From Proteiniphilum propionicum (GTDB taxonomy: Bacteria; Bacteroidota; Bacteroidia; Bacteroidales; Dysgonomonadaceae): DNA of 64,000 bases. The notes under the pieces are model-generated. The model did no database searches. It saw nothing but the letters and a program-made list of their open reading frames with translations, and was not told the DNA's origin. The stretch covers positions 2,719,501 to 2,783,500 of the forward strand of contig NZ_CP073586.1 in assembly GCF_022267555.1 (NCBI RefSeq), given 5' to 3'. The position numbers were made by a program, and so were the translations under genes. Positions 1-64,000 of the stretch are shown here, piece after piece; position 1 is the first letter of the stretch; each line of letters begins with the position of its first letter.

Positions 1-65
1 TGATCATCTTGTGAAGTTTTCAAGAAAAAAGACTTATCGGAAGAGACTCAATTATCAAATTGAAA

Positions 66-2174
66 ATGAAAGAATTAATTACAAAAACTATAGACTTGAA
101 TACCGGATCGCCGGAAGAAAAACGCGCGGAGATACGCAACTACTTCCTGAAGACGTGGGCGGTAGACGAGCTCTTATATAACCAGCTGAAGGATGATAGT
201 GTGTTTTATCACAGGGGCGACCCGCTGCGGCATATAATACTTTTTTATCTGGGCCATACAGCGGTATTCTTTATTAATAAACTGTATCTGGCAAAGATAA
301 TTGACAGGCGTATAAACCCTAAGTTTGAATCGATATTTGCCATAGGTGTGGATGAGATGAGCTGGGACGACCTCGATAACCGGCACTACGACTGGCCTCC
401 GGTGCCGGAGGTGCGTGCCTATCGCGATGAGGCGAAGGAGTTGATCCTGGGTGTGATAGATAATGCTCCTTTAGAGATGCCTATTGGGTGGAATAGCCCT
501 TTCTGGATTGTGATGATGGGGATAGAGCATGAAAGGATTCACCTTGAGACATCTTCGGTGCTGATAAGGCAGCTGCCGATAGATAAGGTGGTGCAGGGTG
601 TGTTCGGTGAGCGCTGTACCCGGGATGAAGAAGCGCCCGTAAACGTGTTGGTGCCGGTGAAGGGGGGACTTATGAAGCTGGGTAAACCGTTCGGGCACCC
701 GCTATATGGCTGGGATAACGAGTACGGGAGCTATGAGGAGGAGGTGGGCGACTTTGCCGCGGCCAGGTACTTGACGTCGAACAGGGAGTTTCTTGAGTTT
801 GTTGAGGATGATGGCTACAATACACGGAGCTACTGGACCGATGAGGGATGGAACTGGCGAAATTTCAGGCAGGCGCAGATGCCGCTCTTCTGGCGCAGTG
901 AGGGTGATAAGTACCGGTTGAGGCTGGTGGCTGAGGAGATTGATATGCCATGGAGCTGGCCTGTTGAGGTGAACTATCTTGAGGCTAAAGCTTTCTGTAA
1001 CTGGAAGAGTGCGAAGGCCGGCAAAACATACCGGTTGCCGTCTGAGGCGGAGTGGTACCGCATGCATGAGGCCTCAGGGCTGAAAGATGTGCCGGAGTGG
1101 GAGAGGGCGCCGGGGAACATCAACCTTCAATATTTTACATCGCCGTGCCCGGTTAACATGTTCGGGCAGGGGGAGTTCTTTGACCTGATAGGCAACGTGT
1201 GGCAATGGACCGAGACCCCGATAACCGGCTTCCCGGGTTTCAAGGTTCATCCGATGTATGACGACTTTTCAACACCTACATTCGATAGTAAGCATAACCT
1301 GATAAAAGGGGGGTCGTGGATCTCCACGGGTAACGAGGCTACAGTCCACTCTCGTTACGCTTTTAGAAGACATTTTTATCAGCATGCGGGATTCCGATAT
1401 ATTCAATCGGATGTGCAGCTGAAGATACAACAGGCTGATTATGAGATGGACCCTGAGGTCACACTTTCGTGCGAAGAGAACTGGGGAGATGCTTTTGCAA
1501 AGGAACCGCCGGTAGCTAAGAAGCTGGCTGAGATTGCTGACGAGTTGCTGAAAGAGACGCCCGGGGCGCGTATCCTGGACCTGAATGCCGGTACGGGGCG
1601 ACTGGCTTTTGAGCTGGCGGTAAAATACCCGGATGTGACGGCACTTGATTTTACGGCGAGGATGATACGTATCCCTATTCAGCTCCAGGAGCAGGGTTAC
1701 GTGCGCTACACGATGAAGGATGAGGGGGAACTGGTGTTCTACCGCGATGTGGTGCTTGATAATTTTGGATTGACGGCAACAAAGGATAGGATATTGTTTA
1801 TGCAGGCTGACGCGATGAACCTGAAGCCTAACTATTCTGGGTATAGCCTGATTATTGTGCCTTCTCTACTAGAGGAGCTGAGCGATCCGAAACTGTTCCT
1901 GACACAGATTCACCAGCGGTTGAACGATGGTGGATACCTGATGCTGGCATCGGATTACGACTGGGACGGGGAAAAGATAAACCGTGACAGATGGCCGGGG
2001 GGATTCAAGCAGGATGGAGAGCCTGTGACTTCGTTCGACGGGATAAAGGAGGTGCTGGAGAAGCATTTCTACCTCCATGATGAGCCGGCGGATATTTTAA
2101 GGGCTGTGAAAAAATCGTCACGAATCACTGAATACAGGCTTTTGCAGGTTACAATATGGAAAAAGAAGGCCTAA
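66..2174 (+). CDS. ovoA: OvoA-type 5-histidylcysteine sulfoxide synthase with C-terminal methyltransferase domain
   Basis: This 702-residue protein has the three-part architecture of OvoA: an N-terminal DinB-like iron-binding domain, a central FGE/SUMF1-type domain and a C-terminal SAM-dependent methyltransferase. In the family it joins cysteine to histidine with O2 to give 5-histidylcysteine sulfoxide, and the last domain methylates the mercaptohistidine product to make ovothiol. Seen in the sequence are a histidine near residue 64, an HX3HXE motif near residues 155-161 (HERIHLE), the SUMF1-like stretch at about 190-450 ending AFRRHFYQHAGFRY, and a methyltransferase motif I (ILDLNAGTGR) near residue 503. 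ATG at 66 is preferred over an in-frame TTG at 60. The separate sulfoxide lyase is not adjacent. The family call is secure from architecture; the product in this organism is inferred. Confidence 0.88.
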   Translation: MKELITKTIDLNTGSPEEKRAEIRNYFLKTWAVDELLYNQLKDDSVFYHRGDPLRHIILFYLGHTAVFFINKLYLAKIIDRRINPKFESIFAIGVDEMSWDDLDNRHYDWPPVPEVRAYRDEAKELILGVIDNAPLEMPIGWNSPFWIVMMGIEHERIHLETSSVLIRQLPIDKVVQGVFGERCTRDEEAPVNVLVPVKGGLMKLGKPFGHPLYGWDNEYGSYEEEVGDFAAARYLTSNREFLEFVEDDGYNTRSYWTDEGWNWRNFRQAQMPLFWRSEGDKYRLRLVAEEIDMPWSWPVEVNYLEAKAFCNWKSAKAGKTYRLPSEAEWYRMHEASGLKDVPEWERAPGNINLQYFTSPCPVNMFGQGEFFDLIGNVWQWTETPITGFPGFKVHPMYDDFSTPTFDSKHNLIKGGSWISTGNEATVHSRYAFRRHFYQHAGFRYIQSDVQLKIQQADYEMDPEVTLSCEENWGDAFAKEPPVAKKLAEIADELLKETPGARILDLNAGTGRLAFELAVKYPDVTALDFTARMIRIPIQLQEQGYVRYTMKDEGELVFYRDVVLDNFGLTATKDRILFMQADAMNLKPNYSGYSLIIVPSLLEELSDPKLFLTQIHQRLNDGGYLMLASDYDWDGEKINRDRWPGGFKQDGEPVTSFDGIKEVLEKHFYLHDEPADILRAVKKSSRITEYRLLQVTIWKKKA

Positions 2175-2276
2175 ACCTTACCGGTTAAGCCTCTTGGCGA
2201 TGGTATCTTATTCCGTTACAATATTTAGGAGGAAGGTTTAAAACCAGGTCCACATATTTTGTTTTAACCCTTTTTA

Positions 2277-2308
2277 TTTGTCCTTAAAGGGTTTGTTGCG
2301 TACTTTTG
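2277..2308 (+). promoter_or_regulatory. Bacteroidota-type promoter for HAD hydrolase/symporter
   Basis: A TTTG box at 2277-2280 is followed after 20 bases by TACTTTTG at 2301-2308. This matches the Bacteroidota housekeeping promoter consensus TTTG-N19-21-TAnnTTTG. It would start transcription about 20 bases before the HAD hydrolase start. Confidence 0.6.
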
Positions 2309-2333
2309 CACACTAAAGTTAAAAGTATGCCGA

Positions 2334-3020
2334 ATGATGAATTTTAATTGTTTTTCTAACGACACAAGATTAACAGAAACTACACCTGCTTATATTCCCG
2401 ACAGCTTAATTTTTGATATGGACGGTACCCTCTGGGATAATGTGGATACTTATGCCGTTTCATGGACCCGTGGAATGAAAAAGATGGGGTATGACAAAGA
2501 GGTCACCAGGGAGGATATTCTGTCGCAGATGGGCAACGAAATTGGGGTGATGCTGAAAGTACTGGTGCCGGAATGGACTAAGGAGGAGCAGAACAGGTTG
2601 TTTCACGCGGTAATTGAATCGTATCAGGAGCTGGTGCCAACGATGAAGCCGGTGATCTTCGATGGGGTGACTGAGGGGCTGGAGCTGCTCTCGCAAAGAT
2701 ATAGGCTCTTCCTTCTGAGTAACTGCGAGGAGGGCGGGTTGGTGAATTTTATGAACCATACCAAAACAGAACATCTTATTACGGACTACATGGAACATGG
2801 TATGAACATGAAGCCGAAACATCACAATCTGAAACTAATGATAGAAAAGAACGGGCTGCAGGCGCCGGTGTATATAGGTGATACCGATTCTGACAGCAGA
2901 GAGTCGGCTATGGCGGTTGTACCGTTTGTATTTGTTACTTACGGATTCGGTGAAGCCGAAAACTTTAACTTGAAATTTGATACTTTTCCCGAACTGGTGA
3001 ATTATTACCTTAACCTTTAG
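2334..3020 (+). CDS. HAD-superfamily hydrolase, phosphoglycolate-phosphatase-like
   Basis: The 228-residue protein is a HAD phosphatase of the Gph/beta-phosphoglucomutase type. Motif I is FDMDGTLWDN with nucleophile D28 and acid/base D30, motif II is LLSN (S129), motif III is the K160-P161 pair and motif IV is GDTDSD near 182-187. A helical cap follows motif I. Such enzymes hydrolyse small phosphate esters in the cytoplasm; the substrate cannot be told from the sequence. The gene lies just after a clear promoter and ends three bases before the symporter gene, so the two are probably co-transcribed. ATG at 2337 is an equally possible start. Confidence 0.85.
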   Translation: MMNFNCFSNDTRLTETTPAYIPDSLIFDMDGTLWDNVDTYAVSWTRGMKKMGYDKEVTREDILSQMGNEIGVMLKVLVPEWTKEEQNRLFHAVIESYQELVPTMKPVIFDGVTEGLELLSQRYRLFLLSNCEEGGLVNFMNHTKTEHLITDYMEHGMNMKPKHHNLKLMIEKNGLQAPVYIGDTDSDSRESAMAVVPFVFVTYGFGEAENFNLKFDTFPELVNYYLNL

Positions 3021-3023
3021 CCT

Positions 3024-4496
3024 ATGCAGTCGGCATTTATATTGATAGTAATAGCAGTGTACTTCTCTGTACTGATGCTTATCTCTTATTTTACCAGCAG
3101 GAAAGGGTCGGGCAATGATGAGTTCTTCCGTGCCAACAAATCATCGAAATGGTATGTGGTGGCGGTAGCGATGATAGGGACATCGATCTCGGGAGTGACC
3201 TTTGTATCTGTCCCCGGGATGGTGAGGAACCTTGATATGACCTATATGCAGATGGTGTTCGGGTTCTTTTTCGGGTATCTGGTTATCGCCTTTGTGTTGC
3301 TGCCTCTTTATTATCGGTTGAACCTGACTACCATTTATGGCTACCTGGATCAACGATATGGACCGAAATCGTACAAGACGGGAGCATGGTTTTTCCTTAT
3401 ATCAAAGATTGTGGGAGCTGCAGCAAGGCTTTACCTGGTCGCTTTTATACTGCAGTCACTGGTGTTCGACTCGTGGGGAGTGCCTTTCGTGGTGACGGTG
3501 ACAGGTATAATATTGGTGATATGGCTCTATAGCCACAGGAGCGGGATTAAGACTATTATATGGACGGACTGGCTGCAGACAATCCTTTTTATTACTGCAC
3601 TTGTACTTATAGTGTGGCAGGTGGGCATGAGGATGGACCTTAATGTGGCGGGGATGGTGAAGACCATAAGGGAGAGCAGCCACTCCCGGATTTTTGTGTT
3701 CGACGACTGGGCATCGACCCAGAATTTCTTTAAACAGTTTTTCAGCGGGATGTTTATTACTATTGTGATGACGGGGCTGGATCAGGACCAGATGCAGAAG
3801 AACCTGACAATCCGCACGCTGAGGGATGCTCAGAAGAATGTGGTGTCGTATGGGCTTGCATTTACGCCGATAAACTTTCTGTTCCTATGCCTTGGGGTGC
3901 TGATGATTATTTTCGCCGGCCAAACCGGTATTGAGCTGCCGGAGGTGTCGGACAATATACTGCCGGTGATAGCGAGCGAGCATCTGGGGCCGGTGGTGTT
4001 GGGTATTTTTGTATTGGGAATTGTGGCAGCTGCTTTTTCGAGCGCGGACTCGGCGTTGACGGCACTCACCACCTCGTTCTGCGTAGATATTCTGAATATG
4101 AAGGCTGTAAGGCAGTCCGAAGTGCAGGCGGAGAGGGATGTGAAAATACGGCGGAGAGTGCATGTAGGTATAAGTGCAGTGTTTGTGCTTATAATCCTGT
4201 TGATAAAGGCGATCGGCTCTGACAGCATAATAACTGCAATATATAAGCTTGCATCATACACCTACGGACCGCTGCTGGGACTATATTTCTTTGGGCTCTA
4301 CTCAAGGGTGAAGCCTAAGGACAGATATGTGCCTTATGTGGCTTTCTCAGCCCCGGTGCTATGCTTTGTTATTGAGACGCTGATGATGCACTTTTTCAAT
4401 TACAGGGTGGGGTATGAGCTTCTGCTTATGAACGGGCTGCTGACTGGGATTGGGCTCTGGCTTATTAATAAGGGTAAGAGACAGCAATTGATGTAA
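3024..4496 (+). CDS. Sodium:solute symporter (SSS family)
   Basis: The 490-residue protein is almost wholly hydrophobic, with about 13 predicted membrane segments, and fits the SSS family in length. The conserved family stretch AAAFSSADSALTALTTS is present in the middle of the protein, and the early region with ISGVTFVSVPG is also typical. Family members import sugars, amino acids, sialic acid or other small solutes with Na+. The substrate is unknown here. It starts three bases after the HAD hydrolase stop, which suggests one transcript. Confidence 0.88.
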   Translation: MQSAFILIVIAVYFSVLMLISYFTSRKGSGNDEFFRANKSSKWYVVAVAMIGTSISGVTFVSVPGMVRNLDMTYMQMVFGFFFGYLVIAFVLLPLYYRLNLTTIYGYLDQRYGPKSYKTGAWFFLISKIVGAAARLYLVAFILQSLVFDSWGVPFVVTVTGIILVIWLYSHRSGIKTIIWTDWLQTILFITALVLIVWQVGMRMDLNVAGMVKTIRESSHSRIFVFDDWASTQNFFKQFFSGMFITIVMTGLDQDQMQKNLTIRTLRDAQKNVVSYGLAFTPINFLFLCLGVLMIIFAGQTGIELPEVSDNILPVIASEHLGPVVLGIFVLGIVAAAFSSADSALTALTTSFCVDILNMKAVRQSEVQAERDVKIRRRVHVGISAVFVLIILLIKAIGSDSIITAIYKLASYTYGPLLGLYFFGLYSRVKPKDRYVPYVAFSAPVLCFVIETLMMHFFNYRVGYELLLMNGLLTGIGLWLINKGKRQQLM

Positions 4497-4644
4497 GTGC
4501 GGGTGCATAAAGTCACCGCCCTGTGGCCTATGTTGTATAACGATGCAACAGGCGAAAAGATTAAAAAGGGTAAATAAAATTCAGGCCTATGGCCGATGAG
4601 TATAAAGTTGCCGGCGTTGTGAAAAATATCTGACTAAAACTAAA

Positions 4645-5244
4645 ATGATTATCATTAAAACAGCTGAGTTTATTATAAGTAACACAGACTATAGGAGTTG
4701 CCCGAATGACGGCAAGCCCGAATACGCCTTTATTGGCAGGTCGAACGTTGGCAAGTCGTCGCTCATAAACATGCTTGCTAACAGAAAGGGGCTGGCAATG
4801 ACCTCTTCCACACCGGGAAAGACTATGCTGATAAACCATTTTCTTATCAACGGTGAGTGGTACCTGGTGGATTTGCCGGGGTATGGCTACGCAAGAAGAG
4901 GTATGGAGAGCAGGGAGAAAATACGTAATATCATTGAGGACTATATTCTTGAGAGGGAGGCTATGGCTAACCTGTTTGTGCTGGTTGATTCACGGCACGA
5001 GCCGCAGAATATTGACCTTGAGTTTATGGAGTGGCTTGGCGAGAACGGTGTGCCGTTCTCTATAGTCTTTACCAAAAGTGACAAGCTGGGCTCCGGACGG
5101 CTGCAGATGAGTATTAATGCCTATAAGGAAAAACTGAAAGAAACATGGGAGGAGCTGCCGCCGCTGTTTGTAACATCATCGGAGAAGGGGCAGGGTAGGG
5201 AAGAGCTTCTTGAATATATTGAAAAAATCAACAACATGCTTTAG
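4645..5244 (+). CDS. engB: Ribosome biogenesis GTP-binding protein EngB (YsxC/YihA)
   Basis: The 199-residue protein is a TRAFAC GTPase of standard EngB length. It has the P-loop GRSNVGKSS (about 31-39), the TPGKT switch I region, G3 DLPGYGYA, G4 TKSD and G5 TSSEKG. EngB helps late assembly of the large ribosomal subunit. The ATG at 4645 lies about 150 bases after the symporter gene, a gap in which no further gene is seen. The gene converges with atpG across a short repeat-rich spacer. Confidence 0.95.
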
Positions 5245-5251
5245 GGGGACC

Positions 5252-5336
5252 GGTCAAAGTCCAGTTTCAGGTCAAGGTTCAGGGGGGCGGCCCAGGTCAA
5301 AGTCCAGTTTCAAGTCCAGTTTCAGGTCCAGTTTCA
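5252..5336. repeat. Degenerate short tandem repeats between engB and atpG
   Basis: The spacer between these convergent genes is built from related pieces such as GTCAAAGTCCAGTTTCA (at 5253 and again 43 bases later at 5296) and shortened versions of it (GTCCAGTTTCA several times). It is not coding, and its last bases touch the end of atpG. No terminator hairpin is obvious. Confidence 0.6.
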
Positions 5337-6245
5337 ACCGTACCTGCCGAATGAGCCGCCAACAATATCTAAAAGCTCGTTAGTGATAGACTCCTGACGA
5401 AGCTTGTTGTACTCCATGGTGAGTTCTTCGGAGAGATCGTCGGCATTATCGGTGGCTATCTGCATGGCAGTCATGCGGGCAGCATGCTCAGAGGTTACCG
5501 AGTCGAGATGGGTGGCGAAAAGCTTCACCTTTAAAGACTTTGGGATAAGCTCCTGCATGATTGTCTCCCTGTCCGGTTCAATGATGTATGCGGGCGCCTC
5601 TGTATCAATCATATCGGCCTTAAGCTCCAGTGGCAGGAACGGTTCATGGATAACCACTTGTGAGCCCTTGCTCCGGTAATGGTGGTAGATAAGCTCAGCA
5701 CGGTCGACAGTACCGTTCAGAAACATCTCCATAAGCTTATCTGCCATAAGCTGCGAATGGATATATTCCGGTTTTCCGCTTATCTCATTGTAATCGCCCT
5801 GAGGTTCGAACCCCATACCTCGTACCGCTTTTGCCACTTTCTCGCCTATGGGATAGATAAGAATGTTCTCTTTGCCAAGATGCATGTAACCCTTCACCAC
5901 CTCTCTCAGCTTTTCAATTATATTGTCGTTGAACCGGCCCGCCAGACCGCTGTTGGATGAAAAGGCTATGATGGCTACCCGCTTGACTGTACGCATCACG
6001 GTGAAAGGGGAGTTGATACCTTTACCTATGAGTTCGTTCTTTCTACGTTCATCTTTTCCTCGTTCGTCATGACTAAGGAAAAGCTGCATCATATGCTGGA
6101 GCTTCTTCTGATAGGGGCTGAGGCTGAGAATTATGCGCTGCGACTTCTGCAGCTTTGCGGAAGAGACCATCATCATGGCTGATGTGATCTTTTGAGTGGA
6201 TCGTACCGAATGCAGCCTGCTTTTTATATCTTTCAGTTGTGCCAT
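5334..6245 (-). CDS. atpG: F1 ATP synthase gamma subunit
   Basis: The 303-residue central-stalk subunit begins with the conserved gamma start (AQLKDIKSRLHSVRSTQKIT) and ends with a helix rich in MTAMQIATDNADDL and NELLDIVGG, the usual C-terminal gamma signature. It rotates inside the alpha3beta3 ring and couples proton flow to catalysis. It is the last gene of the atp operon, following atpA after five bases. A Bacteroidota-type insertion of charged residues lies near residues 60-75. Confidence 0.96.
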   Translation of the reverse strand: MAQLKDIKSRLHSVRSTQKITSAMMMVSSAKLQKSQRIILSLSPYQKKLQHMMQLFLSHDERGKDERRKNELIGKGINSPFTVMRTVKRVAIIAFSSNSGLAGRFNDNIIEKLREVVKGYMHLGKENILIYPIGEKVAKAVRGMGFEPQGDYNEISGKPEYIHSQLMADKLMEMFLNGTVDRAELIYHHYRSKGSQVVIHEPFLPLELKADMIDTEAPAYIIEPDRETIMQELIPKSLKVKLFATHLDSVTSEHAARMTAMQIATDNADDLSEELTMEYNKLRQESITNELLDIVGGSFGRYG

Positions 6246-6250
6246 AGAAT

Positions 6251-7840
6251 TCAGGATTGCATTGCTTTGACGGTGTCTTCAGCTACTGTTTCGATTATTT
6301 TGCTGATCTCATCGTTTATCACTCCCTTTTTCAGCTGGTCGAGAACATCGTGGCGGTGGCTTGCCTGCAGTGTGGCAAGGAACTCTTTTTCGAACTCGCC
6401 CACCTTCTCAAGGGGTATATCCTTCAGCAGCCCGTGGGTGCCGCAAAAGAGTATGGCTATCTGATGCTCAATGCTCATTGGGCTGTGGACCGGTTGAATA
6501 AGCAGCTGTTCGTTCTTCTGTCCCTTGTTGATGGTCATGGCGGTAACAGCATCCATATCACCGCCAAACTTGGCGAATGCAGCCAGTTCCTGGTATTGCG
6601 CCTGGTCGATCTTCAAGGTACCTGCTACCGTCTTCATTGCCTTTATCTGTGCGTTTCCCCCCACGCGGGAGACGGAGATACCGACATTTATGGCGGGACG
6701 GATGCCCCTGTTGTAGAGGTCCGCCTCAAGAAAGATCTGCCCGTCGGTGATTGAGATAACGTTGGTGGGGATATATGCCGACACGTCACCAGCCTGCGTT
6801 TCAATGATGGGCAGCGCTGTGAGTGAACCGCCACCTTTCACCTTACCCTCGAGGCTGGGAGGAATGTCGTTCATCAGGACGGCTACATCTTCCTGTGAGA
6901 TGATGCTGGCTGCCCTCTCCAGCAGCCTTGAGTGGAGATAGAAGATGTCGCCGGGATATGCTTCGCGGCCCGAGGGGCGCCTGAGGATGAGGGAGACCTC
7001 GCGATAGGCTACCGCCTGTTTGGAGAGATCGTCGTAAACGACCAGGGCATGCCTGCCCGTGTCGCGGAAATATTCGCCTACGGCAGCTCCGGCAAAAGGG
7101 GCTATATATCGCATAGCGGCAGTATCGGAGCCGTTGGCGGAGATGACCGTGGTGTAGTCCATGGCTCCCCCGTCGGTAAGCCTCTTGACGATAGATGCTA
7201 CCGATGAACCTTTCTGTCCTACAGCTACATAGATGCAATATACCGGGTCGCCATTGTCGAAATTTTCACGCTGGTTGAGGATGGTGTCTATGGCTATACT
7301 GGTTTTGCCGGTCTGCCGGTCGCCGATGATCAGCTCCCGCTGCCCGCGCCCTATGGGAATCATGGCATCAACAGCCTTCAGCCCTGTCTGTAGGGGTGTG
7401 TTTACCGGCTGACGGAAGATGACGCCGGGCGCTTTCCGCTCAAGGGGCATCTCAAACATCTCTCCCCTGATAGGCCCTTTGCCGTCGATAGGCTCACCGA
7501 TGGGAGAGATGACACGGCCAAGCATGCCCTCCCCGACAAAGAGCGAGGCTACCCTGCCGGTCCGCCTGACTGTGAATCCCTCTTTGATCTCACTGGTGCT
7601 GCCCAGGAGGATGGCTCCAATATTGTCTTCCTCGAGGTTCATCACGATAGCCTGCATGCCGTTGTCGAACTCAAGAAGTTCGCCCGACTCGGCGTTGCGC
7701 AGCCCGAAGATGCGTACAACACCATCGCTGACGCTGATGACAACCCCTGTTTCGTTGAATTTAACATGGGTGTCTATCCCTTTGAGCTGCATGCGCAACA
7801 CCTCGGAAACCTCGCTTATCCTGATTACATTTTCTGCCAT
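6251..7840 (-). CDS. atpA: F1 ATP synthase alpha subunit
   Basis: The 529-residue subunit is slightly longer than the usual 505-515. It contains the non-catalytic Walker A site GDRQTGKTS and the conserved [19 protein letters not shown] and GIRPAINVG regions. It forms the hexamer with beta and carries regulatory nucleotide sites. It sits between atpH (37-base gap) and atpG in the minus-strand operon. Confidence 0.97.
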
Positions 7841-7877
7841 ATATATCCTAAATTATCTTTTTTAACTTTGCTGAATA

Positions 7878-8414
7878 TCAATCTTGTAACACTCTCCTGA
7901 TTCTTGAGAGCTCTCCCGAAACGCTGGCATCCCACCTGTAGTCGTTGAGACTCAGTATGAACCCGCCTATGATATCGGGATCTTCAACGTTCTCTATTTC
8001 GAGCTTGCCTCCAACAATCTTCTCAAACCGTGAGGTGAGCTGCCAGCATTTCTCCTCGTCTATGGCGATTGCCGTGATAAGCTTGCCGTGGCGTATGTTG
8101 AACCTCTCACGGTAGAGCTCGATGAAGCGGAGGGCAATGTACTGTATCTGCTCATGCCTTTCGTTTTTCAAAATAAGATCGATCATTTTCCGTAGTGACG
8201 ATGGCACATCGCCCCCGCAGGCGGTGATGATTATGCTCTTCTTTGCACGGGGATGGACAGACCGGTTCTGGATAGAAAATCTTAACTGAGGTACCTCGAG
8301 ATAGATACTTGACAATATATGCATCTTTTCATATACTTCCTCGTGCTGCCCAAGCTCTTGTGAATAGTCGAGAAGCGCTGTTGCATAACGTGTTGATATA
8401 AGTCCGGTATTCAT
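7878..8414 (-). CDS. atpH: F1 ATP synthase delta subunit
   Basis: The 178-residue protein has OSCP/delta features: the N-terminal helical start ISTRYATALLDYSQE and the C-terminal conserved DPDIIGGFILSLNDYRWDASVSGELSRIRRVL. It links the F1 head to the peripheral stalk. It is located between atpF and atpA, as expected in Bacteroidota. Confidence 0.95.
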   Translation of the reverse strand: MNTGLISTRYATALLDYSQELGQHEEVYEKMHILSSIYLEVPQLRFSIQNRSVHPRAKKSIIITACGGDVPSSLRKMIDLILKNERHEQIQYIALRFIELYRERFNIRHGKLITAIAIDEEKCWQLTSRFEKIVGGKLEIENVEDPDIIGGFILSLNDYRWDASVSGELSRIRRVLQD

Positions 8415-8422
8415 ATTGTGAC

Positions 8423-8923
8423 TCAGGATTTTGAAATTTCCATCTCATCAAGCAGCCTGCCAATCATGTTTATCTGCTCCCCTTCAGCTGACAACTTCTC
8501 GCGAAGGATCCTCTCGGCAAGCTCTAACGATAGAGTGGCTACCTCTCCACGGATCTGCCGGAGGGCTTCCTCTTTCTCGGCGACTATCTGTTCACGTGCT
8601 GCGGCAATAATTTTTTCCGATTCGCGTTGCGCCTCTTCACGTGCACCCTCGATCATCTCTTCACGAAGCTTAGATGTCTCTTTCAACAAGCCGGCCTGCT
8701 TAATTCTGGACTCCTCCATCAGCGCCTCTCCGGCCTCCTTTACCTTTTCCAGCTCCTGGTAAGCTTCGCGTGCCGCAATGATAGACTCATCGATAAAGTT
8801 CTTCCGCTTTTCCACCGATCTGAGAATGGGTGGAAAAGCATATTTTGCCAGTATCAATATCACTATTCCGAAAGAAAGGGTCATCCAGAACAGCAATCCC
8901 GGTTCGGGTGTTAATAACGACAT
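8423..8923 (-). CDS. atpF: Fo ATP synthase b subunit
   Basis: The 166-residue protein has one N-terminal membrane segment (about residues 8-27, containing PPILRSVEKRKNFI just after it) followed by a long charged coiled coil rich in Glu, Arg, Lys and Ala. This is the peripheral-stalk b subunit. It starts 12 bases after the atpE stop and ends eight bases before atpH. Confidence 0.95.
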   Translation of the reverse strand: MSLLTPEPGLLFWMTLSFGIVILILAKYAFPPILRSVEKRKNFIDESIIAAREAYQELEKVKEAGEALMEESRIKQAGLLKETSKLREEMIEGAREEAQRESEKIIAAAREQIVAEKEEALRQIRGEVATLSLELAERILREKLSAEGEQINMIGRLLDEMEISKS

Positions 8924-8935
8924 ATCTCGGCTCCC

Positions 8936-9184
8936 TTAGAGTATAAATCCGCAAACGACGATGGCAAAGAGGGCCACCCCCTCGATAAGTGCAGCCGATA
9001 TGATCATGGTGGTACGGATATCTGATCCTGCTTCGGGCTGGCGGGCAATACCTTCCAAAGCCGACTGGCCAATTTTCCCTATACCAAAAGCTGCTGCTAA
9101 AACCGCGATGGCTACACCAGCTGCAGCGCCAATTGTACCTATTCCGGTTTCCGATGCCTGCAATAATACTGAAAGTAATTCCAT
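8936..9184 (-). CDS. atpE: Fo ATP synthase c subunit
   Basis: The 82-residue proteolipid is a two-helix hairpin with the polar loop ARQPE at about residues 47-51 and the ion-carrying carboxylate E68 in helix 2 (ALIEG). The glutamine and serine/threonine ligands of Na+-type c-rings are replaced here (Ile near 35, Gly69), so proton coupling is the better inference. It is located between atpB and atpF. Confidence 0.96.
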   Translation of the reverse strand: MELLSVLLQASETGIGTIGAAAGVAIAVLAAAFGIGKIGQSALEGIARQPEAGSDIRTTMIISAALIEGVALFAIVVCGFIL

Positions 9185-9272
9185 AATTTTTTCTTTAAAA
9201 GGTTTAATTGATAATAATCTGTAATATTTTTATGTTGTTGATTCTATATAAATATGGCCCCGGAGCAAAGTG

Positions 9273-10514
9273 TTATGATTCAGATTTCACTTTGACTGCC
9301 TCGGGTTTCATCTCTTTTTTCCCGGGTTCTTCAACTCGGGCAAGGCCGATGAACACGGCGGAGAGAAGCGTGAAGACATATGCCTGGATGAAGGCGACCA
9401 GCAACTCTACAAAATTGATGAAGACGGTAAAAAATACCGAAACGGCCGTCATGGATGCATTGATGGTTGTGCCGAGCTTTACCGTGATAAATATAAGTGT
9501 GGTAAGTCCCAGCACTATAGCATGCCCGGCCATGATATTGGCAAAAAGACGTATCATCAGCGCAAAGGGTTTGGTGAACAGTCCCACTATCTCAATAATT
9601 GGCATAAGCGGTATTGGCACCTTTAGCCATACTGGTACATCGGGCCAGAACACCTCCCTGTAGTACTCCTTTGTTCCTGTGAGATTCACCGCCAGGAAGG
9701 TGCCGGTGGCCAGTACCAGTGTGACCGCAATATTTCCCGTCACATTTGCTCCTCCCGGAAAGAAAGGAATGAGTCCCAGCAGGTTGTTGAAGAAGATAAA
9801 GAAAAAAACTGTCAGCAGGTAAGGGGCATACCGGTTATAGTCTTTCCCCACCGCCGGCTTAATTATCTCGTTGCAGATGGACAGGATAAACATCTCCATC
9901 ATCCCTGCAAATCCTTTTTGAGGCTTCATGGGATCTCTCCTGACAGCTCGGGATACGCTCATCATAAGTATGACAAGCAGCAGTGAGCTTATAATAAGAG
10001 ATGCCGCATTCCTTGTAAGAGAGAGGTCGAGGGGGCGCACCATGTTGCCCATGTTATCGTTTTCAACGATTTTCCCTTTGAACTTACCCTCCGAAGCTAT
10101 GTGAAACCGTTTGTATGAGGCGGTTCCATGCTGAAGTAGCGACGAAAAGAAAATATGCCACCCGCTGCTTTTGCTGTACAGGATGACCGGCAGCGGAATG
10201 GTTATATGCCGGTCGCCATTGCTGACTAACTGCCACTCGTATGAGTCGGCCAGATGATTGAGGATGAATTCCCGCACATTGAGTTCTCCGCTTGTTGAGG
10301 CACTATCGCCTGCTCCGCCATTCTCCCACTCGGCGGCTTTCCCTTTCTCCGCTACAGTAACGCCCGAAGAGGTACTTTCCTTCACCGCGGCGCTCCCTGT
10401 TGCCGGACCATTTTCCTTCACCGCATTATTACCCTTTGCTACTGCAGAGGATAGCATGAGAAAGATAATAATAAGAGCCGGTAGGATATATTGGATATTT
10501 ATCTTCGGTTTCAT
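9273..10514 (-). CDS. atpB: Fo ATP synthase a subunit with long N-terminal extension
   Basis: At 413 residues this is about 140 longer than typical AtpB. The extra part is N-terminal: a signal-like hydrophobic start (YILPALIIIFLMLSSAVAKG), a low-complexity Gly/Ala/Ser/Glu stretch and a folded-looking extracytoplasmic segment up to about residue 160. The canonical part follows, with the conserved arginine helix MIRLFANIMAGHAIVLG and the terminal FIQAYVFTLLSAVFIG. Long AtpB proteins of this kind are usual in Bacteroidota. The gene overlaps the upstream membrane-protein gene by four bases. Confidence 0.95.
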   Translation of the reverse strand: MKPKINIQYILPALIIIFLMLSSAVAKGNNAVKENGPATGSAAVKESTSSGVTVAEKGKAAEWENGGAGDSASTSGELNVREFILNHLADSYEWQLVSNGDRHITIPLPVILYSKSSGWHIFFSSLLQHGTASYKRFHIASEGKFKGKIVENDNMGNMVRPLDLSLTRNAASLIISSLLLVILMMSVSRAVRRDPMKPQKGFAGMMEMFILSICNEIIKPAVGKDYNRYAPYLLTVFFFIFFNNLLGLIPFFPGGANVTGNIAVTLVLATGTFLAVNLTGTKEYYREVFWPDVPVWLKVPIPLMPIIEIVGLFTKPFALMIRLFANIMAGHAIVLGLTTLIFITVKLGTTINASMTAVSVFFTVFINFVELLVAFIQAYVFTLLSAVFIGLARVEEPGKKEMKPEAVKVKSES

Positions 10515-10942
10515 TGATCGATTCGTTCTCTTGGTGGTTTTTTCTGATCTTTCTTATATTTGATATACTTCTCCATTCTCAGGTAGATGTAAGTCTCCCA
10601 GATCAGGTTGATAATATAAAAAAAGATGAATATAATAGCAAAATTGCGGATATTCTCCTTATGTACCATCCAGTAGATAAGAATTACAGCAAATGAGACG
10701 AATATCTTGATCATACGCATCAGCATGTACACATTTACAATGTTGGCAGGCTTGTCGAGCGGTGTTTTACTGAACCGGAGGATAAAGATGATCCCCAGAA
10801 GATAGAAAAATAGGGGAATGATAAAATAGCCCCTGACCATCATCACCGGAAAAAACAGCTTAATGATTATCCATATGCCGAACCCTGTGATGAGCAGCAT
10901 TGCTGTGTGGAAAATGAGAAAATATTTAGTCAGTTTTTGCAT
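10511..10942 (-). CDS. Small membrane protein in AtpI-like position of atp operon
   Basis: The 143-residue protein has about four predicted membrane segments and a basic C-terminus (YKKDQKKPPRER). It lies between atpC and atpB, the spot where Bacteroidota atp operons carry an unnamed AtpI/AtpZ-like protein. A role in c-ring assembly or ion supply is inferred from position only; I see no diagnostic motif. It overlaps atpB by four bases, which suggests coupled translation. Confidence 0.8.
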   Translation of the reverse strand: MQKLTKYFLIFHTAMLLITGFGIWIIIKLFFPVMMVRGYFIIPLFFYLLGIIFILRFSKTPLDKPANIVNVYMLMRMIKIFVSFAVILIYWMVHKENIRNFAIIFIFFYIINLIWETYIYLRMEKYIKYKKDQKKPPRERIDQ

Positions 10943-10954
10943 ATTCAGGAAAAT

Positions 10955-11202
10955 TTATTTTCCTTTTATCTTATCAATACATACGGTAATAACGTTATTG
11001 CTTACCTCTACAAAACCATCTACTACCTCCATGGCGCGATTGTGCCCTTCGGCAGTAAAGGAGAGCATACCCTTTGTGAGCGACGAAATAATGGGGGCGT
11101 GGTTCCTGAGCACCTGGAACGATCCCATTGTGCCGGGAAGGGTGACCGAATCGGCCTCGCCACTATAGAAAGTGCCATTGGGAGTTATAATTTCGAGCCT
11201 CA

Positions 11203-11203
<1 letters not shown>
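10955..11203 (-). CDS. atpC: F1 ATP synthase epsilon subunit, short form
   Basis: The 82-residue protein contains only the N-terminal beta-sandwich of epsilon (LEIITPNGTFYSGEADSVTLPGTMGSFQVLRNHAPIIS, quoted in outline). The C-terminal two-helix inhibitory domain of the usual 130-140 residue protein is absent. Short epsilons are common in Bacteroidota. Its ATG overlaps the atpD stop by one base (TAATG). Confidence 0.93.
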
Positions 11204-12792
<1,589 letters not shown>

Positions 12793-12876
12793 TTAAAGCA
12801 GGAACAGGCTAATTAAATATTATTAAGTAGTTACGGCTGTTAAAATCTGCAGGCTGGAGGTACTTTTCATGAGTAG

Positions 12877-12949
12877 AGCCACAAGCGAGACTTGAACTCG
12901 CGACCCACGCGTTACGAATGCGTTACTCTACCAACTGAGCTATTGTGGC
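12877..12949 (-). tRNA. tRNA-Thr(CGT)
   Basis: The 73-base minus-strand sequence folds as a cloverleaf: acceptor GCCACAA paired with TTGTGGC, D-stem GCTC/GAGT, anticodon loop TTCGTAA with anticodon CGT, T-arm GCGAG-TTCAAGT-CTCGC, and discriminator T. The anticodon reads ACG, hence threonine. One oddity is an A-C mismatch at the bottom of the anticodon stem (31-39). CCA is not encoded. Confidence 0.93.
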
Positions 12950-12963
12950 TTGATTTGAGAGTG

Positions 12964-12971
12964 CAAAAGTA
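12964..12971 (-). promoter_or_regulatory. -7 box of tRNA-Thr promoter
   Basis: On the minus strand TACTTTTG is a perfect TAnnTTTG box located 15 bases before the tRNA 5' end, a natural distance for a tRNA promoter. The -33 box is poor. Confidence 0.5.
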
Positions 12972-13026
12972 AAAAAAAATTATGATACGAGCTAACTCTT
13001 TTTCATTTTTTACTCTTTTTCAAAAG

Positions 13027-13056
13027 AAAACGGGTGGCAGTAACGCCACCCGTTTT
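13027..13056 (-). terminator. Rho-independent terminator after secDF
   Basis: A perfect 12-bp stem (AAAACGGGTGGC / GCCACCCGTTTT) with a six-base loop lies 30 bases after the secDF stop. On the minus strand it is followed by a T-rich tract. The A/T ends also make it plausible in the opposite direction. Confidence 0.85.
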
Positions 13057-13085
13057 ACAAAATGATTTTATGAACTCTTAATTTA

Positions 13086-16046
13086 TTAATTTTTTTTCTC
13101 TTCTGCCTTGACATGGCTTTTCAGCATAACCCTGTAAGCTACGGGAGAGGCAACGAAGAGACTGGTGACAGTACCTACAACCACTCCTATAAGCATTGCG
13201 AAGACGAAGCTTCTTACTGCATCGCCTCCGAAGAACAAGATACAGATGATTACGAGGATGGTACTCAAGCCCGTGTTGATGGTACGTGCCAGTGTAGCGT
13301 TCATTGAGTCGTTGAACAGATCTAACAGTCCACGCTTGGGATAGAGATGCATATATTCACGCACACGGTCGAACACCACCACCTTGTCGTTGATAGAGTA
13401 ACCCACAATGGTAAGGATAGCCGCCACGAAGGTCTGATCGAGCTCCATGGAGAAGGGCATTATCTTCCATAGGAGCGAATAAAGGCCTATAACCGAGAAG
13501 GCATCGATAGCAAGTGCCGCAACTGTACCAAGGGAGAATCCCATGTTGCGGAAACGAAACAGGATATAGAGCCCCATGCATATGAGCGCTATGAAGAGTG
13601 CCAGGAAGGCATTTTTTATCATATCTTCGGCAATGCTCGGACCCACCTTCTGAGAACTCTGAATATGATCGTCGATACTCTTGCCGGGAGTCATGAATTC
13701 ATTAAGCCCTTCGGCTAATAGCCCGCGCAGCTCTTCCTCAACGGTTGATCCATCGGAGTCTATCATATAGTTGGTGGAGATACGCACCTGGTTGCTGGAA
13801 CCAATGGTTATTACACGAACGGACTCGCCGAAGTAGGGTGTAAGTGCATCCTGCACCTCGCCCGTGCGGACAGGCTGGTCGAATCGAACAATATAGTTGC
13901 GCCCTCCGGTAAAGTCGATACCCACATTCATCTTCAGGGTGAAGAATGAGATGATGCTGACAGCAACAAATGCACCTATTATAATAAGTATAAGCTTACT
14001 GTTGCGTATAAAGTTGAAATTGTACTCCTTGAAGATTGCTTTCGAAAATAGAGTATTAAAAGTAAGATTCTGCCATTTGCCTTTGCCTAAGCGGGTTTCG
14101 TACACCATTCGGGTGAGGAATACTGCTGTGAGGAAAGAGGCGGTTATACCTATAATAAGGGTTATGGCAAATCCTCTGATGGCACCAACGCCGAATATTG
14201 CAAGTATGATACCGGTGATGATGGTTGTCAGGTTAGAGTCGAGGATGGCCGAGAAAGCATTCTTGTAACCATCTTCAAGTGCCCTCCGGAGTGTTTTCCC
14301 CGCTGCCATCTCCTCCTTTATGCGCTCGTTGATTAGCACGTTGGCATCGACTGCCATGGCGAGGGAGAGGATCATACCGGCAATACCTGGCAGTGTGAGT
14401 ACCGCCTGGAATGCAGCAAGTGCCCCAAGAGTAAAGAAGAAGTTAAGGAGCAGTGCACTGTTTATTACAGTGCCGGGGATAAATCCGTATAGTAAGCAGG
14501 TGAAGAGAAACAGTACGGCAAGTGCGATGATAAACGACACCAGCCCATCGCGGATAGCTTCCTGTCCGAGAGAAGGGCCAACAACATCTTCCTGTACTAT
14601 GCGTACTCCTGCCTGCATCTTGCCCGATTTGAGCACGTTCTCAAGGTCCTGGGCCTCCTGAGGAGTGAAGTTCCCGGTGATTGATGAACGCCCTCCGTCG
14701 ATACGGCTGTTAACAGTTGGCGCAGAATATACAAAACCATCAAGTACGATAGCGATGGATTTGCCGATTTCGGCTCCGGTGATGGTGGACCAGCGGCTGG
14801 CTCCGGCGGAGTTCATGCTCATGCTCACCTCCCAGGCAGAACCATGCTGGCCCTGGTCGGCGCGGGCATTGGTTACCACGTCGCCTTCAAGCGCGGGGCC
14901 TCGTTTACTGCCATCACCTTTAAGAGCGAACAGCTGGAAATAGGTCTCACGCTGATCGATGGGCTTGAAACCCCATTTGAATTTTACATCGGCGGGGAAT
15001 ATATCTTTGTAGCGCGTTAGTAGGAAGTTGACCTCTGCGGTGTCGAGCTTTGAAACGCTTCCGACTATAGGCCCTGAAGCACCGCTCATGGCGAAGTAGG
15101 GCTCATTGAAGTACTCTATGAAGCTTTTGTTTATGACTATCTCTTCACCTTCGCCCGTCACCTCGGCAAGAAGTGAATCGGTAAGGGCAAATGAGACTTC
15201 GGCTGCTTCTTCTGCCTTGGCTGCAACGGTATCACCGGGTGCTGTTTCGCTGCCGTCACCGTCTGCTTTTGCCGAACGCTTTGCTGCGGCATACTCGCCC
15301 GACCTGGCGTTCATCTCGTTGAAATAGGAGCCTAGCTCGTTAACGTTGTAGGTCTTCCAAAATTCGAGGTTGGCACTACCCTGCAGCAGGTTGCGCACAC
15401 GTTCCGGCTCCGTAATTCCGGGAAGTTCCACAAGAATTCTTTCGGCACGGTCTAACCGCTGTATGTTTGGTGCAACCACCCCGAAACGGTCGATACGCGT
15501 AGCAAGCACGTTGAAAGAGTTATTGGCAACGCTGACAAGCTCCTTGCGTAGTTCCGATATCACCTGGTCGTTTGTGGCAGAGGGGCTTACCCTGTCACCC
15601 ATGGTGATGCTGTAGATATTGGCCAGCTTGCCGTCAGGTGCTATCCTTTCGTAATTCTGACGGAACAGTGAGATGAAGTCTGAAGAGCTGCCGCGCCTGT
15701 TTTGCACAATAGTCTCTTTCAGTGCCTGATTAAACAGGGGGTCATCGGTGTTTGCCAGCGAAGAGAGCACTTGTGCTGCATCGATCTCGAGAACAACGTT
15801 CATCCCTCCCTTGAGGTCGAGTCCCAGTCCGATCTCTTTTTCACGAACCTGTTTGAGTGTGTAGTTTAGGTAAACCTTTTCGGTGGATAATGAATCAAGA
15901 TACTGACTCTTGAGGGCTAAGTTTCCATTGGCGTATTGATCCGCTTTCTTGCTGTACTGCCTTCCCACCAGGGTGAAGGAGAGATAGAACAGACAGATAG
16001 CAGTAAGGATAATACTGAAAACTTTAATAAATCCTTTGTTTTGCAT
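13086..16046 (-). CDS. secDF: Protein translocase subunit SecDF (fused)
   Basis: The 986-residue protein fuses SecD and SecF. The SecD half begins with one membrane helix and the conserved GLDLKGGMNVVLEID (about residue 73), a large periplasmic P1 region, and the five-helix block with MAVDANVLINERIKEE near residue 600. The SecF half begins near 685 with MNVGIDFTGGRNYIVRF and ends with the SINDKVVVFDRVRE helix block. SecDF uses the proton gradient to pull secreted proteins through SecYEG. A linker insertion rich in Ala/Glu/Lys lies near 250-275. It is apparently transcribed alone, with its own terminator. Confidence 0.96.
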   Translation of the reverse strand: MQNKGFIKVFSIILTAICLFYLSFTLVGRQYSKKADQYANGNLALKSQYLDSLSTEKVYLNYTLKQVREKEIGLGLDLKGGMNVVLEIDAAQVLSSLANTDDPLFNQALKETIVQNRRGSSSDFISLFRQNYERIAPDGKLANIYSITMGDRVSPSATNDQVISELRKELVSVANNSFNVLATRIDRFGVVAPNIQRLDRAERILVELPGITEPERVRNLLQGSANLEFWKTYNVNELGSYFNEMNARSGEYAAAKRSAKADGDGSETAPGDTVAAKAEEAAEVSFALTDSLLAEVTGEGEEIVINKSFIEYFNEPYFAMSGASGPIVGSVSKLDTAEVNFLLTRYKDIFPADVKFKWGFKPIDQRETYFQLFALKGDGSKRGPALEGDVVTNARADQGQHGSAWEVSMSMNSAGASRWSTITGAEIGKSIAIVLDGFVYSAPTVNSRIDGGRSSITGNFTPQEAQDLENVLKSGKMQAGVRIVQEDVVGPSLGQEAIRDGLVSFIIALAVLFLFTCLLYGFIPGTVINSALLLNFFFTLGALAAFQAVLTLPGIAGMILSLAMAVDANVLINERIKEEMAAGKTLRRALEDGYKNAFSAILDSNLTTIITGIILAIFGVGAIRGFAITLIIGITASFLTAVFLTRMVYETRLGKGKWQNLTFNTLFSKAIFKEYNFNFIRNSKLILIIIGAFVAVSIISFFTLKMNVGIDFTGGRNYIVRFDQPVRTGEVQDALTPYFGESVRVITIGSSNQVRISTNYMIDSDGSTVEEELRGLLAEGLNEFMTPGKSIDDHIQSSQKVGPSIAEDMIKNAFLALFIALICMGLYILFRFRNMGFSLGTVAALAIDAFSVIGLYSLLWKIMPFSMELDQTFVAAILTIVGYSINDKVVVFDRVREYMHLYPKRGLLDLFNDSMNATLARTINTGLSTILVIICILFFGGDAVRSFVFAMLIGVVVGTVTSLFVASPVAYRVMLKSHVKAEEKKN

Positions 16047-16150
16047 TTCAATATTACTTTTTGTTTACAATTTGTTATTTTGCAGGCTGGTAACCGTTAT
16101 TCACGAGTTAAAAATAGAGGCATAATACGAGCTTCCTTGTTTTAAGCGTG

Positions 16151-16158
16151 CAAATATA
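16151..16158 (-). promoter_or_regulatory. -7 box of secDF promoter
   Basis: TATATTTG on the minus strand fits TAnnTTTG and lies about 105 bases upstream of secDF, after the dcp stem-loop. Confidence 0.45.
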
Positions 16159-16186
16159 CGTTTTTTTTATCTTTTTAAGAACAATA

Positions 16187-16220
16187 TCACCGGATTATTT
16201 TCAATGAACTAATCCGGTGA
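16187..16220 (-). terminator. Stem-loop terminator after M3 peptidase gene
   Basis: An 11-bp perfect inverted repeat (TCACCGGATTA / TAATCCGGTGA) with a 12-base loop lies 27 bases after the peptidase stop. The T-rich tract is not immediate, so this is a good hairpin but a less typical terminator. Confidence 0.6.
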
Positions 16221-16246
16221 CATGGATATTTGTTGGTGAGTAATTA

Positions 16247-18367
16247 TTACTCTACAAATCCCCTGTTTTTGAGCAGATAGACTGGATTGGGTTCAGCGCC
16301 GCGGTATTTTTTGTATAGCACCATCGGATCATCGGAGTTACCTTTTGACAACACATTTTCGCGGAATGAGGTAGCTGTTGCCTTGTCGAAAACACCTTTC
16401 TCTACGAACGGCTGGAATGCATCGGCATCAAGCACTTCTGCCCATAGATAAGCGTAGTACCCTGCTGAGTAGCCACCGCTGAAGATATGAGAGAAATAAG
16501 TGCTGCGGTAGCGCGGGATAATCTCTTTGATAAGCCCGATCTTCTCCATCGATTTTGTTTCAAAGCTGCGCACATCGAACTCCCTCTTTTCGCTTTGAGT
16601 GTGGTAATCCATATCGAGCAGAGCTGCAGCAACAAACTCGGTTGTTATGAAACCCATGTTGAATTTTGAAGCGGCGTCGATCCTGGCAATCAGCTCATCG
16701 GGAATCACCTCGCCTGTCTGATAATGCCTGGCATATAGTTTGAGTACTTCGGGATGGAATGCCCAGTGCTCCATGATCTGTGAAGGGAGCTCTACGAAGT
16801 CGCGAGGAACGCTGGTACCCGAAACCCCGGCATAGGTTACGTTGGATAGCATGCCATGAAGTGCGTGGCCAAATTCATGGAAAAGTGTCTCCACCTCGTC
16901 GAGTGTAAGCAGCGAAGGTGTTGATTCTGTGGGGCGTGTAAAGTTGCCCACGTTATAAACTAAAGGCCTTATGTTTTTTCCGTCGAGCACCTGTTGACCG
17001 CGGAAGCTGCTCATCCATGCGCCGGCATTCTTGCCTGCACGCGGGAAATAGTCGGTATAGAAAACCGAAACGTGTGATCCGTCGGCATCGAGCACCTCAT
17101 ACGCTTCCACCTCGGGGTTATATACGGGGACATTTTCCAGCTTTCTAAAACTCAGCCCGTAGAGCCTGTTGGCTACTTCAAACACCCCTTCACGTACGTT
17201 TTCCATCTTGAAGTAGGGCTTGATCTCCTCTTCGTTAAGTGAATATTTCTGCTGGCGCAGTTTTTCGGTGTAGTACCACCAGTCCCACGACTCCAGCTTA
17301 AAGTTTCCGCCTTCTGCATCAATGAGTGCCTGCAGCTCTGCAGCCTCTTTCTTTGCTTGCGGAAGTGCGTAGTCCCACACTTCGTTAAGCAGCTTGTAAA
17401 CATTAGCCGGAGTTTTAGCCATGTTCTCCTCCAGAATAAAATCGGCATGTGTTTTGTAACCAAGCATTTGTGCTTTCTCGATGCGTAGGTTGACAATATC
17501 GTTGATGATCCTTTTGTTGTCGTTCTCATTATCGTTGTCGCCACGGTTATACATGGCTTTATAAAGCTTCTCGCGCAGATCGCGTTTCTCTGAATATTGC
17601 AAAAAAGGCAGCCAGCTGGGTTTCTGCAGCCCGAAGGCCCATTTCCCCTCTTCACCTGCAGCCTTGGCTGCTTCGGCCGCAGCGGCAATCACTCCTTCGG
17701 GAAGGCCTGCAAGATCATCCTTGTTGTCGATAACAAGCTTAAAATTGTTTGTCTCGTTAAGCAGGTTATTCCCGAAATTAAGTGTAAGTGCAGAGAGCTC
17801 TTTGTTGATCTCCCGCAGCCTTGTCTTTTCGGCTTCACCCAGCATGATGCCGGAGCGTACGAAATCTTTGTAATAGTTATCTAATAACCGGTACTGTTCG
17901 GTAGTGAGGTTCATGCCTGTTGTATCGTCGTGAAGCGTTTTTATACGGTCGAAAAGCTTTCCGTTCAGGTAGATATTGTCGTTATGCTCTGACAGAAGAG
18001 GAGAAAGCTCTTCAGCCAGCGCCTGAATGGAATCGTTTGTTTCGGCGCTTTTTAATCCGTAGAACAGTCGAGAGACGCGTGTCAGCATTTTTCCGCTGTT
18101 GTCTAATGCTGCGATGGTGTTTTCAAAAGTGGGCGCCTCCTGGTTACCGGCGATGGCGTCAATCTCTCCGGATTGCTCTTCCATCCCTTTAAGAAAGGCC
18201 GGTTTGTAATCACTAAAAGTAATCTTATCGAACGGAGGCATACCGAACTGTGTGTCATATTCGGTAAAGAAAATGCTTCCGGCTTCACCTGAGCTTTTGC
18301 TGCTCTTGGTGTTGGTGCAGGAAAGTAGTGTCATAAATGCTAATGAAATGAATAATAACTTTTTCAT
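16247..18367 (-). CDS. dcp: M3-family zinc peptidase, peptidyl-dipeptidase Dcp-like lipoprotein
   Basis: The 706-residue protein belongs to the M3 (thimet/Dcp) family: the zinc site HEFGHALHG begins at residue 497, the family length is about 680-710, and the upstream SFRGQQVLDGKNIRPLVYNVGNF block is typical. It starts with a lipoprotein signal ending LLSC, so it is predicted to be anchored in the cell envelope. Dcp enzymes remove C-terminal dipeptides from small peptides. It is a monocistronic gene with its own stem-loop. Confidence 0.93.
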   Translation of the reverse strand: MKKLLFISLAFMTLLSCTNTKSSKSSGEAGSIFFTEYDTQFGMPPFDKITFSDYKPAFLKGMEEQSGEIDAIAGNQEAPTFENTIAALDNSGKMLTRVSRLFYGLKSAETNDSIQALAEELSPLLSEHNDNIYLNGKLFDRIKTLHDDTTGMNLTTEQYRLLDNYYKDFVRSGIMLGEAEKTRLREINKELSALTLNFGNNLLNETNNFKLVIDNKDDLAGLPEGVIAAAAEAAKAAGEEGKWAFGLQKPSWLPFLQYSEKRDLREKLYKAMYNRGDNDNENDNKRIINDIVNLRIEKAQMLGYKTHADFILEENMAKTPANVYKLLNEVWDYALPQAKKEAAELQALIDAEGGNFKLESWDWWYYTEKLRQQKYSLNEEEIKPYFKMENVREGVFEVANRLYGLSFRKLENVPVYNPEVEAYEVLDADGSHVSVFYTDYFPRAGKNAGAWMSSFRGQQVLDGKNIRPLVYNVGNFTRPTESTPSLLTLDEVETLFHEFGHALHGMLSNVTYAGVSGTSVPRDFVELPSQIMEHWAFHPEVLKLYARHYQTGEVIPDELIARIDAASKFNMGFITTEFVAAALLDMDYHTQSEKREFDVRSFETKSMEKIGLIKEIIPRYRSTYFSHIFSGGYSAGYYAYLWAEVLDADAFQPFVEKGVFDKATATSFRENVLSKGNSDDPMVLYKKYRGAEPNPVYLLKNRGFVE

Positions 18368-18434
18368 TCGAGTACTAATTATTTATAAATTAAACGATTG
18401 GGAATTTCTATCGGTCGATTTTCTTAAATAACAA

Positions 18435-18442
18435 CAAAGATA
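18435..18442 (-). promoter_or_regulatory. -7 box of dcp promoter
   Basis: TATCTTTG on the minus strand matches TAnnTTTG about 68 bases upstream of dcp; a TTTC at -33 spacing of 20 is a weak partner. Confidence 0.45.
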
Positions 18443-18609
18443 CGTTTTTTTGCTAAAATAATGAAATTCATTCATTGATTGTTTTTTATTCGATATATAA
18501 TATAAAAAACGGTGATACCGTAGCCCGATGTGGAGGGTATATTCCTTATCGGGTCGGCCGTCGTAGTTGGTGCTGTTTTTTTATTTTATTTTTATAACAA
18601 ATAAATTGC

Positions 18610-18617
18610 TACCTTTG
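18610..18617 (+). promoter_or_regulatory. -7 box of the nuo operon promoter
   Basis: TACCTTTG fits TAnnTTTG exactly. It follows a T-rich tract and would start transcription near 18,624, giving a leader of about 130 bases before nuoA. Confidence 0.5.
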
Positions 18618-18757
18618 CCACGTTTTAGGAAATATCCTTTTTTTATTCTGTAAAGCTTCAACGACATGTTTCAGGAAGGTGCCTTCATGTGACATCGTTA
18701 TGAAAAAATGCCTGCAATAGAAGCTGTACATAATCGTAATAATTCAATACAATATTT

Positions 18758-19111
18758 ATGGATAACTTATCACTATTCGTAGTGATCTTTCTTACCGGAG
18801 TCACACTGGTAGCAGCCAGCATTACTATTGCCCGGCTGCTCTGCCCAAGCTCTGTCAATTTTCAGAAGGGCGAGCCTTATGAGTGCGGATTACCTACGCA
18901 TGGTACATCATGGATGCAGTTCAGGGTGGGATACTACCTCTATGCTATTCTTTTTCTGATGTTCGATGTGGAGACAATATTCCTTCTTCCGTGGTCGACG
19001 GTAGTCAGGGAATTAGGGGTGCCCGGCCTGGTTAATATTCTTTTATTTATCGTGATATTAGGACTGGGCCTTGCCTACGCCTGGAGAAAGGGGGTGCTGA
19101 AATGGAACTGA
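18758..19111 (+). CDS. nuoA: NADH-quinone oxidoreductase subunit A
   Basis: The 117-residue protein has three membrane helices and the NuoA loop motif YECGLP with its conserved Cys, followed by [18 protein letters not shown]. It is a small membrane subunit at the junction of the two arms of complex I. It overlaps nuoB by 10 bases and opens the operon. Confidence 0.95.
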
Positions 19112-19770
19112 AAGATATAAAGATCAAGGACTTTCCTTCAGGCGAGTTCAAGGATAATGAGACACTGCAGGTATATATTGACCGGCTGAATGAGGCTAAT
19201 GTAAATGTGGTGACAGGCAAGCTTGACGAGATGGTCAACTGGGGGAGGAGCAACTCGCTCTGGCCTCTTGTTTTTGCCACAAGTTGCTGCGGCATTGAGT
19301 TTATGGCTGCCGCTGCTGCTCATTACGACCTGGCACGCTTTGGCATGGAGGTGACGCGCAACAGTCCCCGCCAGGCTGATCTGATGATTGTTGCGGGGAC
19401 AATAGTGAATAAGATGGCGCCACTGCTGCGGCGTGTATATGACCAGATGGCCGAACCGAAGTATGTTGTAGCCATGGGATCGTGCGCCATCTCGGGAGGC
19501 CCTTTTGTGAACTCCTATAATGTTGTGAACGGCGCAGACAAGGTTATTCCGGTGGATGTCTATATCCCCGGCTGCCCTCCACGTCCCGAGTCGCTTTTCT
19601 ACGGGCTGCTCCAGCTGCAGCGCAAGGTGAAGGTTGAGAGGTTCTTCGGCAACAAACGTATCGTCCGTCCCTATAACCCCGATATGCTGAGGGACCCGGA
19701 AACGGGTGAGGCCATAGACCCGGGGAATGAATTTGAAGCCTGTCCCGGTGAAATTGGTGAATGCAGGTAG
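19102..19770 (+). CDS. nuoB: NADH-quinone oxidoreductase subunit B
   Basis: The 222-residue subunit binds cluster N2, the last iron-sulfur centre before quinone. All four ligands are visible: the tandem C62-C63 (TSCCGIEF), C128 (GSCAISGG) and C158 (PGCPPRPE). The C-terminal 50 residues extend past the usual core. ATG at 19102 lies inside the nuoA end. Confidence 0.96.
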
Positions 19771-19874
19771 CTGGACATTGCCTGTCGATCACCGCAAATT
19801 ACCCACTGAACTTTATTAGCTGTGTATGCATTGATTTATTTTTTCTGAAGTTCAATAACCAAGATGCTTGTTTT

Positions 19875-21521
19875 ATGATAGTAGATTTAAAAGAGGTTGT
19901 TAAAGAGGTTGTGCTCTCTGCTGCAGGCAATGCTGTGATAGAAGAGAAGGAGAGGCTGACCGTGACTGTTGAGCCGGGCCTTTTGCACCCTCTGATAAAA
20001 GCCCTCTGCACCTGCGAAAGGATCCCTTTCGATTACCTTATAAGCCTTACCGGCATGGATTGGAACGATAGGCTTGGTGTTATATACCAGCTTTCATCGT
20101 CAAAAAGCCCGGGAAATGAGATTGTTGTAATAACCTCAGTGGGCGACCGGAATAATCCGTTGCTTTACTCTGTGACGGATATCTATAATGCGGCTCACCT
20201 CAACGAGCGAGAGGTGTATGCAATGTTTGGCATACGCTTTATTAACAACCCTGATATGCGCCGTTTCTTGTTGCCGGACGACTGGAAAGGGTTCCCTCTG
20301 CGCAAGGACTATGACGGTGATCCTGCGCTTAATCCCGTTACGATTGCCAGCAGGGAATTTTCGGATACCGCTCCCGGTATTACTGAAGATGCTGCTGGGA
20401 ACCTGGTGGAGAGCACAACGCCCGTTTTTGATGATGATGACTACATTGTCAACATCGGTCCGCAGCACCCTTCAACGCACGGCGTGATGCACTTCCGCAC
20501 GGCCCTGGACGGGGAGATAGTAAAGAAGATAGATATTCACAGTGGCTATATCCACAGGGGAATAGAGAAGCTTTGCGAAAGTATGGCATATCCCCAGATC
20601 CTGCATTTTACCGACCGTCTTGATTATCTCTCTGCAAATATAAACCGACATGCCCTCTGCATGTGCGTGGAGAAAGCTGCCGGCATTGAAGTGCCGCCGC
20701 GGGCTCAGTATATACGTGTTATCATGGATGAGCTGAACCGCATAAGCTCACACCTGCTGGCGTTTGCTACGCACTGTAACGACCTGGGGGCAACTACCGC
20801 TTTTATCTACGGGATGCGCGAGCGGGAACATGTTCTGGATATTTTCGACAAGGCCTGCGGAGGGCGGCTGATAATCAACCAGAACGTGATAGGCGGGGTG
20901 ATGTTCGATATCTATGATGATTTCTGCAAAGATGTAAATGCTTTTATTCCATATATGAGGGAGAAGCTGAAGGAGTATGATGATTTTTTCTCGCATAACG
21001 TTATTGCCCTCAACCGCATGGTGAAGGTGGGAGTTCTTAGCCTGGAGGATGCTATAAGCTATGGTGTTACCGGTCCAGCCGGGCGTGGTTCCGGCTGGTC
21101 GTGCGATGTGCGCAGGCATAAACCCTACTCACTGTACGACAGGGTTGAGTTTAAAGAGGTTATACGCACCGGGGGCGACTCGTATGCCCGCTATATGAAC
21201 CGCTTGGAAGAGATAGAGGAGTCGCTTCATATAATAGAGCAGCTGATAGATAATATACCCGCAGGAGCGGTCCAGACACCGGTGAAGCCTATCGTCCGCC
21301 TGCCGGAAGGGCGCTATTTCCAGAGTGTGGAGACAGGAAAGGGGGAGTTCGGCGTGCTTATAGAGAGTGACGGCGGCAAATTCCCTTACAGGGTGAAGTT
21401 CCGTTCGCCCTCGCTTGCCGCGGTATCGGTGATGCCGCTCATATGCAAGGGTGAGCTTCTCTCCGACTTCATAGGCATAGGTGGCTCGATGGATTACGTG
21501 ATACCGGATATCGACAGGTAG
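19875..21521 (+). CDS. nuoCD: Fused NADH-quinone oxidoreductase subunit C/D
   Basis: The 548-residue protein joins NuoC (about 1-165, with LNEREVYAMFGIRF and the RRFLLPDDWKGFPLRKDY signature) to NuoD (from about 190, starting NIGPQHPSTHGVMH). NuoD forms the quinone pocket with NuoB. The frame is open back to 19761, but ATG at 19875 (MIVDLKEVVKEV) gives a normal NuoC start; the longer version would add 38 unlikely residues. The nuoCD fusion is normal for Bacteroidota. Confidence 0.94.
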   Translation: MIVDLKEVVKEVVLSAAGNAVIEEKERLTVTVEPGLLHPLIKALCTCERIPFDYLISLTGMDWNDRLGVIYQLSSSKSPGNEIVVITSVGDRNNPLLYSVTDIYNAAHLNEREVYAMFGIRFINNPDMRRFLLPDDWKGFPLRKDYDGDPALNPVTIASREFSDTAPGITEDAAGNLVESTTPVFDDDDYIVNIGPQHPSTHGVMHFRTALDGEIVKKIDIHSGYIHRGIEKLCESMAYPQILHFTDRLDYLSANINRHALCMCVEKAAGIEVPPRAQYIRVIMDELNRISSHLLAFATHCNDLGATTAFIYGMREREHVLDIFDKACGGRLIINQNVIGGVMFDIYDDFCKDVNAFIPYMREKLKEYDDFFSHNVIALNRMVKVGVLSLEDAISYGVTGPAGRGSGWSCDVRRHKPYSLYDRVEFKEVIRTGGDSYARYMNRLEEIEESLHIIEQLIDNIPAGAVQTPVKPIVRLPEGRYFQSVETGKGEFGVLIESDGGKFPYRVKFRSPSLAAVSVMPLICKGELLSDFIGIGGSMDYVIPDIDR

Positions 21522-21629
21522 CTTATCTGTTGAACAAGGAATAAAATGAAACCCCTGTCACAGTAATATCAGGATAATGATATAGAGAGGCAGGTCAAAT
21601 TATATATAAGGAAAATGCAAAATTGAAGT

Positions 21630-22754
21630 ATGGAATATAGTCAACCATTAGAACTGGACGGTTTGATTTCTGAAATCCACATATTTATTAGTGGCAACCT
21701 GCCGCCGGTGTGGGCAACGCTGACTGAAGGCATCATTGTTCTTGCAGCACTTCTCATATCGTACGCAGCCATCGCGCTGGTGCTTATTTACGCAGAGAGA
21801 AAGGTGACAGCTTTTTTTCAGGCCCGCCTGGGTCCCAACCGCCTTGGTAAATATGGTTTTTTACAGAGTATAGCAGATATGGTAAAAATTTTGATCAAGG
21901 AGGTTATACATATCAACAGGGTGGATAAGTTTCTATTCTATGCTGCGCCCTTTTTCGTGATATGCTCATCGGTGATGGCTTTCGGAGCTATCCCTTTCGG
22001 TAAGGGATTGCAGGTGGTAGATTTCAATTTGGGAATCGTCTATCTGCTTGCTGTCTCGTCGCTTGGCGTCATAGGAGTGCTTCTGGCAGGGTGGTCGAGC
22101 AACAATAAATACTCAATGATTGGAGCAATGCGTAGCGGCGCCCAGTTTATCAGCTATGAACTTTCGGCCGCCTTCGCGCTGATGACAGTTGTTGTGATGA
22201 CAGGTACGATGCAGCTCTCGGAGATTGTGGAGAACCAGCGCTATGTGTGGAACATATTCAACGGGCACCTGCCGGCAATAGTAGCCTCACTGATATACCT
22301 GATCTCGGGCCATGCTGAGACAAACCGGGCTCCTTTCGACCTGCCCGAGGCGGAGGGGGAGCTTACTGCGGGATACCATACCGAGTACTCGGGTATGCAG
22401 TTCGGCTTTTTTTATCTTGCAGAATATCTCAACATGTTTATTATTGCAGCTATAGCCACCACCGTCTTTCTTGGGGGATGGATGCCTGTGCAGATAAAGG
22501 GGTGGGATACATTTAATCAGGTGATGTGGTATATACCCTCGTACGCCTGGTTCCTTGGTAAAACGGCTGTGCTGATATTCCTGAGCTTGTGGGTCCGCTG
22601 GTCTTTTCCACGACTGCGTATCGACCTTCTTCTCAACCTTGAGTGGAAGTACCTGCTTCCGATAAATCTTGTAAATATTATAGTAATGGTAGTGGTAGTG
22701 CTTGCCGGATGGACCTTGACTGACCTGTTCCCGGGCCTGTTCGGTTTGAATTAG
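21630..22754 (+). CDS. nuoH: NADH-quinone oxidoreductase subunit H
   Basis: The 374-residue protein has about eight membrane helices and the NuoH signatures [16 protein letters not shown] and the acidic loop [24 protein letters not shown] (given in outline). It lines the quinone entry channel and is the link to the membrane arm. A 108-base gap separates it from nuoCD. Confidence 0.96.
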
Positions 22755-22864
22755 CAGCAGCCAGGGAAATTACTGCCCGGTACTGCAGAATGGACGTTTG
22801 GTTTTTCAACGTTGCATTATCAACAGGGCGGAAATTTACAATTTGAGTATTTATTGATCTGAAT

Positions 22865-23353
22865 ATGAATAAACTTACAAAATATATCACTGGAATTTTC
22901 ACTGCGGCAAGGTCGCTGCTTGGCGGTTTGGGTGTTACCTGGAAAGAGTTCTGGAGAAAAAAGGTGACCATGGAGTATCCCGAGAACAGGGAGAGGTTGG
23001 TCATCTCAGGCCGATGGCGTGCCGAACTGGTGATGCCTCACGATGAGAACAATGAACATGCCTGTACGGCGTGCGGTATTTGCATGATGAACTGTCCCAA
23101 TGGCACTATCAAGGTTGTAGCGGCGACCATGGAGGATGGCAATGGCAAAAAGAAGAGGGTGCTTGACAGGCATATCTGGGATTACGGAAGCTGTACCTTC
23201 TGTAACCTCTGCGTTATAAACTGCCCGTCGGGCGCTATCATCTTCAACAACGATTTCGAGGGGGCTGTGTACGACAGGAAGAAGCTTGTCCATCAGCTCA
23301 ATAAGCCCGGATCAAAACTCAGGGAAAAGAAAAAAAAGGAGGCAGTGAATTAA
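22865..23353 (+). CDS. nuoI: NADH-quinone oxidoreductase subunit I
   Basis: The 162-residue protein carries two 4Fe-4S motifs, CTACGICMMNCP and CTFCNLCVINCP, that bind clusters N6a and N6b. With no NuoEFG in the operon, these clusters are the likely entry point for electrons from an unidentified donor such as ferredoxin (inference). The C-terminal tail is Lys-rich. Confidence 0.95.
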   Translation: MNKLTKYITGIFTAARSLLGGLGVTWKEFWRKKVTMEYPENRERLVISGRWRAELVMPHDENNEHACTACGICMMNCPNGTIKVVAATMEDGNGKKKRVLDRHIWDYGSCTFCNLCVINCPSGAIIFNNDFEGAVYDRKKLVHQLNKPGSKLREKKKKEAVN

Positions 23354-23356
23354 ATT

Positions 23357-23887
23357 ATGGCTGAACAAATTATATTTTACTTACTGGCGGCCGTGATAGC
23401 TCTGTTTTCGGTACTTGCCGTCACCGCAAAACGGATCATTCGCTCGGCAATATATCTGTTGCTCGTACTACTGGCGACCGCAGGACTCTTTCTGATGATT
23501 AACTATCATTTTCTTTTTACCGTTCAGGTGAGCGTATATGCGGGTGGTATTATGATAATGTTTATCATGGCTATCTTCCTTACTCACAGGCCGGGAGAGG
23601 ATATGAAGCGCAAAGCTGTTGGAAAAATAAATTACCCGGCACTCCTTTCCATCGCAGGAGCGGCCTTTTGCGGGTGCATTATTGTAAATAATGTGTCTAG
23701 GGCGTACAATTACTTGAAGGGAGGAGAAATAGGGATGCGGGACCTTGGCCACGCGATGCTGGGAATTGAAAAGTACCAATATCTGCTTCCTTTTGAGGCA
23801 ATAAGTGTTTTATTGCTTGCCTGTGTGGTGGGTGCCATTATGATTGCAAGAAAAGAGAAAGAGAAAGAGAAAGAGAAAGAGAAATAG
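23357..23887 (+). CDS. nuoJ: NADH-quinone oxidoreductase subunit J
   Basis: The 176-residue membrane subunit has about five helices, including the pi-bulge region VQVSVYAGGIMIMFIMAIFLT. It starts three bases after nuoI. The last residues are a run of Lys-Glu pairs encoded by five exact GAGAAA hexamers, an unusual ending. Confidence 0.94.
   Translation: MAEQIIFYLLAAVIALFSVLAVTAKRIIRSAIYLLLVLLATAGLFLMINYHFLFTVQVSVYAGGIMIMFIMAIFLTHRPGEDMKRKAVGKINYPALLSIAGAAFCGCIIVNNVSRAYNYLKGGEIGMRDLGHAMLGIEKYQYLLPFEAISVLLLACVVGAIMIARKEKEKEKEKEK
23855..23884 (+). repeat. GAGAAA hexanucleotide repeat (5 copies) at end of nuoJ
   Basis: Five exact copies of GAGAAA code for (Glu-Lys)n at the NuoJ C-terminus. Gain or loss of a unit would change the tail by two residues without shifting the frame. 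Confidence 0.9.
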
Positions 23888-23890
23888 AGT

Positions 23891-24232
23891 ATGGGAGAGA
23901 TTATTTTGAACACGTCGTTGGAAGCGGTACCCTTGCAGGCATTCCTGATTGTAAGCCTGATAATGTTTTTTGCAGGTATCTACGGTTTTTTTACACGTAA
24001 GAATATGATAATGATGCTTATCTCGATTGAGCTGATTCTGAATTCCGTTGACATGAATTTTGCGGTTTTCAACCGCTATCTGTATCCCGGGGAGATGGAG
24101 GGGCTCTTTTTTGCACTTTTTGCTATTGCTGTGTCGGCCTGCGAAACCGCTGTCGCCATTGCCATCGTAATTAACGTGTACAGGAGATTCGGCAACGCCG
24201 AGGTGAATAACATAGAACAAATGAAAGAATAA
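23891..24232 (+). CDS. nuoK: NADH-quinone oxidoreductase subunit K
   Basis: The 113-residue, three-helix subunit has the conserved glutamate motifs of NuoK (IELILNSVDMNF and the glutamate in CETAVAIAIVINVYRR). It is an MrpC-like part of the proton path. It starts three bases after nuoJ. Confidence 0.95.
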   Translation: MGEIILNTSLEAVPLQAFLIVSLIMFFAGIYGFFTRKNMIMMLISIELILNSVDMNFAVFNRYLYPGEMEGLFFALFAIAVSACETAVAIAIVINVYRRFGNAEVNNIEQMKE

Positions 24233-24285
24233 AGAAAAAATAAAGCTCTACTGTTCTCACGAAAGAGAGAGCCGAATTATTGATT

Positions 24286-26205
24286 ATGGACTATACAATT
24301 TTCATTCTGATACTTCCGCTGTTGTCGTTTCTGGCAATCGGACTGTCGGGAACTGCATTAAAACCACGCAATGCCGGAGCGGGCGGCACCGTTGTAGCGG
24401 GATTGGTGACGCTGCTCTCATACTATACGGCGTTTGACTATTTCACTACCCAAAATGTAAACGGAGTATGGCAGTCAGTCACACCCTGCAATTTCACCTG
24501 GCTTAATGTGGGTGAGAAGCTGCATATCGATCTGGGCATCATGCTTGATCAGGTTTCTGTGATGATGCTGGTGGTGATATCCACCGTCTCGCTGATGGTG
24601 CATATCTACAGCTTAGGATATATGAAAGGAGAGAGAGGGTTCGGGCGTTATTACGCATTCCTCTCCCTTTTTACCTTTTCCATGATAGGGTTAGTGGTAG
24701 CAACCAATATTTTTCAGATGTATATCTTCTGGGAGCTGGTGGGTGTCTCCTCTTACCTGCTCATCGGTTTTTATTACAGTAAGCCATCAGCGGTGGCTGC
24801 AGCCAAGAAAGCATTTATCGTGACCCGTTTTGCCGATATGTTTTTTCTGATCGGCATACTGGTGCTTTCATACTATACGCAGACTTTCGATTTCGGAGTG
24901 CTGATACCGGGAGATGCTTCTCTCTTTGGTCCTGCCCTTGGAACAACCTTTATGGGCGTGTCGGCAATGAGCTGGGCTATGGCGTTGATTTTTATTGGTG
25001 GTGCCGGTAAGTCGGCAATGTTCCCTCTGCATATATGGCTGCCCGATGCCATGGAAGGACCTACCCCCGTATCGGCGCTCATTCACGCTGCCACCATGGT
25101 TGTGGCGGGAGTCTATCTGGTTGCTCGCCTGTTCCCGGTCTATGTTGGCTTCACTCCTGAGGTGCTGCATGGTATTGCATATGTGGGTGCATTTACGGCT
25201 ATGTTTGCCGCTGTTATAGCGATAGCGCAAACCGATATAAAACGTGTGCTGGCTTTCTCCACCATCTCCCAGATAGGGTTTATGATGGTTGCGTTGGGAG
25301 TAAGCACAGGTATGGGGCTTAGTGAGCATGAACACGGGGGGGTGGGGTATATGGCTTCCATGTTTCACCTGTTTACACATGCAATGTTCAAGGCGCTTTT
25401 GTTCCTTGGCGCGGGTTCGGTAATACATGCCGTTCATAGTAATGAGATGAAGGATATGGGGGGCTTGCGCAGGTATATGCCAGTCACGCATATCACCTTT
25501 TTAATTGCCTGTCTGTCGATAGCAGGTATTCCGCCTTTCTCAGGGTTTATGAGCAAAGATGAAGTAATTACCGCCGCCTATGGGTTTAGCACGGGAATGG
25601 GTGTATGGATGACCGTGATAGCGGGACTGACTGCTTTTTACATGTTCCGGCTCTATTACAGTATATTCTGGCGCAAGGAGTATAAAGTACGCGATGGTCG
25701 AAGGCCTCACGAGAGTCCCCGTTCGATGACTATCCCGCTTCTGTTCCTGGCTCTGTTGACCGTCGCCGGTGGCTTTATCCCTTTCGGGAAATTTGTTACG
25801 GCCGATGGTACACAATACATAATCCGTCTGAACGTGACAGTAGCTGCTATCAGTGTCTCCGTGGCACTGACAGGAATAGGGGTGGCTGCATACCTCTACA
25901 GGAGAGATAACGCATATCCGGCACATTTGGCTAAAGGCTTTGGAAAGCTTTACAGGGCTGCATCAAACAGATTTTATATAGACGAACTATATCTGTTTAT
26001 CACGAAGAAAATTATATTCAACGGCATATCGCGTTCGTTTGCATGGTTCGACCGCCATGTGATAGATGGGGCTGTAAATGGACTGGGGAGGGCCACCCTT
26101 CGCACCTCGCAGGCTATAAGAGGGTTACAGTCTGGGAGCGTGCAGTGGTACGCGTGGGTGTTTCTGCTGGCTACTCTTCTTATTACGTTGTTGGCAATAT
26201 GGTAG
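24286..26205 (+). CDS. nuoL: NADH-quinone oxidoreductase subunit L
   Basis: The 639-residue antiporter-like subunit has about 14-16 helices and the proton-channel motifs FWELVGVSSYLLIGFY and HIWLPDAMEGPTPVSALIHAATMV. The long C-terminal lateral helix region is present. ATG at 24286 (MDYTIFILILPLL) is preferred to an in-frame TTG two codons earlier. Confidence 0.96.
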   Translation: MDYTIFILILPLLSFLAIGLSGTALKPRNAGAGGTVVAGLVTLLSYYTAFDYFTTQNVNGVWQSVTPCNFTWLNVGEKLHIDLGIMLDQVSVMMLVVISTVSLMVHIYSLGYMKGERGFGRYYAFLSLFTFSMIGLVVATNIFQMYIFWELVGVSSYLLIGFYYSKPSAVAAAKKAFIVTRFADMFFLIGILVLSYYTQTFDFGVLIPGDASLFGPALGTTFMGVSAMSWAMALIFIGGAGKSAMFPLHIWLPDAMEGPTPVSALIHAATMVVAGVYLVARLFPVYVGFTPEVLHGIAYVGAFTAMFAAVIAIAQTDIKRVLAFSTISQIGFMMVALGVSTGMGLSEHEHGGVGYMASMFHLFTHAMFKALLFLGAGSVIHAVHSNEMKDMGGLRRYMPVTHITFLIACLSIAGIPPFSGFMSKDEVITAAYGFSTGMGVWMTVIAGLTAFYMFRLYYSIFWRKEYKVRDGRRPHESPRSMTIPLLFLALLTVAGGFIPFGKFVTADGTQYIIRLNVTVAAISVSVALTGIGVAAYLYRRDNAYPAHLAKGFGKLYRAASNRFYIDELYLFITKKIIFNGISRSFAWFDRHVIDGAVNGLGRATLRTSQAIRGLQSGSVQWYAWVFLLATLLITLLAIW

Positions 26206-26240
26206 CCGTGCGACCCAAATGAGCCTGCACTGTTGAAATT

Positions 26241-26276
26241 ACTATAACAGACAATATTACTATAACAGACAATATT
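26241..26276. repeat. 18-bp perfect tandem duplication between nuoL and nuoM
   Basis: ACTATAACAGACAATATT occurs twice head to tail in the 145-base gap between nuoL and nuoM. The rest of that gap shows no gene. Confidence 0.9.
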
Positions 26277-26349
26277 TATATGACAAACAGTACCTCCTTG
26301 TTGCAATACATCTCACCCTTTGTGAGGACGGAGGTTTATAATTGATGAT

Positions 26350-27831
26350 ATGAGCTTTTTATCGATATTTGTAATTATCCCGCTGCTGATGATACTAGCA
26401 CTGATTGCAGCACGAAACCGCAGGCAGGTGCTGGGAGTAATGGTGGCGGGCAGCGTGGCGTTGGTGGTGTCATCGGCTTATCTGACGGTACGCTACCTTA
26501 TTGCCAGGAATGGCGGCGAATCGGGACCAATGCTGTTTACTTCATCGTTGATGTGGTACAAACCTCTGAACATCGCTTTTTCGCTTGGTGTGGATGGCGT
26601 GTCGGTGGCGATGATCTGCCTTTCCTCGATAATTGTTCTCACCGGTACCTTTACATCGTGGAAGATTGAGCCGCTTACCAAAGAGTATTTTCTGTGGTAT
26701 TGCCTCCTTTCGACGGGTGTCTTCGGGTTCTTTATCACTACCGGCCTATTTACCATGTTTATGTTTTATGAGATGGCGCTTATACCGATGTACCTGCTTA
26801 TCGGTATCTGGGGAAGTGGCAAGAAAGAGTACTCTGCCATGAAGCTTACGCTGATGCTGATGGGCGCTTCGGCCTTCCTGCTCGTGGGAATTCTGGGGAT
26901 CTATTTCAGTGCAGGTGCCGTAAGTATGAATATTACCGACATTGTAAACATTCATATTCCGTTAGATAAACAGCTTCTATTCTTTACGCTTACGTTTTTC
27001 GGGTTCGGCGTCCTTGGTGCATTGTTCCCGTTTCATACATGGTCGCCGGACGGTCACGCCTCTGCTCCTACGGCAGTTTCGATGCTTCATGCCGGCGTAT
27101 TGATGAAGCTGGGCGGATATGGCTGTTTCAGGGTAGCTATCTGCCTTATGCCTGAGGCTGCCCGCCTGCTTTCGCCCTTTTTCATAGTGCTTACAGCGGC
27201 AGGTGTTATTTACGGTTCGTTAGCGGCTGTTCACCAGCGCGATTTGAAATATATAAACGCTTACTCTTCAGTGAGCCATTGTAATCTTGTGCTCTTTGCC
27301 ATATTGATGTTTACACGGACGTCTATGACCGGAGCTGTGCTTCAGATGCTCTCACACGGGTTGATGACTGCTCTTTTTTTCGCACTGATAGGGATGATAT
27401 ACGGGCGGACTCATACTCGTATGATTACCGAGATGGGGGGGCTTATGAAGGTGATGCCGTTCCTTGGTGTTGCCTTTGTGATTGCCGGACTGGCATCGCT
27501 GGGACTCCCCGGGTTGAGTGGATTTGTATCGGAGATGACCATCTTCACCGGTTCGTTTGAAAATTCAGATCTGTTCAGAAGAGTGTTGACGGTAGTGGCA
27601 ATATCGTCGATAGTGGTTACGGCGGTTTACATATTGAGGATGGTGGGTAGATTCCTCTACGGGCCTTTGCAAAATCCGCATCATGAACAGTTGACGGATG
27701 CCGTCTGGTATGAAAAGCTGGTGGTGGTGATATTGATTGCCGGAATTGTGTATATAGGTTCGTTTCCGCTGGGACTCTCGGATATGCTGAACGAGAGCAT
27801 GAGTGGTGTGATTGCACAGCTGGCACGATAA
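26350..27831 (+). CDS. nuoM: NADH-quinone oxidoreductase subunit M
   Basis: The 493-residue antiporter-like subunit shows the family motifs FYEMALIPMYLLIG, FPFHTWSPDGHASAPTAVSMLHAGVLMKLGGYG and YSSVSHCNLV. It is one of three proton-pumping units of the membrane arm. Confidence 0.96.
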   Translation: MSFLSIFVIIPLLMILALIAARNRRQVLGVMVAGSVALVVSSAYLTVRYLIARNGGESGPMLFTSSLMWYKPLNIAFSLGVDGVSVAMICLSSIIVLTGTFTSWKIEPLTKEYFLWYCLLSTGVFGFFITTGLFTMFMFYEMALIPMYLLIGIWGSGKKEYSAMKLTLMLMGASAFLLVGILGIYFSAGAVSMNITDIVNIHIPLDKQLLFFTLTFFGFGVLGALFPFHTWSPDGHASAPTAVSMLHAGVLMKLGGYGCFRVAICLMPEAARLLSPFFIVLTAAGVIYGSLAAVHQRDLKYINAYSSVSHCNLVLFAILMFTRTSMTGAVLQMLSHGLMTALFFALIGMIYGRTHTRMITEMGGLMKVMPFLGVAFVIAGLASLGLPGLSGFVSEMTIFTGSFENSDLFRRVLTVVAISSIVVTAVYILRMVGRFLYGPLQNPHHEQLTDAVWYEKLVVVILIAGIVYIGSFPLGLSDMLNESMSGVIAQLAR

Positions 27832-27903
27832 GGCCGCCACTGTGCCGATGGCAGATAAAACCGGAATTGTATCGGTGGCATAATAAGGCCGGTTTGGTAC
27901 CGG
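27822..27903. repeat. Degenerate 27-bp tandem repeat, three copies, starting inside the nuoM end
   Basis: Three consecutive units of 28, 27 and 27 bases share the pattern GGCA-ATAA-GCCGG...CGG. The first unit includes the nuoM stop codon. They occupy most of the gap before nuoN. Confidence 0.55.
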
Positions 27904-27951
27904 GCATTGAAAAATTATAAATAAAGAAACAAAAAAAAGAGAGACAGAGAG

Positions 27952-29376
27952 ATGGATTATTTGAGTAATTATATGTTCATGCGCAGCGAGGTATCCCTGG
28001 TGATTGTTATTATTTCGCTGGTACTGTATGATCTGATTGCCGGCGCGAAGGGAATGAAGTATTTTCAGGTTGTAGCTATTGCCCTGCTTACTCTCCATAC
28101 CGTTTTTAACCTGCAGCCCTGTGAGTCGGGGAGTGCTTTTGGCGGGATGTACAGTTATGTGCCGGTGATGGGGGTGGTTAAAACCATCCTGAATATTGCT
28201 GTAATCATCATATTCCTACAGGCGGCAGAGGTTTTCAACCGGGAGCGGCTAAACAATAAAAAGGGTGAATATTATTTTATCACGCTAATCACTCTGCTGG
28301 GTTTTTATTTTATGATTTCAAGCGGCCATTTCCTGATGTTCTATATAGGACTGGAGATGGCATCCATTCCCTTGGCAACGCTTGCCGCTCTGGAGAAGTA
28401 CAGCAACAAGTCGGCAGAAGCGGGTGCTAAATATATTCTTTCAGCTACATTCTCATCGGGTATAATGCTGTTCGGAATCTCATACCTCTACGGTACAACG
28501 GGTACGCTTTATTTTGCCGATATGCCAGCCATGATAGATGCTAACGCGCTGCAGATAATGGCTTTTGTCTTTTTTGCTGCAGGGATGTTCTTCAAAATAT
28601 CTCTAGTGCCGTTTCATCTTTGGGCTCCCGATGTGTATGAGGGAGCGCCTACCGTGGTCACCTCATACCTTTCGGTGGTATCGAAAGGGGCGGCGGCATT
28701 TGTGCTGATGCTGCTGCTCTACAAGGTGTTCGGGAACCTTTTTGTGCAATGGCAGGGTATCCTGTACGGGCTGATTATCGCTAGTATCACACTTGCGAAC
28801 CTGTTCGCCATCAGGCAGAAGAACCTGAAAAGGTTCCTGGCATTTTCTTCGATCTCCCAGGCCGGATACATTGTGCTGGGTATCGTTGGGGGGACGGCGT
28901 TCGGGATGACTGCTCTTGTATATTACATATTTGTCTATCTGTTTTCCAATCTTGCTGCCTTTGGAGTGGTAACATCTGTTGAGAACCATTCGGGCAAAGT
29001 GAATATTGATGATTATAAGGGTTTGTATGCAACGAATCCGCGAATTAGTTTGGTGATGATGCTGGCAATGTTCTCGCTGGGAGGAATTCCGCCGTTGGCC
29101 GGTTTTTTCAGCAAATTCTTTGTCTTTGCCGCTGCCCTGGAAAAGGGATTTTACCTGCTGGTGCTTGTCGCTGTTATCAACACTATTGTCTCACTCTATT
29201 ATTACCTGCTTGTGGTGAAAGCAATGTTTATAGACAGCAGCGAAAACCCGATTCAGCCATTTAGGACGGATGCTTATAATAAGGCAAGCCTGATACTCTG
29301 CACGGCCGGTATACTTGTTGTTGGACTGTTCAGTTTCTTCATGGATAAGATTGCCCTGCACAGCTTTGGAATGTAA
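27952..29376 (+). CDS. nuoN: NADH-quinone oxidoreductase subunit N
   Basis: The 474-residue antiporter-like subunit ends the operon. It has the typical [37 protein letters not shown] and [11 protein letters not shown] motifs. No nuoE, nuoF or nuoG gene occurs anywhere in the operon. Confidence 0.96.
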
Positions 29377-29382
29377 TCTCGG

Positions 29383-29412
29383 CGCTTGCCTGTTTTTTTA
29401 TTTCAGGAAGCG
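29383..29412 (+). terminator. Possible terminator hairpin after nuoN
   Basis: CGCTT-G-CCTG pairs with CAGG-AAGCG with one bulged G and a T-rich loop, seven bases after the nuoN stop. The T tract is in the loop rather than after the stem, so the call is weak. Confidence 0.3.
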
Positions 29413-29586
29413 GTTCCGGACTTAACTTGCGATTTTTAATTGTGCTCAAACGGCTGTGATACGTAGCAGGACGCTTATAAGGGTGTAGCCCGACAACGAT
29501 CACCATTGCCGGAGTTCCAGCAGACGCAGGTTCTAATAGGCAAATAAAATTTCTTTCCACATAATTGTGTCGGATTTATATCGGAT

Positions 29587-30369
29587 TTATACTTGAGCCA
29601 TTTGAGTGTAAGCGTCGTGGTAAAAGATAAGGGTACGACTGTCTCTCTTTGCCTTTTCCAAAAAACGCAGTTTCTCTTCCATTGCTACAGCTACGCTATT
29701 GTCGTAGGCTGATAGCCAGCCCGGCGAAAGGTTGAGGGAAGTGGGCACCACATCACCCGGAAAGGCATAGTTTCCCTCTTCTGTATCGAAGAGCACCACT
29801 ATCTGACCTGGGGTGTGGCCATCGTAAAGTTCCAGCCGGATATGTTCATCGAACTGCATATCTTCAAGGACGAACCGCAGCTGTCCCGCATCGTATACCG
29901 GTTCAATGTTCTCGGGGAAAAAGGATCCTTTCTCGAAAAGCGACGGGTTGCGGTAGTTCTTCCACTGGGTGAGGCTCACGTGATAGGTGGCATTAGGGTA
30001 GGTGGGGACAGCCTCCTTTTTTTCGTTGAAGGTTGTGCTTGCGCCGCAGTGATCGAAATGGAGATGGGTAAGAATAACATCGGTTACCTCTTCAGGCTTG
30101 TACCCTATCTTTTGGATCTCTTCTGTGATAACCTTCCGGTTGAAAGGCCGGTAGAATTTTAATCTGGCATCGTGCTTTTCTCCAAGTCCCGCATCCACCA
30201 GGATCAGCTTATTTCCTATCTCGATAAAGAGGCACCGGAGAGACATCACGCACATGTTATTATCATCCACCTTATACTTGGCCGACCAGTATTTTTTGGG
30301 TACGGGGCCGAACATCACTCCGCCATCACCGAGAAAATATCCCGATTCAATAATATGAAACTTGACCAT
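29587..30369 (-). CDS. MBL-fold metallo-hydrolase
   Basis: The 260-residue protein has the metallo-beta-lactamase metal motif HLHFDH (THLHFDHCG), a later DGHTPGQ histidine, the FPGDVVP aspartate and a C-terminal FYHD. Relatives include lactonases and other hydrolases; the substrate is not evident. ATG at 30369 (MVKFHIIESGYFLGDGG) matches the family start; the open frame upstream adds 48 unlikely residues. Its end contains an 11-bp tandem duplication that overlaps the stop codon. Confidence 0.88.
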   Translation of the reverse strand: MVKFHIIESGYFLGDGGVMFGPVPKKYWSAKYKVDDNNMCVMSLRCLFIEIGNKLILVDAGLGEKHDARLKFYRPFNRKVITEEIQKIGYKPEEVTDVILTHLHFDHCGASTTFNEKKEAVPTYPNATYHVSLTQWKNYRNPSLFEKGSFFPENIEPVYDAGQLRFVLEDMQFDEHIRLELYDGHTPGQIVVLFDTEEGNYAFPGDVVPTSLNLSPGWLSAYDNSVAVAMEEKLRFLEKAKRDSRTLIFYHDAYTQMAQV

Positions 30370-30484
30370 AAAGTTGTATTTTTGTGGCAAATTTAGTGAA
30401 AAGTTATGTCTCTCCGGTAAAATATTGCGCGTTAATCCCATTAACCGTGATAAGAATAACCGTAGATAGGTAAAGCGGTAAAGC

Positions 30485-31018
30485 ATGAAAATTCCCGATA
30501 AACAAGAAAACATAGCAGAATACCTGCTCTATATGTGGCAGGTGGAGGATTTGCTGCGCGCCTGCGAACTGGATATAGATAAGATTAAACAGTCAATTAT
30601 TGTTCCTGTTTACCAGACGATGGAAGAGCGCGAAAAAGCCAGAGATTGGTTTGAGGGGCTCATCATGATGATGAAGTCTGAAGGAGTACAGAAGAAAGGG
30701 CATCTTCAGATTAACAAGAATATCATTGCAGATATGACCGATGTTCATCTGAGGTTGCTGAAAGATCCACGTGAATCAGAATATATAGGGTTGTATTATA
30801 ATACACTCCCCCATATAGTGGCATTGCGTGACAAGTCGATTGAGAAGGATGTCCCTGAGCTTGAAACCTGTTTCACGGCATTGTATGGATACATGCTGCT
30901 GAAACTGCAAAACAGGGAGATTTCCGTTGATACGCAGGTTGCTGTGAAACAGATAACTGCGTTATTGCGCCTACTATCGGAAAAATATAAGAATATAGAC
31001 AAGGAGCAGGTGTTTTAA
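30485..31018 (+). CDS. DUF4924 family protein
   Basis: The 177-residue, mostly helical protein starts with the DUF4924 pattern ENIAEYLLYMWQVEDLLRAC and contains WFEGLI. It has no signal peptide or membrane helix. The function is unknown. It is encoded divergently from the MBL gene and 17 bases upstream of the dTDP-rhamnose reductase gene, an arrangement I associate with Bacteroidales genomes. Confidence 0.8.
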   Translation: MKIPDKQENIAEYLLYMWQVEDLLRACELDIDKIKQSIIVPVYQTMEEREKARDWFEGLIMMMKSEGVQKKGHLQINKNIIADMTDVHLRLLKDPRESEYIGLYYNTLPHIVALRDKSIEKDVPELETCFTALYGYMLLKLQNREISVDTQVAVKQITALLRLLSEKYKNIDKEQVF

Positions 31019-31035
31019 TTTGAAAATTAAGATTT

Positions 31036-31989
31036 ATGGCAATATTTACAGCATCGACCAAACATTTGGGAGGTACGGAAAAGGAGACCCCGAAGCAGCA
31101 GTTTTTTTACGGATTAGTGCAGAAGAATGTATTGGTGACCGGGGCAGACGGGCAGCTGGGCAGTGAGATTAAAGCGATGACGGGGCGTATGAATCTGCCG
31201 TTTCATTTTATTTTTACAGATGTAGGCGGGGTTGATATTACAGATATTCAACAGGTTGAATCTTATGTGAGGAACTATCGGATTGAGTATATTGTGAACT
31301 GTGCTGCTTATACAGCTGTTGACAAAGCGGAGAATGATGTGGAAAAAGCATTCGAGGTTAATGCAGTAGCGGTGGGGAACATAGCCAGGGTTGCAAAAAA
31401 GGAGGGCGTGAAGGTGATCCAGATCTCAACGGATTATGTGTTTGATGGCTCTTCCGATGTTCCATATACCGAAGATATGAAACCAAACCCCCTGTCTGTT
31501 TACGGCAAATCGAAGCTGGCTGGCGAAGAAGAACTGAAGGCGGCAGGCGGCGACTGGGCTATTATTCGCACATCGTGGATGTATTCGTCTTTCGGCAATA
31601 ATTTTGTGAAGTCAATGATCCGGCTGATGAGGGAGCGGAAGAGTCTGACAATAGTAGACGACCAGCGTGGTGCGCCGACCTATGCTGCCGATCTTGCCGA
31701 GATGATAATTCATATTCTGCAGTCGTCAGAAGAGAATGGATGGAAGAGCGGAATTTATCATTTTTCAAACAGGGGTGATACTACCTGGTATGGTTTTGCC
31801 TCGGAAATAAAAAGGCTTGCAGGTATTGAATCGTGTGAGCTGTCGCCTGTAACATCTGAGGAGTATGGTTCACCTGTGCAGCGGCCTGCATACAGCGTGA
31901 TGAGTCTCTCGAAGATATGTGCCGCCTTTAATGTGGAGATACCGGAGTGGAAGGAGTCGCTAAAACGATGTTTTATGTTATTGAAGTAG
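31036..31989 (+). CDS. rmlD: dTDP-4-dehydrorhamnose reductase
   Basis: The protein is a short-chain dehydrogenase of the RmlD type: NAD(P)-binding VTGADGQLG, NCAAYTAVDKAE, the ISTDYVFDG segment and catalytic YGKSK. It makes dTDP-L-rhamnose in the last step of the pathway for surface polysaccharides. The other rml genes are not nearby. The ATG at 31036 gives a 27-residue N-terminal extension without family similarity; a GTG at 31117 would start the protein right before the NAD-binding strand and may be the true start. Confidence 0.88.
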   Translation: MAIFTASTKHLGGTEKETPKQQFFYGLVQKNVLVTGADGQLGSEIKAMTGRMNLPFHFIFTDVGGVDITDIQQVESYVRNYRIEYIVNCAAYTAVDKAENDVEKAFEVNAVAVGNIARVAKKEGVKVIQISTDYVFDGSSDVPYTEDMKPNPLSVYGKSKLAGEEELKAAGGDWAIIRTSWMYSSFGNNFVKSMIRLMRERKSLTIVDDQRGAPTYAADLAEMIIHILQSSEENGWKSGIYHFSNRGDTTWYGFASEIKRLAGIESCELSPVTSEEYGSPVQRPAYSVMSLSKICAAFNVEIPEWKESLKRCFMLLK

Positions 31990-32070
31990 AACGGATTAAT
32001 TGTTGACCTGCTCCGGGAACTTTGAATATAAAAAACAATTATTCATAGTGTGTTGAAAGTCAATAAGTCT

Positions 32071-32101
32071 TTTGTACGTTAGAAATAAAAGATACTTTTT
32101 G
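32071..32101 (+). promoter_or_regulatory. Possible promoter of prfC
   Basis: TTTG at 32071-32074 is followed after 18 bases by TACTTTTTG, one base longer than the TAnnTTTG consensus. It lies about 75 bases before prfC. Confidence 0.35.
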
Positions 32102-32174
32102 TAGTAGGAGACTCGTTTCTTTCAATCTGAAGAAAAACAGATCAAACAACTCATATAGAGGAATTATTATATAG

Positions 32175-33749
32175 ATGACATTGAAAAAAGAGATACAACG
32201 CCGGCGTACATTCGCTGTGATCAGTCACCCCGACGCGGGAAAAACCACACTTACGGAAAAATTACTGCTCTTTGGCGGCGCCATTCACGTGGCAGGAGCC
32301 GTGAAATCGAACAAGATAAGGAAGACCGCTACATCGGACTGGATGGAGATAGAGAAGCAACGCGGAATATCTGTCGCCACATCAGTTATGGGGTTTGACT
32401 ATAATGATCACAAGATAAATATCCTGGATACGCCGGGGCACCAGGATTTTGCGGAAGATACCTATCGTACACTCACCGCAGTTGACAGTGTGATTATTGT
32501 GGTGGATGTTGCAAAGGGTGTGGAGATGCAGACGCGTAAGCTGATGGAGGTGTGCCGTATGCGCCATACGCCGGTAATGGTTTTTGTGAACAAGCTTGAT
32601 CGTGAAGGTAAAGATGCTTTTGAAATTCTTGACGAGCTGGAGGAGGAGCTCCAGATAGCGGTGCGGCCCCTCAGCTGGCCTATCGACATGGGAGATCGGT
32701 TTCGCGGGGTTTACAACCTTTACAGTAACAGTCTTGATCTCTATAAGCCCAGCAAGCAGATGGTGACCGAGTCGGTACGACTCGATATTGCATCGCCTGA
32801 GTTAGAGACACATATTGGTGACAGGTTGTCGAAAAAGCTACGCGACGATGTGGAACTTATCACCGGGGTGTATCCCTCGTTTAATCGCGAAGAGTATCTT
32901 GCCGGTAAGCTGGCACCAGTTTTTTTTGGCTCTGCGCTGAATAATTTCGGGGTTAAAGAGCTGCTCGACTGTTTTGTTGATATTGCACCGTCGCCACGTC
33001 AGGTACAAGCTATTGAGCGTGTGGTGAAACCTTATGAGGAGCCGTTCACAGGTTTTGTTTTCAAGATTCATGCTAATATGGACCCGAACCACCGTTCATG
33101 CATTGCCTTCGTAAAGGTCTGCTCCGGCAAGTTTGAGAGGAATGTGAACTATAAGCATGTGAGGTTTAACCGGATGATGAAGTTTTCGTCGCCGACAGCC
33201 TTTATGGCGCAGAAAAAGGAGATTCTTGATGAGGCTTATGCGGGTGATATAGTAGGTTTGCCCGACAACGGCAACTTTAAGATCGGCGATACTCTTACAG
33301 CCGGGGAGGAGCTGCACTTCAAGGGCTTGCCAAGCTTCTCTCCCGAGATGTTCAAATATATTGAGAATGCCGACCCCATGAAATCGAAACAGCTGCATAA
33401 AGGTGTTGAGCAGCTTATGGATGAAGGCGTTGCTCAGCTCTTTGTAAATCAGTTCAACGGAAGAAAAATCATTGGGACAGTAGGACAGCTTCAGTTTGAG
33501 GTTATTCAGTACCGCCTCCTGCATGAGTATGGTGCACAATGCCGGTGGGAACCTCTTAACCTGTACAAAGCGTGCTGGATTGAAAGCGATGATGCGGTAC
33601 AGCTGGAGGATTTCAAAAAACGGAAATACCAGTATATGGCACACGACAAAGAGGGCAGGGATGTTTTTCTGGCAGAATCGAGTTATATCTTGATGATGGC
33701 GCAGCAGGACTTTAAGAAGATCCGCTTCCATTTCAGGTCGGAGTTCTGA
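32175..33749 (+). CDS. prfC: Peptide chain release factor 3
   Basis: The 524-residue translational GTPase has P-loop SHPDAGKTT, the [11 protein letters not shown] switch I segment, DTPGHQDF and NKLD. The length and domain III pattern ([23 protein letters not shown]) fit RF3 rather than EF-G. RF3 recycles RF1/RF2 after peptide release. It is monocistronic and converges with mscS over a tandem-repeat spacer. Confidence 0.95.
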
Positions 33750-33755
33750 TTCCCA

Positions 33756-33906
33756 TTCCATGGCGGTCATCTGGTTTACGTTCCAGGGCGGTCATCTGAA
33801 TTGCGTTTCATGGCGGTCATCTGAATTGTGTTTTCATGCCGGGCTTCTGGTTTGCGTTCCACAAGACGGGCATTTGGTTTACGTCCCAAGCCGGAACCAG
33901 ATTCAC
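33756..33906. repeat. Tandem repeat of about 25 bp, six decaying copies, between prfC and mscS
   Basis: Units start at 33756, 33781, 33806, 33831, 33857 and 33884. The first three are 25 bases and share TTCCATGGCGGTCATCTG with few changes; later units are 23-27 bases and increasingly diverged. There are no unique spacers, so it is not a CRISPR array. The array fills the gap between two convergent genes. Confidence 0.85.
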
Positions 33907-33942
33907 TTTTTTATCTCTTTTTTGTCTGAGTCAGATCCTCTT

Positions 33943-34869
33943 TCATCCTTTTTTTGCGGTGCCCTGATCTTTGGCCAGATGTACAGTCATCTGCGGGAAC
34001 GGTATATTCAGGCCGTTAGCATTAAGAATCTCGTAAGACTGTTCGTTCAGATCGAACGTAACCGGCCAGTAATCCTCAGACAATGTCCAGACCCTCAGCA
34101 CGAAATCAATTGAGCTGTCTCCCATCTTTACCATTCGCGATAATGGTGCGGGGTCATTCAGCACTTTCGGATGTTTTTCAGCTATATCGAGCAGCAGCTG
34201 TTTCACCTGTTCCACATCGGACCCGTAGTCGACGTTGATGTTCAGATCGAGGCGACGTGTAGGCTGGGTACTGTAATTAATAATGTTTCCCGTTGAAAGT
34301 GGCCCGTTGGGAATATGTACGGTCTTGTTGTCGGGAGTGGTGAGTGTGGTGTATAAAATACCGACGGAGCGCACCGTACCTGACACGTTCTGTGCCTCTA
34401 TATAGTCACCTCCTTTGAATGGTTTGTTGAAAAGCAGAATTACCCCGCCGGCAAAGTTGGCAAGATTGTCTTTCACCGCTAACCCTACCGCCAGTCCTAC
34501 CGATCCAATAAGTGCCGCTATGGAGACAGTTTTTGTGCCTACAATATTTATTATCATAATGACAAGAGTGGTGAAGAGGAGGATGTTGAGAATGTTTAAA
34601 AGGAAACTGCGCAGCGCGGTATCGTAGATTTTTTTTTCAAATACACTGTATGAAAATTTGGTGATTCGGCGGATTATCCATTTTCCCACATAAAATATAA
34701 GCAGGGCAATAAGAAGTTTACCTATAAAGTCGATGCTGCCGGTAAGGAACTTATCGAACAGCTCTTCAAACCGGCCGGTTTTAATCAGTTCGGCTGCCGA
34801 AGCCAATTGTACATTCACCGGGTTAGTATTTAGCGAGTCGGCTCGAGTAATGAAAATTTCGGGAGGCAT
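33943..34869 (-). CDS. Small-conductance mechanosensitive channel (MscS family)
   Basis: The 308-residue protein has three N-terminal membrane helices. The pore helix region GLAVGLAVKDNLANFAGGVILLFNKPFKGGDYIE (in outline) is classic MscS, followed by a beta domain with a conserved PN(G)PL segment. It releases osmolytes on hypo-osmotic shock. Monocistronic. Confidence 0.93.
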   Translation of the reverse strand: MPPEIFITRADSLNTNPVNVQLASAAELIKTGRFEELFDKFLTGSIDFIGKLLIALLIFYVGKWIIRRITKFSYSVFEKKIYDTALRSFLLNILNILLFTTLVIMIINIVGTKTVSIAALIGSVGLAVGLAVKDNLANFAGGVILLFNKPFKGGDYIEAQNVSGTVRSVGILYTTLTTPDNKTVHIPNGPLSTGNIINYSTQPTRRLDLNINVDYGSDVEQVKQLLLDIAEKHPKVLNDPAPLSRMVKMGDSSIDFVLRVWTLSEDYWPVTFDLNEQSYEILNANGLNIPFPQMTVHLAKDQGTAKKG

Positions 34870-34902
34870 ATTGATTTATTCTTATTTTAGTTAATGAAGT
34901 CG

Positions 34903-34910
34903 CAAAGATA
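34903..34910 (-). promoter_or_regulatory. -7 box for mscS
   Basis: TATCTTTG on the minus strand, 34 bases before the mscS start. It lies next to the oppositely oriented box for the TPR gene. Confidence 0.45.
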
Positions 34911-34912
34911 GA

Positions 34913-34920
34913 TATTTTTG
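34913..34920 (+). promoter_or_regulatory. -7 box for TPR protein gene
   Basis: TATTTTTG fits TAnnTTTG and lies 40 bases before the ATG at 34960; the -33 box is poor. Confidence 0.4.
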
Positions 34921-34959
34921 TTTAATTTTGCTGGTCACATCTGCATATCACTCTTTTTT

Positions 34960-35790
34960 ATGAGATATTTTTTTCCATTTTTTATAGTTTTGTTGCTGCT
35001 TCTCCCTCTACCTATTTCCGGGCAAAGCTACGAGGGCTGGGTTAAGAGATCGGCTGATTTTATTGAGGTGAACCGGTTTGACAGTGCAGCCTTTGCTTTG
35101 CAGAAGGCTATGTCACTTGACCCGATGAATGAAAATAATCCGGTATTACTGCTGAACCTTGGCATAATGCAGCGTCAGCTAAAGTTATATGACGATGCAT
35201 ACATATCATTCACAGCATCTCTCGCAAACAATCCTCTGGCCGATGTGGCCTTGCATAACAGGGCGTCTCTTCTTTGTGATATGGATAGGCTGGACGAGGC
35301 CATGGAAGATTACAACACTATTATCCGCCTTTATCCCGAAAATGTGGAGGCTTATTACCGCAGAGGGTTGCTGTTTCTTGAAAAGAGCGACCGCAAGAAA
35401 GCTGAAGCCGATTTTAAGGCTTCGGAAGCTATTGATGCAGGGAATATATTCACTAAGCTTAGCGGGGCTTTACTTTATAAGCTGGACGACGATTGGGAGG
35501 CAGCCGAAAGGGTATATTCCGGGCTTATAAAATCGGAATCCATGCCTGATCCCATTTTTTATATGAACCGTGCCGAATGTTATTTAAATACAGGCCAGCT
35601 CTTTAAAGCTTCGGCAGATTTGCGTGCAATCGGGGAATCGCAGATGGATAATCCTTATTTCTATGTACTGAGGGGACGGGTACGCCTAGGCCAGTTCGAC
35701 AAGGTAGCTGCCAAAGCAGATATTATAAAGGCAGGGGAGCTGGGGTATGATGCTGTAATTCTTGCTGAGTGGATGAAAAAAACTGAATGA
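34960..35790 (+). CDS. Secreted TPR-repeat protein
   Basis: The 276-residue protein starts with a signal peptide (FFPFFIVLLLLLPLPISGQ) and then consists of about six tetratricopeptide repeats, for instance PVLLLNLGIMQRQLKLYDDA and VEAYYRRGLLFLEKSDRKKA. Such periplasmic TPR proteins are scaffolds for protein contacts. ATG at 34960 is chosen because an upstream TTG would put 14 extra residues before the signal peptide. No partner gene is evident. Confidence 0.85.
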   Translation: MRYFFPFFIVLLLLLPLPISGQSYEGWVKRSADFIEVNRFDSAAFALQKAMSLDPMNENNPVLLLNLGIMQRQLKLYDDAYISFTASLANNPLADVALHNRASLLCDMDRLDEAMEDYNTIIRLYPENVEAYYRRGLLFLEKSDRKKAEADFKASEAIDAGNIFTKLSGALLYKLDDDWEAAERVYSGLIKSESMPDPIFYMNRAECYLNTGQLFKASADLRAIGESQMDNPYFYVLRGRVRLGQFDKVAAKADIIKAGELGYDAVILAEWMKKTE

Positions 35791-35921
35791 GAGCACAAAA
35801 CATATATTGACCCGCTTGCGCTCTCTTTCCAGACTTTTTGCATGCCGCTTTCAAACCTATAGCATCTGTTGTCTATCATCAAAGTATGGTGCCATTGACA
35901 CGCAATTTAACCTTTCAAAGC

Positions 35922-37406
35922 CTATTGTATCTCCTGATTATTACGGAAATCATAAAAAGTTTTTCTAGCAAGGTCGGCAAGCGACAACTGGTAATTTATA
36001 TAGGCTCTGAGATGAGATGTGTAGGCGTTGTTCAGCCGGTTTCTCTCCAGCGCTAAATCCTGACTGTCGATATCGCCATCGGAAAAACGTTTTCGTGTAA
36101 TATCGAAACTTTTTTCGGCTACCTGCACATTTTTTTCCAGGACCTGCAATCTCTTCAGGTTACTGTTGATGCTTGCTATTAGATTTTTTACTTCGGTTTC
36201 TATTTCACGCTCCACCTCTTCTTTTCTGTATGAATATTGTTTCAATCTCGACTCGGAGGCTCTGACTAGTGCTCTGTTTTCACCCCAATCGAGTATGGGG
36301 ATGGATATTGTAAGGCCGACACCATAACTGGCGTTTCTGTCGATCAAATTATGATATGAGTTTTTTATCGAGTTGAAAAATCCCGGATCGGACTGCTGAT
36401 TTATACCGGCTTTTTCAAAGTATGCATCTATTCTCCCCTGTATCATTCCGTTCGCTTTTTGCTGCTTTATATTAAGCTTTTGCAGTTCTATCTGTATCTC
36501 CTGCTCCCTGACTTCCAACCTGTTTTTAAGTGCCAGCTCAACTGCTTTTTCAGCGTCTATTACCACAATTTCATATCTGAACTCGCTGTTTAGCGCAATG
36601 CTGTCATTCAAGTCTAGCCCTAACAGCTCTTTAAATGAATTTTTTGCTGATGTTTCATTTAATACTGCAATATCGTAATTGTTCTGTGCCTCAGCCAGGT
36701 CGACCTCCATTTGCAATGCATCTACCTCGCGTATGAGGCCTGCTGCATACTTGTTCTGTGAAATCTCATAGGCTTCGGTCTGCCGCTCCAGGTCGAGTGA
36801 TGCAATCTCTGTGCTTTTCTGCAGCGATAGCAGGTTGTAATAGGCACTGCTGACCTGGTACACAAGGTTTAGCTCTTCCCTTTTAAACTGCTTGTTTGAA
36901 CGTTCATAGTCCAGCTCAGCCCTTTTCAGTGTTGACCGGATGCTGTTGTATGCATAGAAAGAGTTGAGGGGCTGGTTGAACCCGACTCGTGTTCTCAGGC
37001 GGGATGAGCGATAATTATTCTCGAGATTTTCGCTGCTTGACAATGAGTTTTGAATAAAAATATTTCCATCTGTAGGCAACGGTTGATTAATGGTAAGAGT
37101 ACCTGCATAACCCAGCTCTTTGATGGGGTAGTAGAATGTTATGCCGGTCGTGTCTTTCCAGCTTTCAATAGTCTCTGTATATTGAGGTGAGGAGACAGTC
37201 ATATCTATATGTGTCTTTAACCTGCTGGTTGCGGATTTTAAGTTGAACTCGGCTATTTTAAGATTCTCAGCCAGATTCAACATCGTAAAGCTCTTGTTTT
37301 TAGCAATTTCAATACTTTCATCCAGCGTGAGTGTCTGCACCGGCTGGCTTTGCAATAAAACAAAGTATGGGAACAGTAATGTGACTGTAAATAGTAATTT
37401 TCTCAT
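35922..37406 (-). CDS. TolC-family outer-membrane efflux protein
   Basis: The 494-residue protein has a signal peptide and the long paired helices of the OEP fold, with [14 protein letters not shown] at the start and repeats of the heptad-rich pattern ([26 protein letters not shown]). It would form the outer-membrane exit duct for the efflux system encoded upstream. Its ATG overlaps the ATPase stop by four bases, so it is the last gene of the same operon. Confidence 0.92.
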
Positions 37407-38161
37407 ATCGATTTTGTGTTATTGTTACTTTCTATGGGAGAATATTGTTGTTGCCGGTTAGAGTTTAAAATAATTTTCTTGTCTGAATTTATTTTATCGG
37501 AATGGATCATGCCATCTTTCAGATAAATGTTTCTGTTTGCAAAATTTGCAATTTCCTGTTCGTGGGTGATAAGAATAATTGTATTTCCTTCCTTATGCAA
37601 CTCATCGAACAAACGCATAATCTCTTCACCTGTCTTTGAGTCAAGTGCACCTGTAGGCTCATCGGCCAACAGCAGGCCGGGATTTGTTACGAGAGCCCTG
37701 GCAATGGCGACCCGCTGGCGTTGCCCTCCACTCAGTTCGGAAGGTTTGTGGTTCATACGGTCGGTCAATGCAACCTTATCCAGTGCCTTTAGTGCTTTCT
37801 CTCTGCGTAGATTGCTCGGGGTACCGGAATAGATGAGTGGCAGTTCCACATTTTGAATGGCATTGAGCCTTGGCAACAGGTTGAAATTCTGGAAAATAAA
37901 TCCTATCTCTTTGTTCCTCATAACTGAGAGGGCATCATCATCGAGCGTGCTGACATCAACATGGTTAAGAAAGTAATGACCCTCTGATGGTGTGTCAAGG
38001 CAGCCCAGGATATTCATGAGAGTGGATTTGCCGGAACCGGAAGGCCCCATGATTGCCACATACTCATTTTTTTTTATGTTTAGATCAATGCCGTGAATTA
38101 CCGGTATCTCAGTTTTTCCAAGCGAGTAGCTTTTTTTCAAGTTTTCTATTTTAATTAACAT
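37403..38161 (-). CDS. ABC transporter ATP-binding protein, MacB/LolD type
   Basis: The 252-residue ATPase has Walker [10 protein letters not shown], the ABC signature LSGGQRQR, Walker [13 protein letters not shown] and the switch ITHE. It belongs to the MacB/LolD/FtsE branch that works with FtsX-like permeases. A polar 30-residue Asn/Ser/Gln tail follows the domain. The permease gene is 10 bases upstream. Confidence 0.94.
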
Positions 38162-38171
38162 ACTGTTTTAC

Positions 38172-39410
38172 TTATTCGTAGCGTATAGAATCTACAGGTT
38201 TGAGGTTTGCGGCATTTTTAGCGGGTAAATATCCAAAGCTTACCCCTACAATAACGGAGAAGGAGAACGCGATAAGTACAGCGTATGGCTTGATAAATGT
38301 GCTGATATCTGTGAATAGCGTTACAAACAAAGAGAGAATGATTCCTACTGCTACACCTATAAGCCCGCCTGTAATACTTATTACTACCGATTCTGTTACA
38401 AATTGGTTCATGATATCAATTTTGCGTGCTCCCACAGACCTTCTTATACCTATTTCCCGTGTTCGTTCCATGACTGTTGCCAGCATAATATTCATGATTC
38501 CTATTCCTCCAACCAACAGGGATATGGCAGCAATGGCACCTAATAAAAAGTTGTAGATTTGCCGCTCTTTCTCTTCCTGTTTCAGTAATTCGTAAGGAAT
38601 AACAATGTTGTAGTCGTCGTTATTGAAATGGTGGCGGCGCAGGATTTCGTTAATGATTTTTGATGCTTCCACCAGTTTGTCCGAATTATTCAGTTGAACG
38701 GTTATTTGCTGAATTTCGCTGGAGAGTGCGTTTTCACGTGCAAACCGGTTCAGAAATAACGAGAGAGGCACGTAAACATCTGTATTCAGGTCCCTCGCAG
38801 CCAGTTCGCCTACGGTCTCCGTAAAAAGGCTTTTCGATTCAAGTACTCCGATAACCTCCAACCACTGATCGTCTATTTTTATTAATTTCCCTATCGGATC
38901 CTCTCCTTTAAAAAAGGTGGCAGCCACTCCCGCACCCAGTACACAGACTTTCAGGCGTTCGTTGTAATGTTTTTCGCTGATGAAATAACCATTTTGTATC
39001 TTGTAATTCATTATTGCCTGAAAGTCGGGAGTGATACCGATAATGGTAGATTTTACCGATTTATCGTTGTATTTCACGTCAGTATTTTTTTCAGCTTGTG
39101 CGGCAATTCTTTCCACACCGGGTACTATTTCTTTAATCACCTGGGCATTCTGAATGGAAAGCCCTTGCGAGAACTTTGCCCTCACCTCTTCCAGCTCTTC
39201 GTCGGAGAGAGATTTCTCTCTTATGATGATATTGTTCACACCCAGATCCTGGTATTTGGCAATGGCTTCGCGCTTTGCTCCTTCTCCTATGGATAACATT
39301 GTTATAACGGATGCCACGCCGAAGATGATTCCCAGCATGGTTAGGAAAGAACGAAACTTGTGGTCAGTCAAACCCTGTAGCGCCAACCGAATATTTTCAC
39401 CGTACTGCAT
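38172..39410 (-). CDS. MacB-like ABC transporter permease
   Basis: The 412-residue protein has the MacB layout: one N-terminal helix (SFLTMLGIIFGVASVITMLSIGEG), a large periplasmic domain (about 45-270) and three C-terminal FtsX helices containing MERTREIGIRRSVGA. Such permeases transmit ATPase movement to the periplasm to drive substrates through TolC. It is located between the third adaptor and the ATPase. Confidence 0.94.
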   Translation of the reverse strand: MQYGENIRLALQGLTDHKFRSFLTMLGIIFGVASVITMLSIGEGAKREAIAKYQDLGVNNIIIREKSLSDEELEEVRAKFSQGLSIQNAQVIKEIVPGVERIAAQAEKNTDVKYNDKSVKSTIIGITPDFQAIMNYKIQNGYFISEKHYNERLKVCVLGAGVAATFFKGEDPIGKLIKIDDQWLEVIGVLESKSLFTETVGELAARDLNTDVYVPLSLFLNRFARENALSSEIQQITVQLNNSDKLVEASKIINEILRRHHFNNDDYNIVIPYELLKQEEKERQIYNFLLGAIAAISLLVGGIGIMNIMLATVMERTREIGIRRSVGARKIDIMNQFVTESVVISITGGLIGVAVGIILSLFVTLFTDISTFIKPYAVLIAFSFSVIVGVSFGYLPAKNAANLKPVDSIRYE

Positions 39411-39419
39411 AATTTTTGT

Positions 39420-40421
39420 TTAAAGAAATTCACAACTAACTGTCATCCCCGGCTTTAATCGTTCGTCGGATTTTAATATCTTCACCTCCACATCGAACAC
39501 TTTCTGCCGTGATTTCCGGTCTTTCAGCCTGCAAAGTTTTCCTATATAGACAACTTCACCATCAAAAACAACTTTAGGCATAGCATCCAGCCTTACCGCA
39601 ACTTTTTGGTTGAGTGCGATTTTCAAAAAGTCTGTTTCGTTTACCTGGGTATTCACTTTCATAAATTCCAGTTCAGGAACTATGGCCAGGTTATTGCCAG
39701 CGTAAATATTGTCGCCGATTTTGTAAATGTTTCTGTTGGAGCTTTGCCAGTTTGTAGCAATCTGAAACACACCCGATACAGGTGCACGCAAGGTAAGCAA
39801 TGGTATCAGGTTTTTTGCGTTTTCAAGCTCTTTTTTTATCTGCTCAACTCTGATCTCCTGTATTTGCAAGTCGCAGGCGTTGATGGCTTTGTTAAGTTCG
39901 TATATTTTTCTCTCTTTTTCTAGATTGATGACTGCCTGCTCGTATTCTAGTTGTCTTATTTTTCTCAATCGTTCCGATTCGAAACGTGATGCTTCCCATT
40001 CAATTTTTTTCAAATCGAATGTTGCCGATTCGTTTCTAATTCTCGATTCGCTTTCTTGTTTTTTGTTTTCTTGTTCTACATACAGTTTTTCCAGTACAGC
40101 TAATTGCGTCTCAAGGTTGCTCTCGCTTTCAAGAATATATTTGTTAATATCAGCTGGGTCGAGTTGCGCTATTGAATCGCCTTTTTTTACAATCTCGCCG
40201 TGGTTCAACAGCCCCACGATTTTCATCTGGTACCATTGCCTTCCGTACCGGTTGACGACAACAGAGCGGGAGTTTACTGCCGCCAGTTCTCCGGTTTCAA
40301 CAATAACAGTGCCGTCTGATGCTCTTCTTCCGCCCACGGGTTCCGAGGTCTTTTTGCACGAAAAAAGAAGTGCTGTGGCAATGAACGCAAAAAACAGGCT
40401 ATATAATCGTGATCTTTTCAT
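39420..40421 (-). CDS. Periplasmic adaptor (HlyD/MFP family) lipoprotein, third of three
   Basis: The 333-residue protein has a lipobox signal (ALLFSC), a lipoyl half-motif near 70-100, a long coiled coil and an ending KSDERLKPGMTVSCEFL typical of membrane fusion proteins. It is shorter than its two upstream neighbours and lacks their C-terminal domain. Its ATG overlaps the stop of the preceding adaptor gene (TAATG). Confidence 0.9.
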   Translation of the reverse strand: MKRSRLYSLFFAFIATALLFSCKKTSEPVGGRRASDGTVIVETGELAAVNSRSVVVNRYGRQWYQMKIVGLLNHGEIVKKGDSIAQLDPADINKYILESESNLETQLAVLEKLYVEQENKKQESESRIRNESATFDLKKIEWEASRFESERLRKIRQLEYEQAVINLEKERKIYELNKAINACDLQIQEIRVEQIKKELENAKNLIPLLTLRAPVSGVFQIATNWQSSNRNIYKIGDNIYAGNNLAIVPELEFMKVNTQVNETDFLKIALNQKVAVRLDAMPKVVFDGEVVYIGKLCRLKDRKSRQKVFDVEVKILKSDERLKPGMTVSCEFL

Positions 40422-41662
40422 TATATCTCTGCGTTTTCGGTTTTCTTTTCTTCCGTTTCTTTTGCAAAAGGATTTACCAGTGCTATCTCTTCGCCTTTTT
40501 TCAATCCGCTTTCAACCACTATATAATCGGTGTTGTTTATCCCGGTTTCTATTTCCGTTTTTTCATAGCCGGCACCTTTTCTTTTGTAAACAAAACTTAT
40601 GTCACCTTCGGTAAAAAGAGCATCGAGCGGAATGAAAAGTACATTTTCCACTTTGTCCATAATTATTCGGCAGCTGACGGTAAGCCCGGGAAGCAAATTC
40701 TTATCGGACTCGTTGAGCAGTATTTCAACGGGGAACACTTTTATTTTTGACGACTCATCTTTGTTCACTGCCAGATTGGCAATTGAATTTACTGTTCCCG
40801 AAAAAACGCTGTCGGAAAATGCGTCGGGTTTAATTTCTACTTTCAGCCCTTTGCTTATTTTGGCCACGTCAACCTCATTTATTTTTACCGTTGCTTTAAG
40901 CGATGATAAGTCGGGAAGTTGAATAATGGGAAACCCACTCCAGCACTGATCGCCAATCTGAAATTTATTGTTGCTGCTCCAGTTCTTCGATAAAATGGCG
41001 ATACCCGAAGAGGGGGTTACTACCGACAGTTTTTGAAGTGTTTCGCGTGCTTCGTCGAGCCTCGACTGGAACTGCATGATGGAGAGGTTTTTTTGTTTGA
41101 TCTCTTCTTTCTGAATTTTTATGCGGTTCTCAATTTGCTCTTTTGCCCTTTCCAGCGCAATTTCTGCTTTATCGAGGTTCAGCTGTATTTCTTTTTTCTT
41201 AATATCTGATTCGTAGCCGGCAGACTCGAAACGGATTTTCGATATCTCATGAGAAATACGTGTGACTTCGTAAGCAGCCCTCAGCTCTTCTAACTCCGAT
41301 TGCTGCTGTGCTTTCATTTTATCGAATTCCGCCTGTGCAATCTCCATGCTAGACTCTGCTTCCACAATACCTTTCAGTACTTCTGACGGATCGAACACTA
41401 TTAATGTGTCGCCTGCTTTCACCTCCTCTCCGTCTTTAACCAATTCGGTTATTTTCAGGTTCCCATATCGCCACGAGATCATTGGCGCTACAATGTTTAC
41501 AGAGTTAATTGCCTCTATTTCACCCTCTTCGTACAAGTCGATAAATAAAGTACCCTGGGCTACTTTTCCAACAGGTATTTGCTTGGTTTCCTTTTTTTTG
41601 CACGCCACAAAAGGTAGCGAACAAACAACGATGAGGACCAATATTTTTGAAAAATTCTTCAT
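40421..41662 (-). CDS. Periplasmic adaptor (HlyD/MFP family) lipoprotein, second of three
   Basis: The 413-residue protein starts with a lipoprotein signal (PFVAC), then a lipoyl domain, a coiled-coil hairpin rich in Glu/Lys (about 100-200), a beta-barrel and a C-terminal membrane-proximal domain (VLFIPLDALFTEGD). It would connect the MacB-like permease to TolC. The three adaptors resemble each other and probably arose by duplication. Confidence 0.92.
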   Translation of the reverse strand: MKNFSKILVLIVVCSLPFVACKKKETKQIPVGKVAQGTLFIDLYEEGEIEAINSVNIVAPMISWRYGNLKITELVKDGEEVKAGDTLIVFDPSEVLKGIVEAESSMEIAQAEFDKMKAQQQSELEELRAAYEVTRISHEISKIRFESAGYESDIKKKEIQLNLDKAEIALERAKEQIENRIKIQKEEIKQKNLSIMQFQSRLDEARETLQKLSVVTPSSGIAILSKNWSSNNKFQIGDQCWSGFPIIQLPDLSSLKATVKINEVDVAKISKGLKVEIKPDAFSDSVFSGTVNSIANLAVNKDESSKIKVFPVEILLNESDKNLLPGLTVSCRIIMDKVENVLFIPLDALFTEGDISFVYKRKGAGYEKTEIETGINNTDYIVVESGLKKGEEIALVNPFAKETEEKKTENAEI

Positions 41663-41725
41663 TTTGATGAAATGGCTTGAAAATATTTTAGATAAAGTCT
41701 TGTTTTACTGAACTCGCTGCAATCT

Positions 41726-42988
41726 TTACCGGGATGTGACAGGTTTAACTGCCCTTTTCATATTTGTAGAATCGCCTAGCAGCGTTTTTCCTCTCACCAT
41801 AGATAGCGGTGGCTTAATTAAAGCGATAACTTCTCCCGGCTTTAATCCGTGTGATACGATGGCATCTTTTGAAGAAGAGAGCCCGGTTATTATTTGGCGC
41901 ATCTCGTATCTGTTTTTCTTACTCTTCACATATACAACTTTAAGAGAGTCTTCTTCATAAATGGCTATTTGCGGCACCACTATAGTATCGCGGACCTGTT
42001 TTATGAATACCCGGCAGTTCGCAGTGAACCCGGTTTCTGGAAGTTGCAGCGCGCTATCGACTGAAGCTTCCACCTCAAAAAACTTTACTTTCGAATCTCT
42101 TTTATAAGGTTGCCCGACAGGTAGTTTTTTTGTGATTTTTCCATAAGCAATGTTATTGGGCATGGCATCGAAACTGAAACTTACGGAGTCATTTTCGTTT
42201 ATCTGGCGAAAATCCACTTCGCTCGCCATCATTTTTACTTTCATTTCAGATACTTCGGGCATAGTTATCAGCGGCATATTACTCCATACATTGTCGCCCA
42301 TCTTAAGCTTTTCTCCTGTCATCATTGAATTAGATATGACGGCTAATCCTTTATGTGGAGCGCGTATGGTTAGGCCATCGAGGATTGTTTTTGCGTAGGT
42401 TAACCGGTTTGTTAATTGTTGAATATTAAGTTCTAATTTTTTTACTTCAGATTGATTTATGATCTCAAGTGCTTCGAGTTTCTTCTCAAATTTATTTTTC
42501 TCGATAATAGCTCTTTCAAGTTCTAATTCCTTGATTCGCTTCTGTGTGGGGGTGGAAAAACGTAGTTGTAGTGAGTCTAAATGTGCAATTTCGGTATCGG
42601 CTTTATTGTTTTTTACCTGCGCTTCAAGCATGGCGTATTGCATCTGTAAATCAGCTTTTACTTTACTTAATTGTGCTTCTGCCGTCTCAAGTTGAATAAC
42701 CAAGTTATCGTGAGAGGTTTTACTGTTATTATCCTCGAGAATGCACATAACATCTCCTTCATTAACATACGTCCCGTCATCAATAAGGAAGGTAATAATG
42801 GCATCTACATTGCCAGGACAGGCTATTGTAGTATAGCGAACAGGTTCAGCAAAGCCGTCTATTACAAGGGTATTTTCAAAATCGGAGGTAAGTATGGGGT
42901 ATGTTGAGATTTTTTCTTTATTGTTCGTGTTGCACGAACATATAAGAAATAAAAGGATTAGTGTAAATAGAGTTGAATATTTTTCCAC
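41726..42988 (-). CDS. Periplasmic adaptor (HlyD/MFP family) lipoprotein, first of three
   Basis: The 420-residue protein has a lipobox (LICSC), a lipoyl domain with ITFLIDDGTYVNEGDV, a long coiled coil, and the C-terminal TIVVPQIAIYEEDSLKVVYV block. It is the first gene of the efflux operon and follows a fair promoter box. The substrate of the operon is unknown. Confidence 0.92.
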   Translation of the reverse strand: MEKYSTLFTLILLFLICSCNTNNKEKISTYPILTSDFENTLVIDGFAEPVRYTTIACPGNVDAIITFLIDDGTYVNEGDVMCILEDNNSKTSHDNLVIQLETAEAQLSKVKADLQMQYAMLEAQVKNNKADTEIAHLDSLQLRFSTPTQKRIKELELERAIIEKNKFEKKLEALEIINQSEVKKLELNIQQLTNRLTYAKTILDGLTIRAPHKGLAVISNSMMTGEKLKMGDNVWSNMPLITMPEVSEMKVKMMASEVDFRQINENDSVSFSFDAMPNNIAYGKITKKLPVGQPYKRDSKVKFFEVEASVDSALQLPETGFTANCRVFIKQVRDTIVVPQIAIYEEDSLKVVYVKSKKNRYEMRQIITGLSSSKDAIVSHGLKPGEVIALIKPPLSMVRGKTLLGDSTNMKRAVKPVTSR

Positions 42989-43013
42989 AATAGTATTTTG
43001 TAGATCATTTGAG

Positions 43014-43021
43014 CAAATGTA
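43014..43021 (-). promoter_or_regulatory. -7 box of the efflux operon
   Basis: TACATTTG on the minus strand matches TAnnTTTG 26 bases before the first adaptor gene. Confidence 0.5.
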
Positions 43022-43341
43022 ATATCTTTTTTTTTATTTATAAAAATCGGCCAGCTTCTATTAGATAAAATTATGATTTGTTCTGAAATGTTACAAGTCG
43101 CAGAAAAGCCACGTCCCCGTTCAAGCCAGTTCAATAAACAACCTCAAGTCGAAAAAACAGTGTTTACGGCGATACGTCGGCATATTCATGCCTGTTAAAT
43201 AAATAACACTCACGTTTAGAGAACATTAGTTGCTACATATCTGGTGCATTTTTTGCTAAATGAACAACTCTCTTGGTACAAGTGCTAAACAAGCCTGTAG
43301 TGAAGGCTGCACGGTTGCCACACGGAAACCGTTTCTATGGC
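43022..43341. other. Intergenic DNA left of the integrated element
   Basis: This stretch of about 320 bases between the efflux operon promoter and the palindrome shows no gene on either strand. It has several small hairpins and nothing I can name. Confidence 0.5.
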
Positions 43342-43379
43342 ATAAACCGCTGCAGATCGATCGATCTGCAGCGGTTTAT
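43342..43379. repeat. 38-bp perfect palindrome next to the displaced tRNA-Arg end
   Basis: A 19-bp arm (ATAAACCGCTGCAGATCGA) is followed directly by its exact reverse complement. It lies two bases left of the displaced tRNA-Arg fragment, that is, just downstream of the tRNA in the direction of its transcription. It is probably the original stem-loop that followed tRNA-Arg before the element inserted. Confidence 0.85.
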
Positions 43380-43380
43380 G

Positions 43381-43398
43381 AGTACACCCGGCGGGAAT
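43381..43398. repeat. Left attachment site (displaced tRNA-Arg 3' end)
   Basis: An 18-base exact copy of the 3' end of the tRNA-Arg gene found 15.76 kb to the right. Flanking bases differ on both sides, which defines the length of the identity block. Confidence 0.85.
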
Positions 43399-43548
43399 TT
43401 TTGAAGAAAATATAAGAAAATAAAAGCTGATATGTTTTTGATAACTAAATAGATGAACGTTTCTTATGTTTGTCTGATTTTCTTGTTTTTTCCCTTATTT
43501 TATCGGTTTTGGCACTCCTTTGGCGCCCTGATATATTGAATTATTTTT

Positions 43549-43556
43549 TATATTTG
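43549..43556 (+). promoter_or_regulatory. -7 box of the integrase gene
   Basis: TATATTTG matches TAnnTTTG and lies 26 bases before the integrase ATG at 43582. Confidence 0.45.
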
Positions 43557-43581
43557 CAAAGTTAATAAAAATAAGAAAACT

Positions 43582-44775
43582 ATGGCAAAGATAGAGGGTT
43601 AAAGTACTGATAATCCAAAGTTGCTGTGTAAAGAATTAAAAAACGGAACGCTTAGTTTATATCTCGAATATTATTTGGGATACTCTAAAATTTACGATGA
43701 AAAAACTGGAAAAGAAACTATTAAAAAGGATAGAAAAAAAGAGTCTTTGAGTTTATATTTATTCAAGAATCCAAAAACACCGATTGAACGACAATCTAAT
43801 AAAGAGACACTTGAATTGGCAAAAAATATTAGATTTTAAAGGGAGCAGCAATTTAAAGATTCAAAAACGGGTTATCGAATCTATACGACAAACAATGTGA
43901 ATGTTTTTGATTGTATGGATGCTTATTATAATAGTTATACAAAGAAAGATGTGAGAATGGTGAAAGAAGCCATTCAACGCTTTAGAGATTTTATTGAACG
44001 TGAATATCCACTCTATAAAACCAGAATTTTGCCCGAACAGCTTAATAAAGAAATGATGCTTAAATTTGTAGACTATCTTCAAGAAAAGGGCAAAGGGAGT
44101 GGGGCTGTAACGTATTATAAGAGATTTAAAAAGCTCATTAAATATTTGGTTGAGAATAACTATATCCAGAAAAATCCTTGTGACGGTGTAATATGTAAGA
44201 CAGATGAAGAAACTTTAAAGAAAGACATTTTAAGTGTTGATGAGATGGGAAAGTTGATCAATACTACTTATCCTAAGCAAAATCAAGAAGTTAGAAGAGC
44301 ATTTATTTTTTGTTTATACACAGGTATAAGATATTGCGATGTTAAAGATTTACGTTTTTCTAATGTGGACTTTTCCAATAAGCTTTTATCATTTAATAAA
44401 AAAAAGACACGTCACTTTAGTTCTAAAAGTTGTGTAAATATCCCTCTGAATGATGGACTCCTAAAACTCATAGGGGAGCCAATAGAGAATGAAGAGGGTG
44501 ATGTTATAGATGGTGTTATCTTTAATTTACCAAGTCAAAACATGTGCCTAAAGTCCTTAAAGCATTGGGTGAAATTAGCAGGTATTCAAAAACATATTAC
44601 TTGGCATTGCGCCCGACATTCTTTTGCTGTAAATATTCTAAACAATGGAGCCATTATTAAAACTGTTGCGAGCCTACTGGGACATAGTGGTTTGCAACAC
44701 ACAGAAAAATATACCCGTGCAGTGGATGAGCTAAAACAAAAAGCAATAGATAGTTTGCCGGAACTGAAATTATAA
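43582..44775 (+). pseudogene. Tyrosine recombinase/integrase interrupted by two in-frame TAA codons
   Basis: One continuous frame of 398 codons from the ATG at 43582 reads as a Bacteroidota tyrosine integrase: an N-terminal arm-binding segment, a core-binding SAM-like domain and a catalytic domain with GIRYCD (Arg), HCARHSF (His-Arg), LGHSG (His) and the nucleophile in EKYTR. Codon 7 (43600-43602) and codon 86 (43837-43839) are both TAA. Each differs by one base from a sensible codon (TTA Leu in GLS, AAA Lys in FKREQQF). The rest of the frame has no damage. Starting at GTG 43897 would give a 292-residue protein without the arm-binding part. Probably an inactivated gene, but the clean frame hints at recent change or sequencing error. 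Confidence 0.85.
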
Positions 44776-45588
44776 GTCAGAAAATGTTTACCTTTTATAA
44801 ATCTTAGACTAAATCAAAGCTTTATATTGTCTTGCGCATTATATACTTCGTAAAGGTATTCACGAATGAATTGCGGAGCCCATTATTATAGGGCATGCCG
44901 AAGACAACGACATTAAAGATATCTATATACACTTGCACGATGAAGATGTGATATGAGAAATGGGAAAAAAGAAAATCTTCCATTTGAACTTATTATTAAC
45001 TGTGCTGATTCCATATCATTTTTCATCAACAAGAAAGCAGTTTTAATAGCCTAAATAAATCATCTGTTATAACGCTGCATTGTGTAATAGTCGGTATTTT
45101 ACTGTAGTAATGTTTACATTCGGAAAAGATTAATCTGAAAATATTCCATTGAAGGAAGATCGGGCGCAAAGAGCGAAACTTAAAATGGTATGATTTTGAA
45201 ATAGGCAAGTAATGTCATATTTAGTCGGGAATTCATTGTGTGGATATTAATATTGACAAGCATAGGAGAAAAAAGGAATATTTGAGAAAATAAGTCAAAA
45301 TCTAAATAAAAAGTTATTATACTTGTGTTTCAAGTTTTTTATCGCTTAAACGATTATTAAATAATGTCTAAACTAAAAATAATTAGTTATATGAGCATTA
45401 AATACTTATAATCGTTTTTCAGCAAAATACGAAAAAGTAAGGGTAAGTTCTTTGTAGGATTATCTCATAAGTGTGGATAAAATGTGTATTTAGATTCATT
45501 GTGAACTTAGATATTTTAATTAAATTATTTTTATGCGATATATGATTCGTTAAAGTAAAAATAAATAATAATAGCGTTTAACTAAATT
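44776..45588. other. AT-rich non-coding stretch with recombinase debris
   Basis: About 810 bases without an intact gene. The first part holds a decayed recombinase tail (44846-44986); the rest is AT-rich with no feature I can name until the structured RNA at 45589. Confidence 0.55.
44846..44986 (+). pseudogene. Remnant of a second tyrosine recombinase C-terminus
   Basis: Read in one frame with two TGA codons, the translation is LRKGIHE*IAEPIIIGHAEDND followed by IKDIYIHLHDEDVI*EM. This fits the end of a tyrosine recombinase (L..G.....I...lGH.....T..Y.H......M), including the LGH histidine and the tyrosine. It is too short and broken to be functional. The identification is by pattern only. 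Confidence 0.35.
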
Positions 45589-45706
45589 CTGTTTCAGAAA
45601 CCGACCAAATTTTCAGAAACCACAGGATGAGTAGTAAACGCCACGCAGAAAGCGTGGTACTTACTTTATGCTTGTGGTTGGGTTCTTGGTCGGACCTCTG
45701 AAACAG
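45589..45706 (+). ncRNA. Candidate structured RNA upstream of the peptide-export cassette
   Basis: An outer helix pairs CTGTTTCAGA (45589-45598) with TCTGAAACAG (45697-45706) and continues, after a small internal loop, with CCGACCAA (45601-45608) and TTGGTCGG (45686-45693). Inside, AACCACA (45618-45624) pairs with TGTGGTT (45673-45679), then AGTAA with TTACT, and CCACGC (45641-45646) with GCGTGG (45652-45657) closes a hairpin. The 3' end of the outer helix overlaps the left arm of a strong terminator. The design resembles a cis-acting leader with alternative pairings or a stand-alone small RNA. I do not recognise the family, and no reverse transcriptase is present that would point to a retron. 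Confidence 0.6.
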
Positions 45707-45733
45707 CGTGGGTAATACCACGCTGTTTTTTTT
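45703..45733 (+). terminator. Strong Rho-independent terminator after the structured RNA
   Basis: ACAGCGTGG pairs with CCACGCTGT around a six-base loop, followed by eight or more T. It lies about 105 bases before the small lipoprotein gene. Its arm GCGTGG/CCACGC repeats the pair found in the inner hairpin of the RNA, so alternative pairing is possible. Confidence 0.88.
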
Positions 45734-45837
45734 GTCTTATCTAATGATACTCAATGAGCTAAAGACAATATTGATTTATAAAAAGTGCGTTTTTTTCATG
45801 AATTCTAACCTATGTGACAATTTTAAAAACAAAAAAC

Positions 45838-46038
45838 ATGAGAGCAATTAAATTTTTAGTAAGTAAGGGTGTTTTTCTCATCATCTTGCTAATATCTTGT
45901 GTCAATAACGAGGTAGTAGGACAAATTGAAAAAGAAAACATAGTACTAAATCCTGACGACAAGAAAAAATCATCCTTACGAACCATTCAGATATTATATA
46001 ACCCGATACATCTGAATGACGGAATCTTTGTGAGATAG
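45838..46038 (+). CDS. Small predicted lipoprotein, first gene of the export cassette
   Basis: The 66-residue protein starts with a basic-hydrophobic signal ending LLISC, a fitting lipobox, followed by a short polar tail (EKENIVLNPDDKKKSS). No family is recognised. Its position just before the HlyD adaptor gene suggests an accessory or immunity role (inference from place only). An in-frame start exists eight codons upstream; ATG at 45838 gives the best signal peptide. Confidence 0.6.
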   Translation: MRAIKFLVSKGVFLIILLISCVNNEVVGQIEKENIVLNPDDKKKSSLRTIQILYNPIHLNDGIFVR

Positions 46039-46068
46039 CAAATCATATCAACAAATTACAGTAAAAAA

Positions 46069-47220
46069 ATGAAACTCCTTCCGAAAAACCTTATAGAGGA
46101 CTGCTTAGAGTCTTATATTTACAAGCATACCACAAAGTCACAAATCATTTATATCACCGTGCTGGTAGCATTGCTTGCTTGCTTCGTTGCGTTACCGCTT
46201 ATTTATGTGGATGTTACGGTGCAAAATCCTGGTATGATTCGTCCAGTAAACGAACGTACTGAAATAAAAGCCTCTGTTACTGAGTGGGTGGACAGCGTGT
46301 ATGTAAAAGAGGGTGCTCGTTTGTCACAGGGCGATACCATCATTCGCCTACGTACAGATAATCTACAAGCGCGCCAACTAGTGTTGCAGCAAAAGCTAAA
46401 CGACGCTAATCGACAAATTTCGGATTTAGAGCAGCTTACACGAGGCAGAATGCCCGAACAATTTTCTTCGGGCGTGCGTATGCAACAAAATGCCTATTAC
46501 ACTAAACGTAAAAAAGAACTGCAAACCTTGTTGGAAAAAGCCCGAAACGAACACGAACGAAACAAAAAATTATTCGACAAGGAAGTTATTTCGCCTGACG
46601 AGTACGAGCAATACTTTTTTGCTCTGCGTAATGCTGAAAATGAATATGCTTCGCTTATAGATAATCAGTTGAGTGTATGGCAAACCGATAAAAACACACT
46701 TGCCATAAACCACGCCGAATTACAGAGTGCACTTAATCAACTGGAAAAGGAGCAAGAAATGCACTATGTTACCAGTCCCGTAAGTGGTACATTGGAGCAG
46801 TTTACAGGCATTTACAAGGGTAACAGTATTTCAGCAGGACAAACATTGGGTGTGATAAGTCCCGACTCTACGCTCTATGCCGAAGTATATGTATCTCCGC
46901 GTAACATAGGTTACCTTTATGAAGGAATGCCTGTGAACGTGCAAGTAGAATCGTTTAATTACAACGAATGGGGAACTATTAGTGGTAAAGTGAGAGAAAT
47001 TTCATCGGACTTTTATTTCGATTCAGGCTCACAAAAGAGCTACTATAAGGTAAAATGCGAATTAAGTCGCGATTTTCTAACGCTAAAAAACGGTAGAGAG
47101 GGGCATTTGAAAAAAGGAATGACTGTGCATGCTCATTTCGTACTTACACGCCGAAGCCTCTTTGATTTACTGTATCAAAAGATAGATCACTGGATAAATC
47201 CGACACAATATAACGCTTAA
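46069..47220 (+). CDS. HlyD-family secretion adaptor of the peptide exporter
   Basis: The 383-residue protein has one N-terminal membrane helix (about 24-46, IIYITVLVALLACFVALPLIY), a lipoyl half-motif with VKEGARLSQGDTIIRL, a coiled coil of about 130 residues and the HlyD return YVTSPVSGTLEQFTGIYKGNSISAGQTLG (in outline). This is the type that bridges inner-membrane peptide ABC transporters and TolC. It lies 58 bases before the transporter gene. No lipobox, unlike the host efflux adaptors. Confidence 0.92.
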   Translation: MKLLPKNLIEDCLESYIYKHTTKSQIIYITVLVALLACFVALPLIYVDVTVQNPGMIRPVNERTEIKASVTEWVDSVYVKEGARLSQGDTIIRLRTDNLQARQLVLQQKLNDANRQISDLEQLTRGRMPEQFSSGVRMQQNAYYTKRKKELQTLLEKARNEHERNKKLFDKEVISPDEYEQYFFALRNAENEYASLIDNQLSVWQTDKNTLAINHAELQSALNQLEKEQEMHYVTSPVSGTLEQFTGIYKGNSISAGQTLGVISPDSTLYAEVYVSPRNIGYLYEGMPVNVQVESFNYNEWGTISGKVREISSDFYFDSGSQKSYYKVKCELSRDFLTLKNGREGHLKKGMTVHAHFVLTRRSLFDLLYQKIDHWINPTQYNA

Positions 47221-47278
47221 CCGTTAACTATTGGCAAAATAGTAAACAATTCAACACAAAGGCAAAAGCTATAATAAA

Positions 47279-49447
47279 ATGAAGAAAGGAATAAAAGTAA
47301 AACAACACGATATTACCGATTGCGGACCGGCTTGTCTTGCATCTATTTGCGCTTACCACGGTTTGCGTTATCCTATTGCCAAAATTCGGCAATATGCCTA
47401 CACCGATCAAAAAGGAACAAATTTGCTCGGACTTATTGAGGTAAGCAAACGTTTGGGGTTGGAAGCACGTGGTGTAAGAGGCGATTACGATACTTTAATT
47501 CAACACGGCGTTTTTCCTGCTATCGCGCATATTGTGGTAAAAAAAGCTTTGCATCATTTTGTGGTAATTTACAAAGCTACACCAACGCATATTCACGTAA
47601 TGGATCCGAAAGATGGAAAGATGCACAAACTTACTCGCGAAGCTTTTGAAGAAGAGTGGACAGGCATCCTGTTGTTGATGAAAAAAGAGGAATCATTTCG
47701 AGGCGGAAAACAAACAAAAAGTGTGATGCGCCGTTTTGTGGAATTGTTGTTGCCACACAAATCGTTGATGCTACAAGCCTTGTTCGGTGCAGCGATTTTT
47801 AGCATTTTAGGCCTTTCTACATCGGTTTATGTGGGAAAAATAACCGATTACGTGCTTATTGATAAAAACTATAATTTACTGCACTTAATGGGCTTTATAA
47901 TGATTGCCATTATCATATTGCGTACATTTATAGGGTCTATGAAAAGTGTTTTGACTTTACGAACAGGACAACACATTGACGCGGTTTTGATATTGGGATA
48001 TTATAAACACTTACTTACACTTCCGCAACAATTCTTTGATACTATGCGAGTGGGTGAGATTATTTCACGTGTGGGAGATGCGGTAAAAATACGCAATTTT
48101 ATCAATAACGTTTCCATTGACCTTGCGGTAAATGTGATGATACTTTTCTTTTCGCTTTGCGTGATGTTTATATATTCGTGGCAGTTAGCTTTGATAACGC
48201 TTGCATCCGCACCGCTTTTTTTAATTATTTACGTGGGTTTCAATCGGCTTAATCGAAAATACCAGCGACGTATCATGGAATCCAATGCCGAGTTGGAAAG
48301 TCAGTTGGTTGAATCAATAAACTCTATAAACACTATAAAGCGCTTTGGTGTGGAAGATTTTGCCAACGTGAAAACCGAAATTCGCTTTGTAAGGCTTTTA
48401 CGGAACACGTTCCGAAGCATATATGGAGCTATTTTGGCACAAGGTGGAATTCAATTCGTATCGTCGGCAATTACGGTAGCGGTGCTTTGGGCAGGCAGTA
48501 CGCTGGTTATTAAACAACAAATCACGCCGGGAACGTTAATGGTGTTTTATTCGCTGGTAGGATATGTTATTTCACCTATTGGTTCGCTCATCACTGCCAA
48601 TCAGACCGTACAAGACGCCCTTATTGCTGCTGATCGTTTGTTCCAAATAATGGATTTAGATCGTGAAGAGCAAGATACCGGACGCAAGCACGAGATTAGT
48701 CGTTCTTATATGGGTGATATTACTTTGCAAAATGTTTCGTTCCGTTATGGAACTCGTAAGCAGGTCTTTACCGATTTGTCGCTAACCATTCCCAAAGGGC
48801 AAATAACAGCCATCGTGGGCGAAAGCGGCTCAGGTAAAACCACTCTTGTTTCGTTGTTACAAAATATTTATCCTATTCAAGGCGGGAGCATTAAGATTGG
48901 AAAATTTGATATTAAACAAATAACTAACGACAGCCTTCGTGCATTGGTCAGTACTGTTCCGCAACAAATAGAGCTTTTTGCAGGAAGTATTATCGAAAAC
49001 ATTGCATTGGGAGACTTTCAACCGGATGTAAAACGAATATTGGAAATTGCGGAGCAGTTGGGTTTGAATGATTTTATAAGCAAATTGCCTAACGGATTTT
49101 CCACTTATATCGGCGAACAGGGAGCTTCGTTGTCGGGAGGAGAAAAACAACGCATTGCAATTGCCCGTGCTTTGTATAAAAATCCTGAAGTGTTGATTTT
49201 TGATGAAGCAACATCATCGATCGATTCCGTATCGGAAAAATATGTGCGTGAAACGCTTAATAGTTTAGCAGCCGAAGGAAAAACCATAATTATTATAGCG
49301 CACCGATTAAGCACTGTCCGCCATGCCGACAACATAGTGGTTTTAAAAGAAGGAAATTTAGTGGAATCGGGCAAGCATGATGAGTTGTTACTACAAAAAG
49401 GCGTGTATGCTCATTTGTGGAACGAACAGTTTAATATTATCGGGTAA
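47279..49447 (+). CDS. Peptidase-containing ABC transporter (C39 bacteriocin-type exporter)
   Basis: The 722-residue protein has an N-terminal C39 cysteine peptidase with oxyanion Gln9, catalytic Cys15 (DCGPAC), His93 (HHFVV) and Asp109 (MDP). Six membrane helices follow at about 160-440, then an ATPase with Walker A GESGSGKTT, signature LSGGEKQR and Walker B VLIFDEATSSID. Proteins of this class cut double-glycine leaders from precursor peptides and export the core. Two candidate substrates with GG motifs are encoded downstream. All catalytic residues are present, so it should be active. Confidence 0.95.
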   Translation: MKKGIKVKQHDITDCGPACLASICAYHGLRYPIAKIRQYAYTDQKGTNLLGLIEVSKRLGLEARGVRGDYDTLIQHGVFPAIAHIVVKKALHHFVVIYKATPTHIHVMDPKDGKMHKLTREAFEEEWTGILLLMKKEESFRGGKQTKSVMRRFVELLLPHKSLMLQALFGAAIFSILGLSTSVYVGKITDYVLIDKNYNLLHLMGFIMIAIIILRTFIGSMKSVLTLRTGQHIDAVLILGYYKHLLTLPQQFFDTMRVGEIISRVGDAVKIRNFINNVSIDLAVNVMILFFSLCVMFIYSWQLALITLASAPLFLIIYVGFNRLNRKYQRRIMESNAELESQLVESINSINTIKRFGVEDFANVKTEIRFVRLLRNTFRSIYGAILAQGGIQFVSSAITVAVLWAGSTLVIKQQITPGTLMVFYSLVGYVISPIGSLITANQTVQDALIAADRLFQIMDLDREEQDTGRKHEISRSYMGDITLQNVSFRYGTRKQVFTDLSLTIPKGQITAIVGESGSGKTTLVSLLQNIYPIQGGSIKIGKFDIKQITNDSLRALVSTVPQQIELFAGSIIENIALGDFQPDVKRILEIAEQLGLNDFISKLPNGFSTYIGEQGASLSGGEKQRIAIARALYKNPEVLIFDEATSSIDSVSEKYVRETLNSLAAEGKTIIIIAHRLSTVRHADNIVVLKEGNLVESGKHDELLLQKGVYAHLWNEQFNIIG

Positions 49448-49474
49448 AATGTCCGAAGAAATTAGAAAACGTCA

Positions 49475-50779
49475 ATGAAACAATTATTTATTCTCATCTT
49501 TATCGCGGGCATATATGTTTCTACACTTACGGCACAACAAGCTTGGACTTTAGAAGAGTGTATAACCTATGGCTTGGAGAACAATCTATCCATACAACAA
49601 ACACAATGCGAAGCCGACATGCAATACATTCGCGAACGAATGTTGAAAAACAGTCGTTTGCCAAGTTCCGAAATCGTGGCATCGCAACGCTTTAATTTTG
49701 GTCGTTCACTCAATCGAGAAAACATCTATCAGGATGTAAGTTCGCACATTACGAATTTTAATCTGAATGTGGTAAAGCCGTTATTCGATGGTTTTTCCAC
49801 TCGTTATTCTATTCGAGAAAATCGTTCAGGCATGCAGGCTATTGAAGAGAATATCATCGCTAAGAGAGATGAACTTAGGCTCAATATTGCAAATTTGTTT
49901 TATCGGGCATCAATATATAAAGAGGTACACATCATTGCTGTTGAACAAAAAAAGCTTACCGAAGCTCAAATTGACCGTGTGCGATTTCGTATGGAGGCAG
50001 GTATGGCATCTAAAGACTTGCTGTTGCAAATGGAAGCTCAACTTGCCGATGATGAACTGAAAATAACCGAAACACGAGGGAACGTGGACATTGCTCTAAT
50101 CGAACTTGCTCGGCTGATGAATATTACTGAGCATATTCATCAGTTCGATATAGTGGTGGATACCACTCGAATGGAGTTATCGGATTGTTTAAACAAAGGT
50201 GATTTACAAATCAATCATTTTCCGCAAATCCGTTCGGCACAACATCGTTTGCAAAGTGCGCAGTGGGCACTCAAGAAAGCTAAAGCCGGATATTTTCCGT
50301 CACTTTCATTAGGTGGAAGCATCGGGAGCAGTAATTACATACAATCGGAGATTTTGAACAGTCCGCTTTTTGAACAACTAAAAAACAATCGCCAAGCTTA
50401 TGTTTATGTAGCTTTGCGCATCCCTTTATTCGATAAGTTTGTCACGCGTGATAATTTGCGAGGAATTAAGATTGATATCCGGAACCAATCTCTTGTTTTG
50501 CAGGAAACCGAAAACAATTTGCGTGCCGAAGCTTTAAAAATGGAAAGCGAGATATTAAATGCTCGTCAAAAACTTTGGGCAGCCAATCAATCAGTAAGCT
50601 CTTATACCGAAGCATTTCGATTTGTCACCGAAAAGTTTGATGCCGGAAAACTTTCGGTCTATGAGCACTTGCAAGTGAAACAACGGTTGGCAAACAGTCA
50701 ATCGCAAGCAGTGCAGGCAAAATATGATTTGGCGTATAAAATAATGTTACACGAGTATTATTATAGTAACAAAAAATAA
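49475..50779 (+). CDS. TolC-family outer-membrane protein of the peptide exporter
   Basis: The 434-residue protein has a signal peptide ending TLTAQQ and the OEP pattern (AWTLEECITYGLENNLSIQQ at the start, later FDAGKLSVYEHLQVKQRLANSQSQ). It completes a three-part export channel with the adaptor and the C39 transporter. It is 27 bases after the transporter gene. Confidence 0.92.
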   Translation: MKQLFILIFIAGIYVSTLTAQQAWTLEECITYGLENNLSIQQTQCEADMQYIRERMLKNSRLPSSEIVASQRFNFGRSLNRENIYQDVSSHITNFNLNVVKPLFDGFSTRYSIRENRSGMQAIEENIIAKRDELRLNIANLFYRASIYKEVHIIAVEQKKLTEAQIDRVRFRMEAGMASKDLLLQMEAQLADDELKITETRGNVDIALIELARLMNITEHIHQFDIVVDTTRMELSDCLNKGDLQINHFPQIRSAQHRLQSAQWALKKAKAGYFPSLSLGGSIGSSNYIQSEILNSPLFEQLKNNRQAYVYVALRIPLFDKFVTRDNLRGIKIDIRNQSLVLQETENNLRAEALKMESEILNARQKLWAANQSVSSYTEAFRFVTEKFDAGKLSVYEHLQVKQRLANSQSQAVQAKYDLAYKIMLHEYYYSNKK

Positions 50780-50873
50780 TGGAGGATAGCAGGCATTCGA
50801 TTTTAGGGAGTTACAATGTGTAACCACCGTTATCTAAAAACTGTAGTTAATAGACATAAAAAAACAATCAACT

Positions 50874-51206
50874 ATGACACTTTTTCAACAAATTGACAGG
50901 ATGAAATATATTCATCATCTTATTTATAACCGAGCAACCGGAAATCCTGCACGTTTTGCTGGCAGATTACAGTTAAGTAAAAGACAGCTTTTTAATATTC
51001 TGGAAGAGATGCGAATAATGGGTTTAGATATTCGTTACGATAAAAAGAGCGAGACCTATTTCTATAACGGAAATATATATTTAGATATTTCTTATTCATT
51101 TAAAAAGTTGTCTAACAGTGAGGTGAAAAACATTAATGGAGGAGGAAGATTTTACCAAAGTGCAATTTTATTTCACCCTGCTCCGTTAATTTTGCATTGT
51201 AGTTAA
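50874..51206 (+). CDS. HTH protein with a C-terminal double-glycine motif
   Basis: The 110-residue protein has an N-terminal winged-helix-like domain (about 4-65, with FAGRLQLSKRQLFNILEEMRIMG as the recognition region). After a short linker it carries KLSNSEVKNINGGG at 78-91 and ends with a 19-residue tail rich in hydrophobic residues with a single Cys. The GG segment closely matches the leader of the small precursor encoded 80 bases downstream. Known double-glycine leaders are N-terminal, so a GG signal at the end of a DNA-binding domain is unusual. It may be a regulator that is also a peptide precursor, or a fusion. HTH assignment is by pattern; the DNA target is unknown. Confidence 0.7.
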   Translation: MTLFQQIDRMKYIHHLIYNRATGNPARFAGRLQLSKRQLFNILEEMRIMGLDIRYDKKSETYFYNGNIYLDISYSFKKLSNSEVKNINGGGRFYQSAILFHPAPLILHCS

Positions 51207-51285
51207 TACATCACAAGTACGCATAGTGATGAATTAATTGCGGCAAGTTTTTTTTAGTATTAACAATTTTAATTATTTTTGTAAA

Positions 51286-51477
51286 ATGAAAAATTTAGAA
51301 TTTCAAGAACTCTCAATGGTAGAGTTGGAAGAGGTGAATGGTGGAGGAATTGATTTTTTGTATGAGTTGTTTACAGGTAGAAGTCTGGCTGGAGACTTAA
51401 GAAAATTAGGCAAATGGTACTTAGAGGAAACTGGCGAGTATTGGGGTGGAAATGCACCATCAAGTCCGCTCAGATAG
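51286..51477 (+). CDS. Double-glycine leader precursor peptide (putative bacteriocin or signal peptide)
   Basis: The 63-residue protein starts with a 20-residue leader of the double-glycine type (FQELSMVELEEVNGG), with hydrophobic residues at the usual spacing before the GG. Cleavage would release a 43-residue core that begins GIDFLYELF, is rich in Gly, Leu and aromatic residues, contains no Cys and ends SSPLR. ATG at 51286 is chosen since the upstream extension has no leader character. The C39 transporter 1.8 kb upstream is the obvious processing enzyme. Antimicrobial activity is inferred, not shown. Confidence 0.82.
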   Translation: MKNLEFQELSMVELEEVNGGGIDFLYELFTGRSLAGDLRKLGKWYLEETGEYWGGNAPSSPLR

Positions 51478-51572
51478 TTAATGTGGAGAGAGTTTGTAGT
51501 ATGCCTGCAAACTCTCTCTTAAAATAAGTCTTTTCCATTAAAATAGTTTTTAAAAATATCTTTCTGGTTTGT

Positions 51573-52076
51573 ATGAAAGTCTTAAAAAAAATTGCAAAAA
51601 CAAATATCCCTTTGTTTTCTCTTTTTTTATCAATAATTTATTTTATAATAAAATTATTGTTTAACATTATCAAAGAGTTATTCAAAATTCCGGATACCTC
51701 TTTTAGAGAAAAATTGATAGATGAAAACTTCTCTGTTACTATCAATTTATTATTAGATACCTTAATTATTGCTCCAATAGTAGAAACGTTGATTTTTCAA
51801 GCTCTTTTCTATAAAATATATCAAAAAGCCAAGATTAACAAGTGGATAATAATGGCAATTTCTTCAATTGCTTTTGGTCTTTTTCATTATTACTCTCTCT
51901 TTTATATACTAAGCACGACTGTAGCAGGATTTATTTTTGTTTACATGTACTTCTTAAGAGCCGAAATAAACAATAAACCGCTATTATCTACCATTTGTGC
52001 TCATTTCACTATAAACCTAATAGTAATAATTAATGTAATGATAGCACATTATCATAAGTTTGGCAATTGGTTTTGA
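51573..52076 (+). CDS. CPBP-family membrane protein (CAAX protease-like), putative immunity protein
   Basis: The 167-residue protein has about four membrane helices and the three CPBP motifs in modified form: IVETLIFQAL (one Glu71 and Gln76 where EExxxR is usual), FGLFHY (His105) and CAHFTIN (His144, Asn148). Members of this family next to bacteriocin genes often give self-immunity, which is a fitting role here. The missing second glutamate and arginine leave catalytic activity uncertain. Confidence 0.75.
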   Translation: MKVLKKIAKTNIPLFSLFLSIIYFIIKLLFNIIKELFKIPDTSFREKLIDENFSVTINLLLDTLIIAPIVETLIFQALFYKIYQKAKINKWIIMAISSIAFGLFHYYSLFYILSTTVAGFIFVYMYFLRAEINNKPLLSTICAHFTINLIVIINVMIAHYHKFGNWF

Positions 52077-52470
52077 ACTTTTTTATATTTGAGTCCGCTC
52101 CGAAAAGTGTTTTTTAACCACTTAAACACATAGTTGAGGTGTTTAAAAGTGTATGCATCTGTTTGTTAGATAGATAAAAAATAGAGATCAACTCGATAAA
52201 CTTCTCTTCAATTAACAATTACAATCAGAAGATAGCAGTATAAAAAATTAAATAGGAGCTGTCCTTTTGGAACAGCCCCTGGCTCTGAAAAAATTTAACT
52301 ATCCTATTCGTCCTACAAAGTTGCATTTACTAATTGAATTTACAATCTCAAAAAACTGGTGCTTTCTTAATTCAATTTCTAACTTTATTTTACACGCGGA
52401 AGAGCTCACAGAGTTGGCATCTTTCGCGTGGTTCTTGTGATGTCTATCTTAATAAAAAATTATGCTTTAG
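52077..52470. other. Non-coding gap after the export cassette
   Basis: About 390 bases without a gene. It holds an imperfect inverted repeat at 52119-52151 (CACTTAAACAC / GTGTTTAAAAGTG) and a hairpin near 52253-52278 (GGAGCTGT / ACAGCCCC) that may end transcription of the cassette. Confidence 0.5.
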
Positions 52471-52656
52471 AGCGATATCATCAAAGGTTCCGATTACGAC
52501 AGATTCATGAAATCGCTTACCGGCTACAAGAAGGAGGGCGGAAACAAGCATGATGATGCTCCTGACGGTATGACGATCCTGGCTGAATTCTTTGAAGTTA
52601 TCAGTTTGTACAAAGCGATGAATAAGAAAACGGTGGATAGGGTAGTAGTTGCTTAA
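52471..52656 (+). pseudogene. Fragment of a phage terminase large subunit C-terminus
   Basis: An open stretch of 61 codons, without a proper start and preceded by an in-frame TAG, encodes SDIIKGSDYDRFMKSLTGYK, then KHDDAPDGMTILAEF and a short tail. The HDDAPD-LA pattern is the usual end of terminase large subunits. It shows that part of the element derives from a phage. The rest of the terminase is missing. Confidence 0.6.
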
Positions 52657-52660
52657 GCTT

Positions 52661-53299
52661 TTAATTAACTATCACATACCTGTCGAGGTAGGATTTTAAA
52701 ATGTCACTTAACTCTTGAACAATTGAATCAAATTCCATAGATAGGCCAATCATTGTGTTTGGATCAGCCCCTTTTATTGCGTTTATCTGATTCTCAAAAT
52801 CAAAGTCTCTGTGAGCAGCTGTAAAATGTCTAATGTCTTCAATACTTTTCTTAACTCTATTCTCAAACATCACTAGTTTGTCTTTATTCTCAACGCTTTT
52901 GGTTTTTAGTTCATGGATGAAATCTATATCAAATTCATGTTTATTTAGCGTCTTGTAAAAACTATTTCTGTATTTCATGAGAGTTATTAAAGCTTCATAT
53001 ATTAATAATGCCGCTTGGCGCGCTAAGTATATTTTAGGTAAAGTTCGACTTTCATTCAATGTGTAATAGACTATGATTAAAAGATCAATCTGAATGAGAT
53101 TTATACTACCTAACATATTGGAAATTAATTCAATATCACCTTTATTTTGGTTTTTCGCAGCATCTCTAACCATGATAGAAAACATAATATTTGAATCAAA
53201 ATACTGAATTTTATTTTCAAAAGAAGAGGTGAATAGTTTATTGTTATCAGCCATTAGATCATCTATATCCTGTCTGTGTTTAATTGAAAAAGTGCTCAT
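52661..53299 (-). CDS. HEPN-like helical protein of unknown function
   Basis: The 212-residue protein is nearly all helical, soluble, and unrecognised by name. Near its C-terminal third it has RHFTAAHRDFDF, which fits the R-X4-6-H pattern with AH and a following acidic residue found in HEPN RNases and Abi-type proteins. That would suggest an RNase toxin or phage-defence factor, but this is one short motif and the call is tentative. It is a single gene facing left, between the terminase fragment and a terminator-like hairpin, with no obvious antitoxin partner. Confidence 0.55.
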   Translation of the reverse strand: MSTFSIKHRQDIDDLMADNNKLFTSSFENKIQYFDSNIMFSIMVRDAAKNQNKGDIELISNMLGSINLIQIDLLIIVYYTLNESRTLPKIYLARQAALLIYEALITLMKYRNSFYKTLNKHEFDIDFIHELKTKSVENKDKLVMFENRVKKSIEDIRHFTAAHRDFDFENQINAIKGADPNTMIGLSMEFDSIVQELSDILKSYLDRYVIVN

Positions 53300-53523
53300 T
53301 GTACAAGTTTTAAATAGTTAATATCTTTAATTGCAAATATAGCTAAAAATCTCACTGCCTTCATTGTTTAAGTGAATAATATATGAGGGTTATCAATAGG
53401 GATGGCGCTTTACTTTGCTTCCAGCATTGATAATACTGGGATGTATAGTGATTCTGACTAGAGAAATCTCATTTTTTGATCTATAACATAAGTATTTTCC
53501 AATCGCCTTGGTTTAGTGGTTTG

Positions 53524-53552
53524 CCTCTCGTTCGTGTAGCGAGGGGTTTTTT
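53524..53552 (+). terminator. Terminator hairpin, copy 1 of a repeated stem-loop
   Basis: CCTCTCGT pairs with GCGAGGGG through eight pairs including two G-T, loop of seven, followed by six T. No plus-strand gene ends directly before it, so it is probably left over from a rearrangement. A near-identical hairpin lies at 57106. Confidence 0.6.
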
Positions 53553-53560
53553 ATGGAATA

Positions 53561-53585
53561 AAAAAACCGGGGGGTTGGCCCGGTT
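53561..53585 (-). terminator. Terminator after the 56-residue gene
   Basis: AACCGGG and CCCGGTT form a 7-bp stem with a seven-base loop. On the minus strand it follows the stop of the small gene by eight bases and runs into six T. Confidence 0.75.
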
Positions 53586-53592
53586 AATTCAG

Positions 53593-53763
53593 TTAATCTT
53601 TGTCGGCGATTGCTGAAGCTTTTACAATTGATGTTCCAATCGGGAATACTGCAACTGTTGCCCTATCGACTGCTATTTCAATTGCAACTGTTGTGGATAT
53701 GATTCGATCACCACTCACATAGAATACATCTCCATCAGGGAGTTTTACTTTGAATTTTTCCAT
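53593..53763 (-). CDS. Small phage-type protein, 56 residues
   Basis: ATG at 53763 opens a frame that reads MEKFKVKLPDGDVFYVSGDR and ends ASAIADKD. The even spacing of hydrophobic and charged residues and a terminator immediately after the stop support a real gene. No family is recognised. Its place upstream of the terminator and downstream of the VRR-NUC fragment is mirrored by the 61-residue gene at 58643. Confidence 0.55.
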   Translation of the reverse strand: MEKFKVKLPDGDVFYVSGDRIISTTVAIEIAVDRATVAVFPIGTSIVKASAIADKD

Positions 53764-53797
53764 GACAAATAATTAAATAGTTAATTCACAAATGTAA

Positions 53798-53956
53798 TCA
53801 TAATTTTAAATACTCCCTCACTTTCTCAATCGCTTCTTTTACACTTCGGACAATCAAATACTTACTGCCGCAGTTTTCCGCTTGTTTCTGGAACTCTTTC
53901 TGATCTAGTGACAGCTTGCCTGACTTTGTCTTAAACTCGAGGCAGAGCAGCTCAAA
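53798..53956 (-). pseudogene. C-terminal fragment of a VRR-NUC nuclease, copy 1
   Basis: An open stretch directly after the stop of the next upstream gene, in the same frame, encodes LCLEFKTKSGKLSLDQKEFQ and then ENCGSKYLIVRSVKEAIEKV. LEFKTKSGKLS-DQKEF is the core of VRR-NUC phage nucleases. The N-terminal half is missing and there is no start codon. Confidence 0.6.
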
Positions 53957-54253
53957 TCACTTCAATTCTCCGAAAATCTTGTTTACCGGTATTACGTTCT
54001 GAATGTCGAGCATCCGGCTTGCAGTCTCGAGTTCCGTTCTTTTGAAATATACTTTTGCTATTTTCTTGTTTTCAGTCGGATACCCGACAATCCACCTTTT
54101 ACTGCGCCATTCCTCTATTAATCTCCTGCCATACTGTTTCCGGGCCTGAGATTCTGTTACTACCTCAGAAGTAAGTCCAAGCCGGTTGAGAGTATTATAT
54201 ACACCAATTTCAACTGCTTTAATAATGATCTGTTCGATTGTTTTGTCATCCAT
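53957..54253 (-). CDS. Hypothetical protein, 98 residues, phage-like context
   Basis: The protein is basic and mostly helical, with TESQARKQYGRRLIEEWRSKRWI in its centre, a segment that resembles the small helix-turn-helix proteins of Bacteroidota phages (weak). It ends in a TGA that is followed, in the same frame, by the VRR-NUC tail, so a deletion may have joined two genes here. No function is assigned. Confidence 0.6.
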   Translation of the reverse strand: MDDKTIEQIIIKAVEIGVYNTLNRLGLTSEVVTESQARKQYGRRLIEEWRSKRWIVGYPTENKKIAKVYFKRTELETASRMLDIQNVIPVNKIFGELK

Positions 54254-54365
54254 AACTGTTAGAATGTTAATTGTTTTGCGAGTTGGTTTTTTATATTTCT
54301 AATCCCAGCCAACGCCTTGGCCAGGTTGTTAAAGTGATTCTTCAATCAAACAAATCATTATTAGT

Positions 54366-54656
54366 TCATTCGTTTGATTTGGTCCTGTAGCCCTCACATA
54401 TTCGCTGTAATTGATCGAATGATTCAATCTGGTGGGTCACCCCATTGATAATAATGATGCCTGAAATCGGCTCTTTTGAGGCAAACAAATCAGTTATAGG
54501 GACCCCAAGGGCATTTGCAATCTTTTTCAAGGTCTCTAGGGTAGGATTGCCATTAATGGCCTTTGAAAGACCCACTTCTGACATCTTTGTCCTTTCTGCC
54601 AATTGTTTTTGAGTAATACCGATTTCCTTGCAAATTTCTAATACTCTAAGTTTCAT
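54366..54656 (-). CDS. XRE-family transcriptional regulator
   Basis: The 96-residue protein has an N-terminal HTH_3 domain (about 2-58: ICKEIGITQKQLAERTKMSEVGLSKAINGNPTLETLKKIANALG, in outline), followed by a short C-terminal segment. It is probably the repressor of the right half of the element and faces away from the plus-strand genes across an AT-rich region. ATG at 54656 is chosen over an upstream TTG. Confidence 0.9.
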   Translation of the reverse strand: MKLRVLEICKEIGITQKQLAERTKMSEVGLSKAINGNPTLETLKKIANALGVPITDLFASKEPISGIIIINGVTHQIESFDQLQRICEGYRTKSNE

Positions 54657-54662
54657 AAGCAA

Positions 54663-54913
54663 TATTTCTAGTTTTACAGCAAATATAGTATTTTCCTATC
54701 ACTCTATATAACTATAAAGCAAATAGATTTTATAAAACATAACCGTATGTTTAATGATTTGTGATTTTTTAATTTGTTTCTTGCCTTTTGTATTATATAT
54801 ATGGTTACATATGCTGCATATATATTAGCCTATATGTTTAATTAATTGTTGCGTTTTAAGTTGAAAAATTTGGAGAATAAGGATAGATCGATTAACAAAC
54901 AAAATTTATTGAT
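54663..54913. promoter_or_regulatory. Divergent AT-rich regulatory region
   Basis: The 250 bases between the XRE regulator and the first plus-strand gene contain no gene. They hold AT-rich near-palindromes around 54796-54840 (TATATATGGTTACATATG and a TGCATATATAT copy) that could be operator sites for the regulator. This is suggested by position and symmetry only. Confidence 0.4.
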
Positions 54914-55174
54914 ATGGAAAAAACATTAAGCGATTTTAGAAACGTGAACCTTTCTGAGGGAACAAAACAGTACATAGTCGCATATAGAGTTGCAAATGAG
55001 GCTGCGAACATTACCTGCAAAGAATTGGAACGCATCTGGGGATTAGATCGGAAAGAAATGATGACAGATAAGTTATTTCGCACACTCGGAGAGTTCCAAG
55101 CCGAGATATTGAGATTAATGGGATTGGCTATAGAAGCAAATCTGAGAGAAGAAGACGACAGTAATGAAATATAA
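54914..55174 (+). CDS. Hypothetical phage-like protein, 86 residues, paralogue A1
   Basis: Helical acidic protein that shares the pattern RNV-LS-GTK-Y-VAY-A-EA-NI with the 88-residue protein at 55519, so the two are tandem paralogues. No family name is known to me. It is the first gene of the plus-strand cluster. Confidence 0.65.
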   Translation: MEKTLSDFRNVNLSEGTKQYIVAYRVANEAANITCKELERIWGLDRKEMMTDKLFRTLGEFQAEILRLMGLAIEANLREEDDSNEI

Positions 55175-55180
55175 ACTTTT

Positions 55181-55513
55181 ATGCTTATAACTACAATGCG
55201 TAAGTCAAGATCAATAGTGGTAAATCATACAGACACCGGCACACCCTCTTTTTTCAAAACTATTTGCAAAACAGACGTAATCAATCACGTGAGAGATGGA
55301 TATGAGAGATGGCATAACTATGCTGTTTACCATAACCAGGATAATGGAGAAAAGGCCACAAAGGTTCTTAATGAAGTGATTTTTGATTTACTGCAGGAAC
55401 CAGTTGAGCGACTTGCTGAATTACTTCATACAATGGCCGGCCAGTACACTGAACTTGATATGCTGGTACTGCAGACAATTAAAGACAAATCAACAATTAA
55501 TCCAAAAAACTAA
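55181..55513 (+). CDS. Hypothetical protein with sigma-like N-terminal pattern, 110 residues, paralogue B1
   Basis: The stretch YERWHNYAVYH, then KVLNEVIFDLLQEPVERLAELL and DMLVLQTIK matches the start of the 204-residue protein at 56467 (YERWLDYSKYH, LLNEVMISLLEKPEEKLLEL, DYFVLRMIK). It looks like a truncated relative, ending where that protein continues into its C-terminal half. An in-frame ATG at 55196 is another possible start. Confidence 0.6.
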   Translation: MLITTMRKSRSIVVNHTDTGTPSFFKTICKTDVINHVRDGYERWHNYAVYHNQDNGEKATKVLNEVIFDLLQEPVERLAELLHTMAGQYTELDMLVLQTIKDKSTINPKN

Positions 55514-55518
55514 AAAGT

Positions 55519-55785
55519 ATGAATGCATTAAAATTTACACCGGAACAAATGAGAAACGTGAAGTTAAGCGATGGAACAAAAGAGTATCTGGTAGCTTACA
55601 AAGCTGCAGAAGAAGCAACCAATATAGTATATGAACAAGTTGAAAAATTGTGGGGAGTAGACCAGGCGCAGGAAATGATTAAGCCATTGTTTGATGCTTA
55701 CTATAGCTTGCGGTCTGAGATCCTCAATCTGATGATGAAAGAGATCGATGAGAAACTGGGCGTATTGAAATGTACTGAAATTTAA
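55519..55785 (+). CDS. Hypothetical phage-like protein, 88 residues, paralogue A2
   Basis: Paralogue of the 86-residue protein at 54914, with RNVKLSDGTKEYLVAYKAAEEATNI matching its counterpart and the same WG-D...M helix. The A1-B1 then A2-(B2) order indicates duplication of a two-gene unit. Confidence 0.65.
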   Translation: MNALKFTPEQMRNVKLSDGTKEYLVAYKAAEEATNIVYEQVEKLWGVDQAQEMIKPLFDAYYSLRSEILNLMMKEIDEKLGVLKCTEI

Positions 55786-55796
55786 AACTGGTTATT

Positions 55797-56042
55797 ATGA
55801 TACATAGATACAAAGGGAGTTTCTTTTCCGATGCTGATTCAGCGGATATCCGTAAAGGTGATCTAGTTTTAGTTGATGGAATTGTCGGAGAACTGATGTC
55901 AGAATTCGATCCTGACTACCTGGAACTAACTGTCGAGAGTGGTGTATGTCATTCTGTAATCGGATTTACTGAAGTCAGGAAATTAAAAAGATTGAGTTAC
56001 AAACGCTCTATGTCAGTACCGCCTATCCGTATTGAGTATTAA
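55797..56042 (+). CDS. Hypothetical protein, 81 residues
   Basis: The protein appears to be a small beta-rich domain (ADIRKGDLVLVDGIVGELM and LELTVESGVCHSVIGFTEV), similar in style to small SH3-like phage proteins. No family is recognised. It follows A2 after 11 bases and is probably in the same operon. Confidence 0.55.
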   Translation: MIHRYKGSFFSDADSADIRKGDLVLVDGIVGELMSEFDPDYLELTVESGVCHSVIGFTEVRKLKRLSYKRSMSVPPIRIEY

Positions 56043-56063
56043 TCACTAATTATATTTGATAGT

Positions 56064-56269
56064 ATGGACAAAAGAGAGAATTTGCCACAGGTTGTAAAAG
56101 AAATCACCTATGGATCGGACATGAAGTATAAACAGTAAATTATAACATCCGGCACGGTGATAAGCGTATTCTACTGAGCCGTAAAAACCTGTTTAACCTT
56201 TACGCATCGATAGCTGATTTATTGCATGATGAAGAAGTAGAAGCTGATAAGGTTGAGATAAAAGAATGA
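56064..56269 (+). pseudogene. Frameshifted small gene
   Basis: ATG at 56064 opens a 24-codon frame (DKRENLPQVVKEITYGSDMK) that stops with TAA at 56136. Two bases out of phase, a clean frame continues from 56141 with YNIRHGDKRILLSRKNLFNL and ends at 56269. The two parts look like one gene of about 67 residues split by a small insertion or deletion. Confidence 0.45.
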
Positions 56270-56297
56270 AGGAGAAAATCTATTCACCAATTGATTG

Positions 56298-56322
56298 AGC
56301 GGGTTAACACCCGCTTTTTTTT
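56298..56322 (+). terminator. Rho-independent terminator
   Basis: AGCGGGT/ACCCGCT form a perfect 7-bp stem with a four-base loop followed by eight T. It ends the plus-strand small-gene cluster before the sigma-like gene. Confidence 0.85.
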
Positions 56323-56466
56323 GTGTAAAAAAAGGTTTCCGGTATATATTAAAGTACATTTCTATACAACGATATTCCATCCAACAGGAATTATTGATCC
56401 CCGGCTCTTAGAATAGTGCTGGGGATTCTATATTTATTAAGTAGGCAACTATTAAACACTGAAATT

Positions 56467-57081
56467 ATGATAACTATTGAAGAGGTAAGGAAGTACATTA
56501 CAAAGCGATATGAGAGATGGCTGGATTATTCCAAATATCATTGTGCAATGCAAGGGATGGCCGGTGAAGAGGTGGACCTACTAAACGAAGTGATGATAAG
56601 TCTATTGGAAAAGCCGGAAGAGAAGCTATTGGAACTTTACAACAAAAAACATAAACAATACCGCAAACTGGACTACTTCGTTTTGAGAATGATCAAGATG
56701 AATGCCACATCAGATACGGCCCCATACCGGCATAAATATAAACCAATCCCGGTTGATGCTAATATCAATTATTCCCAGCTCGAGATCGAGGACCTTGCAG
56801 ATGATGAAGAGGACAGAGCCGGGGAGATCCTGCGGAAAACGAGAATTATTCGGGAAGCCATTGAAGATATAGAGCCTCATACTGATCCGCTCGATATTGA
56901 AGCTTTTTGTTTTCGTTACTTTGATGGAGAATCCGGGGATAACTGGAAAGAGAGCGATATAAACAGAAAGATATGTTATAATCGTTCCTATCGGGCAAGA
57001 AATTCAATAAAAGAATTTATTGAAAATTATGATACCAGGATATTAAAGGTAAAATCGATTTGGTATAATTTTGCCGGGTGA
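56467..57081 (+). CDS. Sigma-factor-like phage protein, 204 residues, paralogue B2
   Basis: The protein starts MITIEEVRKYITKRYERWLDY and has a helical N-terminal half that resembles sigma-70 region 2 (DLLNEVMISLLEKPE). Its C-terminal half, with FCFRYFDGESGDNWKESDIN then KICYNRSYRARNSIKEFI, resembles a sigma region 4 type HTH. Such proteins occur in Bacteroidota phages, where a transcription role is supposed. ATG at 56467 gives the better start than an upstream in-frame one. The call is a pattern judgement. Confidence 0.5.
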   Translation: MITIEEVRKYITKRYERWLDYSKYHCAMQGMAGEEVDLLNEVMISLLEKPEEKLLELYNKKHKQYRKLDYFVLRMIKMNATSDTAPYRHKYKPIPVDANINYSQLEIEDLADDEEDRAGEILRKTRIIREAIEDIEPHTDPLDIEAFCFRYFDGESGDNWKESDINRKICYNRSYRARNSIKEFIENYDTRILKVKSIWYNFAG

Positions 57082-57105
57082 GATAATTTGCGATTAAATG
57101 ATTGG

Positions 57106-57128
57106 TTCCTCGTTCGTGCAGCGAGGGG
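57106..57128 (+). repeat. Repeated stem-loop, copy 2
   Basis: TTCCTCGT pairs with GCGAGGGG and shares the CTCGTTCGTG loop segment with the hairpin at 53524, with only one change over 21 bases. It lies 25 bases after the sigma-like gene and could end its transcript, though no T run follows. Confidence 0.55.
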
Positions 57129-57186
57129 TAAAAAAAATTACTGTATATATAGCAAGTGAAGAATGATTCACATTATTCGAAAGGTA

Positions 57187-57474
57187 TTATTGAAGTAGTT
57201 TCTTACCTTCCAATATTTTTAAATATTTTCCTTTACTCAAAGGACAATTGGCTAATTCCATGAATTCTTTTTTTGACAATTTACATTGATCACTCATTTG
57301 TTTTATGAGAAAGTCATCGATGTCCGAGTTGCCGTGGCTAATTTTTGTATATAATACAAATTTGCCTTCGTGGTGTAATTCTAGATATTTATGGTCATCA
57401 CTTTTATCTGGAGAATCAATGAATCCCTTTTTCTTTAAATTACGATAAGTTTTCTTTGGATCTAATACGCTCAT
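57187..57474 (-). CDS. HicA-like small protein of a two-gene module
   Basis: The 95-residue protein reads YRNLKKKGFIDSPDKSDDHKYLELHHEGKF and later KISHG, an order (L..kGF....H.k.....g.......H) that recalls the HicA mRNA-interferase fold with its central histidine. The C-terminal 40 residues (DQCKLSKKEFMELANCPLSK) are extra. Its ATG overlaps the upstream stop by one base, which shows a tight pair. A toxin role is inferred from resemblance and arrangement. Confidence 0.55.
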   Translation of the reverse strand: MSVLDPKKTYRNLKKKGFIDSPDKSDDHKYLELHHEGKFVLYTKISHGNSDIDDFLIKQMSDQCKLSKKEFMELANCPLSKGKYLKILEGKKLLQ

Positions 57475-58409
57475 TATTCAGTGCCTAAGACTATATTATT
57501 AATATTTATCTTAATCAGTTTGTTTCGTTCTGTTAATTGATCGTCGTTGAGGGTATTTAACCTCCTATATATGAAATCGAACTCTTCTGCAAAAGAAGCT
57601 TTAGCTTCATTCTCATCTCTCCCAGTCCCAATAATATCTAGCATTTCTGATTTGATTACATAGTAATTATTCTCCTTCTGAAACGATGATATTAAAGGAT
57701 ATCGTAAACAATACACTTTAGTCGGTGTTGAGATTTTCTTTGGAGCATATCCAAGTGTAAAGTTAGAGTCACTAAAAGATTCAATGACCCTTTTCTGGGT
57801 GGTTTTTTCACCTTCCCTAAATTCTTTAACAAATCCAACGACCTCGAGCTCCGTTTTACTTATTTCTTTATCAATTTCGATTATGGGGGTTATCAACTCT
57901 TTCTTGGCAGCTTCTTTGAATGTGTTTATTTTATATATAGGTGTGATTTTCTTTGTTCTTCTATTGTAATCAACGAAACTTACCGGTGAATCTTTAAAAT
58001 TACTTGTAAATGAATATAAATTCTCAACAATTGGGGTCCTAGCTTCAGGGTTAGGCAATATTTTTTTTAGTTCATAATAGTCTCCTTTGTTCGCAATTTG
58101 TAAGACATTGTTAAAATTATCATTTACAAGATTTCGTTGAGACTCCCATAAGAAACCTGATTTACTTTCTGCTCTAGAAGAATATGAAAATTTTGGAACA
58201 GCACTAGCTTTTTCGAACCCAGTCAACTCAAGTTGGAAATTATTTAGGTCGATAAATTCATCTGATGATAATGTGTGTTTTGCAATTGATATTATCAAAT
58301 TCTGAAAGTCTTTGGCGATTTTAGCTAATACATCTACAGGTAAAGAATTATATCTACCCAATTCCCCACCAATTTCAATATATACGCCGCTGTTTAAATC
58401 AACTTTCAT
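57474..58409 (-). CDS. Hypothetical protein, 311 residues, partner of the HicA-like protein
   Basis: The soluble protein starts MKVDLNSGVYIEIGGELGRY. I do not recognise its main part. Near its C-terminus it has DIIGTGRDENEAKASFAEEF, which resembles the HicB partial RNase H fold strand-helix (GTG-T-EEA). A long N-terminal region of some 230 residues would be new for an antitoxin. ATG at 58409 is chosen; an open frame of 40 extra residues upstream looks like a membrane helix without relation. The gene is immediately upstream of, and overlaps, the HicA-like gene. Confidence 0.6.
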   Translation of the reverse strand: MKVDLNSGVYIEIGGELGRYNSLPVDVLAKIAKDFQNLIISIAKHTLSSDEFIDLNNFQLELTGFEKASAVPKFSYSSRAESKSGFLWESQRNLVNDNFNNVLQIANKGDYYELKKILPNPEARTPIVENLYSFTSNFKDSPVSFVDYNRRTKKITPIYKINTFKEAAKKELITPIIEIDKEISKTELEVVGFVKEFREGEKTTQKRVIESFSDSNFTLGYAPKKISTPTKVYCLRYPLISSFQKENNYYVIKSEMLDIIGTGRDENEAKASFAEEFDFIYRRLNTLNDDQLTERNKLIKININNIVLGTE

Positions 58410-58642
58410 ATTGTAAGAACAAAAAATACTTTCGCACAAAAATATATAAAATATCCAACAAAACAGTGTTTGAATATTTAAGTTTAATTTTTGCCTGACT
58501 TTCTTATAGAAAAGAAAGCAAATGATCACGGTAATCTACCACATGCGCAAATGAAAACAACCAGTAAAGATATTTTGCAATAACTTAATAAAATGAAATA
58601 TAAAATGAATTTTTAATAGACCAGGGGTTGTTGACTTTTTAT

Positions 58643-58828
58643 TCAATACCCGCGAAGAGCTTTTATGAGCACATCTGCTAGTTTAATAGCCCTGCTAGCA
58701 ACCATGTTGTCTGGTGTATTAGAATTATCAGTTATATTGATACAGTATACTTCTTTTGCAATTTCGTACCTGCGTTGTTCCCAATCGATTGCTTGTTTCC
58801 CATCTTTAAGTTGCTCAGTTAAACTCAT
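58643..58828 (-). CDS. Hypothetical protein, 61 residues
   Basis: Small helical protein (MSLTEQLKDGKQAIDWEQRR start) with a style typical of phage accessory proteins. It lies upstream of a VRR-NUC tail on the same strand, like the 56-residue gene at 53593. No function assigned. Confidence 0.5.
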   Translation of the reverse strand: MSLTEQLKDGKQAIDWEQRRYEIAKEVYCINITDNSNTPDNMVASRAIKLADVLIKALRGY

Positions 58829-58867
58829 GATTATAAAATTTAAATAGTTAATTCACAAATATAGACA

Positions 58868-58966
58868 TTATTTTAAATAAAACTTCATTTCTTCGATAGC
58901 TTCTTTCACACTTCGGACAATTACATATGTACTTCCGCAATTCTCAGCCTGAATCTGGAACTCTTT
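58868..58966 (-). pseudogene. C-terminal fragment of a VRR-NUC nuclease, copy 2
   Basis: A 32-codon open stretch encodes KEFQIQAENCGSTYVIVRSV and EAIEEMKFYLK, which is clearly related to the fragment at 53798. It has no start, and a TAA precedes it. The DNA of the two copies, including the spacer up to each small gene, is similar, so the segment was duplicated. Confidence 0.55.
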
Positions 58967-59081
58967 TTATAGTTTTACTTTGCCGGGTGAGATAAATTAA
59001 AGCTACTTATCTTGTTATTAAATAAACTGGATCTGAGAAAATAATTCGGTGCATTTTTTTTACTGATTTCTATGATGTTTT

Positions 59082-59137
59082 GCAAAATGATAAAAAACAA
59101 AACCCAAACAGCTGAATATTAGCTGAATGGGTTTGCT
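59082..59137 (-). terminator. Terminator of tRNA-Arg supplied by the element
   Basis: On the minus strand a 14-pair hairpin with two mismatches (AAACCCATTCAGCT with AGCTGTTTGGGTTT) follows the tRNA by a few bases, and runs into GTTTTTTAT. It lies inside the element and replaces the original downstream stem-loop left behind at 43342. Confidence 0.6.
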
Positions 59138-59140
59138 TCA

Positions 59141-59158
59141 AGTACACCCGGCGGGAAT
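59141..59158. repeat. Right attachment site inside tRNA-Arg
   Basis: This is the second copy of the 18-base direct repeat AGTACACCCGGCGGGAAT. It covers the T-loop end, acceptor 3' strand and discriminator of the tRNA plus two bases. Confidence 0.85.
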
Positions 59159-59214
59159 CGAACCCACATCGTCGGAACCGGAATCCGGTATTCTATCCAT
59201 TGAACTACGGGTGC
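59143..59214 (-). tRNA. tRNA-Arg(CCG)
   Basis: The 72-base minus-strand gene folds as a cloverleaf: acceptor GCACCCG with CGGGTGT (one G-U), D-stem GTTC/GAAT, anticodon loop TTCCGGT with anticodon CCG (reads CGG), T-arm GTGGG-TTCGATT-CCCGC, discriminator A. The first anticodon-stem pair is a C-A mismatch. It is the integration site of the element. Confidence 0.94.
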
Positions 59215-59229
59215 AGGGTTTAATATTCT

Positions 59230-59844
59230 TTACCTGAAAGTGGCGTTGTTCCAATGCAAAACAACGGTATCACTTTTCAGAAAAGGCTCTATCTGCATTA
59301 TCTGATCGGCAGTAAGAAGATGTTTGTAATTGAATGTCAGGACCAAATCGCTTGTATCATTACTGAATTTTGCCGAGACCGGATAAATGTGAGGCAAAGA
59401 TACTGCATATTTATAATTTTCCATCTCTTTTTTTGAAGAATCGAAGAAAAATTCCTCCGAAATATCCGGTATAAGGGGTTTGCCTGAAATTTCATTCCAC
59501 TCTGTGTCGTAAAAAGTGATGTGGCTGTCGCATACTTCTCCGCATACGGTTTTAATCATGCAGATGATCATTGAATCTTGTGCTACGGGAAGCAATTTCA
59601 ACTGGATTGTACCTACACCGGAGGTTTTTATCTCCAGTATATCGTCATTTTGCTTTATTTTACTTATCTCTCCCAGCGTATAGGGTATGGTCGTTTTGCC
59701 AGTGTTTACAAGCAGCATGGTTTTGTTGCCTTCAGAGATACCCGGAAGCAGGACAGTCGGCATCGACTTGAACAGATCGCCGATGTTTTGTCCGTAGCTT
59801 ACAGATATTACGAAAATTGAGAGAAACAGTAATATTTTCCTCAT
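59230..59844 (-). CDS. DUF3256 family secreted protein
   Basis: The 204-residue protein has a signal peptide ending VSYGQ and continues NIGDLFKSMPTVLLPGISEGNK, the typical start of DUF3256 proteins of Bacteroidota. It has a beta-rich middle with two Cys (VCGEVC). The function is unknown. It follows the fucosidase gene by four bases and is probably co-transcribed. Confidence 0.85.
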   Translation of the reverse strand: MRKILLFLSIFVISVSYGQNIGDLFKSMPTVLLPGISEGNKTMLLVNTGKTTIPYTLGEISKIKQNDDILEIKTSGVGTIQLKLLPVAQDSMIICMIKTVCGEVCDSHITFYDTEWNEISGKPLIPDISEEFFFDSSKKEMENYKYAVSLPHIYPVSAKFSNDTSDLVLTFNYKHLLTADQIMQIEPFLKSDTVVLHWNNATFR

Positions 59845-59848
59845 ATGT

Positions 59849-61654
59849 CTATTTTGTTAAAATACCGATCTGGTTCATATCTGTTGCCGGTTTTCCTCCA
59901 TCGGCACCACTGAGTGCTTCGAGTTGAAAGTAACGGGCATTGATTGTCTCGCTGAATATTATGCGTTGCGGGATGGGGTTGTTTTTGATGTTGCTGAACT
60001 CTCCCTTTTTGGCATCAACCCAGGTATTACCATCGCCGCTCACCTTGAAAATATATGTGAAAACCGGTTCCCTGTTATCAACGGGTCTATATGTAAACCC
60101 TTTTATCTTGTAAAGCTCACCAAGGTCAACAGTAAGAGGGTTGTCACTGGTGATTTTCCACGACTCGGCGGAAATATCTGATAACTGCATCTCTTTGGCT
60201 GCTTCTTCCAGTAGCGGTGCATAATAGGCACCCACTTTTGCAATGTTTGCAATGTCGCGTGTTTCTGAGATTGTGACCCTTAGTACTGTAGGTGCTACAT
60301 CATTGAATTTGAGCAATCGTTTGTAACCGATGGTAGTACCTTCGGCCAGTTTCACCCATTCATTGTTTATTAGCCCTTCTAATATAAACTCTTCCACACG
60401 CTGGCCCTTGCGGATATCTTCCTGAAGCATAACAGTGTTGATTGTTTCTCCCGGCTGAATTGAAAATTCTTTTGAGGCACCTGAACGGGCTTTCCAGGCT
60501 GCTTCTCCATCGTTAAGCTTTTCATTTCTGAAGGTGTTTCTGATATATGAGCCAAACAGATTCAGGCGTTCGGCATCAACCTCATGTATTCTGCCTCGTT
60601 TATCTGGTGGTATGTTAAGTAACAATACCGAGTTCATGCCTACAGAATTAAAATAGATGTTCACTAGCTGCTGCAATGTTTTTACCTGATTATCCTGTTC
60701 AGGATGATAGAACCAGCCCGGGCGAATTGATACGTCAACTTCCGACGGGTACCAGTATAGCGTCTGTGCTTCAGAAATAAGCTGACGGATGCCTAACTCT
60801 TTTGAAGTGGGGGAGATATTCAGGCGTTTGTTTTCATTTGTGATGGCTTCGTTGATATTAGGCTGCAATGGCGTTACGCTCCACTCAGTTTCTCTACCAA
60901 GTCCTTTTTCATTACCTACCCACCTTACATCGTCACCCATTATTGCTTTAACCGCCTTTGGCTGTAGGCTGTCGATAACATGATAGAAACGTCCCCAGTC
61001 GTACTCCTGTACTTTGCCGTTGGGGCCTTCGCCATTGGCTCCATCGAACCACACTTCGTGAATTTCCCCATAGTTTGTAAGCAGTTCAGTAAGCTGTTGG
61101 GCAAACATTGCATTATATTTTGGCGAGTCGCCATAGCTCGCCGCATTCCTGTCCCAAGGTGAAAGGTACACTCCAAACTTCATATTGTATTTGTCGCATG
61201 CCTCTTTCACCTCTTTTACCAAGTCGCCATAACCATTGTGCCATGGCGACGATGCCACTGAATGAGACGTAGTTGCGGTAGGCCATAGACAAAAACCATC
61301 GTGATGTTTTGCTGTAAGGATAAGCAATTTAAAGCCAGCGTTCTGCAGTGTGGTAACCCACTGCTCTGCATCTAAATCGGCCGGGTTGAAAAGAGCAGGA
61401 TCTTCTGATCCGTCGCCCCATTCCCTGCCGGTGAATGTATTCATCCCAAAATGGATAAAAGCTGTCAACTCAAGCTCCTGCCACTCGTATTGTCGCTGTG
61501 TTGGAACTACGTAGGCGGATAACTTCACTTTCTGATCTGATGTAAGCAAGTTTCTGAACGTGAGCTTTTTTTCGAAATAGGTGTTAGCCCTCTGATTGCA
61601 TCCGGATGAAGATACTACAGTTATTAACAGGCAGATGAATAAAATTTTTCTCAT
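59849..61654 (-). CDS. Alpha-L-fucosidase (GH29) lipoprotein with C-terminal discoidin-like domain
   Basis: The 601-residue protein has a lipobox (VVSSSGC), then the GH29 barrel with HFGMNTFTGREWGDG, LTAKHHDGFCLW and the nucleophile in EVWFDGANGEG (Asp204). A beta domain follows, and the last 130 residues form an F5/8 type C (discoidin-like) carbohydrate-binding domain (VDLGELYKIKGFTYRP then ARYFQLEAL). It would cut terminal L-fucose from glycans at the cell surface. No SusC/SusD pair is nearby, so it is not in a full polysaccharide utilisation locus within this window. Confidence 0.93.
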   Translation of the reverse strand: MRKILFICLLITVVSSSGCNQRANTYFEKKLTFRNLLTSDQKVKLSAYVVPTQRQYEWQELELTAFIHFGMNTFTGREWGDGSEDPALFNPADLDAEQWVTTLQNAGFKLLILTAKHHDGFCLWPTATTSHSVASSPWHNGYGDLVKEVKEACDKYNMKFGVYLSPWDRNAASYGDSPKYNAMFAQQLTELLTNYGEIHEVWFDGANGEGPNGKVQEYDWGRFYHVIDSLQPKAVKAIMGDDVRWVGNEKGLGRETEWSVTPLQPNINEAITNENKRLNISPTSKELGIRQLISEAQTLYWYPSEVDVSIRPGWFYHPEQDNQVKTLQQLVNIYFNSVGMNSVLLLNIPPDKRGRIHEVDAERLNLFGSYIRNTFRNEKLNDGEAAWKARSGASKEFSIQPGETINTVMLQEDIRKGQRVEEFILEGLINNEWVKLAEGTTIGYKRLLKFNDVAPTVLRVTISETRDIANIAKVGAYYAPLLEEAAKEMQLSDISAESWKITSDNPLTVDLGELYKIKGFTYRPVDNREPVFTYIFKVSGDGNTWVDAKKGEFSNIKNNPIPQRIIFSETINARYFQLEALSGADGGKPATDMNQIGILTK

Positions 61655-61716
61655 TACTTGTTTGATAATTAAATTTGATCTTGTTTATTTTTCCGGCTAC
61701 TGTTTCTGACGTTGAA

Positions 61717-61803
61717 TGGCAAACACCGCTTTCCTGATAAGCACAAGTTGCAAATATTACTTTCCTTATCCTGCATCCTGGCAAACACCGCTTTCCCTGT
61801 CTC
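61717..61803. repeat. Two copies of an 18-bp repeat upstream of the fucosidase
   Basis: TGGCAAACACCGCTTTCC occurs at about 61718 and 61784 in the 240-base gap between the fucosidase and the small lipoprotein gene. Function unknown; possibly a duplicated binding site. Confidence 0.5.
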
Positions 61804-61817
61804 AGCAGACAGATAGG

Positions 61818-61851
61818 CAAAGATAATATTTTTAACCCAATATAAAACAAA
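61818..61851 (-). promoter_or_regulatory. Promoter of the fucosidase operon
   Basis: On the minus strand TTTG (61848-61851) is followed after 22 bases by TATCTTTG (61818-61825). The leader before the fucosidase would be about 155 bases and contains the 18-bp repeats. Confidence 0.45.
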
Positions 61852-61875
61852 AAAGCCATCCTTTAGTGGATGGCT
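61845..61875 (-). terminator. Terminator of the small lipoprotein gene
   Basis: AGCCATCC and GGATGGCT form a perfect 8-bp stem with a six-base loop, 22 bases after the stop. On the minus strand it runs into six T. Confidence 0.85.
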
Positions 61876-61896
61876 GAAATCGATTTCTTTAACTGC

Positions 61897-62127
61897 TTAT
61901 TGATTAACTTCAGTCTCAGCAACCTGGCTCAATGAATCGCCTTCAGCAGCTTCAGCAGCTTCAATAGCAGCTTGAATGCTATCAGCCTGGACTTTTGCGA
62001 TGCTGTCTAATCTGGCTACTTCAGCAAGGCTGTCTTGTCTTGCTTTTTCAGCTTTTACTTGTGCATTGTTGCAAGAAACTAAACCTAATGTTGCAATTAC
62101 AGCAACTAATAAAAGTACTTTTTTCAT
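61897..62127 (-). CDS. Small Ala/Glu-rich lipoprotein
   Basis: The 76-residue protein has a lipobox (LGLVSC) after a clear signal and then a low-complexity helical tail rich in Ala, Glu, Asp and Ser (SLAEVARLDSIAKVQADSIQ). This is a typical abundant small envelope lipoprotein of Bacteroidota. It has its own promoter box and terminator. The role is unknown. Confidence 0.8.
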   Translation of the reverse strand: MKKVLLLVAVIATLGLVSCNNAQVKAEKARQDSLAEVARLDSIAKVQADSIQAAIEAAEAAEGDSLSQVAETEVNQ

Positions 62128-62498
62128 TTTTAATAATTTTAAACGATAAATAATATTACTTCTCTAAAAACGGTGCAAATTTATATCAAAAACATGTTCT
62201 AAAACATATTTTGGATGGAAATCTTAGTTAAATAATATTAAACATAGGCAATTCCTCAATTTTTACGCCAATATTTTGCTTTTTATGCCTCTTTTCCCTC
62301 CTTTTTTGTTATGGAAGTCGCTCCATAAGGGTGTTCAAATGGAGAGTATAGTGAGTAAATTTAACAGATATGATCTTAACGGCCGAATCTATGAAACGTT
62401 TTTACTAATGAGTATAGTTGGTAAATTCAAATTATTTTTCCGAATTGCTTGATCAGATTGAGCCGTTTGCTGCTGGTACAGATAGAGCGGGATAGTGT
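62128..62498. other. Intergenic region between the acyl-CoA synthetase and the small lipoprotein
   Basis: The 370 bases hold no gene. They contain a TAAATTTG -7 box on the minus strand at 62176-62183 for the small lipoprotein, and a diverged 20-bp direct repeat (GAGTATAGT-GTAAATT) at 62344 and 62410. Confidence 0.5.
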
Positions 62499-64000
62499 TC
62501 AGCTGTAGAGGAACCGTTTAATGCTTTTTTTTGGTGTTTTTTCGAACTCATTTTCAACTATCTCGATGGTGCTGATTCTTTCGTACTGAGCAACCGATCT
62601 GTTAAGAATTTCCATGTTCCCGTTCATTATTTCAATCAGCCTTTCATCAGATATGTTGTCAGATAATAGAGCCTGCATATCGGGATATACCATAGCCACA
62701 AGTTTGAAATTACGTAAAACGACAACACTCTCAGCAATATATGGCAGGTTGTTCAGTTTCGACTCAATCTCTTCCGGATATACATTTTGTCCGTTTGCGG
62801 TGAGAAGCATTGTTTTCAGCCGCCCCTTGATAAACAACCTTCTTCCTTTCATTATTCCCAGGTCGCCTGTTTTGAGCCAGCCGTCATTAGTGAATGCTGC
62901 AGCGGTGGCTTCGGGATTTTTGTAGTATCCTTTCATCACATTTTCGCCCCGGACCTGTATTTCTCCCGGTACCGTTTCGGGGTCAGAGGAGTCGATACGT
63001 GCTTCCATTATATCTTCCAGCACCGATCCGCATGATGTTGGTACAAAGTCGAAATTATGATCGTAAGATATGAGAGGCGCGCATTCAGTCATGCCGTAGC
63101 CGACGGTAAAGGGGAATTTCATTCTGTAAAAAAACGCCTCTACCTCCGCATTCAAAGCCGCCCCTCCTATGATTACTTCTCTGAAGTTACCTCCCAGGGA
63201 CTTAACAAGAGATGCTTTTATCTTGTTTAGTATTAATTTATTGATCCCTGGGATTTTTAACAGTACTTTTACGATTGGCTTATTGATGACAGGTAGTATT
63301 TTCTTTTTATATATCTTCTCAAAAATAAGTGGTACGGTAATTATCAGGTTCGGTTTAACCTCCTTAAAAGCCAATATGAGATTTTGAGGGGTTGGCATTA
63401 CCCCAAGCAATATAATGTGAACACCCGTTGATAGTGCGTAAAGAAAATCGAATGCGCAGCCATAAACATGTGCCATAGGTAAGAATGCCAGGTTTTTCTC
63501 CCCTGTGAAAAGCAGATTCAGCCTTTTGCTGTAGGTCACGTTTCCGGCAAAATTATTTGCAGTAATCATAACACCCTTGCTGAAACCCGTAGTACCTGAT
63601 GTGTAGTTGATACAAATAACTTCATCGTTGTCCACATCTGCATAGCTGATCTCCTCCCTGGAAAATCCGTCATGATAGGTACTTTTGAAAATGCCTGCTA
63701 AAGTGCCGGAAACCTTCCGGACTTTTTCATTATCACTTTTTAAAAGAGTGAAATCCGGTATTTCATATACGGGAATATCTATATTATCCTTGTCTATGGT
63801 TTCCCATATTGTCTTGTTTACAAACACCAATTTTGAATCGGAGTGTTTGATAATGTGTGCCATGCTAACGGGATTGAATTCGTGCAGTATGGGAACGATA
63901 ACGGCGCCATATGTTATTGTTGCCATAAACACGATTGCCCATGAAGAGTGGTTTTTTCCGATCAGGGAAATCTTATCTCCTTTTTGAATATTCAATTCAG
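62499..64000 (-). CDS. Long-chain acyl-CoA synthetase (AMP-binding), 5' end outside window
   Basis: At least 498 residues of an ANL-superfamily adenylating enzyme are visible. Motifs are the AMP-binding loop YTSGTTGFSKGV, GYGMTECAP, the hinge KTGDLG and the C-terminal lysine region KTPKKSIKRFLYS. It activates fatty acids to acyl-CoA. The frame runs off the right edge without a clear start, so the true N-terminus lies beyond 64,000. Confidence 0.9.
   Translation of the reverse strand, partial: ELNIQKGDKISLIGKNHSSWAIVFMATITYGAVIVPILHEFNPVSMAHIIKHSDSKLVFVNKTIWETIDKDNIDIPVYEIPDFTLLKSDNEKVRKVSGTLAGIFKSTYHDGFSREEISYADVDNDEVICINYTSGTTGFSKGVMITANNFAGNVTYSKRLNLLFTGEKNLAFLPMAHVYGCAFDFLYALSTGVHIILLGVMPTPQNLILAFKEVKPNLIITVPLIFEKIYKKKILPVINKPIVKVLLKIPGINKLILNKIKASLVKSLGGNFREVIIGGAALNAEVEAFFYRMKFPFTVGYGMTECAPLISYDHNFDFVPTSCGSVLEDIMEARIDSSDPETVPGEIQVRGENVMKGYYKNPEATAAAFTNDGWLKTGDLGIMKGRRLFIKGRLKTMLLTANGQNVYPEEIESKLNNLPYIAESVVVLRNFKLVAMVYPDMQALLSDNISDERLIEIMNGNMEILNRSVAQYERISTIEIVENEFEKTPKKSIKRFLYS

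Follow-up and report, generated by a model that had tools for sequence, protein, structure and literature searches.

Double-glycine-tagged winged-helix proteins beside C39 exporters in Bacteroidota: candidate regulators that may sense free export capacity

How peptide synthesis is matched to the capacity of a C39 exporter is, to our knowledge, an open question, and a locus of Proteiniphilum propionicum raises it in an unusual form: why should a small protein built like a DNA-binding regulator end in a segment resembling the leader of an exported peptide? The protein is encoded within a window of 64,000 nucleotides (NCBI RefSeq assembly GCF_022267555.1, contig NZ_CP073586.1, positions 2,719,501 to 2,783,500 of the forward strand), which is the whole stretch of DNA analysed here and to which the coordinates of its features refer.

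A helix-turn-helix protein within a peptide-export operon

The genes concerned lie on the + strand in the order HlyD-type membrane fusion protein (46069-47220; PF13437, E 6e-17), C39-peptidase ABC exporter or PCAT (47279-49447; PF03412, E 5e-36, with TIGR01193 above its cut-off), TolC-type outer membrane protein (49475-50779; PF02321, E 4e-42), the protein of interest (50874-51206, an open reading frame with relatives elsewhere), a canonical double-glycine peptide precursor (51286-51477, an open reading frame matched by family models only below cut-off) and a CPBP (Rce1-like) membrane protease (51573-52076; PF02517, E 1e-12), which we take to be a possible immunity or processing protein. At E ≤ 1e-8 the exporter is the genome's sole C39 match. 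A tyrosine integrase is encoded upstream of the export operon (43897-44775), and an apparently unrelated alpha-L-fucosidase-like protein with an F5/8 type C domain occupies 59849-61654.

The 110-residue protein, hereafter HTH-GG, is predicted by AlphaFold2 to begin with a winged helix-turn-helix (HTH) domain (residues 1-74; 50874-51095) of three helices (residues 3-18, 25-31 and 36-48) and a beta-hairpin (strands 53-56 and 61-64), an assignment that also draws on HTH_11 matches in relatives and on the pN/pS values given below. Mean pLDDT is 79.7 over the model and 83-95 for blocks of residues 1-70; a short helix is predicted at 81-84, and residues 99-110, with pLDDT below 50, form a disordered end. 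No Pfam model matches the window protein at E ≤ 1 and none in Pfam or NCBIfam covers it as a whole, while HTH_11 (PF08279) is matched at E ≤ 0.01, a count by E-value only, in 38 of the 49 family members that were aligned. Foldseek searches with the model returned DNA-binding proteins as best matches, NiaR first and BirA in the first ten, at weak significance (best E 0.034, none at E ≤ 0.001). A profile search against solved structures gave seven matches at E ≤ 0.1; antibody chains account for four, the best E is 0.014, and NiaR stands at 0.067.

The protein ends ...SFKKLSNSEVKNINGGGRFYQSAILFHPAPLILHCS, that is, in KLSNSEVKNINGGG followed by 19 residues. Its recognition segment, delimited from the profile of 71 relatives, spans residues 75-90 (51096-51143), with KLSNSEVKNINGG at 78-90 and the predicted short helix inside it. 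With the first two glycines taken as -2 and -1, the segment has L-12, S-11, E-8, V-7, I-4 and GG, and the tail after the pair comprises 20 residues (51144-51203); an earlier reading of the letters alone, which gave 19, started at the third glycine. That sequence-only reading had remarked that the segment nearly matches the leader of the adjoining peptide, and the likeness is real: the precursor, which starts with the ATG at 51286 and reads ELSMVELEEVNGGG (leader MKNLEFQELSMVELEEVNGG), shows the same positions. As set out in the accessible text on the C39 peptidase LahT, this enzyme reads -4, -7 and -12, its recognition motif falls within the last 13 leader residues, and variants with a charged -7 were left unprocessed (PMC6363468). 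The window protein and the 71-member profile alike have the hydrophobic -4, -7 and -12 and the GG of a C39-processed precursor, but not its N-terminal leader, the HTH-GG segment being C-terminal. Curated models score the window segment below cut-off (TIGR01847, 13.1 against 15.7 bits; TIGR03949, 13.3 against 21.5), and the window protein has no NHLP or Nif11 leader match in Pfam or NCBIfam at E ≤ 1.

Conservation of the segment and its linkage to C39 exporters

A search with the single sequence found relatives in 44 of 393 genomes of the order (E ≤ 0.001). A profile matched 77 of the 393 at E ≤ 1e-4 and, at E ≤ 1e-6, 73 of 395 genomes drawn from the phylum; many phylum-level matches and some order-level ones are long regulators (~300-400 aa) that share the HTH only. 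Scanning named genomes for the pattern yielded 78 loci, including Aquimarina, Muricauda/Flagellimonas, Maribellus, Labilibacter and Marinifilum; 60 further regions were taken from the order profile matches and 29 from the phylum ones. The 169 loci pooled (L258, which repeated L090, was left out) yielded 176 intact unique members after exclusion of HTH matches ending below position 60, tails longer than 75 aa, duplicates identical in core and tail, and two truncated members. GG anywhere in the tail defines the GG class, with 71 members against 105 without; the strict pattern holds as well for 44 of the 71, and three (L106, L114 and L094) are doubtful. One member of each class lacks a usable flank, leaving 70 and 104 for counts on flanking DNA (68 and 103 in one earlier count). 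Closer to the window, seven of 60 relatives of its genome matched, 36 of the 60 belonging to the same genus. Four of the seven are same-genus loci, which lie outside the 176; three (G797, G798 and G815) keep the GG and G814 lacks it. The export cassette may be mobile, since 32 of the 36 same-genus genomes searched, some of them incomplete, gave no match to the HTH-GG protein.

Phage records gave no match. Plasmid records gave six, four of them from Bacteroides; in the one of these four that was examined, the match is an HTH protein within a set of conjugation genes. On the Aureibacter tunicatorum plasmid pAT7 (L197; NZ_AP025312.1, 15.4 kb) an HTH-GG protein forms part of a small system for peptide export.

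Aligned on GG, the 71 members are hydrophobic at -12 in 89%, at -7 in 55% and at -4 in 85%; E stands at -8 in 40, and in 38 the segment keeps a distance of exactly 14 residues to the HTH domain's end. Because it recurs in 71 of 176 intact relatives, and at that exact distance in 38 of the 71, the segment is more than a chance occurrence. The sequence-only reading had conceded that a frameshift or sequence error might have fused a separate leader gene to the HTH gene; an artefact of this kind is excluded by the same recurrence, and in pAT7 the protein, with the segment EMSATDMYHINGG, is a single annotated CDS (WP_309943463.1). Over 46 overlapping, non-independent pairs, pooled pN/pS is 0.17 for the HTH, 0.31 for the leader-like part (16 residues to GG) and 0.57 for the tail, with pooled pS of 0.69, 0.63 and 0.47, respectively. 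As judged from these sequences, the GG segment is under protein-level constraint and is a trait of the family.

The same reading had proposed looking for the C-terminal GG near C39 transporters in homologues, and the two do occur together. A C39 gene lies within 100 bp of 25 of the 71 GG members against four of the 105 others, and within 3 kb of 42 against 17 (Fisher p = 5e-9); in the 42 it is upstream in 35 and downstream in seven, always on the same strand. Homologues without the GG, which that reading had counted against itself, make up 105 of the 176, but 78 of these have no C39 gene in the examined DNA, compared with 22 of the 71 GG members (some near contig ends). Counted by identity cluster, with one row per cluster and ties dropped, a C39 gene within 3 kb accompanies 24/46 GG and 12/51 non-GG clusters at 70% (p = 0.006; p = 0.016 at 60% and 0.026 at 50%), and within 500 bp the association has p = 0.002 at 70% and 0.011 at 60%; significance is lost at 50% and 45% for the 500-bp distance and at 45% for the 3-kb one. 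A tree test with only six well-supported independent pairs went in the expected direction without reaching significance (C39 within 3 kb changed together with GG in 2.8 pairs and against it in 0.1 on average), and precursor presence was directionless. The four loci holding both kinds are divided, the GG copy being nearer to C39 in L175 and L183 and the GG-less copy in L153 and L185. In the latter two, extra divergent GG-less HTH relatives lie directly beside C39 (L185 7250-7573; L153 9392-9739) and are possible regulator pairs.

Precursors follow the same pattern. A canonical GG precursor is found within 1.5 kb downstream of 51/71 GG and 20/105 non-GG members, against 86 of 991 randomly drawn six-frame ORFs of at least 100 aa, and among members with such a downstream precursor C39 lies within 500 bp in 24/51 GG and 2/20 non-GG (p = 0.005). 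The most frequent gene order is exporter, HTH-GG, precursors; that of pAT7 starts with the HTH gene and continues with TolC, HlyD, exporter and GG peptide. Across 43 loci the HTH-GG segments share 115 identities with the precursor leaders of their own loci, compared with 98.8 after shuffling (p = 0.008). E occupies -7 of the segment in L130, L147, L160 and L185, unlike the adjoining precursors; L240, with the same tail type, has Q.

Operator-like DNA beneath the tail

In the window, the DNA that encodes the tail overlaps a putative operator, the imperfect palindrome GTGCAAT-TTT-ATTTCAC (51160-51176), and, 10 nt past it, TAATTTTG (51187-51194, + strand), which by its sequence fits the Bacteroidota -7 consensus TAnnTTTG as it appears in the accessible parts of two sources (PMC7366714; PMC2483708). 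Positions 51160-51194 are identical at 30 of 35 sites in G797 and likewise in G798, for which the HTH coding DNA gives 156/219 and 158/219; in G815 the values are only 22/35 and 131/219. G815 has a perfect palindrome, GTGCAAT-AAA-ATTGCAC, slightly farther from the start codon, and in G798 a 1-nt insertion shifts the frame of the tail while the DNA stays conserved. It is this same-genus conservation that supports the window's own palindrome, which is imperfect and falls outside the 25 matches of the family test.

In that test, whose thresholds (box at least 5/6) were chosen after seeing examples, the best palindrome had a -7-like box 4-11 nt downstream of it in 25/70 GG members, 13/104 non-GG members and 8/200 control gene ends (GG against control, p = 1.5e-10), the control windows being placed by stop codon and the family windows by domain end. 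Such a site is present in 17 of 42 GG clusters at 60%, although some of the 25 matches (L235, L251) have a high AT content and could have arisen by chance. In 3-nt bins the offset of the box peaks at 6-8 nt for GG members (18 of 54 palindromes), whereas the bins of the 95 control palindromes hold from 0 to 9 and are highest at 18-20 nt. Palindrome strength alone is barely above control, with p ≤ 0.05 in 15/70 GG, 17/104 non-GG and 21/200 control sequences. A strict palindrome with box, compared with shuffles, reached p ≤ 0.05 in 9/51 GG members with a precursor and 1/19 without, and in 3/20 and 2/85 of the corresponding non-GG members; an earlier strict count was 9/68 GG (0.96 expected) and 5/103 non-GG (1.0 expected). 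The clearest signal was given by the looser criterion, the one compared with control gene ends. Repeats after the stop codon did not separate GG from non-GG members (window z -0.1), and a weak dyad, CATCAC-N11-GTGATG near 51209-51231, was dropped.

The palindrome starts inside the coding sequence in 19 of the 25 GG matches and lies wholly inside it in 14. Of 16 disjoint pairs, 13 have a smaller pS in the tail than in the HTH (p = 0.02), and a conserved-looking tail in some groups, FRPxLLDGTxISLL, is encoded by the palindrome itself. At L245 (9564-9968; G635) the HTH-GG reading frame stops directly after GG, with the palindrome and a -7-like box kept downstream, and on sequence grounds this is a natural tail-less version of the protein. 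Since the palindrome lies in or across the end of the regulator reading frame in most detected GG sites, the residues after GG appear to be largely translated operator; in many loci the tail resembles a translation of the operator or promoter that serves the following gene, which in most cases encodes a double-glycine precursor.

Among 61 loci chosen for having a palindrome and box, similarity of the recognition helix predicts similarity of the site beyond that of the rest of the domain; the correlation is small (partial r 0.159, p = 0.0005) and persists for pairs under 45% identity (partial r 0.151, p = 0.0035). Helices of the form LSRSQ[LF], for instance, occur with arms of the CCGTCC type, and those of the form [IV]SEA[ST] with [C]ACT[CG]TCA; two types of arm and recognition helix can be named, TTCCGTCC and CACTCTCA. 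Fold, selection and this correlation together suggest that the HTH protein binds the palindrome DNA.

A capture model, its rivals and its relatives

The explanation that we prefer, and to which we give an even chance, is that HTH-GG is a winged-HTH regulator, probably a repressor, equipped with a leader mimic through which peptide synthesis would follow free export capacity. The small protein would regulate the peptide genes beside the exporter by binding the palindrome where the downstream precursor gene has its promoter; as this site is placed immediately 5' of the -7 box, the likeliest effect seems to be repression, with RNA polymerase blocked. Its C-terminal double-glycine segment would dock, as a leader mimic, in the C39 domain of the adjoining exporter. 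An exporter not filled with precursor would capture the regulator, opening the precursor genes, and where -7 is hydrophobic it may also cut off the tail, with which the V-7 of the window protein would be compatible. As precursor accumulated and filled the C39 domains, the regulator would be left free and the precursor genes would shut. The idea in the sequence-only reading that transporter activity changes the transcription factor hence survives as the leading interpretation. Generalised to a family of leader-tagged transcription factors across Bacteroidota, with the C39 exporter sensing free capacity by capturing and sometimes cutting the regulator, and with translated operator as the cut-off residues, the proposal stands slightly below an even chance.

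How far cutting belongs to such a system depends on -7. A charged residue stands there in 11 of the 43 HTH-GG segments compared and in none of the 43 neighbouring precursors, and the position is hydrophobic in the precursor only at 14 loci and in the HTH-GG segment only at two (p = 0.004). Given that LahT left charged -7 variants unprocessed, some members may be limited to docking, or may not bind. A sensor that binds C39 and is never cut, a sub-form of the preferred explanation, would accommodate this asymmetry as well as the frame of L245 that ends at GG; with V-7 and the full canonical pattern in the window protein, we regard it as unlikely. The opposite emphasis, in which the HTH is an enlarged leader (compare NHLP and Nif11) and the tail, of median 19 residues, an exported pheromone or bacteriocin, strikes us as equally improbable. 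Such a precursor would have its full recognition segment, its C39 linkage and tails that are alike in some groups, FRPxLLDGTxISLL among them. That tail is the one encoded by the palindrome, however, and no constrained core was found after GG, given the tail pN/pS of 0.57 with reduced pS, the palindromes, the shifted frame over conserved DNA in G798 and the missing tail of L245, and the HTH is under stronger constraint, at 0.17, than a leader should require. The idea of the tail as an exported product, raised in the sequence-only reading, or as a signalling one fares no better against the operator- and promoter-like DNA, the G798 frameshift and the L245 stop.

That a regulator gene in the past became joined to, or ran on into, DNA coding for a leader, and that the GG segment is now a functionless relic, would suit the 105 of 176 relatives without GG and the few spurious-looking calls noted above; position-specific conservation in the 71 members, a leader pN/pS of 0.31 and C39 linkage that holds at several clustering levels make this distinctly improbable. 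We think it very improbable that the winged helix has leader peptides, and not DNA, as its ligand and carries precursor to the exporter. The same fold occurs in RRE domains, which, in the accessible portion of one source, may descend from DNA-binding regulators (PMC7470986), and the HTH-GG gene does adjoin precursors, but its relatives match HTH_11, a palindrome lies at a promoter-like box and helix and site are correlated.

The capture model has partial parallels among known systems. LahT-type double-glycine leaders, including the long Nif11 and NHLP ones, share the -4/-7/-12/GG pattern and a gene beside a C39-ABC exporter, whereas here the part before GG is a strongly constrained HTH and what follows is often operator-like DNA, not a core peptide. 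HTH_11 (PF08279) regulators, with NiaR/BirA-type proteins as the nearest folds, share the winged-HTH fold and a palindromic site at a promoter-like box, whereas HTH-GG lacks an effector domain and carries its leader mimic directly after the wing. FlgM and sigma28 exemplify export-coupled regulation, and as there, export machinery would remove a regulator and open its genes; the parts are unrelated, however, and the fate of HTH-GG would be capture or cleavage at the C39 peptidase and not secretion as an intact protein. In the accessible text on HetC of Nostoc, a PCAT with a regulatory role whose substrate is unknown, the authors propose that, once the substrate is cut, its N-terminal portion remains and interacts with a regulator of transcription, and suspect roles of PCATs beyond toxin export (PMC10986499); in contrast, the candidate substrate here is itself a DNA-binding-type protein. 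Bacteroidetocin and other Bacteroidales RiPP loci likewise combine a GG precursor with a PCAT in Bacteroidota, and an HTH gene is noted in one such cluster (BGC3), but the accessible parts of these sources describe no GG-bearing HTH protein (PMC6671954; PMC10352776).

Keyword searches of mostly non-subscription literature, in so far as the texts were accessible, retrieved no description of an HTH protein with a C-terminal GG segment. The parts are known; an HTH regulator with an exporter tag is a new combination and, if docking were shown, would amount to a new kind of system. HTH-GG is a recurrent candidate, with few parts, for a PCAT substrate that acts on transcription, and beside C39 it is a marker for peptide clusters in Bacteroidota. 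It also carries a caution: a short conserved peptide that closes a protein can be a DNA site in translation.

One further locus, on the contig of a Marinifilum sp. record (L120; L062 1-15388), contains two HTH-GG genes and GG precursors with Cys in the core, together with four similar ORFs of ~400 aa that end in WDEC[FL]LLS and look LanC-like by eye.
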